Assembly (NCBI GenBank): GCA_000961575.1 | Contig: LADP01000001.1 | Span: 1-64,000, forward strand | Length of the DNA stretch: 64,000 nt | Source of the DNA: Peptococcaceae bacterium BRH_c8a | GTDB taxonomy: Bacteria > Bacillota > Desulfotomaculia > Desulfotomaculales > Desulfallaceae | Direction: 5' to 3' | In this document: positions 1 to 64,000 of the stretch, in pieces | Position numbering within the stretch: the first letter of the stretch is position 1 | How the letters are laid out: the number at the start of each line of letters is the position of its first letter | The notes under the pieces: generated by a model | Database searches by the model: none | Told to the model about the DNA's origin: nothing | The model's input: only the letters and a program-made list of their open reading frames with translations | Translations under genes and position numbers: made by a program

Positions 1-815
1 ACATCGTAGTCTACCTGAACAAAGCCGACATGGTTGACGACGAAGAGCTGCTGGAACTGGTCGACATGGAAGTACGCGACCTGCTAAACATTTATGAATT
101 CCCCGGCGACGATACTCCCATCATCACCGGCTCCGCCCTAAAGGCGCTGGAATGCGGCTGCGGCAAACGCGAATGTGACTGGTGCAAGAGCATCTGGGAA
201 CTAATGGACGCCGTCGACGAATACATTCCCAACCCCGAACGTGACGTCGACAAGCCGTTCCTGATGCCCGTAGAAGATGTATTCACCATCACCGGACGCG
301 GCACCGTGGCCACCGGTCGTATCGAGCGCGGTCTGGTTAAGACCGGCGAAGAAATCGAAATCGTAGGTCTGATGGATAAACCACGCAAGACCGTCGTCAC
401 CGGCGTGGAAATGTTCCGCAAAATCCTTGACCGCGGTGAGGCCGGCGACAACGTTGGCTGCCTGCTGCGCGGCGTAGATCGCAAAGAGATTGAGCGCGGC
501 CAAGTGCTCGCCAAGCCCGGCAGCATTAAGCCACACACCAAGTACAACGCCGAAGTATACGTCCTGACCAAAGAAGAGGGTGGCCGGCACACTCCGTTCT
601 TTAACGGTTACCGTCCGCAGTTCTACTTCCGTACCACCGACGTAACCGGCATCGTCCAGTTGCCCGATGGCGTGGAAATGGTCATGCCCGGCGACAACAT
701 CAAGGTAGATATTGAGTTAATCACCCCCATCGCCATCGAGGAAGGCTTGCGTTTCGCCATCCGTGAAGGTGGCCGTACTGTGGGCGCCGGCGTTGTTACC
801 GGCATTAATGAGTAA
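1..815 (+). CDS. tuf: Elongation factor Tu, 3' part (copy 1)
   Basis: This is the C-terminal two thirds of EF-Tu, the GTPase that brings aminoacyl-tRNA to the ribosome. The start lies before the window; the reading frame has codons from base 3. Visible are the NKAD GTP-binding motif near the left edge and the two beta-barrel domains. An insert with the cysteines of [10 protein letters not shown] sits after the G domain. The 815 bases match the end of the second tuf copy (16729-17543) and the match stops at the stop codon, as expected from gene conversion. It lies just before rpmG-secE-nusG. Confidence 0.98.
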
Positions 816-841
816 ACAAGGCGATTATAAGAAGGACAGGA

Positions 842-867
842 CAGGAATCGGCAAGGGTCGGTTCCTG
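842..867 (+). terminator. Stem-loop after tuf copy 1
   Basis: A stem of about 11 base pairs with GU wobbles (AGGAATCGGC against GTCGGTTCCT, loop AAGG) starts 26 bases after the tuf stop. The tract that follows is only moderately T-rich (CTTAATCTTCTT), so it may be a weak terminator or an mRNA-stabilising 3' structure. It directly precedes a good promoter, which favours termination. Confidence 0.5.
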
Positions 868-880
868 ATCCTTAATCTTC

Positions 881-909
881 TTGACACTGTTTGTGAACTG
901 TGATAAAGT
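881..909 (+). promoter_or_regulatory. Sigma-A promoter for rpmG-secE-nusG
   Basis: TTGACA at 881-886 is followed 17 bases later by TAAAGT at 904-909 (four of six consensus positions). It sits after the stem-loop behind tuf and about 120 bases before rpmG. The rest of this 217-base gap (816-1032) shows nothing else I can name. Confidence 0.6.
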
Positions 910-1032
910 TGCAAAGGTACCCCTAAAATGCGGGTTTTTAAAAGGATTCGACATGGTGGTTTTTTAAACATCCTTTAGAACATCCCATTTTGAAGGCGGT
1001 ATGTCTTTTTTTAGTTTATGGAGGTGGTTTTC

Positions 1033-1182
1033 ATGAGAGTGGGAGTTACCCTGGCTTGCACCGAATGCAAACGCAGGAATTATTCAACAACCAAGAACAA
1101 AAAGAACGATCCCAACCGTATTGAAATGAAAAAATATTGCCGGTTTTGCCAAACACATACCATGCACAAGGAAACCAGGTAA
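1033..1182 (+). CDS. rpmG: 50S ribosomal protein L33
   Basis: This 49-residue protein matches the size of bacterial L33. It has two CxxC pairs (CTEC near residue 10 and CRFC near residue 38), so this is the zinc-binding C+ form. L33 sits near the E site of the large subunit. The ATG follows GGAGGTGG with good spacing. The gene opens the rpmG-secE-nusG set typical of Gram-positive bacteria. No tRNA gene lies between it and secE. Confidence 0.95.
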
Positions 1183-1353
1183 AACCTTATGCCCGGTTAT
1201 TACAATATTTAGTCGAGTGTTCGAGAAGGAGCACTGCAGATACGGGAAACCGAATGCGAAAGCAAAGCGTACATATTGGTGCGTGAGCGCCCAGCCATCG
1301 AAGCCCGGATCAGGTGCTACTTTTGGAACATCCTCTTTAAGGATGTGGCAAAA

Positions 1354-1653
1354 ATGGCTGTAGTAAAGAACCCCAAGAAAGACAAAGGCTCCGGTACCGG
1401 AAAAGAACTGGTTAAGAAAGACAACCGGAAAGAAGTAACCAAGAAAGCGGCTGCCCTCAAGCCCAACCGGTTAGAAAATGCCAGGTCGTTTTTCCGCGGA
1501 GTGCTTAATGAACTTAAAAAAGTGCACTGGCCCAGCCGCAGGGAAACCGTGATTTATACAGCGGTGGTTTTAGTCTCAGTGGTTTTTGTTGCCGTACTGA
1601 TATGGGTTTTCGATTTGATTCTCGGTTCGGTTATGGGCGTGTTCATAAAATAG
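1354..1653 (+). CDS. secE: Preprotein translocase subunit SecE
   Basis: SecE is the small clamp subunit of the SecYEG channel in the cytoplasmic membrane. The 99-residue protein has a lysine-rich N-terminal half, the conserved stretch LNELKKVHWPSR and one C-terminal membrane span. I chose the ATG at 1354 (MAVVKNPKK) because AAGGATG lies before it and upstream codons look non-coding; an in-frame GTG at 1276 would add 26 poorly conserved residues. It lies 171 bases after rpmG and 43 before nusG. Confidence 0.92.
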   Translation: MAVVKNPKKDKGSGTGKELVKKDNRKEVTKKAAALKPNRLENARSFFRGVLNELKKVHWPSRRETVIYTAVVLVSVVFVAVLIWVFDLILGSVMGVFIK

Positions 1654-1696
1654 ACAGGGAGGTGAGGGGCCTGCTTCACGCCGGTCCCTTGTATTT

Positions 1697-2224
1697 ATGA
1701 GCAGGCAATGGTATGTCATACACACCTATTCGGGGTATGAAAACAAGGTCAAAGCGAACCTGGAAAAACGAATCGAATCCATGAACATGGAAGACAAGAT
1801 TTTTCGGATCCTTGTGCCCATGGAAGACGAGATTGAAATCAAAGATGGCAAAAAAAAGATCACCAAACGCAAGGTGTTCCCGGGATACGTTTTGGTTGAA
1901 ATGATCATGACCGACGATTCATGGTATGTTGTACGCAACACGCCCGGGGTAACCGGGTTTGTAGGCAGCGGATCCAAGCCTATCCCCTTGGACGAGCATG
2001 AAGTGCAACAAATTATCAAGCAAATGGGTATGGACGAGCCGCGCACTAAGATTAATTTTGCCGTTGGCGAACAGGTACGGGTTATCTCCGGCCCCTTCGA
2101 GAATTTTGGCGGGGCGGTGGAAGAAATACTGTTGGATAAGGGTAAGATCAGGGTACTTATCAACATGTTCGGCCGGGAAACTCCGGTGGAACTTGAGTAT
2201 AACCAGGCAGAAAAAATAAACTAA
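1697..2224 (+). CDS. nusG: Transcription elongation and termination factor NusG
   Basis: NusG binds RNA polymerase and modulates pausing, Rho action and coupling to ribosomes. The 175-residue protein starts MSRQWYVIHTYSGYE, the hallmark of the NGN domain, and ends with a KOW domain (GEQVRVISGPFENFGG). The only strong Shine-Dalgarno run (GGGAGGTGAGG) lies about 28 bases before the ATG, so translation may depend on coupling with secE. No better in-frame start is visible. Confidence 0.96.
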   Translation: MSRQWYVIHTYSGYENKVKANLEKRIESMNMEDKIFRILVPMEDEIEIKDGKKKITKRKVFPGYVLVEMIMTDDSWYVVRNTPGVTGFVGSGSKPIPLDEHEVQQIIKQMGMDEPRTKINFAVGEQVRVISGPFENFGGAVEEILLDKGKIRVLINMFGRETPVELEYNQAEKIN

Positions 2225-2245
2225 GCAGCGGAGGAGGTGGACATT

Positions 2246-2668
2246 ATGGCCAAACGTGTGGCAGCAATTATCAAGCTGCAGGTGCCGGCAGGCAAGGCTA
2301 CCCCCGCTCCGCCGGTGGGTCCCGCCCTGGGTCAGCACGGGGTTAACATTATGCAGTTTGTTAAGGATTATAACGAGCGTACCGCCAAACAAGCGGGTAT
2401 GATCGTACCGGTGGAGATTACAGTATATGAAGACCGTTCATTTACATTCGTAACCAAAACCCCGCCGGCAGCGGTGCTTTTGAAAAAAGCAGCGGGTTTG
2501 GAGACTGCGTCCGGTGAGCCCAACAAGAAAAAGGTGGGCAAGGTAAGCAAGGATCAGGTTAAAGAAATCGCTGAGCTTAAAATGGAAGACCTGAACGCCA
2601 ACAACGTAGAAGCGGCTATGCGCATGGTTGAAGGCACGGCCCGCAGCATGGGGATAGAGATAAGCTAA
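2246..2668 (+). CDS. rplK: 50S ribosomal protein L11
   Basis: L11 is part of the GTPase-associated centre with L10 and the 23S rRNA. The 140-residue protein begins [20 protein letters not shown] with the usual proline-rich N-domain ([13 protein letters not shown]) and RNA-binding C-domain. The ATG at 2246 is preceded by GGAGGAGG; an in-frame GTG at 2237 overlaps that site and is rejected. It is 21 bases after nusG. Confidence 0.97.
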
Positions 2669-2737
2669 TAACTAGGTACTGCTTTTCAAAATCGTGGGAG
2701 GATTAATTTCCGCTAGTACCACAAGGAGGTTTGTAAA

Positions 2738-3436
2738 TTGCCCAAGCATGGTAAAAAGTATCAAGATGCAATTAAAAAAATTGACCGCGCCAAGCAGTAT
2801 GAGACTATGGAAGCAATGGAACTGGTCAAGGAAACTGCCGGAGCCAAGTTCGACGAAACTATTGAAGCTGCTATCCGGCTTGGTGTCGACCCGAGGCACG
2901 CGGATCAGCAGGTGCGTGGCGCAATGGTGTTGCCGCACGGAACGGGCAAAACCCGTACAGTGTTGGTATTTGCCAAAGGCGACAAGGTTAAAGAGGCCGA
3001 AGAGGCCGGTGCTGATTTTGTAGGCGCTGAAGATATGGTGGAAAAGATTCAGAAGGAAGGCTGGCTGGGTTTTGAAGTGGCCATTGCCACCCCGGATATG
3101 ATGGGCGTGGTTGGTAAACTAGGTCGGGTCCTTGGTCCCCGCGGACTAATGCCTAACCCTAAAACCGGTACCGTTACCTTCGATGTAGCCCGTGCGATAC
3201 AAGAAGTTAAAGCGGGTAAGATTGAATACCGGGTAGATAAAGCCGGAAACATTCATACGCCGATCGGCAAAGCTTCCTTTGAACCGCAAAAACTGACTGA
3301 AAACATGAAGGCGCTAGTGGCTCAACTGATCAAGGTTAAGCCGTCGGCCGCCAAGGGCCAGTATATTAAGTCTGTTACAGTGTCCACCACAATGGGGCCC
3401 GGTATTAAGCTGAACGCACAGAAAATTAACCTTTAG
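2738..3436 (+). CDS. rplA: 50S ribosomal protein L1
   Basis: L1 forms the mobile stalk that releases deacylated tRNA and often represses its own operon. The 232-residue protein has the L1 signature around [18 protein letters not shown]. Translation starts at TTG (2738), seven bases after AAGGAGGT. The spacer from rplK contains GGTACT and AGTACC as a small inverted repeat, which could be part of an L1 target but is too short to claim. Confidence 0.97.
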
Positions 3437-3462
3437 GGTTTTAGATTGTCAATATAATATGT

Positions 3463-3598
3463 TTTACCCGCCGTAGACAGTTTGGTGCCCCTTTAGGGCT
3501 TAATGGCCAGTCAGCCGCCAGCCGAGGCCGGAGTATTGACCCCAAAGCGTTTGCTTTACGGGCCTCTGGCATGCTGTTCTCGCGCCGGAGGCTTTTTT
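3463..3598 (+). ncRNA. L10 leader (autoregulatory mRNA leader of rplJL)
   Basis: The segment between rplA and rplJ has the recognisable L10 leader blocks: CCGTAGACAG followed by TTGGTGC, then a GCCGAGGCCGG block and a TTGACCCC-type linker. In Firmicutes the L10(L12)4 complex binds this RNA to control its own synthesis. The leader ends in a complete intrinsic attenuator (3562-3598). Assignment rests on motif recognition, not on a covariance search. Confidence 0.75.
3562..3598 (+). terminator. Attenuator of the L10 leader
   Basis: GCCTCTGGC (3562-3570) pairs fully with GCCGGAGGC (3584-3592, one GU pair) and is followed by six T residues. It lies before rplJ and after the L10 leader core, so it is best read as a conditional terminator controlled by L10 binding. 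Confidence 0.8.
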
Positions 3599-3603
3599 GG
3601 TGC

Positions 3604-3743
3604 TTGGTGCCAGGTGTTGCAAGTTTAATTTGTTGCAAATCTGCGATTTGCAACAAATTAAACTTGCAACACCTGGCACCAAAGCCAACCACCAAGCCAA
3701 CTCGCAACAAACCACAACTTGCAACACCTGGCACCAACACGGA
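3604..3743. repeat. Family A hairpin repeat, copy A1 plus half-site
   Basis: Two 38-base arms (3604-3641 and 3645-3682) are perfectly complementary around the loop TGC. The outer part is the shared core TGGTGCCAGGTGTTGCAA; the inner part (GTTTAATTTGTTGCAAATC) is specific to this copy. A right-arm half-site with the same core ends at about 3741. It lies between the L10 attenuator and the rplJ ribosome binding site. Confidence 0.9.
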
Positions 3744-3771
3744 AAAGACAGGCCCAAAGGAGGTGTACATA

Positions 3772-4311
3772 TTGCCGATTAGCAGACAGGAAAAAGAAGA
3801 GTTGCTACAGGAACTAAAAGGAAAAATGGAAGCGTCACAATTAATTATCCTGGCCGAGTACAAGGGACTGAACGTTGAAGCCATGACCAAGCTGCGCCGC
3901 AAACTGCGTGGTGTGGGCAGCGAGATTAAAGTGGCCAAGAATACCATTACCAAATTAGCCGCCCAAGAAGCAGGCCTGGAAGAACTTAATACTTATCTGG
4001 AAGGCCCCGTGGCCATGACCTTTGGTTTTGATGATCCGGTGGCACCAGCCAAGGCGATGAGCGACTTTGCCAAGGAATATAAACTGCTGAATATTAAAGC
4101 CGGTATCCTGGAAGGACGTATTATCGACCCCCAAGCTATTAAGGCTCTAGCGGACCTGCCCTCGCGGGAAGTGCTGCTGGCCCAAGTATTGGGCGGCATG
4201 CAAACTCCCATGTATGGTTTTGCGGGCGCACTACAAGGTCTCTTAAGGAACCTGGTTTATGTGCTTGACGCCGTGCGGGAGAAGAAAGCAGAAGAAGCAG
4301 CAGCAAGTTAA
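3772..4311 (+). CDS. rplJ: 50S ribosomal protein L10
   Basis: L10 anchors the L7/L12 stalk to the large subunit. The 179-residue protein begins (TTG)PISRQEKEELLQELKGK and has the usual conserved block YKGLNVEAMTKLRR and the helical C-terminal L12-binding tail. The TTG at 3772 follows AAAGGAGGTG. Longer in-frame extensions run through the family A repeat and are not real. Expression is probably controlled by the L10 leader and attenuator upstream. Confidence 0.95.
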   Translation: MPISRQEKEELLQELKGKMEASQLIILAEYKGLNVEAMTKLRRKLRGVGSEIKVAKNTITKLAAQEAGLEELNTYLEGPVAMTFGFDDPVAPAKAMSDFAKEYKLLNIKAGILEGRIIDPQAIKALADLPSREVLLAQVLGGMQTPMYGFAGALQGLLRNLVYVLDAVREKKAEEAAAS

Positions 4312-4467
4312 AAGTGTGATGAAAAATCACGCTAAGCTTTTATAAACAGACCTGCAGACTAAGGGAGTAAGAATGAAGAGTGGTTTATCATCTTGAATTA
4401 TTCTGAATTCTGACTACTGAATTCTGACTACTAAAAAAATACCCTTAAATTCAAGGAGGTTTATTAA

Positions 4468-4848
4468 ATGTCCAAAGTAAATGAAATTCTAGAAGCCGTT
4501 AAAGGCCTTACCGTTCTGGAACTGGCCGAACTGGTTAAAGCATTTGAAGAAGAATTTGGTGTTAGTGCTGCCGCCCCTATGGCTATGGCTATGCCTATGG
4601 CCGGTGCCGCCGCTGCCCCCGAAGCTGAAGAAGAACAAACTGAATTTGATGTAATTCTCTCCTCGGTTGGCGATAAGAAAGTTAACGTCATCAAAGTAGT
4701 TCGCGAAGCTACCGGCCTGGGCCTGAAAGAATCCAAGGAACTGGTAGACAGCGCTCCCAAGCCGATTAAAGAGAAAATTGGCAAAGATGAAGCCGAAGCT
4801 CTCAAGGCCAAGCTGGTCGAAGCTGGCGCCACCGTTGAAATCAAGTAA
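4468..4848 (+). CDS. rplL: 50S ribosomal protein L7/L12
   Basis: This is the stalk protein that recruits translation factors. The 126-residue protein has the N-terminal dimer domain, an alanine- and methionine-rich hinge ([14 protein letters not shown]) and the C-terminal factor-binding domain with [15 protein letters not shown] follows AAGGAGG. The 156-base gap after rplJ contains two GAATTCTGACTACT units, a short repeat also seen near 13130. Confidence 0.98.
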
Positions 4849-4878
4849 CATTTCTTAGCTGGATTTTTCAGCTGGTTT

Positions 4879-4910
4879 AAAGCCGTCCCCTAAAGGGACG
4901 GCTTTATTGC
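4879..4910 (+). terminator. Intrinsic terminator after rplL
   Basis: AAAGCCGTCCC (4879-4889) pairs perfectly with GGGACGGCTTT (4895-4905) across a 5-base loop, followed by ATTGC. It separates the rplKAJL unit from the rpoBC promoter, although partial read-through is common at this site in bacteria. Confidence 0.8.
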
Positions 4911-4990
4911 TTCCGGCGAAGGGGTGCCCCTACGGTATAGAATGATTGCTTATGCCGCGCAGCGGCATGGATGTGATACCATGTCACTAA

Positions 4991-5077
4991 CGCGGCACCA
5001 GCAAAAAATAAAAAGCAAGAGAGAGCGGAACGATATCACCGGGGCGCCCCACCACAACTAACATTAGAAGTATTTCT
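4991..5077 (+). repeat. Family B element, deletion remnant B1
   Basis: The linker-like CGCGGCACCAGCAAAAAATA is joined directly to the right end of the element (AGAGAGCGGAACGATATCACC and the ACAACTAACATTAGAAGTATTTC tail). The middle and left end found in complete copies (for example 48757-48992) are missing. The rest of the 4911-5157 gap includes GGGGTGCCCCTACGG, a half of the inverted repeat seen at 48563-48641. Confidence 0.7.
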
Positions 5078-5157
5078 ATGTAAATTATTTTCTGGTAGAG
5101 TATTTTCCGGGCAATATATCAATCAAAGTTGACCAAAAAAATACTGGCACTTCTTTC

Positions 5158-5186
5158 TTGACATGCATTTCATTGCATGGTATAAT
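5158..5186 (+). promoter_or_regulatory. Consensus sigma-A promoter for rpoBC
   Basis: TTGACA (5158-5163) and TATAAT (5181-5186) are both perfect and separated by exactly 17 bases. It lies about 300 bases before rpoB. Confidence 0.9.
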
Positions 5187-5192
5187 TCTAAG

Positions 5193-5482
5193 ATGTCGGT
5201 TCGGAAGAAGATGTATTTGCGTTAAATTTTTACCTGTGCTTTATTTTTTTGGCTCAAAAATGGAAAATCCGCTTGTGGAGGTTGTATCTGCCATAACAAC
5301 ACAGGCAATAATATCTAAGATAAGGTATTTTAATAAGCGAGGGATTGTATAAAACAAGACCTTGCTTTTCGTTGTTTGCTTTTATGGACGTGTTAAATGG
5401 TGTTTTTTAATCAGCCATATTTGCGTTTTTTGAACACCATCTTGAAATAGTTGTTACTTTTTGTGGGGGTGTGGTGCTGTAG
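5193..5482 (+). other. Long 5' untranslated leader of rpoB
   Basis: About 290 bases lie between the predicted transcription start and rpoB. The segment is AT-rich and has no terminator-like stem with a T-run. One inverted repeat, ATGGTGTT (5397-5404) with AACACCAT (5433-5440), encloses two T-runs. A 64-codon reading frame at 5158-5352 begins inside the promoter and has no ribosome binding site, so I do not call it. Confidence 0.6.
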
Positions 5483-8400
5483 ATGTATCCTGAGCAACTG
5501 GGCAAAAGAACCCGATGGAGTTTCGGTAAATTGCGCGAGGTCTTGGAACTGCCCAACCTGATCGAGGTCCAGCGCAATTCGTACGTCTGGTTCCTAAAGT
5601 CGGGACTGCGGGAAGTTTTTCATGACATTTCCCCGATCCAAGATTTTACCGGAAACCTGGTGCTGGAATTTCTAGATTATAATCTGGGAAATGCCAAGTA
5701 CAGCGTCGAGGAATGTAAGGAGCGCGATGTAACCTTTGCCGCTCCCTTGCGGGTCAAGGTACGCCTAATCAACAAGGAAACCGGTGAGGTCAAGGAGCAG
5801 GAAGTATTTATGGGCGACTTCCCGCTAATGACCGACAAGGGTACCTTCATTATTAACGGGGCTGAACGGGTAATTGTCAGTCAGCTGGTACGATCGCCAG
5901 GTGTCTATTTCTCCGAGACCATCGACCCCAGCGGCAAAAAGCTTTTTGGCGGCACTATTATTCCCAACCGGGGCGCCTGGCTGGAGTTTGAAACCGACGT
6001 CAATGACCAGATCTTTGTACGCATTGACCGCACCAGGAAAATCCCGGTGACAGTGCTGATTAGGGCCCTGGGATATGGTTCAAACGCCAGAATTATGGAT
6101 CTGTTTGAAGAAAACAGGCACGTTCAAGAAACCTTGGCCCGGGATAACACCGACTCTGAAGAAGACGCTCTGGTCGAAATCTACAAGCGCCTGCGCCCGG
6201 GTGAACCGCCAACAGTGGACAACGCCCGTTCCTTGCTGGACGCGTTGTTTTTCGACCCCAAGCGTTACGACCTGGCCAACGTGGGCCGTTACAAAGTGCA
6301 GAAAAAGTTAAAACACGGTATTTTGTATCGCTATCCCGAAGGTGAGGACGGGCCTACTGAGTTTGATGAGCTGTTAAAAGCGGATGTGCCGGTGACCCGG
6401 GAGTTTATCCGTGTCCTCTCACCCAAAGATATTATCGAGGCCGTGCGCTACCTGCTGCGCCTAATGGATGGCGAGGGCAGAGTGGACGATATTGATCATC
6501 TGGGCAACCGGCGGCTGCGTTCGGTGGGGGAATTACTGCAAAACCAGTTTCGCATCGGGCTGTCCCGGATGGAACGCGTGGTTCGTGAGCGCATGACCAT
6601 TCAGGACGTTGACGTAATTACACCCCAAGTGCTGATTAACATTCGGCCGGTGGTGGCCTCCATTAAAGAGTTTTTTGGCTCCAGCCAGTTAAGCCAATTT
6701 ATGGACCAGACCAATCCGTTGGCCGAATTAACGCATAAACGCCGTCTGTCGGCGCTGGGGCCGGGCGGCCTGTCCCGGGAACGGGCCGGTTTCGAGGTGC
6801 GGGACGTGCACCACTCTCACTATGGTCGCATGTGCCCCATTGAGACCCCTGAAGGTCCCAACATTGGTTTAATTGGGTCGCTGTCCTGTTTTGCCCGGAT
6901 CAACCAGTTCGGATTTATAGAAACCCCTTACCGCAGGGTGGACAAGGAAAGCAAGCTGGTCACCGAAGAATTTATTTACCTTACCGCCGATGAAGAAGAA
7001 GAGATGATCGTCGCCCAGGCTAACGCTGTGTTGGATGAAAACTCTCATTTCGCTGAAGAACGGGTTAACGCCCGGCACGGCCGGGAAATCCTGGTGGTGC
7101 CGGCTGAACATGTGGACTACATGGATGTTTCACCTAAACAGGTGTTTAGTATCGCCACCTCGCTAATCCCGTTTTTGGAACACGATGATGCCAACCGGGC
7201 CCTGATGGGCGCCAACATGCAGCGCCAGGCCGTGCCGCTGTTAAGAACCGAAGCACCGCTGGTGGGCACCGGCATTGAGTATACCGCGGCCCGGGACTCC
7301 GGCGTCGTGCTGATGGCGGGCAGTGACGGTATGGTGGAACGGGTTACCGCTACCGAGGTGATTCTCCGTTCTGATGAAGGTAAACAGGAAAAGCACAAAT
7401 TGCTAAAATTTTCTCGTTCCAACCAGGGTACGTGTATCAACCAGCGTCCTATTGTAGATAAGGGCGAGCGGGTCAAGGCCGGGCAGGTTATCGCCGACGG
7501 CCCTTCCACCGATTTTGGTGAACTGGCCCTGGGACGCAACGTGCTGGTAGCGTTCATGCCCTGGGAAGGTTACAACTACGAGGACGCCATTCTGGTCAGT
7601 GAAAAAATGGTCAAGGAGGACTACTTTACCTCCATTCATATAGAAGAATACGAGTGCGACGCCCGGGATACCAAACTGGGTCCCGAGGAAATTACCCGCG
7701 ACATCCCTAACGTGGGTGAAGAAATACTGAAAGATTTGGACGACCGCGGGATTATCCGCACCGGCGCCGAAGTCCGCCCCGGAGATATCCTGGTGGGTAA
7801 GGTAACCCCCAAAGGTGAAACTGAACTCACCGCCGAGGAACGTCTGCTGAGAGCCATCTTTGGCGAAAAGGCCCGGGAAGTGCGGGATACTTCGCTGCGG
7901 GTGCCCCACGGGGAATCCGGCAAAGTGGTTGACGTTAAGGTGTTTTCCCGGGATAACGGCGATGAACTGCCACCCGGCGTCAATCAATTGGTGCGGGTGT
8001 ATATAGCGCAAAAGCGCAAAATTTCCGAAGGTGACAAGATGGCCGGCCGGCATGGTAACAAGGGTGTCATCGCCCGCATTCTGCCGGAAGAGGATATGCC
8101 CTTTTTACCGGACGGGACACCACTTGAAATAGTGCTTAACCCGCTGGGTGTGCCTTCGCGGATGAATATCGGACAGGTATTGGAAACCCATCTGGGCTGG
8201 GCGGCCCGCGCGCTGGGCATTAACGTGGCCACCCCGGTTTTTAACGGAGCCCGGGAAGAAGATATTATAGAACAATTGGAAAGGGCAGGCCTGCCCACCA
8301 ACGGCAAAATGACCCTTTTCGAGGGCCGTACAGGCGAGCCCTTTGAAAGTCCCATTACTGTGGGCTACGTGTATATGCTTAAACTGGCCCACCTGGTGGA

Positions 8401-9007
8401 TGATAAAATTCACGCCCGCTCCACCGGGCCGTACTCCCTGGTTACTCAACAGCCGCTGGGCGGTAAAGCGCAGTTCGGCGGCCAGCGGTTCGGTGAAATG
8501 GAAGTTTGGGCCCTGGAAGCGTACGGCGCAGCATACACGTTGCAAGAAATTCTCACCGTTAAGTCCGACGACGTGGTTGGCCGGGTTAAAACTTACGAAG
8601 CCATTGTCAAGGGTGAAAACGTACCCGAGCCCGGCGTACCTGAATCATTCAAGGTGCTGATTAAGGAACTGCAGAGTTTGTGCCTGGCGGTTAAGGTGCT
8701 GTCGGAGGACGAACGGGAGATTGAAATTAAAGAAGCTGAGGAAGATATTGCTGAAACCGCCAAGGATTTGGGTATCGAATTACACGATGACCGGGGGCGG
8801 CGCAGTGATTACGTTGAAGAAGAAGAAGGTGCAGTCGAAGAAGTAGCAGCAGACGAAGTTGAAGAGGTTGAAGTCGACGAAGAATTCCTGGCCGAAGACG
8901 ATAGTGATGAAGTCGTTAAGCTAGGGGCTGTGAATAACAAGGACGACGACTTGGCCGACTTAGAATCCGATGACGAAAGTTACGAAGACGACCTGGAAGA
9001 GGAGTAA
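5483..9007 (+). CDS. rpoB: RNA polymerase beta subunit
   Basis: This is the catalytic beta subunit of RNA polymerase, 1174 residues. Conserved blocks include the rifampicin region ([34 protein letters not shown], in parts), the GRHGNKGV motif and the C-terminal [22 protein letters not shown] clamp segment. The last 70 or so residues form a very acidic tail rich in Glu and Asp. The ATG at 5483 gives the usual [14 protein letters not shown] start, although the ribosome binding site is only a run of Gs. rpoC follows after a 112-base spacer. Confidence 0.98.
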
Positions 9008-9014
9008 ATAGTGG

Positions 9015-9095
9015 TTGGACACAAAGTCTTTTGTGTCCAAACTGCACGCTTTCAGTCAAAATAGTGCCACCTGTTGGGGACAACAGACGGCACTA
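9015..9095 (+). other. Two mRNA hairpins between rpoB and rpoC
   Basis: Hairpin 1: TTGGACACAAA (9015-9025) pairs perfectly with TTTGTGTCCAA (9030-9040), loop GTCT. Hairpin 2: TAGTGCC (9062-9068) pairs with GGCACTA (9089-9095), and inside it CTGTTG (9071-9076) pairs with CAACAG (9081-9086), loop GGGA. Neither has a T-run, so they are not intrinsic terminators; they may be RNA processing, stability or translation elements. Confidence 0.75.
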
Positions 9096-9119
9096 GATAG
9101 CCGGAAAGGAGCGAGGTCC

Positions 9120-12100
9120 TTGCTGGACTTGAACAACTTCGACCGTATTCGTATCGGTCTGGCTTCTCCCGAACTAATCCGGGAATGGTCAAACGGTGAG
9201 GTAAAAAAACCCGAGACGATCAACTACCGCACTCTGAAACCAGAGCGTGACGGATTGTTCTGCGAGCGCATTTTTGGCCCGACCCGGGACTGGGAATGCC
9301 ATTGCGGCAAATACAAGCGGGTTCGTTACAAGGGTGTGGTTTGCGACCGCTGCGGCGTTGAGGTAACGCGGTCCAAAGTGCGTAGGGAGAGGCTTGGTCA
9401 TATTGAATTGGCTGCACCCGTCTCTCATATTTGGTATTTCAAAGGCATTCCCAGTCGTTTGGGACTACTGCTGGACATGTCGCCCCGGGCGCTGGAAAAG
9501 GTGTTGTATTTTGTTTCTTATATCGTCATTGAACCAATGGATACACCGCTAATCAAGAAACAGCTGCTCACCGAAATCGAATACCGGGAATACCGGGATA
9601 AATATGGTAATAACTTTAAAGCCTTTATGGGCGCCGAAGCGATTAAGAAACTGCTGCAGGAGATTAACCTGGAAGAAATGAGCCGGGAACTGCGCCAGGA
9701 ACTGAAAGATGTTACCGGGCAGCGCAAAATCCGGGCCATCCGCCGCCTGGAGGTAGTGGAAGCTTTCCGCAAGAGCGGCAATCTCCCGGAATGGATGATC
9801 GTCGAAGTTATCCCGGTAATCCCGCCGGAACTGCGTCCTATGGTTCAATTGGATGGCGGCCGTTTTGCCACCTCCGACTTAAACGATTTATACCGCCGGG
9901 TGATTAACCGCAACAACCGGTTAAAGAGGTTATTGGATCTGGGTGCGCCGGATATCATTGTGCGTAACGAAAAGCGGATGCTTCAGGAGGCCGTGGACGC
10001 CCTCAACGACAATGGCCGCCGCGGTCGTCCGGTAACCGGTCCCGGCAACCGGCCCTTAAAATCACTCAGCGACATGCTCAAAGGCAAACAGGGCCGCTTC
10101 CGTCAGAACCTTTTGGGCAAACGGGTGGATTACTCCGGTCGTTCCGTTATCGTGGTGGGTCCCAATTTAAAGCTGCACCAATGCGGCCTGCCTAAGAACA
10201 TGGCCCTGGAATTATTTAAACCCTTTGTCATGAAAAAACTGGTTAACGACGGGTTTGCCCATAACATCAAAAGCGCCAAACGCATGGTGGAGCGGGTGCG
10301 GCCCGAAGTCTGGGATGTACTGGAAGAAGTAATTAAGGATCACCCGGTGCTGTTAAACCGGGCGCCGACCCTGCACCGCTTGGGCATCCAGGCTTTTGAG
10401 CCCGTGCTGGTGGAAGGAAAAGCCATTCAAATTCACCCTATGGTTTGTACCGCATACAATGCCGATTTCGACGGTGACCAGATGGCGGTGCACCTACCCC
10501 TATCTGCCGAAGCGCAGGCCGAGGCCAGGCTTTTAATGCTGTCATCGTATAACATACTAAACCCCAAAGACGGCCACCCGGTGGCCATTCCCACCCAGGA
10601 CATGGTGTTGGGCTGCTACTACCTGACTATGGACAAAGACGGTGACCCGGGTGAAGGCAAAATATTCTACGGCGATGAGGAAGCTATCCTTGCGTATGAT
10701 AACAATGTAATCACCCTGCACGCCAAGATCAAAGTGCGTATTAAAGGTGAGTTGGTTGAAACCACCGTGGGCCGGGTAATCTTCAATCAGGCCCTGCCCA
10801 GTGGCGAACCGTTTTTTAACAGCGTGACGGACAAAAAGTCTTTAAGTAAAATCGTGGATAACTCGTACCGCAAATATGGTTTTGCTGAAACCGGTGAACT
10901 GTTGGACGGGATTAAAAAACTGGGCTTCCAATATGCTACCAAGGGTGGGGTTACCATTGGTAATGCCGATATCATTATCCCCAAGGAGAAAAAGGGGATT
11001 CTAGCTGAGGCCGATGCCCAGGTGCAAAAAGTGGAAATACAGTACCGCCGGGGTTTAATTACCGATGATGAAAGGTACCGCAAAGTAATCGGTATTTGGA
11101 ACACCGCCACCAGAGATGTTACCGACGCCTTGGTAAAATCGTTGGATAAATTCAATCCTATTTACATGATGGCCAACTCCGGTGCCCGGGGTAACATTCA
11201 GCAGATCCGCCAGCTGGCGGGTATGCGGGGCCTGATGGCCGACCCCTCGGGTCGCATTATCGACTTACCTATTAAAGCTAACTTCCGCGAGGGTCTAACG
11301 GTGCTGGAATACTTCATTTCCACCCACGGTGCCCGCAAAGGTTTGGCGGATACCGCACTGCGTACAGCCGACTCCGGTTACCTGACCAGGCGCCTGGTGG
11401 ACGTGGCCCAGGACGTTATCGTCAGACAAATCGACTGCGGTACCGAGGAAGGAATTTACGTTGAAGAAGTTAAAGATGGCAATGAAGTCATTGAAAAGTT
11501 AGATGACCGCATCATCGGCCGGTTGGCCCGGGAGGACTTAATCCATCCCGAAACCGGCGAGGTACTCGTAGCTGAAAACGACATTATCGAACATGAACAC
11601 GCCGAAATAGTTATGGCTACCGGGATAAAAAAAGTTAAGATTCGCTCGGTATTAACCTGCAGCAGCCGTTACGGGGTATGCAGGAACTGCTACGGCCGTA
11701 ACCTGGCCACCGGAAAAACCGTTGATATCGGGGAAGCGGTAGGCATCATCGCCGCTCAATCCATCGGCGAGCCCGGTACCCAGCTGACCATGCGTACCTT
11801 CCACACCGGTGGTGTGGCCGGCGATGACATCACTCAGGGCCTGCCGCGGGTAGAGGAATTATTTGAAGCCCGTAAACCCAAGGGCCAGGCCATCATCTCC
11901 GAGGAAGTCGGCGTGGTGGAAATTCGTGAAGTTAAAGGGCGGCGGGAAATCGACATCACCGCCGACGACGGAGGCAAAAACACTTACCTGGTACCCTACG
12001 GGGCCCGTCTGAAGGTGCATAACGGTGACCGGGTGGAACTAGGTGACGAGCTAACCGAAGGTTCCGTGAACCCTCACGACCTGCTTAAAATTAAGGGCGT

Positions 12101-12599
12101 CACCAGCGTACAGGTCTACTTACTGCAGGAAGTGCAGCGGGTGTACCGGCTGCAAGGCGTGGACATCAACGACAAGCACATTGAAGTGATGATCCGCCAG
12201 ATGCTGCGCAAAGTACGGGTGGAAGAGCCCGGCGACACTCCACTCTTGACCGGCGGGCTAATCGATATTTTTGAACTGCTCGAGGAAAACAAGCGCGTGG
12301 AAGCCGAAGGCGGCGAGCCTGCTGAAGGCAAAGCAGTACTGCTGGGTATCACCAAGGCCTCCCTGGCCACCGACTCCTTCTTGTCGGCGGCATCCTTCCA
12401 GGAGACCACCCGGGTACTCACCGAGGCTGCCATCAAGGGTAAGATGGACCCGCTGCTGGGTCTGAAAGAAAACGTCATTATCGGCAAACTGGTACCGGCC
12501 GGTACCGGCATGAGCCGCTACCGCAATATAGAAATAGAAGTGGAAGGCGATAACCCCAGCAGCTACGCGCTGCCGGACGACGAACTAGTACCGGTGTAA
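9120..12599 (+). CDS. rpoC: RNA polymerase beta' subunit
   Basis: This is the beta' subunit, 1159 residues from the TTG at 9120. That start gives [18 protein letters not shown], the normal family N-terminus, and follows AAAGGAG. An in-frame ATG at 9015 would read through the intercistronic hairpins and add 35 unrelated residues. The N-terminal zinc finger ([14 protein letters not shown]), the magnesium-binding NADFDGD (residues 447-453) and the second zinc site [13 protein letters not shown] are present. The bacterial beta' trigger region is also intact. Confidence 0.97.
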
Positions 12600-12608
12600 A
12601 GAAAACCG

Positions 12609-12714
12609 TGGTGCCAGGTGTTGCAAGATGGATTTGTTGCAAATCGAAGATTTGCAACAAATCCATCTTGCAACACCTGGCACCAGAGCCTACCACTTGA
12701 ACACCTGGCACCAA
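12609..12714. repeat. Family A hairpin repeat, copy A2 plus half-site
   Basis: Arms 12609-12645 and 12649-12685 are perfectly complementary over 37 bases with loop GAA. The core is the same as in other copies; the inner arm (GATGGATTTGTTGCAAATC) differs from A1. A degenerate right half-site (AACACCTGGCACCAAAG) follows at 12697-12714, after AGAGCCTACCACTT. It begins nine bases after the rpoC stop and has no T-run. Confidence 0.9.
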
Positions 12715-12730
12715 AGCCCCAGGAAAATTA

Positions 12731-12759
12731 TTGACTTTGCCAAACTGTAGAGATATAAT
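12731..12759 (+). promoter_or_regulatory. Sigma-A promoter for the str operon
   Basis: TTGACT (12731-12736) and a perfect TATAAT (12754-12759) are 17 bases apart, about 30 bases before the L7Ae-like gene. It would drive the L7Ae-like gene, rpsL, rpsG, fusA and tuf. Confidence 0.85.
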
Positions 12760-12793
12760 GTTTGAGTGTGTTGATTTCGGAGGTTGATTGGCT

Positions 12794-13042
12794 ATGCCCC
12801 AGCGCTTACAGGCAGCCAGGGAAAAGACCGTGGGCACCAAGCAAACAATTAAAGCCTTGAAGAGGGATCAGGTCAAAGCGGTCTATGTTGCCGAAAACGC
12901 CGAGAGACTCGTTATTGAACCGATTCTCGCCGCCTGCCGGGAAAAAGAAGTACCGGTGGTCCGGGTAGACTCCATGAAAACTCTGGGCAAGGCCTGCGGG
13001 ATCAAGGTAGGATGTGCATCAGCGGCTATTGTTCAGGAATAA
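12794..13042 (+). CDS. L7Ae-family ribosomal protein (YbxF-like)
   Basis: This is an 82-residue protein of the L7Ae/L30e family. Relatives in Bacillus (YbxF, RplGB) bind kink-turn RNA. Its place between rpoC and rpsL is the same as in Bacillus. I prefer the ATG at 12794 (ten bases after GGAGG) over the in-frame TTG at 12788. Conserved features include GTKQTIKALKRDQVKAVYVA, AENAERL and the hydrophobic C-terminus. Confidence 0.9.
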   Translation: MPQRLQAAREKTVGTKQTIKALKRDQVKAVYVAENAERLVIEPILAACREKEVPVVRVDSMKTLGKACGIKVGCASAAIVQE

Positions 13043-13060
13043 TAAGACATCATTAGTATC

Positions 13061-13150
13061 AGGAGTCAGGAGTCAGAAGTCAGAATGAGTTGAGAAAGAT
13101 TTCGGAGTATATTCTTTGGACATTCTGAATTCTGACTACTGAATTCTGAA
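13061..13150. repeat. Heptamer-type short tandem repeats
   Basis: AGGAGTC/AGAAGTC units are repeated at 13061-13085, and TCTGAATTCTGACTACTGAATTC units at about 13125-13150 in the opposite sense. The same words occur near 4400-4435, 24318-24372 and 38115-38155. They resemble the heptanucleotide tandem repeats long known in cyanobacteria. Confidence 0.7.
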
Positions 13151-13151
13151 T

Positions 13152-13205
13152 GCTCTGGTGCCAGGTGTTGCAAGTTGGTTTTGTTGCAACACCTGGCACC
13201 AGAGC
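13152..13205. repeat. Family A hairpin repeat, copy A3
   Basis: Arms GCTCTGGTGCCAGGTGTTG-CAA (13152-13173) and the perfect complement (13184-13205) enclose the loop GTTGGTTTTG. It lies 34 bases before the rpsL start, just upstream of its ribosome binding site. Confidence 0.9.
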
Positions 13206-13239
13206 ACAAGCTTTGACGTAAAGGAGGTGGAACAGAGAT

Positions 13240-13614
13240 ATGCCGACTATCCACCAGCTAATCAGAAAAGGCAGGGAAGCAACTGCCAAAAAATCCACCG
13301 CCCCCGCCCTGAAAGAGTGCCCCCAAAAACGGGGTGTGTGCACCAGGGTTTATACCACTACCCCTAAAAAGCCCAACTCCGCATTGCGGAAAGTGGCCAG
13401 GGTCAGGTTGACCAACGGGATCGAGGTTACCTCATATATTCCCGGTGTCGGGCACAACCTACAAGAACACTCCGTGGTTTTGGTACGTGGCGGCAGGGTA
13501 AAAGACCTTCCCGGTGTAAGATATCACATCATCAGGGGCGCCTTAGACTGCGCCGGAGTGCAAAACAGGAACCGCAGTCGTTCCAAGTACGGCTCCAAAA
13601 AACCTAAGAAATAA
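13240..13614 (+). CDS. rpsL: 30S ribosomal protein S12
   Basis: S12 sits at the decoding centre. The 124-residue protein starts [12 protein letters not shown] and carries the conserved [13 protein letters not shown] and [14 protein letters not shown] loops. The lysine that is often changed in streptomycin-resistant strains is wild type in the first loop. ATG follows AAAGGAGGTGG. Confidence 0.98.
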
Positions 13615-13709
13615 ACATCGCTAATTGCTGTTACTTACCTTATAAATACTATACTTTGATGCCGGATATGCCGGTGAATTTTTAACCTTGATGCAAAGGG
13701 GGGAAAAGA

Positions 13710-14180
13710 ATGCCCAGAAGAGGTGCAGCGCCCAAACGATATGTTATGCCCGACCCAGTTTATAGCAGCAAGGTACTCACCAAGCTGATCAACCAGATTA
13801 TGAACGATGGCAAAAGAAGCGTTGCCGAAAAGGTTTGCTACAACGCTTTTGAAATCATACGTGAAAAAACCGGTAAGGATCCGTTGGAAGTTTTCGAAGC
13901 GGCTATGAAAAACGTGATGCCGGTTTTAGAAGTTAAAGCTCGTCGCGTAGGTGGTGCCAACTATCAGGTGCCTATCGAAGTAAGACCCGAACGCAGACAC
14001 ACGCTGGCAATCCGCTGGATTACCACGTACGCCCGTAATCGCGGTGGTAAAAGCATGGAAGGCCGCCTGGCCGAAGAATTAATGGAAGCGGCCAATAACA
14101 CCGGCCCGTCTGTGAAACGGAAAGAAGATACGCATAAAATGGCTGAGGCCAACAAGGCTTTTGCTCACTATAGGTGGTAG
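13710..14180 (+). CDS. rpsG: 30S ribosomal protein S7
   Basis: S7 starts assembly of the 3' domain of 16S rRNA. The 156-residue length and the [18 protein letters not shown] start are typical. It is 95 bases after rpsL; this gap has a weak promoter-like pair (TTGCTG and TATACT, 19 bases apart). ATG follows GGGGGGAAAAGA. Confidence 0.98.
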
Positions 14181-14195
14181 TAAAGGGGGGTCTTT

Positions 14196-16268
14196 ATGGC
14201 GAGGCAATTTCCGCTGGACAAAACACGTAATATAGGGATCATGGCCCACATCGACGCCGGAAAGACCACCACCACCGAACGTATCCTGTTCTATACCGGC
14301 AGGGTGCATAAACTGGGGGAAGTTCATGACGGTGCGGCAACGATGGACTGGATGGTTCAGGAGCAGGAGCGGGGCATTACCATTACCTCTGCTGCGACGT
14401 CGTGCCAATGGCGGGATTATGTGATTAACATCATTGACACACCCGGGCACGTGGACTTTACCGTTGAGGTGGAACGTTCGCTCCGGGTGCTTGATGGAGC
14501 CGTCGCGGTATTTTGTTCGGTGGGCGGCGTGGAGCCGCAGTCCGAAACAGTGTGGCGGCAGGCAGACAAGTACAGGGTACCCCGGATTGCTTACATTAAT
14601 AAGATGGACCGTATCGGGGCCGACTTTTTCAGTGGTCTGGAAATGATGATTAAAAGGCTGGGTGCCAACCCGATAGCGTTGCAAATACCCATCGGCGTGG
14701 AAGAAAATTTCACCGGCGTGGTGGATTTAATCCGCAACAAGTGCATCCGGTATGTTGACGATCTTGGCACCACCAGTGAAGAATCAGAGATTCCTGCAGA
14801 CATGGTGGAAGTTGTCGCCGAGTACCGGGAAAAGCTGCTGGAAGCGGTGGCCGAATTTGATGATGATTTAATGAACAAATACCTGGACGGGGAAGAACTT
14901 GACCCCGCAGAAATCAAGGCTGCTCTTCGTAAAGCCACTCTGGCGGTTAAAATCGTGCCCGTACTATGCGGGTCATCATTCAAGAACAAAGGGGTGCAGC
15001 CCCTGTTAGACGCCATTATAGATTACATGCCGGCACCATCCGATGTGCCCGCCATTAGGGGCATCCACCCCGACAGCGGCGAGGAGGATATCCGCGAAGC
15101 CGGCGACGATAAGCCCTTTTCAGCTCTGGCGTTTAAAATTATGACCGACCCTTACGTGGGTAAACTTACTTATTTTAGAGTCTATTCCGGCGTAATCGCT
15201 AGCGGTTCTTATGTCCTAAACTCCACCAAGAACAAGCGGGAACGCATTGGCCGCATCCTAAGGATGCACGCCAATCACCGGGAAGAAGTCAAGGAAATAT
15301 ACGCCGGTGATATAGTGGCCGCCGTGGGCTTAAAAGATACCACTACCGGTGACACGCTGTGCGTAGACAAATTCCCCATTCTGCTAGAGGCGATGGAGTT
15401 TCCGGAACCCGTTATATCAGTAGCCATTGAGCCCAATACCAAAGCCGACCAGGATAAAATGGGCGTGGCGCTGCAGAAACTCGGTGAGGAAGATCCCACC
15501 TTCAAGGTGCACACCGACGTCGAAACCGGGCAAACCATTATCCGGGGGATGGGCGAATTACACCTGGAAATTATCGTAGACCGGCTGCTGCGGGAATTTA
15601 AGGTCGGGGCGTCTGTAGGCAAACCGCAGGTGGCTTACAAAGAAACAATCCGGAAAAAAGCCAAATCCGAGGGCAAATTCATTCGCCAGTCCGGTGGCCG
15701 TGGCCAGTACGGCCACGTGGTTATCGAAGTGGAGCCCGCCGAACCCGGTACCGGGTTTGAATTTATCAACAAAATTGTGGGTGGGGCTATTCCCAAGGAG
15801 TACATTTCTCCGGTAGAAAACGGTATCCGTGAGGCCCTTAATAACGGTGTGCTGGCTTCCTACCCGCTGGTGGACGTGCGAGCCACGCTGCTGGACGGCT
15901 CCTACCACGATGTGGACTCTTCCGAAATGGCCTTCAAAATTGCCGGGAGTATGGCACTGCAAAGCGCAGCCAAAAAAGCCGGCGCCATGCTGCTGGAACC
16001 GACGATGAAAGTGGAAATAGTAGTTATGGATGAGTACATGGGAGACGTTATCGGCGACATTAACTCCCGCCGGGGACGCATCGAAGAGATGGAACCTCGG
16101 GGCGTCAACCAGGTAATTCACGGCTATGTGCCCTTATCCGAAATGTTTGGGTATGCTACCGAACTAAGATCCCGGACCCAAGGGCGAGGCACCTACACCA
16201 TGCAGTTTGATCACTATGAAGAAGTGCCGTCAAGCATAGCCGAGAGTATAGCAACCAAGCGAGCATAG
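14196..16268 (+). CDS. fusA: Elongation factor G
   Basis: EF-G is the translocation GTPase. The 690-residue protein has the P-loop [21 protein letters not shown] and the full set of five domains. It starts 15 bases after rpsG. ATG follows AAAGGGGGG. Nothing unusual is visible. Confidence 0.99.
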
Positions 16269-16340
16269 CAGAATATGTAAAAAGTTAAAGATTTAAAGTT
16301 TACAAAGATGTTAAAGGATTTGAGGAGGAATCAAAACCCA

Positions 16341-17543
16341 ATGGCAAAAGCTAAATTTGAGCGGAATAAACCGCACTTGAACATCGGCACCATCGGCCAC
16401 GTCGACCACGGCAAAACTACCCTGACCGCAGCTATCACCACCGTGCTGTCCACCGTAGGCGGAGCCACCGTTAAGAAATACGACGAAATCGACAACGCCC
16501 CGGAAGAGCGTGAGCGCGGCATTACCATCAACACCGCCCACGTCGAATACGAAACCACCAACCGCCACTACGCGCACGTTGACTGCCCGGGCCACGCCGA
16601 CTACATCAAAAACATGATCACCGGCGCCGCGCAGATGGACGGCTCCATCCTGGTAGTATCGGCCGCCGACGGCCCCATGCCCCAGACCCGTGAGCACATC
16701 CTGCTCTCCCGTCAGGTGGGCGTGCCCTACATCGTAGTCTACCTGAACAAAGCCGACATGGTTGACGACGAAGAGCTGCTGGAACTGGTCGACATGGAAG
16801 TACGCGACCTGCTAAACATTTATGAATTCCCCGGCGACGATACTCCCATCATCACCGGCTCCGCCCTAAAGGCGCTGGAATGCGGCTGCGGCAAACGCGA
16901 ATGTGACTGGTGCAAGAGCATCTGGGAACTAATGGACGCCGTCGACGAATACATTCCCAACCCCGAACGTGACGTCGACAAGCCGTTCCTGATGCCCGTA
17001 GAAGATGTATTCACCATCACCGGACGCGGCACCGTGGCCACCGGTCGTATCGAGCGCGGTCTGGTTAAGACCGGCGAAGAAATCGAAATCGTAGGTCTGA
17101 TGGATAAACCACGCAAGACCGTCGTCACCGGCGTGGAAATGTTCCGCAAAATCCTTGACCGCGGTGAGGCCGGCGACAACGTTGGCTGCCTGCTGCGCGG
17201 CGTAGATCGCAAAGAGATTGAGCGCGGCCAAGTGCTCGCCAAGCCCGGCAGCATTAAGCCACACACCAAGTACAACGCCGAAGTATACGTCCTGACCAAA
17301 GAAGAGGGTGGCCGGCACACTCCGTTCTTTAACGGTTACCGTCCGCAGTTCTACTTCCGTACCACCGACGTAACCGGCATCGTCCAGTTGCCCGATGGCG
17401 TGGAAATGGTCATGCCCGGCGACAACATCAAGGTAGATATTGAGTTAATCACCCCCATCGCCATCGAGGAAGGCTTGCGTTTCGCCATCCGTGAAGGTGG
17501 CCGTACTGTGGGCGCCGGCGTTGTTACCGGCATTAATGAGTAA
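16341..17543 (+). CDS. tuf: Elongation factor Tu (copy 2, complete)
   Basis: Complete EF-Tu of 400 residues. The ATG at 16341 gives [20 protein letters not shown] and follows GAGGAGG; an earlier in-frame ATG at 16308 overlaps that site. It has [17 protein letters not shown] and NKAD. From 16729 to 17543 it appears base-for-base the same as the partial copy at the left edge; after the stop codon the two differ. Confidence 0.99.
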
Positions 17544-17584
17544 AACGCAAAGCCCGCATCTCGGGGTGAAAGGAGGCCAGCGCA

Positions 17585-17893
17585 TTGAAAAGTCAAAAAA
17601 TCCGTATTCGGCTTAAAGCGTACGACCACAACATGCTGGACCAGTCGGCCCAGAAAATAGTCGATACCGCCCGCCGGACCGGTGCTTCCGTGGCCGGGCC
17701 CGTGCCGCTGCCAACGGAGAAAAACATTTATACCATATTGCGCTCCCCGCATGTTAATAAAGACTCGCGGGAACAGTTTGAGATGAGGACCCATAAACGC
17801 CTCATCGATATCATGGAACCCACTCCCAAGACGGTGGACGCGCTGATGCGCCTTGACCTGCCCGCCGGGGTGGATATTGAGATTAAGCTTTAG
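17585..17893 (+). CDS. rpsJ: 30S ribosomal protein S10
   Basis: S10 (102 residues) opens the S10 operon and also serves in transcription antitermination with NusB. It has [11 protein letters not shown] and the conserved C-terminal [22 protein letters not shown]. The start is TTG at 17585, eight bases after AAAGGAGG. It is 41 bases after tuf without a visible terminator, so str and S10 operons may be co-transcribed. Confidence 0.97.
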
Positions 17894-17899
17894 CGGAAT

Positions 17900-17989
17900 G
17901 GGGACACACCCGCTGAAGTTTGGGTATTCCTTTGAGGAAGGGAATGTCCCCGATTGAATGGGTATTCCTCTGAAGAAGGGAATGTCCCC
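17900..17989. repeat. Family D structured repeat, copy D1 plus half copy
   Basis: A unit of 52 bases is bounded by GGGGACA (17900) and TGTCCCC (to 17951). Inside are two small hairpins, ACCC..GGGT and TTCC..GGAA. A second, 5'-truncated unit (GGGTATTCC to TGTCCCC) ends at 17989. Other copies lie at 26744-26921 and 29779-29960, all inside ribosomal operons. Confidence 0.8.
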
Positions 17990-18008
17990 GAATTAAGATT
18001 AAGAAAAG

Positions 18009-18126
18009 CTGCCCTGAAGGGGTCACGTTCGCCGAGAACAGCGAAAGTGGATGCCCGGTGAACCGCTGACGATGCGCATTAGCCTTCGAAAAGCAAGCAG
18101 ACTTCGGGAAGGCTCGGGAGGTGCGA
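18009..18126 (+). promoter_or_regulatory. Possible structured mRNA leader of rplC
   Basis: The 140 bases before rplC hold consecutive stems: CCC-TGAA-GGG, GTTC-GCCGA-GAAC, CAGCG (18039) with CGCTG (18064) enclosing CGG-TGAA-CCG, and AGCCTTC with GAAGGCT (about 18081-18113). It runs into the ribosome binding site GGGAGGTG. This may be an autoregulatory leader; I do not recognise a known class. Confidence 0.45.
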
Positions 18127-18132
18127 TGAACG

Positions 18133-18759
18133 ATGAAGACCATACTAGGTAAAAAGGTTGGCATGACTCAAATTTTTACTGAAAACGGTGAATCTGTACC
18201 GGTAACGGTAATTGAGGCCGGCCCGTGTGTTGTAGTACAGAAAAAGTTATCCGAACAAGACGGATACCATGCCGTCCAACTGGGTTATGGCGAAAAGCGG
18301 GAAAACCTGTTCAATAAACCCCAAAAAGGCCATTACGCCAAGGCGGGTGTGAAGCCCCGGCGTTACTTGCGGGAAGTGCGTGTCGAAGACGCAGCAGGTT
18401 ATGAGGTAGGGCAAGAAATTAATGTGGATATATTTGCTCCCGGCGAACGGGTAGATGTGGTCGGCATTTCCAAGGGGAAAGGTTTTACCGGCGGCATCAA
18501 ACGCCACGGATTCCACCGCGGCCCCATGACCCACGGTTCCAAATATCACCGCAGGCCCGGTTCACTGGGTCCCAAGGGCCCGGCCCGAGTATTTAAAGGC
18601 CGTAAATTACCCGGCCATCATGGCGCCGCAAGGATAACCGTGCAAAACCTGGAAGTAATCCGGGTGGAAGCCGGGCAAAACCTGCTGGCTATCCGGGGAG
18701 CCGTTCCGGGTCCGCGGGGCGGGTTGCTGACTATTAAACGCTCCGTCAAGTCCCGGTAG
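18133..18759 (+). CDS. rplC: 50S ribosomal protein L3
   Basis: L3 is an early assembly protein near the peptidyl transferase centre. The 208-residue protein starts [19 protein letters not shown] and has [20 protein letters not shown], with the conserved loop glutamine region replaced only conservatively. ATG follows GGGAGGTG. Confidence 0.97.
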
Positions 18760-18789
18760 CGGCGGCGCAGCGAAAGGAGGAAGTTACGC

Positions 18790-19413
18790 ATGCCCAAAGT
18801 TGCCATATACAACGTAAACGGTGAACAGGTCGGGGAACTGGACTTAAGCGACGCCATATTCGGCGTAGCAGTGCACCAGCAGGCTCTGTTCGATGTGGTT
18901 ACCATGCACCAAGCCAGCAAACGGCGGGGCACCCATGATACCAAAACCAGGGCCGAGGTTAGCGGCGGCGGTAAAAAGCCGTGGCGCCAAAAAGGTACCG
19001 GCCGCGCCCGGCACGGCACCATTCGTTCCCCCATCTGGCGGGGCGGTGGCATCGTGTTTGGCCCGCACCCCAGGGACTACAGTTACCAGATTCCTAAAAA
19101 AGTACGTCGGCTGGCCATGCGGTCGGCCCTGTCATCCAAGGTGGAAGGCGGCAGCATCGTGGTACTGGAAGAACTGGCCATGGAAACGCCTAAAACCAAG
19201 GACATGGTTAAAATTCTGGATAATCTGAAGGTTAACAACAAGGTACTGGTTGTTACCGCCGACAAAGATGAGACCGTCTTCAAGTCGGCCCGCAACATCC
19301 CCGGCGTTAAGCCGCTCAGCGTACCTGGCCTGAACGTATACGACCTTTTAAACCACACTACGCTGGTTATTACCAGGGACGCGGTGGCCAGGGTCGAGGA
19401 GGTGTTCGCATAA
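18790..19413 (+). CDS. rplD: 50S ribosomal protein L4
   Basis: L4 lines the exit tunnel. The 207-residue protein has the conserved loop [18 protein letters not shown] and [16 protein letters not shown] follows AAAGGAGG 30 bases after rplC. Its stop codon shares one base with the rplW start. Confidence 0.97.
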
Positions 19414-19700
19414 TGGAGAATCCCAGGGATATTATCAGAAAACCGGTGGTCACAGAAAAAAGCACCGCCCTGCTGGAGGAAAACAAGTACACCTTTATCG
19501 TTGACCCCAGAGCGAATAAGATTGAAATCCGCAATGCGGTGGAAGAACTGTTTAACGTTAAGGTCGACGAAGTGCGCACTATGCGGGTGAAGGGTAAGTT
19601 TAAGCGGGTGCGCAACCGCTGGGGTAAAACCCCGGAAGTAAAAAAAGCCATCGTCACCCTTAAACCAGGCAGTAAAATCCAACTGTTTGAGGGTATGTAG
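19413..19700 (+). CDS. rplW: 50S ribosomal protein L23
   Basis: L23 lies at the tunnel exit and docks trigger factor and SRP. The 95-residue protein has [18 protein letters not shown] and the GRxxRxKxxxVTL-type C-terminal strand. It starts at the last base of the rplD stop (TAATG), so translation is coupled. Confidence 0.97.
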
Positions 19701-19705
19701 CACAA

Positions 19706-19740
19706 ATTCGAGGTTCGAAATTCGAGATTCGAGATTCGAA
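19706..19740. repeat. TTCGA-rich short repeat
   Basis: The word ATTCGAG/GTTCGAA is repeated about four times in 35 bases and contains several overlapping palindromes (TTCGAA). It fills the otherwise short rplW-rplB spacer. Confidence 0.6.
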
Positions 19741-19765
19741 CAGCGAATAGAAGGAGGGAAACCAG

Positions 19766-20596
19766 GTGGGGATTAAAAAGTTTAAGCCGACATCTCCAGG
19801 CCGGAGGTTCGTGACGGTGTCAACCTTCGAGGAAGTCACCACCAACGAACCGGAAAAGTCCCTGCTGGAACCGCTAAAGAAACAAAGCGGCAGGAATGCC
19901 AGCGGTAGGATCACTGTTCGGCACCGCGGCGGCGGCCATAAACGCAAGTACCGGATTATCGATTTCAAACGGGACAAAGACGGCATCCCGGCCAAAGTGG
20001 CCAGCATTGAGTACGACCCCAACCGTTCGGCCAGGATTGCTCTCTTACATTACGCCGACGGGGAGAAAAGATACATTTTGGCCCCGGCGGGTCTAAAGAC
20101 GGGCCAGCTTATTGAATCCGGCCCGGAAGCCGACATCAAGGTGGGCAACGCCCTGCCTCTGCGCAACATCCCGTTGGGTACCATGATTCATAACCTTGAA
20201 TTGCACCCCGGGGCCGGCGGTCAGTTGGTACGTTCGGCCGGCACATCAGCCCAGTTGATGGCCAAAGAGGGCAAGTACGCCCACATCCGGATGCCTTCGG
20301 GCGAAATGCGCCTGCTCCTGCAGGTCTGCCGGGCCACCATCGGCCAGGTGGGTAATACGGACCATGAAAATATCAGTATTGGTAAAGCCGGGCGTAAACG
20401 CTGGATGGGCATCAGACCTACAGTACGTGGCGTAGTTATGAACCCGGTAGATCACCCGCACGGTGGCGGCGAGGGTCGTTCACCCATCGGCAGGAACCCG
20501 GTTACTCCTTGGGGCAAGCCGGCACTGGGTGCACGGACAAGAAAGAAAAAGAAACCTAGCGATAGGCTGATTGTCAAACGCCGCGGTAAGAAGTAG
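19766..20596 (+). CDS. rplB: 50S ribosomal protein L2
   Basis: L2 is essential for subunit joining and peptidyl transfer. The 276-residue protein has [22 protein letters not shown], including the key histidine of DHPHGGG. It starts with GTG at 19766 after AAGGAGGG. Confidence 0.98.
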
Positions 20597-20632
20597 AAAA
20601 TAGGTATTGCATGTCAGGAAGGAGGCTAGCCG

Positions 20633-20917
20633 ATGGGTCGCTCCCTTAAGAAAGGCCCGTACTGTGAAGAAAGGCTCCTAGACCGGATTAAAACCATGAA
20701 CGATAAGGGCGAAAAAAGGGTTCTTAAGACCTGGTCGCGTCGTTCCACCATATTCCCTGAAATGATCGGCCACACCATAGCGGTACACGACGGTAGGAAA
20801 CACGTACCCGTTTACGTCACCGAAGATATGGTAGGACATAAACTGGGCGAGTTCGCTCCCACCAGGATGTTTAGGGGACACGGTTCACACGTTGAACGGT
20901 CGAGCGCATTAAAATAG
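20633..20917 (+). CDS. rpsS: 30S ribosomal protein S19
   Basis: S19 (94 residues) binds the head of the small subunit with S13. It has [11 protein letters not shown] and the [24 protein letters not shown] block. ATG follows AAGGAGG. Confidence 0.98.
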
Positions 20918-21026
20918 TTTTTAAAATATTGTGTTTGAAAGCAGCACGGCACCTTATCAAATTAGAAACGGATTCTGTGTTGACTTTTCAAATATCCTCA
21001 GTGAAGCAAAAAAAGGGGATGATACT

Positions 21027-21371
21027 ATGCCAGAAGCAAAGGCGGTAGCCAATTATTTACGCATCTCCCCGCGCAAAGTGCGACAGGTAGTCGACCTCAT
21101 CAGGGGTAAGGATGTTGAAGAGGCTCTGGCCATACTCAAGTTTACACCCAAAAGGGCCTCCGCACCAATAACCAAGGTGGTCAATTCGGCCGCTGCTAAC
21201 GCGGAGCACAATTATGAAATGAATAAAGAAGATCTATACGTGGCTGCCTGCTACGTAGACCAGGGACCGACCCTGAAGCGGTGGAAGCCCAGAGCTATGG
21301 GCCGCGCCGACGTGCTACGCCACCGTACCAGTCACATAACAGTGATTCTGAAGGAGAAAAAGGAGGGCTAG
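21027..21371 (+). CDS. rplV: 50S ribosomal protein L22
   Basis: L22 lines the exit tunnel and binds all 23S domains. The 114-residue form from the ATG at 21027 ([20 protein letters not shown]) has the family length. An upstream in-frame start at 20931 would add 32 residues without similarity. The tunnel loop carries the usual [18 protein letters not shown]. The 109-base spacer after rpsS shows no clear structure. Confidence 0.96.
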
Positions 21372-21372
21372 C

Positions 21373-22038
21373 GTGGGGCAGAAAGTAAACCCGAAGGGGT
21401 TGCGCATCGGCATCATTAGAGATTGGGATGCCAAGTGGTTCGCGGACAAGAAAAGCTTTGCCGGGCTTCTTAAAGAAGACCAGGACGTGCGTAAGTATAT
21501 CAAGAAAAAACTGTTCGCTGCCGGCATAGCCCGGATCCAGATTGAACGGGCGGCCAACAAAATGAAGGTTTCTATCCACACCGCCAAGCCGGGCATCGTC
21601 ATCGGCCGGGGCGGCACCGAGGTAGAGGCGCTACGCAAACAGCTGGAGAAAATGACCGGCAAGCAAGTTAACGTTAACATTGTTGAGATTAAGAGCCCGG
21701 AAACCGACGCTCAACTGGTGGCCGAAAACGTAGCCTCACAGTTGGTCAGAAGAATTGCGTTTCGGCGGGCTATGAAGCAAAGCGTGGGTCGTTCGATGCG
21801 GATGGGTGCCAAGGGTATCAAAATTGCCTGTGGTGGACGTCTGGGCGGCGCGGAAATCGCCCGCAGCGAGTGGTATAGCGAAGGCAAAGTGCCCTTGCAT
21901 ACACTGCGCGCCGATATCGACTACGGTTTTGCAGAGGCCAATACCACCTACGGTAAAATTGGTATTAAAGTTTGGATTTACAAAGGAGAAGTACTGCCGG
22001 AAGCCAGAAAGACAGCTGCCGGTAAAGGAGGCGAATAG
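21373..22038 (+). CDS. rpsC: 30S ribosomal protein S3
   Basis: S3 (221 residues) lines the mRNA entry and has helicase-like activity with S4. It has the KH domain with PGIVIGRGG and the C-terminal [14 protein letters not shown] segment. It starts with GTG at 21373, one base after the rplV stop. Confidence 0.98.
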
Positions 22039-22043
22039 GCTCG

Positions 22044-22478
22044 ATGCTCATTCCGAAGAGGGTTAAATATCGCAAACAACGCCGCGGCGCCGACTTTAAA
22101 GGCAAGTCCAAGGGCGGAAACGACGTCCATTTCGGGGAGTACGGGCTGCAGGCATTAGAGTCGGGCTGGATTACCAACCGCCAGATCGAGGCTGCCCGTA
22201 TCGCTATGACCCGTTTTATTAAACGGGGCGGCAAAGTATGGATTAAAATATTTCCAGATAAACCAGTCACCAAAAAACCTGCCGAAACCCGCATGGGTAG
22301 CGGCAAGGGTGCTCCCGAATGGTGGGTGGCAGTGGTTAAACCAGGTCGGATTTTATTTGAACTGGCCGGGGTTGACGAAGAAACGGCCCGGGAAGCAATG
22401 CGCCTAGCCGCTCATAAGCTGCCCATCAAGACCAGGTTCGTAAGACGTGGGGAAGTAGGTGAGGCTAGTGAGGGGTAG
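22044..22478 (+). CDS. rplP: 50S ribosomal protein L16
   Basis: L16 contacts tRNA in the A site. The 144-residue protein starts [15 protein letters not shown] and has [27 protein letters not shown]. ATG follows AAAGGAGGCG at the end of rpsC. Confidence 0.98.
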
Positions 22479-22671
22479 GGAATTGCGTGAGCTTACCGAC
22501 CAGGAACTGGTGAAGAAAATGAACGACGCCAAGGACGAACTGTTCCGGCTGCGCTTTCAGCTGGCCACCGGACAGCTTGACAATGCCATGCGGATTAAAG
22601 AAGTACGCCGTAATATCGCCCGGGTCAAGACTGTTATCCGGGAAAGGGAAATCGGCATCGTCCGGGCGTAA
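22468..22671 (+). CDS. rpmC: 50S ribosomal protein L29
   Basis: L29 (67 residues) lies at the tunnel exit beside L23. It has [14 protein letters not shown] and [26 protein letters not shown] place the start at GTG 22468, which matches the usual family N-terminus; an in-frame GTG at 22459 would add three residues. Either start overlaps the end of rplP. Confidence 0.93.
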
Positions 22672-22715
22672 TAAAAAGCATTAAGTACCCGTTTTGAAAA
22701 AGGGGGTTAGCCGAA

Positions 22716-22979
22716 TTGGCTGAACGCAATATGCGCAAGGTCCGGACCGGTACCGTGGTCAGCAATAAAATGGAAAAAACAGTGGTTGTGTCGGTGGAAA
22801 GCACTGGCCGTCACCCAGTTTATGGCCGTACCATCCGGGTCTCGAAGAAATATAAGGCCCATGACGAAGAAAACGTCTGTAATATCGGTGACAGGGTTAG
22901 AATTATGGAAACCAGGCCCCTGTCCAAGGACAAACGGTGGCGCGTCGTGGAAGTGGTCCGCAAGACCGAACAGATTTAA
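22716..22979 (+). CDS. rpsQ: 30S ribosomal protein S17
   Basis: S17 (87 residues) is a primary 16S binder. It has the OB-fold blocks [14 protein letters not shown] and [19 protein letters not shown]. It starts with TTG at 22716 after AAAGGGGG. Confidence 0.97.
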
Positions 22980-23018
22980 CCGCCGCGGCTTCCACCGCCG
23001 TGTAAAGGAGGATGTCTG

Positions 23019-23387
23019 GTGATTCAAGTGCAAACCATGCTCAGGGTGGCGGACAATACAGGCGCCAAAAGGCTCATGTGCATCCGCGTTATGGGCGGTG
23101 CGCGACGCCGTTATGCCAGCCTTGGTGATATTATCGTTGCTTCTGTTAAGGAAGCTACACCGGGCGGCGTTGTTAAGAAAGGGGACGTCATCAAGGCCGT
23201 AATTGTACGGACCAAGAAGGAAGTCCGGCGCCCCGATGGCTCTTACATCAAATTTGACGAAAACGCCGCCGTGATTATTAAAGACGACGGGAGCCCCAAA
23301 GGAACCCGTATTTTCGGGCCGGTAGCCCGGGAACTGCGCGACCATGATTACATGAAGATTGTTTCCCTGGCTCCGGAAGTTTTGTAA
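23019..23387 (+). CDS. rplN: 50S ribosomal protein L14
   Basis: L14 (122 residues) sits at the subunit interface. It starts (GTG)[21 protein letters not shown] and ends with the conserved [23 protein letters not shown] at 23019 follows AAAGGAGG. Confidence 0.98.
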
Positions 23388-23417
23388 CCATACGGCGCTA
23401 CAGGAGGTGTAACGGAT

Positions 23418-23744
23418 ATGTTGAAACCCAAGGTGCATGTGCGCAAAGGGGATACCGTACTGGTTATCCGCGGTAAGAGCGCCGGCAAAAAAGGAAAGGT
23501 GTTGGAAGTGCATCCCGCTAAATCACGGGTTGCCGTTGAAGGCGTTAACAAAATGAAACGTCATACCAAGCCAACCCGCCAGCTGCCCCAGGGCGGTATT
23601 ATGGAACGGGAAGCACCAATCCACAGCTCCAACGTGATGCTGTTTTGCACCAAATGCAATAAACCAACCCGGGTAGGTAAAAAAATTCAGGAAGACGGCA
23701 AAGCTATCCGCCAGTGCAAAAAATGCGGTGAACTGCTGAGCTAA
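23418..23744 (+). CDS. rplX: 50S ribosomal protein L24
   Basis: L24 is an assembly initiator with a KOW domain ([19 protein letters not shown]). The 108-residue protein also carries two CxxC pairs near the C-terminus (CTKC and CKKC), which suggests zinc binding. ATG follows AGGAGGTG. Confidence 0.97.
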
Positions 23745-23767
23745 CCCGGCGGAAGGAGGGAAACGGT

Positions 23768-24310
23768 ATGCCTAGGCTTAAGGACAAATTCAGAAGCGAA
23801 GTAGTCAAAGCCATGATGGAAAGGTTTGGCTACAAAAATGTAATGCAAGTTCCCAGGCTGGAAAAAGTAGTTGTTAACATGGGCGTCGGCGAAGCCATCC
23901 AGAACAGCAAAATTATTGATAACGCCGTTAACGACATGACCATTATCACCGGCCAACGCCCGGTGGTTACCAAGGCTAAAAAGTCCATCGCCGCATTTAA
24001 GCTGCGTCAGGGCATGACCATCGGCTGCAAGGTAACCCTGCGTGGTGACCGCATGTATGAGTTCGTAGATCGGTTGTTCAGCATCGCGCTGCCGCGGGTG
24101 CGTGACTTTCGCGGCATTTCGCCCAAGTCCTTCGACGGACGAGGTAATTACAGCATGGGCGTTAAAGAACAACTCATCTTCCCTGAAATAGATTACGACA
24201 AAATTGACAAGGTCAGGGGTATGGACATCATCATCGTGACCACCGCCAAGACCGACGAAGAGGCGCGTGAACTGCTCCGCCTAATGGGGATGCCCTTTAA
24301 AGCGGCGTAA
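23768..24310 (+). CDS. rplE: 50S ribosomal protein L5
   Basis: L5 (180 residues) binds 5S rRNA. It has [36 protein letters not shown] and [21 protein letters not shown] follows GGAAGGAGGG. Confidence 0.98.
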
Positions 24311-24317
24311 TAACAGT

Positions 24318-24372
24318 AATTAGTAATCAGTAGTCAGTAGTCAGTAGTCAGTAGTCAGTAGTCAGTAGTTTT
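24318..24372. repeat. Heptamer tandem array in the rplE-rpsZ spacer
   Basis: Five exact head-to-tail copies of TAGTCAG run from 24331 to 24365, with degenerate copies at both ends. It accounts for most of the 118-base spacer between rplE and the S14 gene. Confidence 0.9.
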
Positions 24373-24428
24373 AGACTAATGGCCGACGACTAAAAATCCA
24401 CCTCAAGATAAAGGAGGGAGGAAACGAA

Positions 24429-24614
24429 GTGGCCAAGAAATCCATGATTGCCAGTGCCCAACGCGAACCCAAGTTTCAAGTGCGGGGATACAATAGATGC
24501 AATATCTGCGGACGGCCCCGCGCTTATATTCGTAAGTTCGGGATCTGCCGGATTTGTTTCCGGGAGCTGGCTTACAGAGGAGAAATACCCGGTTTGAGGA
24601 AAGCCAGCTGGTAA
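24429..24614 (+). CDS. rpsZ: 30S ribosomal protein S14, zinc type
   Basis: This 61-residue protein is the short type Z S14 with zinc ligands in [20 protein letters not shown]. It starts with GTG at 24429 after AAAGGAGGGAGG. It occupies the usual S14 place between rplE and rpsH. Confidence 0.97.
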
Positions 24615-24635
24615 AAGGAAGGAGGTTTTCTCGGG

Positions 24636-25034
24636 ATGGTTATGACTGATCCTGTTGCCGATTTTTTAACCCGTATCAGGAATGCAAATATGGTTTATCA
24701 TTCCACGTTAGAAGCCCCCGCCTCCAAGACGAAACGCGCTATTGCGTCGTTGCTTAAGGAAGAGGGTTTCATTAAGAACTTTGAATATATTGAGGATGGC
24801 AAACAGGGTGTGCTGCGTGTTTACCTCGGTTACAACCACGGTAAGGAACGGGTGATAACCGGATTAAAGCGCATATCCCGGCCTGGTTTGCGGGTCTACG
24901 CGCGTAAAGATTCCATCCCCAAGGTGCTGGGTGGGATTGGTATTGCCATAATTTCAACATCACAGGGGATTATGACCGATAAGAAAGCCCGCAAGCAAGG
25001 ACTCGGCGGAGAAGTAATCTGCTACGTCTGGTAA
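24636..25034 (+). CDS. rpsH: 30S ribosomal protein S8
   Basis: S8 (132 residues) organises the central domain of 16S rRNA and represses the spc operon in some bacteria. It has [18 protein letters not shown] and the C-terminal [13 protein letters not shown]. The ATG at 24636 follows GGAGG at a distance of about 13 bases; the ATG at 24642 is also possible. Confidence 0.97.
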
Positions 25035-25058
25035 ACAGGGAAACAGGAGGTGTAAGGC

Positions 25059-25604
25059 ATGAGCAGAATCGGCAAGAAACCTATCCTGCTTCCCGACAGC
25101 GTAAAAGCTGCAGTGGAGGGCAACACCGTCCGGGTCGAGGGTCCCAAGGGGAAGTTGGAGCAGGTTTTTCACCAGGATATGATTATTAAGCAAGTCGACG
25201 ACAAGACGCTGGTGGTGGAGCGGCCGTCGGATAATAAACTGCACAGGTCATTGCACGGTCTGACCCGCACTCTGATTAGTAACATGGTTCAAGGCGTTTC
25301 AGCCGGCTTCCAAAAGAACCTGGAACTTGTAGGCGTGGGTTACCGGGCGGCGTTGCAGGGCAATAAACTGGTCCTGACGGTGGGTTACTCGCACCCAGTG
25401 GAAATGGTCCCCCCGGAGGGGATTGAGATTGAGGTACCGGCAGTCACCAAGGTAGCAGTAAAAGGTATCGACAAGCAATTGGTGGGTGCAGTGGCGGCCA
25501 ACATCCGTGCAGTTAGAGAACCTGAACCTTATAAAGGCAAAGGTATCAAGTACGAAGGCGAGCGGATCCGTCGCAAGGTTGGTAAGGCCGGTGCCAAGCG
25601 TTAA
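25059..25604 (+). CDS. rplF: 50S ribosomal protein L6
   Basis: L6 (181 residues) lies near the factor-binding site. It has MSRIGKKPI, the [11 protein letters not shown] block and the C-terminal [25 protein letters not shown] follows AGGAGGTG. Confidence 0.98.
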
Positions 25605-25628
25605 TACAGGGTTAAGGAGTGAATCGGC

Positions 25629-25994
25629 ATGATTAACAAGCCCGACCGTAACGCGCTGCGTAAAAAGCGCCATCTGCGCGTCCGCAAAAAAACCAGCGGT
25701 ACGGCGGAAAGGCCGAGGTTGAACGTTTACCGCAGCCTAAACAATATATACGCCCAGATAATTAACGATGACCGGGGTGAAACCCTGGTGGCAGCATCCA
25801 CCCTTTCGACCGAATTAAAAGGCAAGGCTTCTGGTGGAAACCGGGACGCCGCGGTGGAAGTGGGCAAGCTAATCGCTGCCCGGGCCACAGAAAAGGGCAT
25901 CAAACAGGTTGTTTTCGACCGCTCCGGTTATCTCTATCACGGGCGCATCAAAGCTCTGGCTGATGCAGCCAGAGAAGGCGGCCTGGAGTTTTAG
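25629..25994 (+). CDS. rplR: 50S ribosomal protein L18
   Basis: L18 (121 residues) binds 5S rRNA. It has [23 protein letters not shown] and the C-terminal [26 protein letters not shown], split here only by convention. ATG follows AAGGAG. Confidence 0.97.
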
Positions 25995-26031
25995 TTGTTT
26001 GAAGAATGTCCCAACGTAAGGAGGGGAATCG

Positions 26032-26547
26032 GTGTCAAAGTTTGATAAGCCAAAGTACGAGAAACCTCAATCTGAGTTTTCCGAAAAAGTAGTATTTATT
26101 AACCGCGTGGCCAAAGTGGTCAAGGGCGGCAGGCGCTTCAGCTTTTCGGCCCTGGTGGTCGTGGGCGACGGCAAAGGTCGGGTAGGCTCCGGATTAGGTA
26201 AAGCCGGCGAGGTGCCCGAAGCTATCCGCAAGGCCATTGAGGATGCCAAGAAGAACCTGGTGCAGGTGCCCCTAATCGGAACCACCATCCCCCACGAGGT
26301 TTTGGGCAGATTCGGTGCCGGTAAAGTGATGCTAAAGCCCGCTGCACCTGGTACCGGCGTAATAGCAGGCGGCCCGGTGCGGGCGATTATGGAATTGGCC
26401 GGCGTGAAGGACGTACTGTCCAAGTCGCTGGGTTCCAACAACGCCAACAACGTGGTTCGGGCGACATTAAGTGGTATTAAAAGCCTTAGAACGCCTGAAC
26501 AGGTAGCCCGCCTGCGGGGCAAAACAGTGGAAGAACTGCTTGGTTAG
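26032..26547 (+). CDS. rpsE: 30S ribosomal protein S5
   Basis: S5 (171 residues) is needed for decoding accuracy. It has [22 protein letters not shown] and [20 protein letters not shown], the site of spectinomycin contact. It starts with GTG at 26032 after AAGGAGGGG. Confidence 0.98.
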
Positions 26548-26558
26548 GGGGTAGTGTT

Positions 26559-26738
26559 GTGAGTGAGTTAAAAATTACCCTGGTCAGGAGCCTGATCGGG
26601 CGGCCGGAACCTCAGCGGAGAACAGTACGCGCTTTGGGGCTGACCAAAACGAACAGTGTCGTGGTTCAGGAAGACACACCCCAAATCAGGGGTATGATTA
26701 ATAAAGTTACCCACCTGCTTAAAGTGGAAGAACAATAA
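26559..26738 (+). CDS. rpmD: 50S ribosomal protein L30
   Basis: A 59-residue protein translated from GTG at 26559: [16 protein letters not shown], then [15 protein letters not shown] and [16 protein letters not shown]. This is the usual size and pattern of bacterial L30. It lies 11 bases after rpsE and before the D repeats. Confidence 0.95.
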
Positions 26739-26743
26739 GGATA

Positions 26744-26921
26744 GGGGACACACCTGCTGAAGAGTGGGTAATCCTCTGGGGAACAGGAATGTCCCCAACG
26801 TATGAAAGGGGACACACCCGCTGAAGTTCGGGTAGTCCTTTTAGGAAGGGAATGTCCCCGATCGGGATACTTGTAGGTTTAGCAATGTCCCTATTGAAAT
26901 GAGTCAGGGAATGTCCCCAAT
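26744..26921. repeat. Family D structured repeat, array D2
   Basis: Two full units (26744-26796 and 26808-26859, each GGGGACA to TGTCCCC) are followed by a degenerate third ending in GGGAATGTCCCC at about 26917. Inner stems differ in sequence but still pair: ACCC..GGGT, and CCTCTGGGG or CCTTTTAGG. It fills the 210-base rpmD-rplO spacer. Confidence 0.85.
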
Positions 26922-26948
26922 TGATGAAAGTTGTTAAGGAGGTGTACC

Positions 26949-27392
26949 ATGAACCTGCATGAACTGAAACCCACACCGGGTTCCAGGCCCAAGCCCACCC
27001 GCAAGGGTCAAGGTATCGGTTCCGGGCTGGGTAAAACCGCCGGGCGTGGGCACAATGGTCAAAATTCGCGCAGCGGTGGCGGCGTAAGGCCTGGTTTTGA
27101 AGGCGGTCAGATGCCTCTGCAGCGCCGGATGCCCAAACGCGGCTTCAGCAATGCTCCTTTCAAAAAAGAAATAGTGGCCATTAACCTGGATAAATTAAAC
27201 GGCTTCGAGAACGGTGCCGAGGTAACACCCGAAACCCTGCTTGAAGCCAAGGTCATCAAGAAAACGTCTGACGGAGTAAAAATTCTGGGTTCCGGGAACC
27301 TTGAAAAAGCCCTCACTGTTAGGGCCCACGCATTCAGCAAGTCTGCGGTGGAAAAAATCGAATCCGCAGGCGGCAAGGCCGAGGTGATATAA
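26949..27392 (+). CDS. rplO: 50S ribosomal protein L15
   Basis: L15 (147 residues) has the glycine-rich N-terminus ([20 protein letters not shown], then [11 protein letters not shown]) and the C-terminal [23 protein letters not shown] at 26949 follows AAGGAGGTG. Its stop codon abuts the secY start. Confidence 0.97.
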
Positions 27393-28667
27393 TTGTCTTC
27401 ATTGGTGGATGGCCTAAAAGGGGCTTTTAAGGTTAGCGAACTGCGCACCAAGCTGTTGTTCACCCTGGCCATGATCTTCATTTTTAGACTGGGCGCACAT
27501 GTACCCGTCCCAGGCGTTGACGTGGTCAGGTTCAATGAACTCATAGCTGACGGCATGCTGTTTTCCTTTTTCGATGTCATATCTGGCGGTGCTTTTAAAG
27601 CTTTCTCGGTTTTCGCCATGAGTATCATTCCCTACATTAACGCCTCCATCATCATGAACCTGCTGACAGTGGTTATCCCACACCTGGAGAAGCTTTCCAA
27701 GGAAGGCGATGAAGGGCGTAAAAAGATATCCCAGTATACCCGTTACTTTACTGTTATTCTAGCCTTCTTGCAGGCAGTCGGGATGAGCGCACTGTTGAGT
27801 AAAACCGGTGCTCTCTCAACACCGGGATTCACTTCAATAGCCGTCATAGTAATTACTCTGGTGGCCGGTACCACGCTATTAATGTGGCTTGGTGAGCAGA
27901 TTACCGAGCGCGGTATTGGTAACGGTATATCGCTCTTGATATTTGCCGGTATCGTTAGTAGTCTGCCTCAGGGGATCATTAACCTTTACATGCAGTTTCA
28001 GGCCGGTACAATTAACGTATTTAGCCTGCTGCTCCTTGTAGTTATCGGCGCAGTGGTCATCGCTGCGATAGTTAGGGTAAACGAAGGGCAGCGCAGAATC
28101 CCGGTACAGTACGCCAAACGAGTGGTAGGACGCCGGGTATATGGCGGCCAGACCACGCATCTACCATTAAAAGTGAACCAGGCTGGTGTTATCCCAGTTA
28201 TTTTCGCTTCATCAATCTTGATGTTTCCGGAGCAAATTGCCTCCTGGTTTACCAATTCGGCGATAGCGCAATTTTACGTTAATTGGTTTGGTTGGGGTAG
28301 TGCCGCACACACGGCGTTTTATGCTCTTTTGATTATCGGCTTTACGTATTTCTATACCGCGGTGATTATGAACCCGGTGGATGTAGCCGATAACATTAAA
28401 AAATACGGCGGTTTCTTGCCGGGCATCAGACCTGGCCGGCCTACTGCGGAATACATTGCCCGGGTGATGAACCGCATAACCTTGGCCGGAGCGGTATTTT
28501 TAGCGATAGTTGCCATATTGCCAAACTTTATCTTGTTAGCCACACGCATACCCAATATCTATTTTGGTGGTACCGCCCTTTTGATTGTCGTCGGCGTGGC
28601 GCTTGACACGATGAAACAAATTGAATCCCACCTGCTAATGCGCAGTTACCAGGGATTCATTAAGTAG
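27393..28667 (+). CDS. secY: Preprotein translocase channel SecY
   Basis: SecY forms the protein-conducting channel in the cytoplasmic membrane. The 424-residue protein has ten predicted spans and typical blocks FRLGAHVPVPGVD, the GGAFKAFSVFAMSIIPYINA plug region, and the cytoplasmic loops GQRRIPVQYAKR and YGGFLPGIRPGRPTAEYI. It starts with TTG at 27393, directly after the rplO stop and behind GAGGTGAT. map follows after 17 bases; no adk lies between. Confidence 0.98.
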   Translation: MSSLVDGLKGAFKVSELRTKLLFTLAMIFIFRLGAHVPVPGVDVVRFNELIADGMLFSFFDVISGGAFKAFSVFAMSIIPYINASIIMNLLTVVIPHLEKLSKEGDEGRKKISQYTRYFTVILAFLQAVGMSALLSKTGALSTPGFTSIAVIVITLVAGTTLLMWLGEQITERGIGNGISLLIFAGIVSSLPQGIINLYMQFQAGTINVFSLLLLVVIGAVVIAAIVRVNEGQRRIPVQYAKRVVGRRVYGGQTTHLPLKVNQAGVIPVIFASSILMFPEQIASWFTNSAIAQFYVNWFGWGSAAHTAFYALLIIGFTYFYTAVIMNPVDVADNIKKYGGFLPGIRPGRPTAEYIARVMNRITLAGAVFLAIVAILPNFILLATRIPNIYFGGTALLIVVGVALDTMKQIESHLLMRSYQGFIK

Positions 28668-28684
28668 TCGGGAGTGTCGGAAAA

Positions 28685-29431
28685 ATGATCATCTGCAAAT
28701 CCGGTCAGGAACTGGCCTACATGCGGGAAGCCGGCAGGATTGTGGCGGGAGCTCTGGTTGAAGTATCCAAGGCCGTCAAGCCCGGGGTAACCACTGCGGA
28801 ACTGGACCGAATTGCCGAGGAATTCATTTTATCCAAGGGCGCCAAGCCGGCGTTTAAGGGTCTTTATGGTTTCCCCGCCACCATCTGTGCATCGGTTAAC
28901 GAACAGGTGGTGCACGGTATTCCCGGTTTAAAAAAACTGGCAAATGGAGATATTATCAGTATTGACGTTGGGGCGGAAATAAATGGTTATTTTGGCGATC
29001 ACGCCCAAACATTCGCAGTGGGCGATATAGCGCCGGATGTACTAAAGCTGATTGAAGTTACCAGGGATGCTCTGACCAAGGGCATCAACGCAGCCCGTGC
29101 CGGAAACCGGCTCTCCGATATATCGCATGCAGTGCAGACATACGTGGAAGAGAACGGTTTTTCTGTGGTCAGGGATTATGTGGGGCACGGTATCGGCACT
29201 AAAATGCACGAGGAACCCCAGGTACCTAACTTCGGTCGCCCCGGACGTGGTCCGAGGTTGAAACCGGGAATGACATTAGCATTAGAACCGATGGTGAACA
29301 TGGGCACCTACCAGGTGCATACCCTTACGGATAACTGGACAGTGGTTACGGGGGACGCCAAACCTTCCGCTCATTTTGAACATACCATCGCCATAACCGA
29401 CGGCGAGCCGTTGATTATGACCTTGGTTTAA
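28685..29431 (+). CDS. map: Methionine aminopeptidase, type I
   Basis: It removes the N-terminal methionine from nascent proteins. The 248-residue protein has the metal ligands in SIDVGAEINGYFGDHAQTF (two Asp), VGHGIGTKMHEEP (His), ALEPMV (Glu) and HFEHTIAI (second Glu). Its place after secY is as in other Gram-positive bacteria, but adk is absent. Confidence 0.97.
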   Translation: MIICKSGQELAYMREAGRIVAGALVEVSKAVKPGVTTAELDRIAEEFILSKGAKPAFKGLYGFPATICASVNEQVVHGIPGLKKLANGDIISIDVGAEINGYFGDHAQTFAVGDIAPDVLKLIEVTRDALTKGINAARAGNRLSDISHAVQTYVEENGFSVVRDYVGHGIGTKMHEEPQVPNFGRPGRGPRLKPGMTLALEPMVNMGTYQVHTLTDNWTVVTGDAKPSAHFEHTIAITDGEPLIMTLV

Positions 29432-29461
29432 ATCTACCGGCGGGTTCGGGAGAGTGAAGTG

Positions 29462-29764
29462 ATGGAAGGAAAAGCGGTTCCGGGCCAGTTAGTGGTTTCC
29501 ATGTCCGGCAGGGACAGCGGCAAAATATATCTGGTGATTAATTTCGAGGGTGACAGGTTCGTACGTGTTGTCGACGGGACACTCCGGCGGGTGGAAAACC
29601 CTAAAAAGAAGAACGTCAGGCATCTTAAATATTATCCTGTAGTCGCCGAAGAAATTGCCGAAAAGCTGAACTCAGGTGCGCGTGTTACCAATCCTGAGCT
29701 GCGGCGGGCCATTCAGCGTTTGGTGGATGACCATGAGAGAAAAAAAGATGAGGATAGGGGATAA
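29462..29764 (+). CDS. KOW-domain RNA-binding protein (L14e/L27e-like)
   Basis: A 100-residue basic protein between map and infA. It begins with a KOW-type fold (VPGQLVVSMSGRDSGKIYLVI) followed by a basic, coiled C-terminal half. A similar small KOW protein lies at this place in Bacillus (YbzG). The ATG at 29462 is nine bases after GGGAG; GTG at 29459 is also possible. The exact role is unknown; ribosome association is inferred. Confidence 0.8.
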   Translation: MEGKAVPGQLVVSMSGRDSGKIYLVINFEGDRFVRVVDGTLRRVENPKKKNVRHLKYYPVVAEEIAEKLNSGARVTNPELRRAIQRLVDDHERKKDEDRG

Positions 29765-29778
29765 CGTATAAGGAACGG

Positions 29779-29960
29779 GGACACACCGAAAGCGGTACGG
29801 GGACACACCGAAAGCGGTACGGGGACACACCGAAAGCGGTACGGGGACACACCTCAGTAAATAGGCATTCCTTTGAGGTCGAGGAATGTCCCCGATTGGA
29901 AGCCCTTTGAGGTCGAGTGAATGTCCTCGATTGAAACCCCATCTGGTATTCCTCTTGAAG
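29779..29960. repeat. Family D array D3 with 22-bp tandem repeats
   Basis: Three exact 22-base units begin GGGGACACACCGAAAGCGGT at 29777 and are followed by a fourth partial unit. A D-like tail with TTCCTTTGAGG and AATGTCCCCGATTG follows, with a further degenerate copy. It takes up most of the 215-base KOW-infA spacer. I see no gene here. Confidence 0.8.
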
Positions 29961-29979
29961 GAGGTTGGTTTTTAATCTA

Positions 29980-30204
29980 ATGTCAGGCAAGGACAAAGAC
30001 GTAATCGAAGTGGAAGGTACCGTAATTGAGCCGCTGCCGAACGCGATGTTCCGCGTAGAACTGCAGAATGGGCACAGGGTACTGGCTCACGTAAGCGGAA
30101 AAATAAGGATGAACTTTATCCGCATCCTGGCCGGAGACCGGGTCATGGTGGAACTCTCACCCTACGATTTAAGCAGGGGTAGGATTGTGTACCGCTACAA
30201 ATAA
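29980..30204 (+). CDS. infA: Translation initiation factor IF-1
   Basis: IF-1 (74 residues) is an OB-fold protein that blocks the A site during initiation. It has [21 protein letters not shown] and [19 protein letters not shown]. The ATG at 29980 gives the family N-terminus ([10 protein letters not shown]), although AAGGAGG is 15 bases away; a TTG at 29965 directly after that site is too close to use. Confidence 0.96.
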
Positions 30205-30233
30205 ATCAAACTGATACGGCAACCAAAACCTAA

Positions 30234-30380
<147 letters not shown>

Positions 30381-30399
30381 ACGGAGGTGTTGTTAAAGG

Positions 30400-30771
30400 A
30401 TGGCACGTATCGCGGGTGTCGATTTACCGCGGGATAAAAGGGCAGAGATTGGCCTTACCTACATCTATGGTATCGGCAAGCCCATGTCACAAAAAATTCT
30501 GGCCCAGTCCGGCATTAGTGTCGACACCAGGATTAGGGACTTGACCGAAGAAGAGGTAACCAGGCTGCGGGATATTATTGAAAAGAACTTCCGCGTCGAG
30601 GGTGATCTGCGCAGAGAGATTGCGCTGAACATTAAGCGGCTGATGGAAATTGGCTGTTACAGGGGCTTGCGCCACCGTCGTGGCCTGCCTGTACGCGGAC
30701 AGAATACCAAGAACAATGCCAGGACCCGTAAAGGTCCCAAGCGTACCGTAGGCGTACGTAGGAAGAAGTAA
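30400..30771 (+). CDS. rpsM: 30S ribosomal protein S13
   Basis: S13 (123 residues) bridges head and large subunit. It starts [20 protein letters not shown] and ends with [25 protein letters not shown] and basic tail. ATG follows a weak AAAGGA; GGAGGTG lies 17 bases upstream. Confidence 0.98.
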
Positions 30772-30789
30772 AGGGGGGGTCTGTAACTA

Positions 30790-31179
30790 ATGGCGCGTAG
30801 AACTACCAGAACAAAAAAGAGGGAACGCAAAAACATTGAGTCGGGCGTGGCGCACATCAAGTCCACGTTTAACAATACAGTGGTAACCATCACCGACATG
30901 AGGGGCAACGCTATATCCTGGGCTAGTGCCGGTGTGGTGGGCTTTAAGGGTTCACGTAAAAGCACCCCCTTTGCCGCCCAAATGGCCGCCGAAAAGGCTG
31001 CCCGGGAGGCTATGGACCACGGCATGAAAGAATTGGAAGTAACCGTGAAGGGCCCGGGTGCCGGCCGTGAGGCCGCCATTCGCTCGCTGCAGGCCGCCGG
31101 CCTGGAAGTAAGCGTGATTAAAGATGTTACTCCCATTCCCCATAACGGCTGCCGGCCGCCCAAGCGTCGGAGAGTCTAA
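30790..31179 (+). CDS. rpsK: 30S ribosomal protein S11
   Basis: S11 (129 residues) lines the platform. It has [38 protein letters not shown] and the C-terminal [21 protein letters not shown] follows AAAGGGGGGG. Confidence 0.98.
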
Positions 31180-31198
31180 AGGAGGTGTTTGAAAGTAC

Positions 31199-31828
31199 AT
31201 GGCAAGGTATACCGGACCACAGTGCAAGTTATGCCGTCGTGAAGGACTGAAACTGTACTTAAAAGGTGACCGTTGCTATACCGGCAAATGCGGTATCGAC
31301 CGTCGCAGTTATCCCCCCGGCCAGCACGGCCAGGGACGTAAAAAAGTTTCCGAATACGGTTTGCAATTGCGTGAAAAGCAAAAAGCCCGCCGTTTTTACG
31401 GGGTACTGGAAAAGCAGTTCCGCAACAACTATTTTAAGGCCGCCAGACAACCCGGTGTTACCGGTGAGAACCTGCTGCGCCTTTTAGAGCGCCGTCTGGA
31501 TAACGTAGTTCACCGTCTCGGCCTGGGTGCTTCCCGCAGTGAAGCCCGTCAGCTAATCCTGCACGGTCATTTCCGGGTTAACGGTCGCAAAGTCACCATC
31601 GGTTCATTCATGGTACGGGCGGGTGACGAAATTACCGTACGGGAGAAAAGCAAAGAGTCCTCCCCGCGGATTAAAGAATTGCTCGAGCGTGCTGCTGACA
31701 ATACTCCCCCGGCATGGTTGGAATATGATGCCGACCAGCAAAAAGGCCGGGTTGTGGCACTGCCCTCCCGGGATCAGATAGACACCCCCGTCAAGGAAAC
31801 TTTGATCGTGGAGTTGTACTCCAAGTAA
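31199..31828 (+). CDS. rpsD: 30S ribosomal protein S4
   Basis: S4 (209 residues) nucleates 30S assembly. It has four cysteines near the N-terminus (CKLC and C..KCG), so this is the zinc-binding form, and the S4 domain ([19 protein letters not shown]). It lies in the alpha operon before rpoA. ATG follows AAAGGAGGTG. Confidence 0.98.
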
Positions 31829-31884
31829 GAGGGTGCGCAACAGGGGTAATCCCATTCCGTCCTAAGGAGGGGTTAATCTAAGAT

Positions 31885-32832
31885 ATGTTGGAAATAGAGA
31901 AGCCCAAAATTGAGTGTGTGGAATCAGATGAAGAAAAGAGCTACGGCAAGTTCGTTGTCGAACCGCTGGAGCGGGGTTACGGTATCACACTGGGCAATTC
32001 ACTCAGGCGTATTTTACTGTCATCTCTGCCCGGCGCCGCGGTAACCTCGGTTAAAATTGAAGGGGTGCTGCACGAGTTTGCCACCATCCCCGGTGTTAAG
32101 GAAGATGTTACCGACATCATCCTTAATCTTAAGGGTCTGTGCGTGAAGATGTACACCGACGAGGAAAGAGTACTGCGTATCGAGGCCCAGAATGAAGGGC
32201 AGGTTAAAGCCTCCCACATTCTGACCGATGCCGATGTGGAAATACTAAACCAGGATATGCATATCGCCAGCTTAGACGACGGAGGCCGGTTGTTCATGGA
32301 AATGACCATCTCCAAAGGCCGCGGTTATGTGCCGTCCGATCGGAACAAAAAAGGCGACCACATCATCGGGGTCATCCCGGTGGACTCGATCTTCACCCCA
32401 GTGCGTAAGGTTAGCTACAATGTTGACAACACCAGAGTGGGTCAGCGTACTGACTACGACAGACTGACGATGGAGATTTGGACCGACGGCAGTATCCGGT
32501 CCGATGAAGCTATCAGCCTAAGCGCCAGAATTATGAGCGAACACCTGCGCCTGTTTATCAGGCTTACCGAAACCACCGACGATGTAGAGATTATGGTGGA
32601 AAAAGAAGAAGAGCAAAAAGACAAAATACTGGAAATGCCCATCGAGGAACTAGACCTCAGTGTACGTTCATATAACTGCCTCAAACGTGCCGGGATTAAT
32701 ACCGTGGATGAATTAATCCAGCGTAACGAAGAGGACATGATGAAGGTACGCAACCTGGGCAAAAAATCGCTGGAAGAGGTCGTAAACAAGCTTACTGAAT
32801 TGGGCTTGGGCCTGCGGAATGAAGATGAGTGA
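31885..32832 (+). CDS. rpoA: RNA polymerase alpha subunit
   Basis: Alpha subunit, 315 residues. The N-domain has [24 protein letters not shown]; the C-domain that binds UP elements and activators has [22 protein letters not shown] at 31885 follows AAGGAGGGG. Confidence 0.99.
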
Positions 32833-32848
32833 GTAAGGAGTGATAAAG

Positions 32849-33187
32849 GTGGCTTACTCTAAATTAGGCCGCAATACTGGCCACAGAAAGGCCATGTTGC
32901 GCAACCTGGTAACCTCCCTTTTACGTGATGAGCGCATAAATACCACAGAAACCCGGGCCAAGGAAGTAAACAGTCTTGCAGAAAAGATGATTACCCTGGC
33001 CAAACAGGGCGACCTGGCCGCACGCCGGCAGGCGATGGATTACATCTATGAAGAAAAAGTGGTGCGCAAGCTGTTTGATACTTACGGGCCCAAGTACGCT
33101 GAACGTCAAGGCGGCTATACCCGTATTGTCAGACTTGGCTACAGGCGCGGTGACGCCGCCCAAATGGTGCAACTGGAACTAGTCTAA
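32849..33187 (+). CDS. rplQ: 50S ribosomal protein L17
   Basis: L17 lies near the tunnel exit. From GTG at 32849 it has 112 residues and the family N-terminus (M)[25 protein letters not shown] lies eight bases before. An in-frame GTG at 32840 overlaps that site and is rejected. It closes the alpha operon. Confidence 0.96.
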
Positions 33188-33208
33188 TCGGGGGAAATAC
33201 CGGCCGGG

Positions 33209-33238
33209 GGAAATCGCTATTGCGATTTCCTATTGGCT
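33209..33238 (+). terminator. Terminator-like hairpin after rplQ
   Basis: GGAAATCGC (33209-33217) pairs perfectly with GCGATTTCC (33222-33230), loop TATT. A T-rich tract (TATTGGCTTTTT) follows after a few bases. It probably ends the ribosomal transcript, at least in part. Confidence 0.65.
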
Positions 33239-33250
33239 TTTTAGGGCCTT

Positions 33251-33280
33251 TGGTGCCAGGTGTTGCAACACCTGGCACCA
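33251..33280. repeat. Family A repeat, minimal copy A4
   Basis: This is a perfect 30-base palindrome, TGGTGCCAGGTGTTG joined to CAACACCTGGCACCA, with no loop. It shows the minimal shared core of the family. It lies between rplQ and the first ECF ATPase gene. Confidence 0.95.
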
Positions 33281-33305
33281 GGGTCTTAGGTTAGGTTGTG
33301 ATTTA

Positions 33306-34145
33306 ATGACCAGCTCAAATGATTACCTGATCCAATTTGAACATGTTTTTTTTGCCTACCCGGGAGGCGGGTCGGTAATCCATGATTTTAGCGCCGGGGT
33401 GCGGCGGGGTGAATTTATCGCCCTAATCGGCCCCAACGGATCTGGTAAGTCAACCCTGGCCGGCCTGGCAGCAGGCGCGTTGCGCCCGGCAGCAGGTTGG
33501 GTCAAGGTGGACGGTATGGATACTGCGGACCCGTCTGTAATAGGCGCCATCAGGCGCCGGGTGGGGCTGGTGCTGCAAAATCCCGATAACCAGTTGGTTG
33601 CCGCCCGGGTCGAGGAAGATGTGGCCTTCGGGCCGGAAAACCTCAACCTGCCCTCTCCCGAGGTACGCCGGCGGGTGGAATACGCCATTGCAGCGGTAGG
33701 GTTGGACCGGTTACGGGACCGCCCGCCGCATTTGCTTTCCGGGGGCGAAAAACAACGCCTGGCCATAGCCGGGCTGTTGGCTCTTGAACCATCCTGCCTG
33801 GTACTGGATGAGCCCACCTCCATGCTAGACCCCCGTGGCCGGCGCGAGGTGCTTGGCGTACTTAAAAATCTGGTGGCTAAAGGTACTACAGTGCTCCAGG
33901 TTACCCACCACATGGGGGAAGCCGCCGAGGCCGGTCGGGTGTGGGTGCTGGCGGAAGGCAAACTGCAGGCCGACGCCAGCCCCGGAACCGTTTTCAGCCG
34001 GCCCGAACTACTGCAGCGCCTGGGGCTGGCCCTGCCACCTGCAGCCGAACTGGCCGGATGCCTGGCCGCCCGGGACATTAATGTGCCGGCTGGTATAGTA
34101 AACTTGGAAGACATGGTACATTTCTTATGCCGTGCATTAAAATAG
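33306..34145 (+). CDS. ecfA1: ECF transporter ATPase (EcfA1-type)
   Basis: This is one of two ATPases that energise an energy-coupling-factor vitamin or metal transporter. The 279-residue protein has Walker A GPNGSGKST, Q-loop, signature LSGGEKQRLAIAG, Walker B CLVLDEP and the switch histidine in QVTHHMGEA. Its end overlaps the next ATPase gene by 19 bases, so they are coupled. The position after rplQ is the usual one in Firmicutes. Confidence 0.95.
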   Translation: MTSSNDYLIQFEHVFFAYPGGGSVIHDFSAGVRRGEFIALIGPNGSGKSTLAGLAAGALRPAAGWVKVDGMDTADPSVIGAIRRRVGLVLQNPDNQLVAARVEEDVAFGPENLNLPSPEVRRRVEYAIAAVGLDRLRDRPPHLLSGGEKQRLAIAGLLALEPSCLVLDEPTSMLDPRGRREVLGVLKNLVAKGTTVLQVTHHMGEAAEAGRVWVLAEGKLQADASPGTVFSRPELLQRLGLALPPAAELAGCLAARDINVPAGIVNLEDMVHFLCRALK

Positions 34146-34969
34146 AAAACTTAACCCATACATATTTCCCGGGCACGCCGCTGGAAACTGCGGCCTTGCA
34201 GGATATCAGCCTAACAGTGGATCAGGGAGAGACACTGGCCCTGGCGGGTGCCACCGGCAGCGGTAAATCCACACTGGTGCGGCACCTAAACGGTCTATTG
34301 GCACCCACTGCCGGCCGGGTACGCATACTGGACGGGGATGTAGCCGATAAAAAATTTCGCCGCCAGTTATGGCGCCGGGTGGGCTTGGTGTTCCAATTTC
34401 CCGAACGACAGATATTTAGTGCCACAGTTCATGAAGACATCGCCTTCGGGCCCCGCAACACCGGCTTGGCCGGACAGGCCCTAAGCGAACGGGTATCCCA
34501 AGCGGCCGCGGCGGTGGGCCTGCCGGAAGACATGCTGCGGACAGACCCCGCTGAGCTTAGCGGCGGTATGCTTCGTCGGGCTGCTATTGCCGGTGTGCTG
34601 GCCATGCACCCGGATATTTTAATTTTAGACGAACCGGGAGCCGGCCTGGAACCCCGGGCCCGGGAAAGCATACTGCAGCGAATTAAAGAACTGCAGGTTA
34701 GTCAGGGAACCACGGTAATTTTAATTACCCACCAGCTAGACGATGCAGCCCTTTATGCTGACCGCCTGGCGCTGTTAAAAAAAGGACGCCTACTGGCCGT
34801 CGGTCCCACCGCAGAAATATTAAGCCGCTGCGATCTGCTTGACGAGGCCGGTCTGGAGCCACCTTTTACAGTGGAGCTAACCCGCCGTCTAGCTGCAGCA
34901 GGCATAAACCTGCCTAAAACCCCGCTTAACCCGGCAGAAGCAGCCCGGCTGCTAGCGGTAATGCTCTGA
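34127..34969 (+). CDS. ecfA2: ECF transporter ATPase (EcfA2-type)
   Basis: The second ECF ATPase, 280 residues. It has Walker A GATGSGKST, FPERQIF after the Q-loop, signature LSGGMLRRAAIAG, Walker B ILILDEPGAG and ITHQLDDA. Together with the first ATPase and the T component it forms the shared ECF module; no substrate-binding S component is in the window, which fits a group II system serving several S components. Confidence 0.95.
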   Translation: MPCIKIENLTHTYFPGTPLETAALQDISLTVDQGETLALAGATGSGKSTLVRHLNGLLAPTAGRVRILDGDVADKKFRRQLWRRVGLVFQFPERQIFSATVHEDIAFGPRNTGLAGQALSERVSQAAAAVGLPEDMLRTDPAELSGGMLRRAAIAGVLAMHPDILILDEPGAGLEPRARESILQRIKELQVSQGTTVILITHQLDDAALYADRLALLKKGRLLAVGPTAEILSRCDLLDEAGLEPPFTVELTRRLAAAGINLPKTPLNPAEAARLLAVML

Positions 34970-35045
34970 GTGGTGCCAGGTGTTGCAAGATGCGAATTGT
35001 TGCAAGTTGCAGGAGTGAGGTTGGGGGGTAGGCTCTGGCACCGAG
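34970..35045. repeat. Family A repeat, degenerate copy A5
   Basis: A left arm with the full core (TGGTGCCAGGTGTTGCAAG) starts directly at the ecfA2 stop codon. The inner arms and right arm are degraded (TTGCAAGTTGCAGG, then GTAGGCTCTGGCACC). It occupies nearly all of the 90-base ecfA2-ecfT spacer. Confidence 0.7.
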
Positions 35046-35059
35046 GAGGTATGTGCAGC

Positions 35060-35860
35060 ATGTTAAGCGGTATAACGATGGGGCAGTACCTGCCCGGCCG
35101 TTCTCCGGTACACCGGATGGATCCCCGGGCCAAGCTTTTAGCTGCCGCCCTGGTCGTGCCGGCGATACTGCTTGCCGGCTTCTGGCCTGCAATTACAGCA
35201 GTAACGCTATGGCTTGCTGTGGTGTCTGGGCTTTCCGGGCTACGCCCCGGCGTGTACTGGCGAAGCATGAAGCCTCTGTGGGTACTACTTTTGCTAAGTT
35301 TTACCATGCAAGCGTTTTTTACCCCTGGCGAACCGCTGGTCCACCTAGGCTGGATTAACATTTCCGAACCTGGCCTGGTACAGGGGGCTCTGCTGCTCTG
35401 GCGGCTGGGTATTCTGCTGGTGGTGGCCTCGGTAATTACATTTACCACCACCCCCCTGCAGCTGACCAACGGCCTGGAATGGTTATTATCACCACTAATC
35501 CGGTTAAGAGTACCGGTGCGTGAACTGGCTATGATTATGAACCTGGCCCTGCGTTTTGTACCCACCCTGTTTGATGAAGCCAGGCTGCTACTAATGGCAC
35601 AGCAATCCCGAGGGGCCGATTTCACCCACGGCAGCATCAGGGAACGGGTTCGGGGACTGGTGCCCTTTATGGTACCGCTGCTGACCAACATATTCCGCCG
35701 GGCCGATGATCTGGCCCTGGCTATGGAACTGCGCTGTTACCAGGTGGGGGCACCCCGATCCCGGTTGACCGAATTACGATTTGTAGCAGGAGATTACGCC
35801 GCTATAGCTGCCACCGCCATGCTCCTGGTCTTTGTGTGGGGTACACGCTTAATGTGGTAG
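35060..35860 (+). CDS. ecfT: ECF transporter transmembrane component (EcfT)
   Basis: The T component couples the ATPases to S components in the membrane. From the ATG at 35060 (MLSGITMGQYLPGRSPVHRMDPR) it has 266 residues with about six spans. The C-terminal coupling helices carry SRGADF and AMELRCYQ, as in the family. GAGGAGGT lies nine bases before this ATG and only one base before the ATG at 35051. Longer frames read through repeat A5. Confidence 0.93.
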   Translation: MLSGITMGQYLPGRSPVHRMDPRAKLLAAALVVPAILLAGFWPAITAVTLWLAVVSGLSGLRPGVYWRSMKPLWVLLLLSFTMQAFFTPGEPLVHLGWINISEPGLVQGALLLWRLGILLVVASVITFTTTPLQLTNGLEWLLSPLIRLRVPVRELAMIMNLALRFVPTLFDEARLLLMAQQSRGADFTHGSIRERVRGLVPFMVPLLTNIFRRADDLALAMELRCYQVGAPRSRLTELRFVAGDYAAIAATAMLLVFVWGTRLMW

Positions 35861-35890
35861 GCTAGGCGCCGGTGTTGCAGGCTGGGGGTG

Positions 35891-35923
35891 GATTCAAGTC
35901 AAGAACCGTCCCCGACTTGAATC
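35891..35923. repeat. Family E inverted repeat
   Basis: GATTCAAGTC (35891-35900) and GACTTGAATC (35914-35923) flank AAGAACCGTCCCC. Related pieces occur at about 49650-49667 (CCGTCCCCAACTTGAATT) and 63288-63325. Confidence 0.7.
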
Positions 35924-35946
35924 AGAGTAGGTTGGGTGGTAGGCTT

Positions 35947-36005
35947 TGGTGCCAGGTGTTGCAAGTTGCAAATCAAAGATTTGCAACTTGCAACACCTAG
36001 CACCA
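35947..36005. repeat. Family A hairpin repeat, copy A6
   Basis: Arms of 28 bases (35947-35974 and 35978-36005) pair with a single mismatch (CCTAGC for CCTGGC) around the loop AAA. The inner arm GTTGCAAATC differs from other copies. The left flank GGGTGGTAGGCTT is shared with A7. It ends 29 bases before truA. Confidence 0.9.
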
Positions 36006-36034
36006 GGCACCGAAAGACCAGAAGGAGATACCCC

Positions 36035-36778
36035 TTGCGTAATATTAAGCTTAATGTGGCCTATGACGGCACTCATTATCACGGATTCCAGGAGCAGAGG
36101 GGCACCGGGCTGGCAACTGTACAGGAAGAACTGGAAGCCTGTCTGGAGCGTCTCACCGGCCATAGAACGCAGGTTATCGGCGCCGGCCGTACCGACGCCG
36201 GGGTACACGCCCGGGGGCAGGTGGTCAACTTTAACGCTGCCGGCTGGCCTATTCCGGCCCAGCGCATCCCCCTGGCGGTAAATGGCGTGCTGCCGGGTGA
36301 TATTGTGGTTACCGAGGCCCAAGAGGTGCCCCCGGAATTCCACGCCCGGTTTTCTGCCCGGGCCAAGACGTATCGCTATAGTATCTGGAACGCCCGGATG
36401 CCGTCCCCCTTTCACCGCCTGTATAGCACCTTTGTGCCCATACCCCTGGACGACCGGGCCATAGCTGCGGCTGCTTCATTGCTGACTGGTCGCCACGACT
36501 TCAAGTGCTTTCAGGCATCCGGCTCAACAGTCCGGGATACGGTGCGTGAAATTTACCGGGCCGAAGTGAAACGGGAGGGCTCCCTGGTACACTTCGTTTT
36601 CTGCGGCAGCGGATTTTTATACAACATGGTTCGCATTATGGCCGGTACCCTGGTCCAGGTGGGGATGGGCAGGGCTAAACCCGAATATGTAAACCAGGTG
36701 CTCGAATCCCGGGCTAGAGTAATGGCCGGCCCCACCCTGCCGCCACAGGGGCTGTGTCTGGAACGGGTGGATTATTAG
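36035..36778 (+). CDS. truA: tRNA pseudouridine synthase A
   Basis: It makes pseudouridine at positions 38-40 of the tRNA anticodon arm. The 247-residue protein starts with TTG at 36035 (MRNIKLNVAYDGTHYHGFQ), eight bases after GAAGGAGA. The catalytic aspartate is D54 in GAGRTDAGVHARGQ; the C-domain has FLYNMVRIMAGTL. It lies between the ECF genes and rplM, as in many Firmicutes. Confidence 0.96.
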   Translation: MRNIKLNVAYDGTHYHGFQEQRGTGLATVQEELEACLERLTGHRTQVIGAGRTDAGVHARGQVVNFNAAGWPIPAQRIPLAVNGVLPGDIVVTEAQEVPPEFHARFSARAKTYRYSIWNARMPSPFHRLYSTFVPIPLDDRAIAAAASLLTGRHDFKCFQASGSTVRDTVREIYRAEVKREGSLVHFVFCGSGFLYNMVRIMAGTLVQVGMGRAKPEYVNQVLESRARVMAGPTLPPQGLCLERVDY

Positions 36779-36800
36779 ATTTAGGCTGGGTGGTAGGCTT

Positions 36801-36873
36801 TGGTGCCAGGTGTTGCAAGTTGCAAGTTGATAATCAAAGATTTTTTAACTTGCAAGTTGCAACACCCGGCACC
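36801..36873. repeat. Family A hairpin repeat, copy A7
   Basis: Left arm 36801-36828 (core plus GTTGCAAGTT) and right arm 36847-36873 pair over about 27 bases with one change (CCCGGC for CCTGGC). The loop is 18 bases. It ends seven bases before the rplM -35 box. Confidence 0.85.
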
Positions 36874-36879
36874 GAGGGC

Positions 36880-36908
36880 TTGACAGTGGCTTTGCCTTGT
36901 AATAAAAT
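36880..36908 (+). promoter_or_regulatory. Sigma-A promoter for rplM-rpsI
   Basis: TTGACA (36880-36885) and TAAAAT (36903-36908) are 17 bases apart. About 80 bases of leader precede rplM; a short TGGCA..TGCCA stem with a C-rich loop at about 36939-36965 may be an L13-type leader element, but this is weak. Confidence 0.8.
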
Positions 36909-36989
36909 ACACGTATGTGCGAAATCCTATGGCACCCGATGAGCCCCCGGATGCCACTGGTTTCTTTCTGTCATTGGGAGGTAATATTG

Positions 36990-37421
36990 ATGAGGACGAC
37001 CTTTATGGCCAAGCCGGATGAAGTACGGCGCAAGTGGTACATAATCGACGCCGAAGGTAAGGTGCTCGGACGCATTGCAGCCGAAGCGGCGAAGATTTTA
37101 AGAGGCAAACACAAGCCTGATTTCACCCCTAACGTTAACACTGGGGACCACGTGATTGTCATTAACGCCGACAAAGTAGTATTAACCGGCAACAAATTGC
37201 AACAAAAGTTTTACTACAGGCACTCGGGTTACCCGGGCGGTTTAAAAGCCACCAGGTACGACAAACTGATGCAAACCAAGCCCGAATTGGCTGTAACAAG
37301 GGCCATCACAGGCATGCTGCCCCATACCAGTTTGGGCAGGGATATGGCTACTAAACTGCGGGTTTACAGAGGCGCAGATCACCCACATCAGGCGCAAATG
37401 CCTGTCATGTGGGAACAGTAA
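36990..37421 (+). CDS. rplM: 50S ribosomal protein L13
   Basis: L13 (143 residues) is an early assembly protein. From the ATG at 36990 it reads [20 protein letters not shown], then [18 protein letters not shown] and [23 protein letters not shown] lies before it. Upstream codons of the same frame are not conserved. Confidence 0.97.
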
Positions 37422-37442
37422 CGGTCGGAAGGAGGAACGCGA

Positions 37443-37835
37443 GTGGCCCTGGTTCAGTTTTACGGCACAGGACGCAGAAAAAATGCAATCGCCAAGGTTT
37501 TTTTACGCCCCGGCGAAGGCAGATTCGAAGTTAATAAAAAAAGCATAGATGAGTATTTTGGTAGAAAATCGCTGGAGATCATTGCCCGTCAACCCCTGGA
37601 GGTAACCGGAACTCTTAGCCGTTTCGATGTTATTTGCAAGGTTCTGGGCGGCGGCGTCAGCGGCCAAGCGGGAGCCGTCAGAATGGGCATTGCCCGTGCT
37701 CTGATGGAGTCTGACCCCAATTTGCGGCCGATACTCAAAAAGTCTGGGTTCCTCACCCGCGACCCGCGGATGAAGGAAAGGCGCAAGTACGGTCTTAAAA
37801 AAGCCCGTCGTGCTCCCCAGTACTCAAAACGTTAA
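37443..37835 (+). CDS. rpsI: 30S ribosomal protein S9
   Basis: S9 (130 residues) contacts P-site tRNA through its C-terminal tail ([12 protein letters not shown]). It has [19 protein letters not shown]. The start is GTG at 37443 after GGAAGGAGG. It ends the rplM-rpsI operon. Confidence 0.98.
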
Positions 37836-37851
37836 TCAAAAAACTGCATTT

Positions 37852-37894
37852 AAAAGGGACGGTATCGTTGCCAAACGATTATCGTCTCTTTTTT
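37852..37894 (+). terminator. Intrinsic terminator after rpsI
   Basis: AAAAGGGACG pairs with CGTCTCTTTT (one GU) and inside ATCGTT pairs with AACGAT. The stem runs straight into six Ts. This is a strong terminator. Confidence 0.9.
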
Positions 37895-38014
37895 ATTATA
37901 AAACTGATTAATTCCCTTTACGCGGTAATCTCCTTTGATGAGGAGGACATTTTCCATAAACTATTGTGCACTTTGAGCGCCACGATAAACGAATACAACT
38001 TTCTGGTTGGGCTT

Positions 38015-38080
38015 TGGTGCCAGGTGTTGCAAGTTGAAAGCTGTAAAATACGCAACTTTCAACTTGCAACACCTGACACC
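38015..38080. repeat. Family A hairpin repeat, copy A8
   Basis: Left arm (core plus GTTGAAAG) at 38015-38040 pairs with CTTTCAACTTGCAACACCTG and ACACC ending at 38080; one base is changed. The loop is 14 bases. It lies in the 415-base gap between rpsI and cwlD, which otherwise holds the terminator and the array below. Confidence 0.85.
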
Positions 38081-38114
38081 TTACCGTAGTGGCATGAAAG
38101 GCCGGTAGTTCCGT

Positions 38115-38155
38115 TATTCTGATTACTGATTACTGACTACTTTACTCCTGAGTAC
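38115..38155. repeat. Heptamer-type repeats before cwlD
   Basis: CTGATTA/CTGACTA units repeat four times (TTCTGATTACTGATTACTGA, then CTACT), followed by ACTCCTGAGTAC. They are the reverse complement of the TAGTCAG family at 24331. Confidence 0.65.
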
Positions 38156-38250
38156 TTTTATAAATTTTTTCTCATAACCGACCTTGTCCCGGCATATTTT
38201 TTTAGAGGTGGAACAAGCCCTGCTTGTTAATTGCCGGAAGGGGTGGCCTA

Positions 38251-39057
38251 GTGATCAGGGTATTTAGAGTCAAAAAACGTTTCCTATTGTTGATGGTTAT
38301 TGTTTTAATGACCGGTTTCTACATTTCGAGGGTGGTGGCCGGCGGTATTGAGGACAGGCGGGTATCAGCCATGTCCTGGTCGGTGGCCGGTAGGATTATC
38401 GCGGTAGATCCCGGGCACGGGGGTATCGACCCGGGTTCCAAAGGGAATTCCGGGGTGGAGGAAGAGGAAATAACCCTGGCCGTGTCGGAGAAGCTAAAGG
38501 AAACCCTGACCGGAGCAGGGGCCGTGGTGTTAATGACCAGGGAATCCGACATAGACCTTAGCGACCCCGACGGGAGCCGTTTAATCACCCGCAAAAGACA
38601 GGATCTGTCCAGGCGGCTGGCCCTGGCGGAAAAAAACGGGGCGGATATATATTTAAGCGTGCACGTCAATTGTTTTAAATCCGGGCCGCGGGAGCACGGG
38701 GCCCAGGTTTTTTACCAGCCCGGATCCGAAGAGGGTAAAGCCCTGGCTGAATCCATCCAGGCGGAAATGATCCGGGTGTTGGGTAATACAAACCGTAAAG
38801 CCAAAGCGGTGGATTACTACACCACCCGCAATAGCAAAATGCCTGCTGCCATTGTGGAAGTAGGGTTTATTAGTAACCCCAAGGAAGAAAAAATGATGTT
38901 AGATGCGGAATACCAGCGTAAATTGGCTTACGCCATGTACTGCGGTCTAGTCAAGTACTTCGCCGGCAACGCCACTGCCACCGACAACCCAATCGACCGG
39001 GACGGCGCTCTGGAGACCTTTATGAAGAACGAGGGCCAGGTGTTTGATGCCCCTTAA
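38251..39057 (+). CDS. cwlD: N-acetylmuramoyl-L-alanine amidase (CwlD-like)
   Basis: A zinc amidase of the Amidase_3 family that cuts the peptide from muramic acid; in spore formers CwlD acts during spore cortex synthesis. The 268-residue protein has an N-terminal membrane anchor (RFLLLMVIVLMTGFYI). The zinc ligands are seen in DPGHGG, in the Glu of NSGVEEEE and in SVHVNC; VEVGFISNPKEE holds the catalytic Glu. I start at GTG 38251 after AAGGGGTGG; GTG/ATG codons upstream are less suitable. It points to a spore former. Confidence 0.9.
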   Translation: MIRVFRVKKRFLLLMVIVLMTGFYISRVVAGGIEDRRVSAMSWSVAGRIIAVDPGHGGIDPGSKGNSGVEEEEITLAVSEKLKETLTGAGAVVLMTRESDIDLSDPDGSRLITRKRQDLSRRLALAEKNGADIYLSVHVNCFKSGPREHGAQVFYQPGSEEGKALAESIQAEMIRVLGNTNRKAKAVDYYTTRNSKMPAAIVEVGFISNPKEEKMMLDAEYQRKLAYAMYCGLVKYFAGNATATDNPIDRDGALETFMKNEGQVFDAP

Positions 39058-39097
39058 CAGTTGGCAGTGCTGCATAAGTTAAGCTATATTTTGAAAG

Positions 39098-39136
39098 ACG
39101 CGCGCCATGTGGTTTGTTGGCGCGCGTTGCTATTTT
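39098..39136 (+). terminator. Terminator after cwlD
   Basis: ACGCGCGCCA (39098-39107) pairs perfectly with TGGCGCGCGT (39118-39127). TGCTATTTT follows. Confidence 0.75.
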
Positions 39137-39201
39137 ACGTACGTAATCTGCCGTTATATACTATAGTTGGACAAAATACTTTAAACAGGATGTGAGGCTG
39201 G

Positions 39202-39339
39202 ATGGAATCTTTATTGTTGGCGGTGATTCTTTTAACCGCGGCTGCTTCGGTAGCTGCCTGGGCAAATACCAAGACCATTTTGGAGCGCCTGGATCGATTG
39301 GAGGCTGCAGCAAACAAAGAAGTTATTGATCAAGGATAA
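39202..39339 (+). CDS. Small membrane protein, 45 residues
   Basis: A small reading frame starting ATG at 39202: MESLLLAVILLTAAASVAAW, then ANTKTILERLDRLEAAAN and a short tail. It has one N-terminal membrane span followed by an amphipathic helix. GTGAGG lies before the ATG, and the gene follows a terminator, so it should have its own promoter. Family not recognised; the span and helix recall small membrane-anchored partners. Function unknown. Confidence 0.55.
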   Translation: MESLLLAVILLTAAASVAAWANTKTILERLDRLEAAANKEVIDQG

Positions 39340-39374
39340 AACAGCTATTTACTTACAGGTAAATTAATGGTACA

Positions 39375-39384
39375 TTGTATACAA
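39375..39384. promoter_or_regulatory. Palindrome TTGTATACAA
   Basis: A perfect 10-base palindrome lies 51 bases before the cysteine-rich peptide gene. The form is like operators of GntR-family regulators. With only one copy this is a weak call. Confidence 0.3.
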
Positions 39385-39434
39385 GTTTTTAAAGCACAAT
39401 TTATCGAAAAGATTCTCCGGAAGGAATGTTAACT

Positions 39435-39578
39435 ATGGGTAATGCAGCGCGTTATAATTGCACAACTACAACCATGACCCTCATGTGCACCGACATGTGC
39501 ATGTGTGGGCAATTTGTGTTGCATAATTCCAAAGCTAGCTGGAAATCCGGTACGGGTGTGGACATAAAACCGATTTAG
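39435..39578 (+). CDS. Cysteine-rich peptide, 47 residues
   Basis: A small frame from ATG 39435, eight bases after GGAAGGAA: MGNAARYNCTTTTMTLMCTD, then MCMCGQFVLHNSKASWKSGT and GVDIKPI. Four cysteines (9, 18, 22 and 24) and four methionines cluster in the middle, where metal binding or a modified-peptide core could be imagined. No maturation enzyme lies next to it. A strong terminator follows 17 bases after the stop, which supports a real transcript. Function unknown. Confidence 0.55.
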   Translation: MGNAARYNCTTTTMTLMCTDMCMCGQFVLHNSKASWKSGTGVDIKPI

Positions 39579-39595
39579 ACGGTTTTAGAGTTTGC

Positions 39596-39630
39596 AAGGC
39601 CACCCTTTAACGGGGTGGCCTTTATTTATT
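39596..39630 (+). terminator. Terminator after the cysteine-rich peptide
   Basis: AAGGCCACCC (39596-39605) pairs perfectly with GGGTGGCCTT (39613-39622), followed by TATTTATTTT. Confidence 0.85.
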
Positions 39631-39700
39631 TTCCGGACTTTAATTCACATCAGGTTCAAAGGTTGAAAGAAGCTTGTTTGATTAAGGGAGGTGTTTTAAA

Positions 39701-39838
39701 ATGACGTTGGAATCTCCGGTGTTGGTACAAATCGAGGGGCAGTGGCTGGCCTTGTCCGGCTGTGGCGATGTGGTGGCTTTAGGTGCGGCCTATGAAGACG
39801 TGCTAAACGATTCGCTAGGGGTCAATAGAAAGAAGTAG
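39701..39838 (+). CDS. Small soluble protein, 45 residues
   Basis: A small frame from ATG 39701 with a very good ribosome binding site (GGGAGGTG). It reads MTLESPVLVQIEGQWLALSG, then CGDVVALGAAYEDVLNDSLG and VNRKK. It contains no membrane span. It lies between two terminators, so it is likely to be its own unit or to follow the peptide gene by read-through. Family not recognised. Confidence 0.5.
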   Translation: MTLESPVLVQIEGQWLALSGCGDVVALGAAYEDVLNDSLGVNRKK

Positions 39839-39868
39839 TATTCAGTAGTCAGGTGGTTGCAAAAAATA

Positions 39869-39908
39869 AAGGGCTTTGCGACAAGGTGTATGTTGTCGTA
39901 AGGCCCTT
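39869..39908. terminator. Bidirectional terminator between convergent genes
   Basis: AAGGGC (39869) pairs with GCCCTT (39903-39908) and inside CGACAA (39879) pairs with TTGTCG (39893). T-runs follow on both strands; the minus-strand run (ATTTTTT) is stronger. It ends the fad operon and the small-gene unit. Confidence 0.75.
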
Positions 39909-39937
39909 ACTTTATGGAGCATAATTATGTTAAAAAT

Positions 39938-40570
39938 TTATCCGGCTTTGTTTAAAAGCTTGGCTGGAAAGGCCTGGCAGGCACCGTCCGTGGACATCGC
40001 CCGGGCCAGTAGATTGTAGACCGGCTCAATTTGGTCCGTCAGTTTATAATTGTGCTGCGACATTACCCACGAGGTGGCCACTTCGTCCATCGCCCCGAAA
40101 ACAATCTGCCGGGTCAACTTCTTATTAAGGTCGCTTCTAAAAACCCCCGTGCTGATACCCTGCTCAATAATTTCTTCGACAATTTTAAAGTAGTCTTTCA
40201 GAGGGGCGGCAATTCCTTTACGAATAAAAGCGTCCGACTGGCGCAATTGTATCTGCAACACCAGGGCCAGATTACGGTCGGCTTCCAGCATCATGAAATG
40301 CATACTAATTAACTTAGCCAATCTTTCGTACGGGTTTTCCAGTTGTTTTAGCTCCTGGCGGGCACTGGCTGTAAAATCTCCCATTTTAACCTTGAAAAGC
40401 GATACCAGCACATCTTCCTTATTCTGAAAGTACAGATAGATGGTGCCGTCGGCCACTCCCGCTTCCCTGGCAATCTTGGATACCTGGGAGTTGTGGTAGC
40501 CATTTTCCGCAATTACCTTGACCGCTGCTTCAATGATAGCGTTATATTTTTCTCCGGTGCGTTTGGCCAT
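39938..40570 (-). CDS. fadR: TetR-family regulator of fatty-acid oxidation (FadR-like)
   Basis: A 210-residue TetR-family repressor. The N-terminal helix-turn-helix is in KIAREAGVADGTIYLYFQNK; the C-terminal domain should bind a ligand, probably a long-chain acyl-CoA as in the Bacillus FadR. It is the last gene of the minus-strand beta-oxidation operon, 71 bases after the acyl-CoA dehydrogenase. The ATG follows GGAGGTGG. The perfect palindrome at 46259-46276 is its likely operator, giving feedback control of its own operon. Symbol by analogy. Confidence 0.85.
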   Translation of the reverse strand: MAKRTGEKYNAIIEAAVKVIAENGYHNSQVSKIAREAGVADGTIYLYFQNKEDVLVSLFKVKMGDFTASARQELKQLENPYERLAKLISMHFMMLEADRNLALVLQIQLRQSDAFIRKGIAAPLKDYFKIVEEIIEQGISTGVFRSDLNKKLTRQIVFGAMDEVATSWVMSQHNYKLTDQIEPVYNLLARAMSTDGACQAFPAKLLNKAG

Positions 40571-40641
40571 GAGCCACCTCCTCCCGTGAATATTTGCCGC
40601 GCCGTGAACCCGGCGCGGCTTTAGTATACGGGCTCAGAAAA

Positions 40642-42393
40642 TTAAACTACGTATTTGCCGGCTTCGAAAACCTTGGCGGCAATCTTTTGGCGTACAGCGA
40701 TTACGTTGATCGGGGTGTACTTGCACAGGCGTTTGGCTACGCTGAGATTGGTGCGCAGCATGTCGCCGTCAAACATGTAGGCCATAGCTTGTTTGGCCCA
40801 GGCATCCAGTTTGGGGAACGCGTCGTAGGTGTAGGCCAGGGCCAGTTCCACCTTGGTCTCGGCGCTTTCCGGGTCGGTGTCCAGAGCTTTTTTAGCCCGC
40901 AGCAGCGCGCTTTCAATAGCGTAAACCTCTATGGCCATATTAGCCATAATCTCGATAATTTCCTGCTCTTTAGCGATTTTTTGCATATATTTCTGGGCCG
41001 CACTGCCGCCCACCATCAGGAACAGCTTCTTGGCACGGTCCAGCATATCAAATTCAATCTCCAGCGGAGCCTCGTCACCGGTAGGCGCTTTGGCCCGCAG
41101 CGAGGTCAGTTCGCCGACCAGAGCCTGAGCGGCCTGCAGTAAGGGCAGTTGCCCTTTCATGCCGCGGCGCAGCAGGGTGGCGGGAATGATTAAACGGTTA
41201 ACTTCGTTAGTGCCTTCAAAAATCCGGTTAATCCGGCTGTCGCGGTAATAACGCTCGGCCACGAACTCTTGGGTATAACCGTAACCGCCGTGAATCTGCA
41301 AGCACTCGTCCACACAAAAGTCCAGAGCTTCAGAGGCGTGAACTTTGGCGATGGAACACTCAACGGCGTAGTCCTCAATGGTGGCGCCGATTTCTTTACC
41401 ATCGGTTTTACCTTCCAGTGACTCTTCAATATCACCCACCATGCGGTATAGCAGGCTCTCCGAAGCGTAAGCTTTGGCAGCCATCAAGGCAATCTTGTTC
41501 TTAATCATACCGAATTTGGCGATGGGCAGGTTAAACTGCTGGCGCTCCAGGGCGTACTTGGCAGCCGAGGCCAGAGCCCGCTTGGCAGCACCGGTGGCGC
41601 CTGCGCCCAGCTTGTAACGGCCGATGTTTAGGATGTTAAAGGCAATCACGTGGCCTTTGCCGATTTCGCCCAGCATGTTTTCCACCGGCACCAGAGCGTC
41701 TTCATAGACCAGGGAGCAGGTGGAGGAACCTTTGATGCCCAGTTTCTTTTCTTCCGGGCCTACCGAGAACCCGGGGGTGTCCCGGTCAACGATAAAGCAG
41801 CTGAATTTTTCACCGTCCACCTTGGCGTAGGTAATGTACACGTCGGCAAAACCGGCGTTGGTGATGAAGATTTTTTCCCCGTTCATGATGTAGTGTTTGC
41901 CGTCTTCGGTAAGCACAGCCTTGGTGCGGCAGCCCAGCGCGTCTGAACCGGCCATCGGCTCGGTGAGGGCATAAGCGGCAATCAGTTTACCGGTGGCCAG
42001 CCCGGGCAGGTACTTTTTCTTCTGCTCTTCGGTACCGAAGAGGATGATGGGCAGAGAGCCAATGCCGGTATGGGCGCCGTGGCTAACCGAGAAGGAGCCG
42101 CCGCCGGCAACGTTTTCAGCAATAATGGCGGAAGCAATTTTGCCCATTTCGTCGCCTTCATATTCTTCAGGAATGTCGGCGGAGAGGATGCCAATTTCGC
42201 CGGCTTTTTCCATCAGTGAGCGCATCATGCCCGGGGGTTGCTTATCCAGTTCTTCTATTTTGGGTGCTACTTCATTTTCTACAAAGTCGTCAACGGTTTC
42301 GGCAATCATCTTGTGCTCGTCGGCGAAATCTTCCGGAGTAAAGATTTGGTTTGGGTCAATGTTTTCCAGTAAAAACATACCGCCCTTTTGCAT
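40642..42393 (-). CDS. Acyl-CoA dehydrogenase
   Basis: An FAD enzyme for the first step of beta-oxidation, 583 residues, which is longer than the common 380-residue form. It has the N- and middle domains (ALTEPMAGSDA, and FITNAGFADVYITYAK) and the C-terminal helical domain with the likely catalytic Glu in RINRIFEGTNEVNR. A C-terminal extension of about 150 residues follows (ALVGELTSL to the end). It lies 42 bases after the thiolase gene. It probably takes long-chain substrates; electrons would go to an ETF not in the window. Confidence 0.92.
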   Translation of the reverse strand: MQKGGMFLLENIDPNQIFTPEDFADEHKMIAETVDDFVENEVAPKIEELDKQPPGMMRSLMEKAGEIGILSADIPEEYEGDEMGKIASAIIAENVAGGGSFSVSHGAHTGIGSLPIILFGTEEQKKKYLPGLATGKLIAAYALTEPMAGSDALGCRTKAVLTEDGKHYIMNGEKIFITNAGFADVYITYAKVDGEKFSCFIVDRDTPGFSVGPEEKKLGIKGSSTCSLVYEDALVPVENMLGEIGKGHVIAFNILNIGRYKLGAGATGAAKRALASAAKYALERQQFNLPIAKFGMIKNKIALMAAKAYASESLLYRMVGDIEESLEGKTDGKEIGATIEDYAVECSIAKVHASEALDFCVDECLQIHGGYGYTQEFVAERYYRDSRINRIFEGTNEVNRLIIPATLLRRGMKGQLPLLQAAQALVGELTSLRAKAPTGDEAPLEIEFDMLDRAKKLFLMVGGSAAQKYMQKIAKEQEIIEIMANMAIEVYAIESALLRAKKALDTDPESAETKVELALAYTYDAFPKLDAWAKQAMAYMFDGDMLRTNLSVAKRLCKYTPINVIAVRQKIAAKVFEAGKYVV

Positions 42394-42435
42394 TTTAACT
42401 TACCCCTTTCTGGAGTTATAAATTTATTTTATTTA

Positions 42436-43614
42436 TTAATCAACCATCTCAAACACGCCGGCTGCGCCCATGCCGCCGCCGATGCACATGCTTACTACGC
42501 CGTAGCGGGCGCCCTGGCGCTTCATTTCGTAAATCAGTTGGGTGGTCAATTTGGCGCCGGTGCAGCCCAGCGGGTGACCCAGGGCGACTGCGCCGCCGTT
42601 GAAGTTCACTTTGGCGGGATCCAGATCCAGCACTTTAATGCTGGCCAGCGCCTGGGCCGCGAATGCTTCGTTCAGCTCAAACACGTCGACTTGATCTTTG
42701 GTGATGCCGGCCAATTTCAGCGCTTTGGGAATGGCCACGGTGGGGCCGATGCCCATTACTTCCGGCGGGCAGCCGCCCACAGCATAGGAGCGGAAAATAG
42801 CCAGGGGCTTTAAGCCCAGGGCATCTGCCTTTTCGCGGCTCATCACCATCACTGCGGAAGCGCCGTCGCTGGTTTGGGAACTGTTGCCTGCGGTGACCGA
42901 GCCGCCTGTCATAAATGCCGGGCGCAGCTTGGCCAGGGTTTCCATAGTGGTGCCGGGGCGCACGCCCTCGTCGGTATCAAATACAAAGGATTTCTCGACC
43001 AGTTTACCTTTGGCTCTGGATTTCTGGACCAGGGTCAGGGGCAGGATCTGCTCCTTGAACCGTCCTTCAGAGATGGCTCTGGTTGCTTTGGCGTGGCTGC
43101 CCACCGAGAATTCATCTTGCATTTCTCTGGTGATACCGTACCTGGCAGCTACGTTTTCAGCGGTCAGGCCCATGCCCATGTACGCCTCGGGGCAAATTTC
43201 CATCAGCTCGGGGTCGGGCACGCACTTATTGCCGCCCATAGGCACCTGGCTCATGCTCTCCACGCCGCCGCACAGATATACGTCGGCGAAGCCGGCCATA
43301 ACCCTGGTGGCGCCGATGGCGATGGATTCAATGCCGGAGGAACAGAAACGGTTTACTGTGACGCCCGATACGGTATCGGGCAGGCCGGCCTTGAGGGCGA
43401 GCATCCGGGCTACGTTCATGCCCTGCTCGGCTTCCGGGAAGGCGCAGCCGAAAATTACGTCGTCTATATCAGCGGGATCCAGACCGGGTGTCCTTGCCAC
43501 CACAGCCTTAATGACCTCGGTGCCCAAGTGTTCGGGGCGGGTGTTCTTCAAAATGCCCCGGGGCGCCTTGCCTATGGCGGTACGTACTGCGCTGACGATT
43601 ACAGCTTCTCGCAT
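42436..43614 (-). CDS. fadA: Acetyl-CoA acyltransferase (thiolase, FadA-type)
   Basis: It cleaves 3-ketoacyl-CoA in the last step of beta-oxidation. The 392-residue protein has the nucleophile C91 in [23 protein letters not shown] and the second catalytic cysteine in CIGGGMG. It is the second gene of the operon after the HAD/ECH fusion. ATG follows AAGGAGG. Confidence 0.94.
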
Positions 43615-43630
43615 TAGCTTACCTCCTTAG

Positions 43631-43712
43631 GGGGTCAGGCCCTGCATAACTGCATAAGTTTCAGTTCATGTTTTAACCTCGGCAGTTATGCAGTTATGCA
43701 GGGCCTGACCCC
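43631..43712. repeat. 27-bp perfect inverted repeat between fadB and fadA
   Basis: The arm GGGGTCAGGCCCTGCATAAC plus TGCATAA (43631-43657) is perfectly complementary to 43686-43712, with a 28-base loop. There is no T-run on either side. It may be a processing or stabilising element for the mRNA or another mobile repeat family. Confidence 0.9.
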
Positions 43713-43720
43713 GTTTTTAA

Positions 43721-46144
43721 CTAGTTTCTCAGTGGTTTATTGAATTTCAACATGTGTCTCATCCGGTCCAGGGTTTTGGGTTCCCCGAGCAGGCTCAGGA
43801 AAGCTTCCCGTTCCAGGTCTAACAGGTCTTGTTCAGTGACCTCGGTGCCCGGTGTCACGCCGCCGCCGGTGACTATGTAGGCGACTTTCTTGGCGATCTT
43901 GGCATCGTGTTCGCTAATTTGCTTGCCCCATAGCAGGGTCTGGATGGCCAGTTCCAGAGCAGCGTAGCCCGAAGTGCCGGTAGCTTTAATTTTCTTCGGC
44001 TGCAGTGGCGCAAAGCCGGCCGCGGCCATTTCCAGCACCAGGCGCTTGGCGTCGCCGATAATGCGGTCGCGATTGGGGCTGACCCGGTCGGTGGCGCGCA
44101 TTAGGCCGAACTTGATGGCCTCAAAACCGCTAGTGGCCACTTTGGCCATCGCAATGTTTTCAAAGGCGCGGTTGATAATGGGCTGTACCGTGTTGGTGCC
44201 GCCCACGGTGACCGCAGTCTTGGGTGCTTCCAGTTCATATGCCCTAAAGGCCAGTTCCTTGGTGCCGCCGCCGGCGGGTACCAGGCCCACGCCTACTTCC
44301 ACCAGGCCCATGTAAGTTTCCCCGGCCGCATTCACTTGGTGCGCGTGCAGGCAGATCTCGCAGCCGCCACCCACCGCCATGCCGTGCGGAGCCGCTACAA
44401 CGGGCTTTTTGCAATACTTCAGGCGCATGGTGCTCTTTTGGAATTCGTCCACCATGATGTCTAAATCATCAAACTCATCGTCTTCGGCTTCCATCAGCAC
44501 CAGGAACAGATTGGCGCCTACCGAGAAGTGCTGGCCAAAGTTGCCGATCACCAGACCCTCGTAGTTTTTTTCAACTTCCTTAACCGAGTAGTTAACCATG
44601 TTTACAATGTCATCACCGATGGAGTTGGCCTTGCTGTGGAATTCCAGGCAGCATACGCCGTCTCCGATATCAATCAGGCTGGCGCCGCTGTTGGATTTGA
44701 TTACTTTATGCTGGTCTTTAAGGGGAGCCAGGTAGATAACCCCTTCGGGGATGCGCTCCTGCACCTCGCCCTTGGTGGACTGGTTAAAGTAGAAACGGCA
44801 GCCTTCTTTCTTGTCATAGAAGCTGGTCTTGCCGGCTGCCAGCAGGTCTTCAACCACCTGGGGCAGTTTGCCGCCCTCGGCCTTGATGCGGTCGGCCACA
44901 GCCTGTACGCCCAGAGCGTCCCAAACTTCAAAGGGACCCATATCCCAGTTGAAGCCCCAACGCATGGCGTCATCGATGGATTGGATGTCGTCGGCAATTT
45001 CGCCCAGCAGGTTGGCGGCGTAAACAATGGCGTCACGCTGGATGCGCCAGGCAAACTCGGCGCCCTTGTCCTTACCGGCGAGCAGCGCTTTCATTTGCTT
45101 GGCTGGTTTGCCGGCCTGCTTGGCGGCTGCCAGAGAAGCGAATTTGGGTTTTTGCTTGGGCCGGTATTCCATGCTCTGGTAATCCAGCACCAGTATTTCT
45201 CTGCCTTGGTCAGTCTTAACCTTTTTATAGAAGCCCTGGCGGGTCTTATCGCCCAGCCATTTGTTATTCAGCATTTGGCCCATAAATTCGGGCGCTTCAA
45301 AAACGGCTTTTTCAGCGGGGTCGGTGGCCACATCGTAAACGTTCTTGGCCACGTGCAGCAGGACGTCCAGGCCAACCATGTCCAGGGTGCGGAAAGAGGC
45401 ACTCTTGGGCCGGCACATCACGCGTCCGGTTAAGGCGTCAACTTCCTCTACGGTCAGGCCCATTTCCACCATCGTCTTGATAGTGGAACACATGCCGTAG
45501 ACGCCGATGCGGTTGGCAATAAAGTTGGGGGTATCCTTGCAGATAACCATCCCTTTGCCCAACACCTTCTCGCCGAAGGAGCGCATGTAGTCCATGATTT
45601 CCGGCAGGGTATCGTTACCCGGGATGATTTCTAAAAGTTTCATATAACGGGGCGGGTTGAAGAAGTGGGTGCCTAAAAAGTGCTGTCTAAACTCCTGGGA
45701 CAGTCCCTCACACATACTGTTGATGGATATACCTGAGGTGTTGGAACTGACAATGGCCCCGGGCTTGCGGACGGATTCAACCTTTTTCAGCAGGCTTTGC
45801 TTGATGTCCAGCCGTTCCACGACCACTTCGATAATCCAGTCGCACTCGGCCAGCACATTCAGGTTGTCTTCAAAGTTACCCGGTGTTAATAGGGCTGCGT
45901 TTTCCGGTACATATAACGGTGCCGGTTTGGCTTTAAGCAACTGCTGGATTCCACTCGTGGCAAACCTGTTCCGGACTTGCGGGCTTTCTAGAGTCAGCCC
46001 CTTTTTCTCTTCGTCTGGAGTGAGTTGATTCGGCACGATGTCCAGTAGGTAGGTGGGAATGCCCACGTTGGCCAAATGTCCGGCAATGGTTGCGCCCATT
46101 ACGCCGGCGCCTAGCACGGCGGCTTTGTTGATGCTGCGCTTCAT
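43721..46144 (-). CDS. 3-hydroxyacyl-CoA dehydrogenase / enoyl-CoA hydratase fusion (FadN-like)
   Basis: A bifunctional beta-oxidation enzyme of 807 residues. The N-terminal Rossmann domain has AAVLGAGVMGATIAGHLAN; HFFNPPRYMKLLEIIPG holds the dehydrogenase His. The crotonase-type domain is at the C-terminal end (VVAAPHGMAVGGGCEICLHA). This order matches FadN of Bacillus rather than FadB of E. coli. I start at the ATG at 46144 (MKRSINKAAVLG) after AAGGAGG; the upstream extension is not conserved. First gene of the operon. Confidence 0.93.
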   Translation of the reverse strand: MKRSINKAAVLGAGVMGATIAGHLANVGIPTYLLDIVPNQLTPDEEKKGLTLESPQVRNRFATSGIQQLLKAKPAPLYVPENAALLTPGNFEDNLNVLAECDWIIEVVVERLDIKQSLLKKVESVRKPGAIVSSNTSGISINSMCEGLSQEFRQHFLGTHFFNPPRYMKLLEIIPGNDTLPEIMDYMRSFGEKVLGKGMVICKDTPNFIANRIGVYGMCSTIKTMVEMGLTVEEVDALTGRVMCRPKSASFRTLDMVGLDVLLHVAKNVYDVATDPAEKAVFEAPEFMGQMLNNKWLGDKTRQGFYKKVKTDQGREILVLDYQSMEYRPKQKPKFASLAAAKQAGKPAKQMKALLAGKDKGAEFAWRIQRDAIVYAANLLGEIADDIQSIDDAMRWGFNWDMGPFEVWDALGVQAVADRIKAEGGKLPQVVEDLLAAGKTSFYDKKEGCRFYFNQSTKGEVQERIPEGVIYLAPLKDQHKVIKSNSGASLIDIGDGVCCLEFHSKANSIGDDIVNMVNYSVKEVEKNYEGLVIGNFGQHFSVGANLFLVLMEAEDDEFDDLDIMVDEFQKSTMRLKYCKKPVVAAPHGMAVGGGCEICLHAHQVNAAGETYMGLVEVGVGLVPAGGGTKELAFRAYELEAPKTAVTVGGTNTVQPIINRAFENIAMAKVATSGFEAIKFGLMRATDRVSPNRDRIIGDAKRLVLEMAAAGFAPLQPKKIKATGTSGYAALELAIQTLLWGKQISEHDAKIAKKVAYIVTGGGVTPGTEVTEQDLLDLEREAFLSLLGEPKTLDRMRHMLKFNKPLRN

Positions 46145-46258
46145 CTTCCGGTGTCCTCCTTTTGTAACAATTTGTAACTTACTCCCGTGTCGCACGGGTA
46201 TCGATCCGGAAAGGTTTAAGATTTTATGAGAGACTTTCCGTAATCTTGACTAAATAAC

Positions 46259-46276
46259 TGACTGAACGTTCAGTCA
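46259..46276. promoter_or_regulatory. FadR-type operator at the fad promoter
   Basis: TGACTGAACGTTCAGTCA is a perfect 18-base palindrome. Reading the minus strand, a perfect TATAAT (46281-46276) touches it, so a bound repressor would block RNA polymerase; the -35 region is poor. Form and position fit the FadR operators of Firmicutes. It lies 115 bases before the fadN-like start. Confidence 0.8.
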
Positions 46277-46507
46277 TTATATTAAAGATATTGCATTTAG
46301 GGTAAAAAATCAATAGGACTAGTGGTTTTTTTGCTACCGCTGGAGTTCGCTGAACGACCATTCACAATAAGGAAAAGACCGTTTAAGTTGTGAAAACGAC
46401 ATTTGACGGGATGGGGTAGAATTTTTCTAAAGGGGAGTGCAATTGGCAACTGGTGGGGAATTATGGGTAAAAGCTTTAGGTGTGGCCGGGTTTAGGTCTA
46501 TTCTGAT

Positions 46508-47026
46508 AATGCTTTTTAAAGTTGGTTGTAGTGGACGCGGCGCTCCGGTGATATCGCTCCGCTCTCTCTTGCAATTCTTATTGTTGTGGGCGGTGTGGGT
46601 TATTGTTATCGCATGGCATCAGCTGCTTAACCGTTTGGCTACGCCCTAAGCAGCCTGAATTCGGGGCTATGACGGGCTAATCAACGCATCCAGGTGCACC
46701 GTTCGCTCCGGAAATCACCAGATCGCCGCGAAGGCTGGTTTTCTTTTTTTTGCTGGTACCGCGTTTTGCTGTGGTGGTCTAACCTGAAAATGCTTTTAAA
46801 GTTGGTTGTAGTGGACGCGGCGCTCCGGTGATATCGCTCCGCTCTCTCTTGCAATTCTTATTGTTGTGGGCGGTGTGGGTTATTGTTACCGCATGGCATC
46901 AGCTGCTTAACCGGTTGGCTACGCCCTAAGCAGCCTGAATTCGGGGCTATGACGGGCTAATCAACGCATCCAGGTGCACCGTTCGCTCCGGAAATCACCG
47001 GATCGCCGCGAAGGCTGGTTTTTTTC
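46508..47026 (-). repeat. Family B elements B2 and B3, tandem pair (minus orientation)
   Basis: Two copies of about 240 bases with a 40-base linker, period 280. Both run from GTTGGTTGTAGTGG to GCGAAGGCTGG and differ at only a few bases. Short inverted repeats (CCGGTGATATC and its complement) lie near the two ends. Frames inside the copies are not genes. The remaining part of the gap (47027-47375) and 46277-46507 show only AT-rich sequence and no gene. Confidence 0.9.
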
Positions 47027-47375
47027 TTCTAGTGACGCGCAGCGGATGGGCGTGCCCCTAAACGCATCATCATGCATCATCAGTGGTGTAAGGAGGGGTC
47101 AATTTACAAAAAACAAAATTTTGCATTTTGCAAAAAGGTTTTATAAATTGGCTGTGGAAATAATTTAATGCTCGCTTGGCTTTTTTGCGGCGGGGTTTAG
47201 TGCGGCTGTAGATGCAGTTGTCATGATGCATTAAGTGATGCAATTGTTAAACGGCAACGCTTTGGTGGTGGTATGGATGCGGGGAAATGGTGTGATTTAA
47301 AGGGTATAGTGGCCATATGGCATTAGTTTGCAATAGCCTGGGCTGATATAAATTGGGCTGAAGGAGGAATTCATC

Positions 47376-48560
47376 ATGAAAGAAACTTACATTGTAGCAG
47401 GGGCACGGACACCGATTGGTGATTTTGGCGGGGCATTTCGTAACTTGCTGTCCTACCAACTGGCGGTGACGGTAATTAATGAAGCTGTCAAGCGGGCGGG
47501 AATTGATCCCGGTGAAATAGACGATGTGATTCTGGGTAACTGCGCCCAGCGCTCTGACGAGCCCAACGTGGCCCGTACCGCGGCCCTTTATGCCGGGCTG
47601 CCTATCGAAGTAACCGGGATGACTATCCAAAGGCAGTGTGCCTCGGGCATGCAGGCCATTATCAGCGGTTGCCAGCAGATAGCCACCGGCGACTCCGAGG
47701 TGGTGCTGGCCGGCGGCACCGAAGCTATGAGTGCGGTTCCCTACGTGCTTAAAGACGTCCGCTGGGGCAAGCGCCTGCAGCACGGCCAGATGACCGATGC
47801 TTTATGGGAGACACTAATGGATCCTATCCATAAAATCATGATGGGCGAAACAGCGGAACGGCTGGCCGACAAGTACGGCATCACCAGGGAAGAGCAGGAT
47901 CAGGTTGCTTACCGCAGCCACATGAACGCTGTCCGGGCCATCGACGAGGGTTACTTTAAACGGGAAATCGTGCCGGTGCCGGTGCCCCAGCGTAAGGGCG
48001 ACCCGAAGATGGTGGATACCGATGAACACCCCCGCCGTGATTTATCCCTGGCTTCTCTGGCCAAGTTGGCCCCGGCTTTCCGTAAAGAAGGAACCGTGAC
48101 CGCCGGCAACGCCTCGGGCTTAAATGATGCTGCCGCTGCAGTAATCCTAATGTCGGAAGACAAAGTCAAACAGCATAATCTTAAGCCGATGGCCCGCATC
48201 GTCAGCTACGCCAGAGCCGGCGTGGAGCCCGACCTGATGGGCTACGGCCCGGTGCCGGCAATTAAAAAAGCGCTGGCCCGGGCGGGTAAAAGCCTGGCGG
48301 ATATGGAAATAATTGAACTTAACGAGGCTTTTGCCGCCCAGTACCTGGCCTGTGAAAAAATGTTGGGTCTAAACCGGGAACTGGTTAACGTAAACGGCAG
48401 CGGAGTAGGTCTGGGACACCCCGTGGGTGCCACCGGGGCCCGCATCACCATCACCATGCTGCACGAGATGGAGCGGAGAAACCTGCAGTGGGGTTTGGCT
48501 TCCCTCTGTGTAGGCGGCGGCATGGGCATTGCCATGATCGTGGAAAGACAAAAGTCCTAA
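47376..48560 (+). CDS. Acetyl-CoA acetyltransferase (second thiolase)
   Basis: A 394-residue thiolase facing away from the fad operon. It has the nucleophile C88 in [27 protein letters not shown] and CVGGGMG. It differs clearly from the first thiolase and is closer to acetoacetyl-CoA thiolases by impression. ATG follows GAAGGAGGAA. It stands alone, so it may serve acetoacetyl-CoA formation or a different chain length. Confidence 0.93.
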   Translation: MKETYIVAGARTPIGDFGGAFRNLLSYQLAVTVINEAVKRAGIDPGEIDDVILGNCAQRSDEPNVARTAALYAGLPIEVTGMTIQRQCASGMQAIISGCQQIATGDSEVVLAGGTEAMSAVPYVLKDVRWGKRLQHGQMTDALWETLMDPIHKIMMGETAERLADKYGITREEQDQVAYRSHMNAVRAIDEGYFKREIVPVPVPQRKGDPKMVDTDEHPRRDLSLASLAKLAPAFRKEGTVTAGNASGLNDAAAAVILMSEDKVKQHNLKPMARIVSYARAGVEPDLMGYGPVPAIKKALARAGKSLADMEIIELNEAFAAQYLACEKMLGLNRELVNVNGSGVGLGHPVGATGARITITMLHEMERRNLQWGLASLCVGGGMGIAMIVERQKS

Positions 48561-48562
48561 TG

Positions 48563-48641
48563 TAGGGGCACCCCTCGCGGGTGCCCGGTATACGCATCCC
48601 CCCGCAATAATTAATTGGGGCACCCGCAAGGGGTGCCCCTA
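48563..48641. repeat. Long inverted repeat after the thiolase
   Basis: TAGGGGCACCCCTCGCGGGT plus GCCC (48563-48586) pairs with 48618-48641 with one mismatch. This GGGGCACCC/GGGTGCCCC repeat type is common in bacterial genomes. A half copy lies at 4920-4936. It may end the thiolase transcript although no T-run is present. Confidence 0.8.
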
Positions 48642-48654
48642 CGGATGACAATCG

Positions 48655-48680
48655 AAGTTGCAACACCTGGCACCAAAGCC
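48655..48680. repeat. Family A half-site, A9
   Basis: A single right arm (GTTGCAACACCTGGCACCA, then AAGCC) without its left partner. It abuts the inverted repeat just before it. Confidence 0.8.
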
Positions 48681-48719
48681 TGGCAGGATGACATTCCCAA
48701 AGTCTATTTTTCAGGATAG

Positions 48720-48992
48720 ACCACCATGCCGCAATGCACCACCATCAGAAGAATGAAAACCAGCCTTCGCGGCGATCCGGTGATATCCGGAGCGAACGGT
48801 GCACCTGGATGCGTTGATTAGCCCGTCATAGCCCCGAATTCATGGCTGCTTAGGGCGTAGCCAAACGGCTAGGCAGTTTGTGCCTGCGGTAACAATAACC
48901 CATTCCGATCACAACAAGTAGAATTGCAAGAGAGAGCGGAGCGATATCACCGGAGCGCCGCGCCCACTACAACCATCTTAATAGTATTTCCA
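48720..48992 (+). repeat. Family B element B4, single copy
   Basis: A full copy in plus orientation: linker (CCACCATGCCGCAATGC) from 48720, left end ACCAGCCTTCGCGGCGATCC at about 48762, right end CGATATCACCGGAGCGCC followed by the ACTACAACCATCTTAA tail. It ends about 20 bases before the glycosylase gene, so it may carry or affect its promoter. Confidence 0.9.
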
Positions 48993-49022
48993 GGGTAAAA
49001 CATGATTTAAAGGGTGAGCAAA

Positions 49023-49649
49023 GTGGCAGCACAATTTGAGCTAACCAAAAACTGCAACGCCGTTTTAGGACTTAACTCTGCCGACCCCCAATTGGCCGGG
49101 CTAATTGACCTGATTGGTGAATTTACCATGCCTTTGAGGACGGACTACTTTGCTTCACTGGTCCGATCTATTATTGGCCAGCAGCTATCCGTTAAAGCTG
49201 CGGCAACTATATGGAAGAGAACCCTGCAAGCTTGTGGCGAGATGAGGCCGGAGACTATCCTGGCCCTGGATGAAGAAAAGCTGCGGGCGGCCGGTTTTTC
49301 CATGTCGAAAATTACTTATGTCAGGGACCTGGCCGGTCGGGTATTATCTGGGGAATTAGACCTGGAGCGGCTGTCCGAAATGCCTGATGACGAAATTATC
49401 GGGGCTTTGACCAAAGTTAAGGGCATCGGCGTATGGACAGCCCAAATGTTTTTAATTTTCTCCCTGGGCCGGCCCGATGTGTTGTCCACTGCAGACCTGG
49501 GCCTGCGGAGGGCACTGGGGTGGCTCTACCAATTAGACGAAACGCCCGGCGCCAAAGATTTTGAGCAGTACGGTGAAAAATGGCAGCCCTACCGCACCAC
49601 TGCCTCGCTGTATCTGTGGGAAGCCATTAACCGGGGACACCTGCGGTAA
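49023..49649 (+). CDS. DNA-3-methyladenine glycosylase (AlkA-like)
   Basis: A base-excision repair enzyme that removes alkylated purines. The 208-residue protein has the helix-hairpin-helix LTKVKGIGVWTAQMF and the catalytic Asp in STADLGLRRAL. LVRSIIGQQLSVKAA is also typical. I favour GTG at 49023 (after AAAGGGTGAG); GTG at 49014 is also in frame. No Ada regulator lies near. Confidence 0.88.
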   Translation: MAAQFELTKNCNAVLGLNSADPQLAGLIDLIGEFTMPLRTDYFASLVRSIIGQQLSVKAAATIWKRTLQACGEMRPETILALDEEKLRAAGFSMSKITYVRDLAGRVLSGELDLERLSEMPDDEIIGALTKVKGIGVWTAQMFLIFSLGRPDVLSTADLGLRRALGWLYQLDETPGAKDFEQYGEKWQPYRTTASLYLWEAINRGHLR

Positions 49650-49666
49650 ACCGTCCCCAACTTGAA

Positions 49667-49912
49667 TTACCTGCCGATGCCGGAAAAGAAATTTAAAAAG
49701 GCCGAACCCAGCATGGCGGCAGCAATAATCACGGCCACGGCCACCAGTAGTTTTTTCTTGTTGGCTGTTTTCTTGCTCATTGCCAGTTCTTGTTCTTGCC
49801 CCTTGTCCCGGCCGTCACCCGCCAGTTTTAGGCGCTCGCCGTCCCATACGGTTCCTCCGGTGCGGGTTTTTCGTTTTTTCTCCAGATCCACCACTTTGGG
49901 CCGGTTAACCAC
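49667..49912 (-). CDS. Small membrane protein with C-terminal anchor
   Basis: An 81-residue protein (from GTG at 49912; ATG at 49921 is also in frame but lies too close to AAAGGA). The N-terminal two thirds are highly charged (RPKVVDLEKKRKTRTGG). One membrane span is at the C-terminus (LLVAVAVIIAAAMLGSAFL). Family not recognised. It points towards the glycosylase gene and ends 17 bases from it. Confidence 0.6.
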   Translation of the reverse strand: MVNRPKVVDLEKKRKTRTGGTVWDGERLKLAGDGRDKGQEQELAMSKKTANKKKLLVAVAVIIAAAMLGSAFLNFFSGIGR

Positions 49913-50069
49913 GGTAATCATTCCTTTCGGTAAAACTAAACCAATATGACTAACTCAATCATAAAACAAAAGAAACGGCAGTACAATAAATTGCTAACAA
50001 AATTTTACAGGTTATTATTATCATCCAGCTGGTTTTATGATATGCTGTAAAGTAAGGCTGGTGGTAGCA

Positions 50070-50297
50070 ATGAAGCGAGTTAGTTATAAAGAATTTAAAG
50101 AAAACGTTAAAAAAAGTGCATCGATTACCCGCGATTTCATCGACCGCCGGGCACCACGCAGGCGGCCAAGGGATCCCGGTGAAACCGAAGCATTAATTCT
50201 ACTGGCTAATAAAGCCTGGGAAAACTCCATTGCCTGCGGCAAATTACAAAAAAAAGGGGAACGGCTTTACGCCCTGAAGATAAATTGGAACGAATAA
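50070..50297 (+). CDS. Hypothetical basic protein, 75 residues
   Basis: A basic protein from ATG 50070 (MKRVSYKEFKENVKKSASI), with an arginine-rich middle (RRAPRRRPRDPG) and a helical end (EALILLANKAWENS). GGTGG lies before the ATG. No family recognised. A terminator-like stem follows at 50387. Confidence 0.55.
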   Translation: MKRVSYKEFKENVKKSASITRDFIDRRAPRRRPRDPGETEALILLANKAWENSIACGKLQKKGERLYALKINWNE

Positions 50298-50386
50298 AAC
50301 AGCTTTTCAAGGGGTATTGGGGAACTAGAGAGGGTTGTGGGTCAGATTGAAAAATTAAGGAATCACAAAACAAGCAAGTAAAGCAC

Positions 50387-50420
50387 ACGGCTTGGGTGGA
50401 TGTAAACCCAGGCCGTTTTA
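50387..50420 (+). terminator. Terminator after the 75-residue gene
   Basis: ACGGCTTGGGT (50387-50397) pairs with ACCCAGGCCGT (50406-50416) with one GU pair, followed by TTTATTGTTTTA. The segment after it (50460-50510) has CTTCGCTAACGCTCAGGATG, a piece of a common intergenic repeat. Confidence 0.8.
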
Positions 50421-50512
50421 TTGTTTTATGTCATGTTAACGAAGTAAAGAATATTGAAAGATAAGATCCTTCGCTAACGCTCAGGATGACCCATCCCAAA
50501 ATCCATTTTTGG

Positions 50513-50797
50513 CTACGGCATCTTTTTGTCGATCCGGGCTACGAAAACCAGTACCTGGGCCACCACCTCGTATAACTCCGCAGGGATCTCGGTGCTCACT
50601 CCCAGACGGTACAGTGTTTTGGCCAGTTCGGCGTCTTCGTAAACCGGTACACCGTTCTCCCGGGCCATATCTCCGATAAGCCGGGCGGTATCACCGCGTC
50701 CGGCGGCGGTTACCCGGGGCGCCCCTTCCTGTCCGGGTTCGTATTGCAGGGCGGCGGCATAACGGTCTGACTGATATTGTTTTTTAGGGTCTTTCAC
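50513..50797 (-). CDS. FlhB C-terminal-like protein (YlqH-type)
   Basis: A 94-residue protein like the cytoplasmic end of the flagellar export protein FlhB: AALQYEPGQEGAPRVTAAG, GVPVYEDAELAKTLYRL and IPAELYEVVAQVLVFVARI. The NPTH autocleavage motif is not present, as in YlqH of Bacillus. GTG at 50797 is preferred; GTG at 50806 is also in frame. It is paired with the next gene as ylqG-ylqH. Confidence 0.85.
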   Translation of the reverse strand: MKDPKKQYQSDRYAAALQYEPGQEGAPRVTAAGRGDTARLIGDMARENGVPVYEDAELAKTLYRLGVSTEIPAELYEVVAQVLVFVARIDKKMP

Positions 50798-50843
50798 TGG
50801 CCTCACCCCCCAGGGAAAAAGTATACGGTTGCGGTGCCATTAG

Positions 50844-51410
50844 TTACACCTTTAAATCCAGCAGGCCGGGAGAGGAAAAACCGGCGGTCGGTTTAACCAG
50901 GTTGGGGTCTAGTACGGTGCAGCGGAAAGTTACCTGCTCAAAACCTATCGCCTGGATCTGTTTTTTTAGTTCTTCCGCCCTTGTGTTTAGACGCCCGGCA
51001 ATGGCCCCGTTTTCAGTGTGGCAGGTAATGCTGATGGCTTCTGCTTTGCGCACCAGCATAAAAAACAGCCGCCCCAGGCTGGCGGTGCCCAGGCTAAAAA
51101 CGATACCCGTTTCACCATCTTCGCCTTTCTGGCCCTGTTTTTCCTCATCCCGGCGCCGAAAGGCGTAAAATTGGGTATCGGGAAACAGCGGACTCCTAAG
51201 GGGCAGGGGCATCAGCACAGGTTCACTGCTTTCCCCGGCCCGGTGTTGGGGTGCCGCAGTTGTCGTTTCGGTGTTGGCGGCGGACGGCCGGGTTAGTTGC
51301 GCCTGCATAACGTCCCTGAAGGCAACCTGCTCCCGGGGCGCCTGTTTCTGATTTTGCTGCTCACTTAGTAATATGTTGAGCAGTATGGGGACGATAGCGG
51401 AAATCTGCAT
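50844..51410 (-). CDS. FliK-like hook-length control protein (YlqG-type)
   Basis: A 188-residue protein. The first part is low in order (glutamine-, threonine- and proline-rich); the C-terminal part (TASLGRLFFMLVRKAEAISI, then TENGAIAGRLNTRAEELKKQ) resembles the C-terminal domain of flagellar hook-length proteins. The pairing with an FlhB-like gene matches ylqG-ylqH. ATG follows AAGGAG. No other flagellar gene is in the window. Confidence 0.65.
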   Translation of the reverse strand: MQISAIVPILLNILLSEQQNQKQAPREQVAFRDVMQAQLTRPSAANTETTTAAPQHRAGESSEPVLMPLPLRSPLFPDTQFYAFRRRDEEKQGQKGEDGETGIVFSLGTASLGRLFFMLVRKAEAISITCHTENGAIAGRLNTRAEELKKQIQAIGFEQVTFRCTVLDPNLVKPTAGFSSPGLLDLKV

Positions 51411-51489
51411 GGCGGACTCCTTAGCGAATAATAACGGCTTTTTAGTTTATTTTACCAGATATAAAGCACATTAACACTAAAAATGCGGT

Positions 51490-51590
51490 ACCAGTAGAAA
51501 ACTGAAAGACCAGCCTTCGCGGCGATCCGGTGATATCCGGAGCGAACGGTGCACCTGCGCCCACTACAACCAACTTAAAAGTGTTTTCTG
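51490..51590 (+). repeat. Family B element, deletion remnant B5
   Basis: The left end (ACCAGCCTTCGCGGCGATCC to GGTGCACCTG) is joined directly to the right tail (CGCCCACTACAACCAACTTA), leaving out about 160 bases. Part of the linker lies before it. The right end overlaps the last codons and the stop of the minus-strand gene ending at 51575. Confidence 0.85.
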
Positions 51591-53083
51591 ATAGAAGCTT
51601 GATGGGTTTGGTGTTGTGATTCAAGCCACCCGGCCAGCTCGATACCGTCGGATGCCGAGATATGCAGCAGCCCGAAACTGGCCTCGGATGCCAGATCCAA
51701 GTTAAAGGTGGCCAGCCCGGCGCGATGCTGAAAGGGAGTGTGGCTGATGGTGAGGGATTGCACGCAACGCCTGGGGACAATTACTTTAGTACGGGAAAAA
51801 ACCCGGTAGCGGATGGACAGCATGTTGCCCCGCAAACCCCAACCGGCGTCCCTATGGTTCCACAAGCCCATGACCATAAACACCAGCGGCAGTGACAGGG
51901 GCAGCAGGGGGTAGGCAAAGCCAATATGGTATAACCACACTATCAGCAACGCTGCGATCGGGGCTGAGGGCAGCAGGGCCCGCATGACGTAGCGGATGCG
52001 TGTCCCGGGTGGAAGCTGTCGCAGGGGGACTTCGCCAATTAAACCATAAATTGGTGACATTCCTCCAACGGTTCCATTGGGGACATTCCTTTTCTCCTCA
52101 GACTTAAACTCCGGCAGAAACTCCTGTAAAAAACGGGGCAGATCTTTTTGCCGGATCAGCGGCCAAAGCAATGCTTTTTCCGCGCTTTTCGGTCCGTATC
52201 CGGCGCTTTCCACCTGCAGGGTTACCAGACCCCAGGGTTGGCGCAGCAAACCCTCGCTCAGGCGGAGGGCCTGAATGCGCCGCACCGGCAAGGAAACCTG
52301 GCGCCGGTGCAGCAATCCGTAAACCATTTGGATGCGATCCCCGGTACGGGTGAGCCGGAACCCGCCGTATTTCAAAACCATTCCCAACACCGCCAGCAGC
52401 CATATAAATACCAGCAGAAAAGCGACCAGGGCCACCGTGCTGCCATGTTCTACAAACCACTGGTAGTATTCAATAACCTTCGTCTCCAGGCCAATATCAT
52501 CCAGGGTGGCCCAAAGGCCGGAAGAAACAGCTAACACCACGCCCAGTCCGCTCCCGGAAGTGACTCCGAATAAAAGCAGATATCCAACCGACAAGTTTTT
52601 ATGCAGCCCGGGTTCGGCTTGGGGATCGTGTTCAACCGCGACGGCTGAAGGCATCAGCATTTGCCGGAGTTCCAAGGCCTCCCGGCGGGTAACAGCGGTC
52701 AACACCACTTCGGGCTTTTTACCGCCGGCCGTTTCCACCTGGACGCTAACCAGGCCGAAAAGGCGCTGTAATAGCCCCTGGTTAAAATCTACCGACTGAA
52801 TCCGTTCCCGGGGGATCACTATTTTATTGCGCACCAGCACACCGTGTTCCACCAGTAAAACGCCTTCCTCGGTGCTGTAAGTGAAGCGGTACCAGGACAG
52901 GGCAACCATAACCAGTATGGCCAGCACCAGAGCAACCGCCAGCGTAATCGTCCATGAGGACAGCGCCTGCCGCAGCACCTGGCTGGCCATAAAGGCCAGC
53001 AGGGGTAAGGCCAGATCCTTGATCACTTTAATGGCGGTTAGCAGTATGCCCAGTGGGTGCAGGCGGTGTTTATTAGAGCTCAT
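51575..53083 (-). CDS. Membrane protein with bacterial PH domains (YdbT-like)
   Basis: A 502-residue membrane protein with repeated modules of two spans followed by a bPH2 (DUF304) domain; domain signals are near VLVRNKIVIPRERIQSVDF, LLHRRQVSLPVRRIQALRL and FSRTKVIVPRRCVQSLTI. It overlaps the end of the YdbS-like gene by 11 bases. ATG at 53083 is nine bases after AGGA; ATG at 53089 is an alternative. In Bacillus, YdbST protects against some bacteriocins. The last residues come from the B5 repeat. Confidence 0.88.
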   Translation of the reverse strand: MSSNKHRLHPLGILLTAIKVIKDLALPLLAFMASQVLRQALSSWTITLAVALVLAILVMVALSWYRFTYSTEEGVLLVEHGVLVRNKIVIPRERIQSVDFNQGLLQRLFGLVSVQVETAGGKKPEVVLTAVTRREALELRQMLMPSAVAVEHDPQAEPGLHKNLSVGYLLLFGVTSGSGLGVVLAVSSGLWATLDDIGLETKVIEYYQWFVEHGSTVALVAFLLVFIWLLAVLGMVLKYGGFRLTRTGDRIQMVYGLLHRRQVSLPVRRIQALRLSEGLLRQPWGLVTLQVESAGYGPKSAEKALLWPLIRQKDLPRFLQEFLPEFKSEEKRNVPNGTVGGMSPIYGLIGEVPLRQLPPGTRIRYVMRALLPSAPIAALLIVWLYHIGFAYPLLPLSLPLVFMVMGLWNHRDAGWGLRGNMLSIRYRVFSRTKVIVPRRCVQSLTISHTPFQHRAGLATFNLDLASEASFGLLHISASDGIELAGWLESQHQTHQASIRKHF

Positions 53084-53555
53084 TTTCATATGTCCTCGCC
53101 AGCCGGGAGATTTTGTCCCGAAGTTCATCGGCCACCTCCACAGACAGCGCCGGTATTTCATGCACGCCGGCCGCCGTGGAAATGGCCACGCTGGCCAGGC
53201 CGTAACGGCGCATGATGAGGCCCTGCCGGGTGTCCACGTGCTGTACGCGGGCCAGGGGCAGCAGGGTCCGCTTGAGCAGCCAAATGCCTCTTTGTAAATC
53301 AACCTCTTCTTCGCTTACTTCGTAACGCCAGTATTTCCAGCGCAGTTCCGGCAAGACGCCAATTTCCAGCGTGCCGTAGAGCAACACAATAACCGCGGGG
53401 ATGACCGGTACCCAGCCCGGCCAGTGGAATACCATTAGCGCAACAGCGGCCGAAATACCCAGCACCACTGCCAGTACGATAGTTTTTATCGTTCCGTTTA
53501 TAATCCAGACCCGCAGAGCCCGGGGGTCAATCCTCTCCGCTGGTTCTGATCGCAT
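53073..53555 (-). CDS. Membrane protein with a bacterial PH domain (YdbS-like)
   Basis: A 160-residue protein with two membrane spans (about residues 20-65) and one bPH2 domain (YEVSEEEVDLQRGIWLLKRT, then LPLARVQHVDTRQG). It starts at ATG 53555 after GAGGTGA. It is the first gene of the ydbS-ydbT pair and overlaps its partner, which suggests one complex. Confidence 0.88.
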   Translation of the reverse strand: MRSEPAERIDPRALRVWIINGTIKTIVLAVVLGISAAVALMVFHWPGWVPVIPAVIVLLYGTLEIGVLPELRWKYWRYEVSEEEVDLQRGIWLLKRTLLPLARVQHVDTRQGLIMRRYGLASVAISTAAGVHEIPALSVEVADELRDKISRLARTYENEL

Positions 53556-53711
53556 GCGGTCTCACCTCTTTTATTAATCCATATCTGAGCAACTAAAGAT
53601 ATATTCCTGGAGCGTATTTTCATCTCCTGCACTAATTGTGGGGGTGTGTTTTGTCGAGAGATGTCTAAGTTATTATAACCGACGTGTCTCAATTTGGTAA
53701 ATTAAACGGAA

Positions 53712-53738
53712 AAGGACACCCTTTTCGGGTGCCCCTTC
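53712..53738 (-). terminator. Terminator after the large hybrid kinase
   Basis: On the minus strand AAGGGGCACCC pairs with GGGTGTCCTT with a small bulge, followed by TTCCGTTT. It lies 19 bases after the kinase stop codon. Confidence 0.55.
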
Positions 53739-53756
53739 GATTTAACGGGGTGCTGC

Positions 53757-56702
53757 CTAAAACCTGGATTCAAGATATGCGCGGTCTTCCTTGGTCAATA
53801 CAATGGAGGTAAGAATAAAAAAGTAAAGCTCCTTTTCCCAGTCTTGCTGGCCAAGCTGTTCCATAACTTCAAAACCGTCAGCCCCGGGCATGATCATATC
53901 CAGCGTAATGATGTCCGGTTTTTGGGCACAGGCTAATTCAATCCCCTTGACACCGTTTTCCGCCTCCAGTAACTTGTAGCCCCGGGGCTCCAAAATAGCG
54001 GTCAGATAACTTCTAACTGCCGGGTCATCATCAATAATCAAAACGGTGGGTTGGGGATGCGCAATATGATGATTAACCTTATCTAACTGTTCAAGTAATA
54101 TGGTTTTATCAAGCGGTTTTTGTAAGTAAGCCACTGTTACCTTGGCCTGGGTACGGTTATTATGGTTGGTAAAACCGGAAACAACTCTATCAACCACCGG
54201 TAAGGTAAAGGTGAATATGGCCCCCTGTCCCGCATCACTATGCACATAAATTTCCCCACCATGCAGCTCCAATATTTTTTTAGTAATAGCCAAGCCCAGG
54301 CCGGTACCTTCAACTTTTCCCGCAGCATTCTCGCCCTGTCTAAATTCCTCAAAAATAGTTTGGTGGTCATGCTTGGCTATGCCATCTCCGGTGTCGGCAA
54401 TCCAATATTCAACAAAATTATTATTGGCGCGGGAACCAATGGTTATTTTGCCATCCTGAGGGGTGAATTTAATTCCATTGGTTAAAAGATTAAGAAACAC
54501 CTGCCTTAATCTATCACGGTCTGCTTTTACCCGGTAGGTTTGCTGTTTAACTGAATTGGTTACGTGTAAACATTTGCGGGATATGTCGGCACTAACCATA
54601 ACTAGTGCTCCTTCCAGAGGCACGGCCGGATCAATATCTTCCAAATTCAATTCCAACTGACCGGCCTCAATTTTGGAATGATCCAGCAAGCCGTTGATTA
54701 AGTTCAGCAGGTGTTGCCCGCTGTTTAATATTTCGTGCAGGTATTTTTCCTGCTGCTGGTTTAGTTCGCCGATTATCTTGTCCAGCAGCACGTCGGAAAA
54801 ACTAATCACGGCACTTAGCGGGGCTCTTAACTCGTGCGATAAGTTAGCAATAAACCTGGATTTTTGTTCCCCAACCCTAATTAGCTCAGCGTTTTTAACC
54901 TGTAGTTCCTGAGTTACATTCAGCAACTCTTCGGACTGGGCCTGCAGTTCTTCAGTTTGGGACAACAATTCCTCACCCTGGGCGTTTAGCTCCTCATTTT
55001 GTTGCGCCAGTTGCTCGTTCAACTCCTGTAAATGAAGAGATAGCTGCCGAGTTTTTTCATTGGCTAGGGCATTATTTACTGCAACACCAATTAAGGTGCT
55101 AATATCCGTTAGTTGCTCAATATCCTGTTCGCTAATGCTATTTACAGATGCCAGGCTGATTACGCCGAGGATGTCAGAACCTAAAACCACCGGGATCGCT
55201 ACGATGTTGGCCGGCTGTAGGTTGCCGCCCAGCCAATTGACTGTATAAGTCGTATCTTCAGTTATATCCGTGATTTTTTGTGTTTTTTGGTTCAGGGCTG
55301 CATATCCTTCCAGGCCTTCGCCCATCATAATTGTTTTCCGCCGGTTTAGTTCCTGTCCCGGGCAATACATGGCGTTACATACCAGCTTTTCCTGGCGGTC
55401 ATCAACCAAGTAAATAGCTCCCACGTTGAAATTGTAAGAGGCACAGATAATGTTTAACGTTTTGGCTAACATTGCTTCTACTTTTAAATTGTCAACCAGA
55501 GATTGTAGAACATCCTGCCGGTTTTTTTGTACTTTAAACTGCTGTTCCAAATTACTGGCCATAAAGTTTAGCGACTGGCTTAGAACTCCTATTTCATCTG
55601 TGGTCACTACGGCCAATCGTCTGGATAAATTCCCCCTGGAAATATCTCTGGCTGCTTCGGCCATCACTTTTACGGGCTTTAAAAAACGTCTTAAAGTAAG
55701 AAACATAACTAATAGAATAAACAGGAGTGCGGTTAGGCCGGTTATTACAAACCTCAAGGCTTCAGATTTAACGGGGCCGAATATTTCTGCGGTTTCCTGC
55801 CGCACAATGATGCCCCACCTGGTTTCGGGTAAAAAACGATAAACAGAGAGCATCTCCCGGCCGTTATAACCTATGCCTATAAAGCTGCCCTCTTCCCCCC
55901 GCACTGCTCTTAACGCGGGTTCAGTGGTTAAATTATAGTTGAGGGCGGAACCTGGTTGATTACGCAATTCATTAATGGCCGTTTTATCTTGGTTAATTAA
56001 AATTACCTCTCCCGTATCCCCAAGGTTAATTCTGCTCGCCAGCAAAGGTTGAAGCACAGTTTCGATATCGATCCGGCACACCAGAACGCCGACGTAGCCG
56101 TTGTGCGAACTGTTTTCTTGATTAATGGCCTGCATCGGGATGGAAAAAGCAATACTTGGTTTATTTTCATGGGACATATAAGCATCTTGAAAATAGATGC
56201 CACCTGTTTCTAGTGGTTTGGTAAGCATTTCATCTCTGGCGCGGATGGTATTCTCACGTTCCGGGTTGGTGGAAATCATTATATCGCCAGTACTGGAGAC
56301 AAAATAAATTTCATCGTAAATTTCGTAATTGGTTTGCAGTCCCTGCCAATATTGCTGAAGTTCTGCCTTAACCCGGGCCGTATTGCTTCCCCCGGTAATG
56401 AATTCATCAATGTGCTCTATTACCAACGGGTTAACCGCCATAGCAACAACATCTTTTTCTCTGTTTTTAACCCAACGGCTTAAATCGTTTTCTAAAACAT
56501 CGGCCAGTAGTGAAAAACTATTTTCAACTTGCTGGTTAACCCTTTTGGTTTGAAAGGTGTAACTGAAATAAAGAAAAATAAAAACATAAATCATCATAAT
56601 AATAAATACTGTCGAGATTAATTTAAACCGGATACTATTCCTATGATTGACATTAAGCCATTGCCATGTCTGTCGGGGCGGGGTATTGTTGGCCGGTTGC
56701 AT
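53757..56702 (-). CDS. Membrane hybrid histidine kinase (dCache-HAMP-GAF-HisKA-HATPase-REC)
   Basis: A 981-residue sensor. Two spans (about residues 28-50 and 325-348) flank an extracellular sensor of Cache type. Then come HAMP, a GAF domain (ICASYNFNVGAIYLV), a long Gln/Glu-rich coiled coil, the phospho-acceptor H623 in NLSHELRAPL, and the ATPase domain (NLLTNGIKFTP, DTGDGIAK, GTGLGLAITKKI). The C-terminal receiver has acceptor D935 in TLDMIMPG. It lies 35 bases after the second kinase, so both form one operon. The ligand is unknown. Confidence 0.92.
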   Translation of the reverse strand: MQPANNTPPRQTWQWLNVNHRNSIRFKLISTVFIIMMIYVFIFLYFSYTFQTKRVNQQVENSFSLLADVLENDLSRWVKNREKDVVAMAVNPLVIEHIDEFITGGSNTARVKAELQQYWQGLQTNYEIYDEIYFVSSTGDIMISTNPERENTIRARDEMLTKPLETGGIYFQDAYMSHENKPSIAFSIPMQAINQENSSHNGYVGVLVCRIDIETVLQPLLASRINLGDTGEVILINQDKTAINELRNQPGSALNYNLTTEPALRAVRGEEGSFIGIGYNGREMLSVYRFLPETRWGIIVRQETAEIFGPVKSEALRFVITGLTALLFILLVMFLTLRRFLKPVKVMAEAARDISRGNLSRRLAVVTTDEIGVLSQSLNFMASNLEQQFKVQKNRQDVLQSLVDNLKVEAMLAKTLNIICASYNFNVGAIYLVDDRQEKLVCNAMYCPGQELNRRKTIMMGEGLEGYAALNQKTQKITDITEDTTYTVNWLGGNLQPANIVAIPVVLGSDILGVISLASVNSISEQDIEQLTDISTLIGVAVNNALANEKTRQLSLHLQELNEQLAQQNEELNAQGEELLSQTEELQAQSEELLNVTQELQVKNAELIRVGEQKSRFIANLSHELRAPLSAVISFSDVLLDKIIGELNQQQEKYLHEILNSGQHLLNLINGLLDHSKIEAGQLELNLEDIDPAVPLEGALVMVSADISRKCLHVTNSVKQQTYRVKADRDRLRQVFLNLLTNGIKFTPQDGKITIGSRANNNFVEYWIADTGDGIAKHDHQTIFEEFRQGENAAGKVEGTGLGLAITKKILELHGGEIYVHSDAGQGAIFTFTLPVVDRVVSGFTNHNNRTQAKVTVAYLQKPLDKTILLEQLDKVNHHIAHPQPTVLIIDDDPAVRSYLTAILEPRGYKLLEAENGVKGIELACAQKPDIITLDMIMPGADGFEVMEQLGQQDWEKELYFFILTSIVLTKEDRAYLESRF

Positions 56703-56737
56703 CAGGATACCTTCTTTATTGATTATTTTTCAGCAGT

Positions 56738-58267
56738 TTATTTGACCGGGAGAATAACCGCAAAGGTGGTGCCGCAACCTTCTTCACTTTCAATATTCAG
56801 CCGGCCCCCGTGTTGGTCTACGATGGAAAAGACTATGCTAAGCCCTAAACCGGTTCCTTCTGGCTTCGTGGTATAAAAGGGTACTCCCAGTTTTTTAATT
56901 TTTTCACTGGGAATACCGCAGCCCGAGTCACTCACGGTAAGACGGATTTCATTCGCTTGGGCTATGTATTTGGCCTCTATAACCAGGGTACCGCCGCCAT
57001 CCATAACCTCGATAGCGTTTTGGGTGAGGTTTAAAATAAGCTGCTTAATCTGGCCGGGGTCCATTAAACTTTTCGGTATCAGAGTATCGGTGTTTAATGA
57101 AGTTTTAATGCCTTTAAGAAAGGCTTGTGGTTCAATAATGGAAATTGCTTCTACCAGCAGCAGGTTTAGGTCCACTTTGGTAAACTTGGGCGAGCGGGGT
57201 CTGGCCAGTTGTAGGAAGTCCCGGATTACCTGGTCCATTTGGTTTATTTCCTCATCCATAATGGTGAGATATTCCTTAATTTTAGGGTCTTGTATTTTGG
57301 CCAAGATCAGTTGCGCAAAGCCTTTGATGGAAGTAAGGGGGTTTTTCAGTTCGTGAGCCATGCCGGCGGCCATTTGTCCAACCATAGCCAACCCTTCTCG
57401 TTTACTTAGCATATCCTTATAACGGCGATGTTCCGTTATGTCGTCGAACACTGCTACCACCCCTATTTTTCGACCGCGGTGGTCAAAGAGCACATCAGTG
57501 TTTACGCTATAGATCTTTTCCTCATCTTTTTCCTGTAAGCGGACCTCTTGCAGACGCAAGCCTTTTTCATTGACCAGTGTTTGTTTAAGCAGGCTGGTTT
57601 TTTTTAAATCAGGGAAGGCGGCGTAGAAATCATTGCCCACGACCTTCCTGTTTCCCACGTTAAGCAACTTCTCGGCAGCATAATTAATCATTGTAATGCG
57701 CAAGTTGTTATCCAATGCCACCACGCCGGCAGACATACACTGGAGGAGTGAATCCGCACTAACACGCAGCTCTTCATAAGCGACTTTCAAGTTGGAAAAG
57801 GCTGTCGACCGATTGTTAATTTCCCTTTGCTTGGCCAAAGCATTCGCTACTACGTTGGTTAAATCACTATATTTAACCGGTTTGCGGATATAATCCAGAG
57901 CGCCGGTCTTCATAGCCATAGCGGCAATCTCTTCGTTGCCGAAAGCGGTCATTATGACCACGCCAATTTGCGGGTGGTGGTTTTGAATCTCATGCAATAA
58001 ATCAAGGCCTGAGCCGCCAGGCATAACTATATCCAGCAACAGCAGGCTAGGTTTATTATCTTGCAATAACTCCCAGGCACTTTGCGTGTCTGATGCACAA
58101 AACACTTGGTAACCCGATTTTTCTAAGTAAAGTTGGGCCGTTTCCAAGTGTACCAACATATCATCGACAATTAATATTTTCTCTATAACCGCTTTGTTTT
58201 GTTCATTAGTTAGATCATCCGGTTCGGGTTCAGTCACTTTGGGGGGATCAGTAAAAACATTGGCCAT
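56738..58267 (-). CDS. Soluble hybrid kinase (REC-PAS-HisKA-HATPase)
   Basis: A 509-residue cytoplasmic protein. The N-terminal receiver has the acid pair at 35-36 and acceptor D79 (LLLLDIVMPG) and lysine in IRKPVK. A PAS domain follows, then H305 in AHELKNPLTSIKG and the ATPase domain (LILNLTQNAIEV, DSGCGIP, GTGLGLSIVFSI). It resembles NtrB-like or Kin-type kinases; as in a phosphorelay, it may take phosphate from the neighbour's receiver or pass it on. The ribosome binding site is weak (AAGAAGTG). It is first in the two-kinase operon. Confidence 0.92.
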   Translation of the reverse strand: MANVFTDPPKVTEPEPDDLTNEQNKAVIEKILIVDDMLVHLETAQLYLEKSGYQVFCASDTQSAWELLQDNKPSLLLLDIVMPGGSGLDLLHEIQNHHPQIGVVIMTAFGNEEIAAMAMKTGALDYIRKPVKYSDLTNVVANALAKQREINNRSTAFSNLKVAYEELRVSADSLLQCMSAGVVALDNNLRITMINYAAEKLLNVGNRKVVGNDFYAAFPDLKKTSLLKQTLVNEKGLRLQEVRLQEKDEEKIYSVNTDVLFDHRGRKIGVVAVFDDITEHRRYKDMLSKREGLAMVGQMAAGMAHELKNPLTSIKGFAQLILAKIQDPKIKEYLTIMDEEINQMDQVIRDFLQLARPRSPKFTKVDLNLLLVEAISIIEPQAFLKGIKTSLNTDTLIPKSLMDPGQIKQLILNLTQNAIEVMDGGGTLVIEAKYIAQANEIRLTVSDSGCGIPSEKIKKLGVPFYTTKPEGTGLGLSIVFSIVDQHGGRLNIESEEGCGTTFAVILPVK

Positions 58268-58623
58268 CTTGTTTTTACACTTCTTTCGCAGTCTTTTATT
58301 GTTCTCTTGCGTTAGTGAAACTTTTTACATACAAGAACAGATTGTCGCTAGCTAAAGGAGCATGTAATTTTTTTAATATTGGCATTATTTAGTATACGAT
58401 ATTAAGATAACGATTTCCTCCTAAATTTCGCCTCCTGCTAAAAAGAATGCATTAATTTGATGTTTTTGGGATCCTGGGCAAAAAAGACTGTACTCGGGGC
58501 GCTGTACCAGGTTGGATGTACTAGTAAAAAAACCTGGCCCGGTGGCAGGTTTTAGGAGGCGGGCTGCCGAAATTGTCAGTATAGTATACCGCAATACAAT
58601 CGGTGCTGCGGGGAGGTGGAAGC
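58268..58623. promoter_or_regulatory. Intergenic region between kinase operon and gntR
   Basis: This 356-base gap separates two divergent operons. It holds AGTATAC words at 58391 and 58583, the odd palindrome GTATA-G-TATAC at 58579-58589 just before the GntR gene, three TGTAC words at 58489, 58503 and 58517 (14 bases apart), and a stem AAAACCTG (58529-58536) with CAGGTTTT (58546-58553). No gene is seen. Operator roles are guesses. Confidence 0.45.
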
Positions 58624-59385
58624 ATGGAAAAGTTTTTAGAGCGGTTTAACGCCGCCGGAGCCCGCACGGTGCGGGACATGGTTTACGAAACCCTCAGGCA
58701 GGCCATCTTCGAGGGCGTGTTTAAGAACGGCGAGCGCATGGTGGAAAAAGAGCTGGCCGAAAAGCTGCGGGTCAGCCGGACGCCCGTCCGCGAGGCTTTC
58801 CGGAGGTTAGAGGTGGAGGGTCTAATTAAACACTACCCGCGCAAAGGGGTGCTGGTACGCGGCATCACCGCCGAGGACATCATCGAGATCTATGCCATCC
58901 GCGAGGCCTTGGAAACAATGGCGCTTTCCTTTGTGGTGGAGAACATCACCGAAGATGAAAAGCAAAAGCTTTACCAACTAATTGAGAAGATGAAGGTGCT
59001 CATCGAGGTGGGTGACGAGGAGGAACTGCTGCAGACCTCCAGGCTTTTCAACGAACTGTTGCTGCGGGCCTCCAGGATGCCCCGGCTGGTCAGTCTGATT
59101 AACAACTACCAGGAATACATCGCCAAGTTTAGAAAAGCCACCCTGTCCAAACCCTCGCGCAAGGTTGACGCCCTAAAGGATCACGAGGAAATATTGCGGG
59201 CCATTGACCAGATGGACATAGCCAGAGCCAGAGAACTTACCGTCAGACACCTAAAAAGCGCTTGCCGGGAATGCCTGCACGCCGTCACCGGTATCGGCCC
59301 CGCCCCCGCCCCACCGGACAGCGGTAAACCTGTATTCGACAGCAGTATATCTGTAACCGACAGTAGTAAGCCAGGAAAGGAGTAA
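58624..59385 (+). CDS. GntR-family regulator, FCD type
   Basis: A 253-residue regulator. The winged helix is at the N-terminus (LAEKLRVSRTPVREAFRRLE) and the FCD ligand domain follows (IYAIREALETMAL, and HEEILRAIDQMDIARAREL). Members of this group bind small organic acids, often with a metal. The C-terminal 25 residues form a tail of DSSK/DSG repeats. ATG at 58624 follows GGGAGGTGG. It lies 11 bases before the aconitase gene and is likely to control it. Confidence 0.9.
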   Translation: MEKFLERFNAAGARTVRDMVYETLRQAIFEGVFKNGERMVEKELAEKLRVSRTPVREAFRRLEVEGLIKHYPRKGVLVRGITAEDIIEIYAIREALETMALSFVVENITEDEKQKLYQLIEKMKVLIEVGDEEELLQTSRLFNELLLRASRMPRLVSLINNYQEYIAKFRKATLSKPSRKVDALKDHEEILRAIDQMDIARARELTVRHLKSACRECLHAVTGIGPAPAPPDSGKPVFDSSISVTDSSKPGKE

Positions 59386-59396
59386 CCACACAGAAC

Positions 59397-61319
59397 ATGA
59401 ACTTAACGCAAAAAATTATATCTTCCCACCTGGTGGAGGGCAACCTGACTCCGGGAGAGGAAATCGCCGTCAAAATCGACCAAACCCTAACCCAAGACGC
59501 CACCGGCACGATGGCTTATCTGGAATTCGAGGCCATCGGGCTGCCGCGGGTTAAAACCGAGCTTTCCGTCAGTTACGTAGACCATAACACCCTGCAGGTG
59601 GGCTTTGAGAATGCCGACGACCACCGATTCCTGCAAAGCGCCGCCGCCAAGTTTGGGGTCTACTTTTCCCGTATGGGCAACGGTATTTGCCACCAGGTGC
59701 ACCTGGAGCGCTTCGGCAAACCGGGCCAAACGCTGCTGGGCTCGGACAGCCACACCCCCACCAGCGGCGGGCTGGGCATGCTGGCCATCGGCGCCGGGGG
59801 CTTGGACGTGGCCACTGCTATGGCGGGCTATCCTTTTTATGTAAAAATGCCCGGGGTGGTAAACATTCGGCTGCACGGCCAGCCGGCCCCCTGGGTGGCT
59901 GCCAAGGACATCATTTTAGAAGTGCTGCGGCGCCTCTCCGTCAAAGGCGGGGTGGGCAAGGTCATGGAATACACCGGCGAGGGAGTCGCTTATCTCAGCG
60001 TGCCCGAGCGGGCCACCATCACCAACATGGGCGCCGAACTGGGGGCCACCACATCGGTTTTCCCCAGTGATGAAGCCACCAGGCTGTTTCTGGCCGCTCA
60101 AGGGCGGGAGCAAGATTTTGTAGCGCTGCAGCCCGATCCCGGCGCCGCCTACGACGAAGTGGTGGACATTGATTTAAGCACCCTGGAACCATTAATTGCC
60201 TTGCCGCATATGCCTGATAACGTAGTCAAAGTATCCGCGGTGGCAGGCCGCCGGGTGAACCAGGTGTTCATCGGCAGCTGCACCAACTCCTCATACACCG
60301 ACTTAATGAAAGTAGCCGCTATATTAAAGGGTCAAATCGTCAACCCTGGGGTCAGCCTGGTAATCGCCCCCGGGTCCCGGCAAGTGCTTACCGCCCTGGC
60401 CTCCAATGGTGCGCTGGCCGACCTGGTCAACGCCGGCGCCCGGATTCTGGAGTGTGCCTGCGGCCCCTGCGTGGGCGTGGGCCAGTCGCCTGTTTCCAGC
60501 GGCATCTCCCTGCGCACCTCCAACCGCAACTTCGAAGGGCGCAGCGGCACCGCCGACGCCGAAATCTACCTGGTCAGCTGCGAAACAGCGGCGGCCTCGG
60601 CGCTGGCCGGCGTAATCACCGACCCGCGTGATTTGGGTGACCCCGTCCAGATCGCCATGCCCGAAACATTTCCGGTGGACGACCGGATGATCATCCCGCC
60701 GCCCGAACCCGGCGCGGACCTGCCGCTGGTGATGGGGCCCAACATTAAGCCTCTGCCCGTAGCCACCCCGTTGGCTGAACAAATCGAGGGCGAAGTGCTG
60801 CTCAAAGTCGGCGACAACATCACCACCGACCATATCATGCCGGCCGGGGCCAAGATACTGGCGCTGCGCTCCAACATCCCGGCCATCTCCATGCACTGTT
60901 TCATCTCGGTAGATCCCACCTTCCCCGAGCGGGCGCTGGCCGCCGGCGGCGGCATCCTGGTGGGCGGTTTAAACTACGGCCAGGGCTCCAGTCGCGAGCA
61001 CGCCGCCCTGGCCCCGCTGTACCTGGGGATTAAAGCGGTGTTGGCCAAAACCTTCGCCCGCATCCACATGCAAAACCTGGTCAACTTCGGCCTGCTGCCG
61101 CTGGTGTTTGCCGACGAGGCCGACTACGACGACATTAAGCAGGGCGACCGCTTGACTATCGAAGACCTGCGGGCCAACCTGCCCACCAACACCGTGCAGG
61201 TGCGCAACGCCCGCAGCGGCAAAACTTATCCGGTAAAGCACACCCTCTCCGGGCGGCAAATCGACATCCTGCTAGCCGGCGGCCTGCTGATTCAAGTCGG
61301 GGACGGCGCTAAGGGATAG
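59397..61319 (+). CDS. Aconitate hydratase (640 residues)
   Basis: It converts citrate to isocitrate by a [4Fe-4S] cluster. The likely ligands are C295 (GSCTNSS), C355 and C358 (ACGPC). The C-terminal swivel domain has NYGQGSSREHAALAP with the catalytic serine-arginine region. The 640-residue length matches the short, Aquifex-type group rather than the 900-residue AcnA. It follows the GntR gene closely. An isopropylmalate or homoaconitate role is less likely because both parts are fused. Confidence 0.92.
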   Translation: MNLTQKIISSHLVEGNLTPGEEIAVKIDQTLTQDATGTMAYLEFEAIGLPRVKTELSVSYVDHNTLQVGFENADDHRFLQSAAAKFGVYFSRMGNGICHQVHLERFGKPGQTLLGSDSHTPTSGGLGMLAIGAGGLDVATAMAGYPFYVKMPGVVNIRLHGQPAPWVAAKDIILEVLRRLSVKGGVGKVMEYTGEGVAYLSVPERATITNMGAELGATTSVFPSDEATRLFLAAQGREQDFVALQPDPGAAYDEVVDIDLSTLEPLIALPHMPDNVVKVSAVAGRRVNQVFIGSCTNSSYTDLMKVAAILKGQIVNPGVSLVIAPGSRQVLTALASNGALADLVNAGARILECACGPCVGVGQSPVSSGISLRTSNRNFEGRSGTADAEIYLVSCETAAASALAGVITDPRDLGDPVQIAMPETFPVDDRMIIPPPEPGADLPLVMGPNIKPLPVATPLAEQIEGEVLLKVGDNITTDHIMPAGAKILALRSNIPAISMHCFISVDPTFPERALAAGGGILVGGLNYGQGSSREHAALAPLYLGIKAVLAKTFARIHMQNLVNFGLLPLVFADEADYDDIKQGDRLTIEDLRANLPTNTVQVRNARSGKTYPVKHTLSGRQIDILLAGGLLIQVGDGAKG

Positions 61320-61320
61320 G

Positions 61321-61380
<60 letters not shown>

Positions 61381-61383
61381 AAA

Positions 61384-61899
61384 CCAGCCTTCGCGGCGAT
61401 CCGGTGATATCCGGAGCGAACGGTGCACCTGGGTGCGTTGATTAGCCCGTCATAGCCCCGAATTCAGGCTGCTTAGGGCGTAGCGAAACTGTTATGTAGT
61501 TTGTGTCATGCGGTAACAATAACCCGCTCCGAACACAACAATAAGAATTGCAAGAGAGAGCGGAGCGATATCACCGGAGCGCCGTGTCCACTACAACCAA
61601 CTTTAAAATACTTTCAGGTAGACCACCATGCCGTTATGCGGTACCATTAGAAAATGAAAAACCAGCCTTCGCGGCGATCCGGTGATATCCGGAGCGAACG
61701 GTGCACCTGGGTGCGTTGATTAGCCCGTCATAGCCCCGAATTCATGACTGCTTAGGGCGTAGCGAAATGGTTATGTAGTTTGTGTCATGCGGTAACAATA
61801 ACCCGCTCCGAGCACAACAATAAGAATTGCAAGAGAGAGCGGAGCGATATCACCGGAGCGCCGTGTCCACTACAACCAATATTAAAATACTTTCAGCTA
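61384..61899 (+). repeat. Family B elements B6 and B7, tandem pair
   Basis: Two plus-strand copies with a period of 278 bases (left ends at 61384 and 61662). The linker CAGGTAGACCACCATGCCGT is the same type as the one in the B2/B3 pair and before B4. They fill most of the 671-base gap between aconitase and the DUF401 gene. The rest (61900-61990) is a short AT-rich leader with GGAGGAAG. Confidence 0.9.
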
Positions 61900-61990
61900 T
61901 CGAAAGGACTGTGTTTTTTAATCTAAATTATGTTATCCCGACATAAATACAGGCGCCCGTTGCTTGGCGCCTCTGCAGACGGAGGAAGTC

Positions 61991-63286
61991 ATGCTACCGC
62001 TATTGAAAGTGCTGGCCGTATTTGGGTTAATCGTATTTTTACTGCGTAAGAAATACAACATCGGATGGACCATGCTGGCGGGAGCGGCAGTGCTGGGCCT
62101 GGTTTTCGGCCTGGGTCCTGTCCCCCTAATCCAACAGTTGGGGTTAACTTTAATTAACCCGTTAACCGTCACCTTAATGGCCATCCTGGTATTAATCATG
62201 ATTATGGAATCGGTGATGCGCAAGACCGGCATGATGGAGGCCATGACCGGCGCCCTGTTCCACCTGCCCGTAAACCGCCGCCTGATATTTGCGGCGATAC
62301 CGGCCATCATCGGACTGCTGCCCTCGGCCGGCGGGGCCAGATTCTCGGCGCCGCTGGTGGCACAGGCCACGGCTGGTTTCCCTTATCGGGCTGAAGACCG
62401 GGTCTTTATCAACTACTGGTTCCGTCACGCCTGGGAATTTTCCCTGCCCCTGTACCCCGGTTTAATCCTGGCCGCCCATATATCCGGCGTTTCGCTGGGC
62501 ACTATTATCCTTTGGCAGTGGCCGTTTACCATTGCCTGGGTTGTCCTGGGTTACTGGTATTTTTTCAAGGTCATGCGCACCGGCCGGGCAGATGACGCAG
62601 CTGAGCAAAGCGCCGCAACCAGTGAATGTGCAGGCAACGTCGGTTCGGAACCGGCCCAAGGTTTTGATGCTCCTGCCCGGGGCGCAGCAGAGGGAGACCG
62701 GGCATCAAATGGGCATGCGCTGCGCACCCTGGCTGTCAGCACCTGGCCCCTGTGGCTCACCGTACTGCTGGTACTGGTGCACGCCCCGATGGTCTGGACG
62801 CTGTGCGGAGTGCTGGCACTACTGATCGGGCTGAAAAAGTACCCGCTGCGCCAAGTATGGCAGAACCTGCGGGAACCCATGACGGTAAAAATCGTGATCC
62901 TCATCTGGGGCATCATGTCATTCAAGGACATTCTGGTGCTTTCCGGAGCCGTGGCTCAGGTAAGCGATGCCATTCTGGTGCTGGGTGTACCGGTGGTGCT
63001 GATAACGATCATGCTGCCCCTGCTGATTGGCGTACTGACAGGCCTGCTGCAGGCCTGCATCGGCGTGTCCTTCCCGCTGGTAATGTCGGTAGTTGAGCCT
63101 ACGGTGGCCTATGTGATGCTGGCCTATGTCGCCGGAGTGGTCGGTGTAATGCTTTCGCCGGTGCACCTGTGCCTGGTGCTGACGGTGGAATATTTCCGCG
63201 CCGACTTTTTCCGCTCCTACTGGCCGCTGCTGGCACCCAGCCTGCTGGTGATGGTTGGTGCCGCGGGTTTATTCTGGTTTATGTAG
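61991..63286 (+). CDS. DUF401 family integral membrane protein
   Basis: A 431-residue membrane protein with about ten spans and a charged cytoplasmic insert (about residues 195-240). The N-terminal half has LLPSAGGARFSAPLVA and NYWFRHAWEFSLPLYPG, typical of DUF401. The fold is thought to be of the ion transporter superfamily, so an organic acid permease is possible. It follows gntR and aconitase on the same strand, though a 671-base repeat block intervenes. ATG follows GGAGGAAG. Confidence 0.8.
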   Translation: MLPLLKVLAVFGLIVFLLRKKYNIGWTMLAGAAVLGLVFGLGPVPLIQQLGLTLINPLTVTLMAILVLIMIMESVMRKTGMMEAMTGALFHLPVNRRLIFAAIPAIIGLLPSAGGARFSAPLVAQATAGFPYRAEDRVFINYWFRHAWEFSLPLYPGLILAAHISGVSLGTIILWQWPFTIAWVVLGYWYFFKVMRTGRADDAAEQSAATSECAGNVGSEPAQGFDAPARGAAEGDRASNGHALRTLAVSTWPLWLTVLLVLVHAPMVWTLCGVLALLIGLKKYPLRQVWQNLREPMTVKIVILIWGIMSFKDILVLSGAVAQVSDAILVLGVPVVLITIMLPLLIGVLTGLLQACIGVSFPLVMSVVEPTVAYVMLAYVAGVVGVMLSPVHLCLVLTVEYFRADFFRSYWPLLAPSLLVMVGAAGLFWFM

Positions 63287-63298
63287 GGATTCAAGTCA

Positions 63299-63345
63299 AG
63301 TGTGTCAAGGGGACGGTTCCTCTGACACACTTTTTTTCTTTTTGG
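63299..63345 (+). terminator. Terminator after the DUF401 gene
   Basis: AGTGTGTCA (63299-63307) pairs perfectly with TGACACACT (63323-63331), followed by seven Ts and more. The loop AGGGGACGGTTCCTC belongs to the family E words. Confidence 0.9.
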
Positions 63346-63355
63346 AGGGAGTCAA

Positions 63356-63412
63356 GGGGGACGGGGTTGTTGACACATCTTCACTACGATGTGTCCAACA
63401 ACCCCGTCCCCC
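63356..63412. repeat. Long imperfect hairpin
   Basis: GGGGGACGGGGTTGTTG plus ACACATC pairs with GATGTGT plus CCAACAACCCCGTCCCCC, with one bulged base and an 8-base loop. It lies right after the terminator. The GGGGACGG word links it to family E. Confidence 0.85.
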
Positions 63413-63521
63413 TAAGTTTAACTCTGGGGAACCCTGTGGGTTCTCAAATAGTTTAAGACTGGATTATTAGGCGCAGACCTCTTGCGCACTATTATACGTA
63501 ATAAGTATTCGATGCTTTTCC

Positions 63522-63584
63522 TTGACAAATAGGAAATATAAGATTATTATTTATTAGTAAATTAGTAGCTTAGTAATTTACTAA
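63522..63584 (+). promoter_or_regulatory. Promoter and operator of the last gene
   Basis: TTGACA (63522-63527) and TATTAT (63545-63550) are 17 bases apart. Right after the -10, TTAGTAAATTA (63554-63564) and TAATTTACTAA (63574-63584) form a perfect 11-base inverted repeat around 9 bases, where a repressor could bind. The segment is far more AT-rich than the rest of the window. Confidence 0.7.
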
Positions 63585-63624
63585 TAAATTAATTTACAAA
63601 TCTTATACGTGAGGGGACATTTAT

Positions 63625-64000
63625 ATGAAGATACCGACAACACTTAAACATAAACCCGTTATTGTTTCTGAGGATTATGAAAATATTGATGGTAGAACCG
63701 CCTATAATTCTGATGCTAAGGGGCTTTCACTAGGCTTGGCCCAATGGAACGACAGAGGAAAGGTTGATATCTCGGCCAAGGTATGGCGTTATACAGGCGA
63801 AAAATGGTCAAGACAATCAGAGGAATTGCCACTTCATCGCGTCATTGACCTGGCCATATTAATTTGCAGAGCACAGTTGCATTTTAGAGAGGCATACCGC
63901 TATGAGAAATTTTATGATCCAGAAAACATAACCATAGACCGTATTGGCTTACAAGGAGATGCAATGACAGTATCTGTTTGCACGGACAACCCAATGATCG
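63625..64000 (+). CDS. DUF6530-type protein, 5' part
   Basis: An open frame from ATG 63625, after GAGGGG, that runs off the window with 125 codons. It reads MKIPTTLKHKPVIVSEDYEN, and further on KGLSLGLAQWNDRGKVDISA, KVWRYTGEKWSRQSEELPLH and RVIDLAILICRA. This pattern is what I recall for the DUF6530 family; the function is unknown. Codon use is AT-rich compared with its neighbours, which suggests transfer. Confidence 0.75.
   Translation, partial: MKIPTTLKHKPVIVSEDYENIDGRTAYNSDAKGLSLGLAQWNDRGKVDISAKVWRYTGEKWSRQSEELPLHRVIDLAILICRAQLHFREAYRYEKFYDPENITIDRIGLQGDAMTVSVCTDNPMI

Follow-up and report, generated by a model that had tools for sequence, protein, structure and literature searches.

The rplJ upstream region of Peptococcaceae bacterium BRH_c8a raises the question of whether a perfect palindrome, lying between an L10-responsive attenuator and the gene it controls, is a regulatory element of this ribosomal operon or a mobile sequence that is merely tolerated there. 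The stretch of DNA analysed (hereafter the window) comprises the first 64,000 nucleotides of contig LADP01000001.1. The initial annotation had described a 38-bp perfect hairpin and an extra half-site of a repeat family, inserted after the L10-controlled terminator and ahead of the rplJ ribosome binding site. It had also proposed that transcripts passing the attenuator would carry this hairpin, which might shield or expose the ribosome binding site or serve as a processing site.

A palindrome behind an ordinary L10 leader

The description of the insert is borne out by the coordinates (Table 1), by the complementarity of the arms at 38 of 38 positions around a 3-nt loop (3604-3682) and by the exact match of the half-site. 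As single-stranded DNA the palindrome folds with -46.4 kcal/mol (z -15), a value reached by 0 of 200 shuffles, and it is therefore not a product of chance. On its right-hand side it bears a GGCTTT-type tail, which reads AAAGCCAACC at 3681-3690. The upstream attenuator is an ordinary member of the L10 leader family RF00557, scoring above the gathering threshold and placed before rplJ; the repeat lies outside the leader, beginning 5 nt past the T-run of the terminator, which is unaltered. At the other end, the TTG start codon at 3772 is preceded by AAAGGAGGTGTACATA and is conserved across relatives.

Table 1. Features of the region upstream of rplJ, in window coordinates, and examples of the 65-nt subfamily of the same repeat elsewhere in the genome
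Feature	Position	Strand	Basis or remark
L10 leader RF00557 (L10-binding attenuator upstream of rplJ)	3453..3607	+	cmscan 50.4 bits, gathering 44
Leader terminator hairpin and T-run, intact	about 3562..3598	+	RF00557 alignment and structure line; conserved in relatives
Palindrome left arm, one terminal inverted repeat	3604..3641	+	core 3606-3622; matches 37-nt terminal inverted repeat of transposase element
Palindrome right arm, second terminal inverted repeat	3645..3682	-	core 3664-3680
One-sided tail GGTTGGCTTT	3681..3690	-	variant of family tail GGTAGGCTTT
Extra half-site, solo terminal repeat without second arm	3716..3737	-	22/22 exact copy of outer half
rplJ Shine-Dalgarno and TTG start codon	3756..3774	+	AAAGGAGGTGTACATATTGCC; conserved in relatives
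rplJ (ribosomal protein L10)	3772..4311	+	PF00466, E 1.1e-29; G002 orthologue 92% identical
65-nt subfamily examples	L037:1966-2030, L047:2018-2082, L044:7644-7708, others		

Several other identities for the insert were set aside. Translation through the repeat, suggested by a rplJ frame that is open from 3571, is disfavoured by the conserved Shine-Dalgarno sequence and TTG codon and by the lack of the extension in relatives. A role as a second terminator was rejected because no T-run follows the palindrome and a scan found no terminator there, and matches of the hairpin to Rfam microRNA families fell below the gathering scores and reflect generic long-stem similarity. Separately, two copies of a heptad-type repeat, CTGAATTCTGACTA, lie between rplJ and rplL (window 4403-4430); they are akin to a TGACTCC/TGACTTC family, which is represented at 71 sites in this genome and occupies the rplJ slot in another genome of the order (G007).

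A consensus scan of the interval between the repeat and rplJ found no promoter, so that read-through RNA would carry the hairpin, as the initial annotation had anticipated. The suggestion that the hairpin shields or exposes the ribosome binding site, by contrast, was not supported by folding with and without the palindrome. With the leader included, the mean unpaired probability of the Shine-Dalgarno sequence was 0.20 both for the full repeat and after removal of the palindrome, and 0.17 after removal of the whole repeat, values inside the range (0.01-0.36) seen in relatives that have no repeat. The palindrome is thus predicted neither to hide nor to expose the ribosome binding site. When the leader is omitted, the extra half-site may mildly lower accessibility (0.34 against 0.65 in the equilibrium model).

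A dispersed repeat family and its candidate transposase

The half-site is not confined to rplJ. Within the window, a 19-nt form, TTGGTGCCAGGTGTTGCAA, occurs 18 times with up to three mismatches, against 0.02 expected. A search of the 4.17-Mb genome for a 17-nt core, with one mismatch allowed, gave 140 matches, against 0 for a reversed control pattern. Terminal repeats of this family (Family A) are also represented as GGTGCCAGGTGTTGCAA. In the genome stretches examined, the half-sites are mostly arranged in inverted pairs, giving 41 doublets and 30 single sites. The doublets fall into size classes of 65 nt (19 nearly identical copies), about 75 nt (including the rplJ copy), 57, 42-45 and 27-28 nt, and a GGCTTT tail is found on exactly one side in 33 of the 41 and on both sides in none. 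Gene-context classes derived from long open reading frames proved unreliable, as these frames run upstream through the repeats, and were left unused.

Two further observations concern the range of such repeats. The 65-nt doublets share a conserved one-sided flank of 30 nt, TAAACGAATACAACTTTCTGGTTGGGCTTT, mostly with TTAC opposite, and this subfamily seems to have been active most recently. A separate 25-nt inverted repeat (GTAGGGGCACCCCTCGCGGGTGCCC and its complement) occupies window positions 48562-48642 and adjoins a solitary Family A half-site (48658).

The genome holds two Y1_Tnp genes, one of which (C25:80943-81899) is flanked by inverted half-sites. Together they form an element of 1,066 bp with 37-nt terminal inverted repeats that are identical to each other at 36 of 37 positions; the arm of the rplJ palindrome spans this 37-nt repeat, with the same length and a sequence equal up to a few bases. 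The encoded protein matches PF01797 (57 bits) and contains both the HUH motif (HVH) and the Y---NP motif (YIHLNP). It also matches the TnpA-REP structure 4er8 (E 1.1e-4) and scores 77.9 bits against NCBIfam REP_Tyr_transpos, just below the cut-off of 80. Its C-terminal region resembles Bac_DnaA_C weakly, as do those of two orthologues (E 0.028 here, 0.0044 in the sister species G002 and 1.6e-4 in G004, all under the gathering score). The second Y1 gene (C21:82256-82708, L033) encodes a protein with a DnaA-C-like C-terminus that scores above the REP_Tyr_transpos cut-off; no Family A repeats were found around it.

Orthologues of the flanked transposase occur in G002 (83% identity), G004 (59%), G008 (55%) and G005 (53%, with one stop codon), and half-sites flank them in the same layout, so that transposase and repeat are linked in five genomes. 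The repeat at the transposase takes the variant form GTTGAAA in G004 and G008 and GCCGGGTGTTGAAA in G005. GTTGAAA forms number 15 in G004, 23 in G008 and 73 in G005, against 5 each in BRH_c8a and G002, and the variant flanking each orthologous transposase is the one abundant in its own genome. From this covariation of repeat with transposase we infer that the transposase acts on Family A repeats. The linkage is not absolute, since G012, G015 and G003 contain half-sites but have no closely related transposase. In G012 and G015 (family f1, genus g6), respectively, one form of the half-site was counted 47 and 11 times and the GTTGAAA form 122 and 37 times.

History of the slot and perfection of the arms

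The sister species G002, a metagenome-assembled genome named Desulfotomaculum sp. BL5_bin.2, carries the same palindrome at the same place before rplJ. Its assembly breaks inside the palindrome, but its arms are identical to those of the window, with the loop reading TA instead of TGC; an extra half-site stands to the left of the palindrome and is absent at the right-hand position occupied in the window. In G003 a decayed solo repeat adjoins the rplJ ribosome binding site. No palindrome was found before rplJ in G001, Desulfoscipio or Desulfotruncus alcoholivorax, and outgroups have a short empty slot. Relatives without the repeat thus exist, which upholds the earlier reading of the family repeat as an insertion between terminator and ribosome binding site. 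Because G002 shares the palindrome and G003 retains a remnant, whereas G001, Desulfoscipio and D. alcoholivorax are without it, the insertion most likely dates from within the genus, as judged from these alignments. Neither a target-site rule nor an exact empty site could be defined for it.

Other inserts are found at this position across the order. By distances computed by hand, the leader lies 50 nt or less from the L10 domain in 52 of 90 genomes and at least 110 nt from it in 22 of 90. In G007 the slot is filled by the unrelated TGACTCC/TGACTTC dispersed family (142 genome copies), in G028 by an unrelated dispersed GTTGGGGACATTCCT family (116 copies), and several other long slots fold into long hairpins. 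The slot between leader and rplJ tolerates or retains repeats. It seems very unlikely that a strong hairpin is useful in the spacer between attenuator and ribosome binding site, for example as a point of processing at which attenuator and translated mRNA are uncoupled, and that unrelated palindromes were for this reason recurrently retained and co-opted several times in the order.

A 38-bp duplex is a plausible substrate for RNase III, and processing at the palindrome is possible. The hairpin might accordingly be kept as a cis-acting RNA element, at which RNase III or a similar nuclease would separate the attenuator from the rplJ-rplL mRNA and set its stability. A perfect hairpin would be present in read-through RNA, no promoter is predicted between it and rplJ, and unrelated hairpin-forming inserts occupy the slot in other genera. 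Furthermore, BRH_c8a and G002 have identical copies of the two 36-nt arms, against 89% identity in the leader and 84% in the downstream spacer, and this divergence of 11-16% in the flanks leaves room for purifying selection on the arms. However, other palindromes of the family in this genome are just as perfect, so that perfection is no peculiarity of rplJ; orthologous sites elsewhere have likewise retained perfect arms; and the congeners G001 and G003, with most of the order, manage without a palindrome. We consider a maintained processing site distinctly unlikely, and the idea is not needed to explain the hairpin.

Among the BRH_c8a doublets of 72-76 nt, six of seven have mismatch-free arms over 35-38 bp, and the arms differ between elements. 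At sites common to BRH_c8a and G002, where flanks are mostly 81-93% identical, both copies are usually still perfect although their arms or loops differ, and three pairs of the same length differ at one stem position in both arms. Compensatory arm changes have been reported for REPINs (Bertels and Rainey; PMC3116915). On these comparisons the near-perfect arms are a property of the element, not of rplJ; as perfect arms are general in the family, the perfect rplJ hairpin needs no explanation specific to rplJ and is no evidence for a role there.

The arms may be kept perfect by selection, by correction through template switching or by repeated transposition. Alternatively, fold-back DNA synthesis (template switching) on solo repeats might generate the palindromes without any transposition, with repeated correction keeping them perfect. 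In favour of this, a solo repeat in BRH_c8a (L035:4009) occupies the position at which G002 has a perfect doublet with the same arm (L135:3449), a possible solo/doublet conversion; loops and arms change together between the species at common sites; and the rplJ arm variant also occurs in a solo repeat (L045:10949). Such a process leaves the dispersal to about 70 places and the one-sided tails unexplained, and the 65-nt subfamily, with its conserved flank, has clearly dispersed as a unit. As a replacement for transposition it is unlikely, but repeated correction could act alongside it.

We therefore regard it as likely that the rplJ insertion is a miniature non-autonomous mobile element, composed of two head-to-head TIRtron terminal repeats without a transposase gene and accompanied by one solo repeat, which a Y1/HUH transposase would have mobilised with a near-neutral effect on rplJ. 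The C25 transposase, or an ancestral copy, would have recognised the repeats in single-stranded form and, while BRH_c8a and G002 were still one lineage, carried the dimer into the spacer that follows the L10 terminator. Lying past the regulatory RNA but ahead of the ribosome binding site, this would be a landing site of low insertion cost. Read-through transcripts should bear the hairpin, with L10 attenuation and rplJ initiation expected to proceed as in relatives without the palindrome. Most likely, then, the palindrome before rplJ is a passenger that the operon tolerates rather than a new regulator.

Relation to TIRtrons, REPINs and MITEs

The closest known kind of element is the TIRtron, with its TIR-associated tyrosine transposase (TIRYT; RAYT group 1, TnpA-REP subclass 2.1), and the rplJ palindrome is a dimer of TIRtron-type ends that lacks the transposase. 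The terminal repeats of TIRtrons may disperse singly, as dimers and in clusters (Di Nocera, 2013; PMC3733652), and TIRYTs are probably equivalent to TnpA-REP subclass 2.1, to which nearly all members of RAYT group 1 belong (PMC6006769). We found no description of TIRtrons or TIRYTs from this clade in the literature searched, and a search for REPs in Firmicutes or in ribosomal leaders gave nothing relevant.

In these relatives of Desulfotomaculum, a TIRYT-type family has repeats whose sequence changes along with the transposase and reaches some 140 sites in one genome, and one copy sits in the 5' leader of a ribosomal operon that is essential and autoregulated. The case also counsels caution, since a perfect leader hairpin need not be regulatory where the whole family keeps perfect arms at any location. 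Finally, as the two sister species share sites at which both arms have changed, the upkeep of perfection in mobile palindromes becomes directly testable.

It appears decidedly improbable that the rplJ repeat is a classical GTAG-type REP or REPIN moved by a canonical RAYT. The inverted hairpin doublets, the solo copies, the one-sided tail (often GGTAGGCTTT) and the link to a Y1 transposase all recall such systems. However, a single half-site forms no REP hairpin, folding not clearly better than its shuffles (z 0.58 for 27 nt, -1.44 for 47 nt). GTAG does not precede each unit: the tail is one-sided, contains GTAG in some copies only (GTTG at rplJ), and the motif is also missing from the ends of the transposase element. 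In addition, the weakly DnaA-like C-terminal extension is of the kind described for subclass 2.1/TIRYT (PMC6006769).

The Family A element thus resembles several known systems to different degrees. Like REPINs (Bertels and Rainey, 2011; PMC3116915), it is a non-autonomous inverted doublet that forms a hairpin, with an asymmetric tail, changes on both arms and solo copies as remnants, but its single unit is not a GTAG-tagged palindrome. As in bacterial MITEs such as RUP and NEMIS, it is short, has no transposase, forms a long hairpin and belongs to a type often co-transcribed with neighbouring genes. Bacterial MITEs are usually mobilised by double-strand transposases, whereas a single-strand Y1 transposase is implied here. 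With TIRtrons it shares a Y1/HUH transposase, long terminal inverted repeats that closely flank the gene and are unrelated to GTAG REPs, and repeats scattered as singles, dimers and clusters. Where TIRYTs have a C-terminal helix-turn-helix extension resembling Bac_DnaA_C, HTH_23 or HTH_28, the transposase here has a C-terminal region with sub-threshold similarity to Bac_DnaA_C. It differs from them in having no GGGGWSAS motif, which is common in the published set, and in its roughly 140 sites, where the published TIR families are called moderately abundant.
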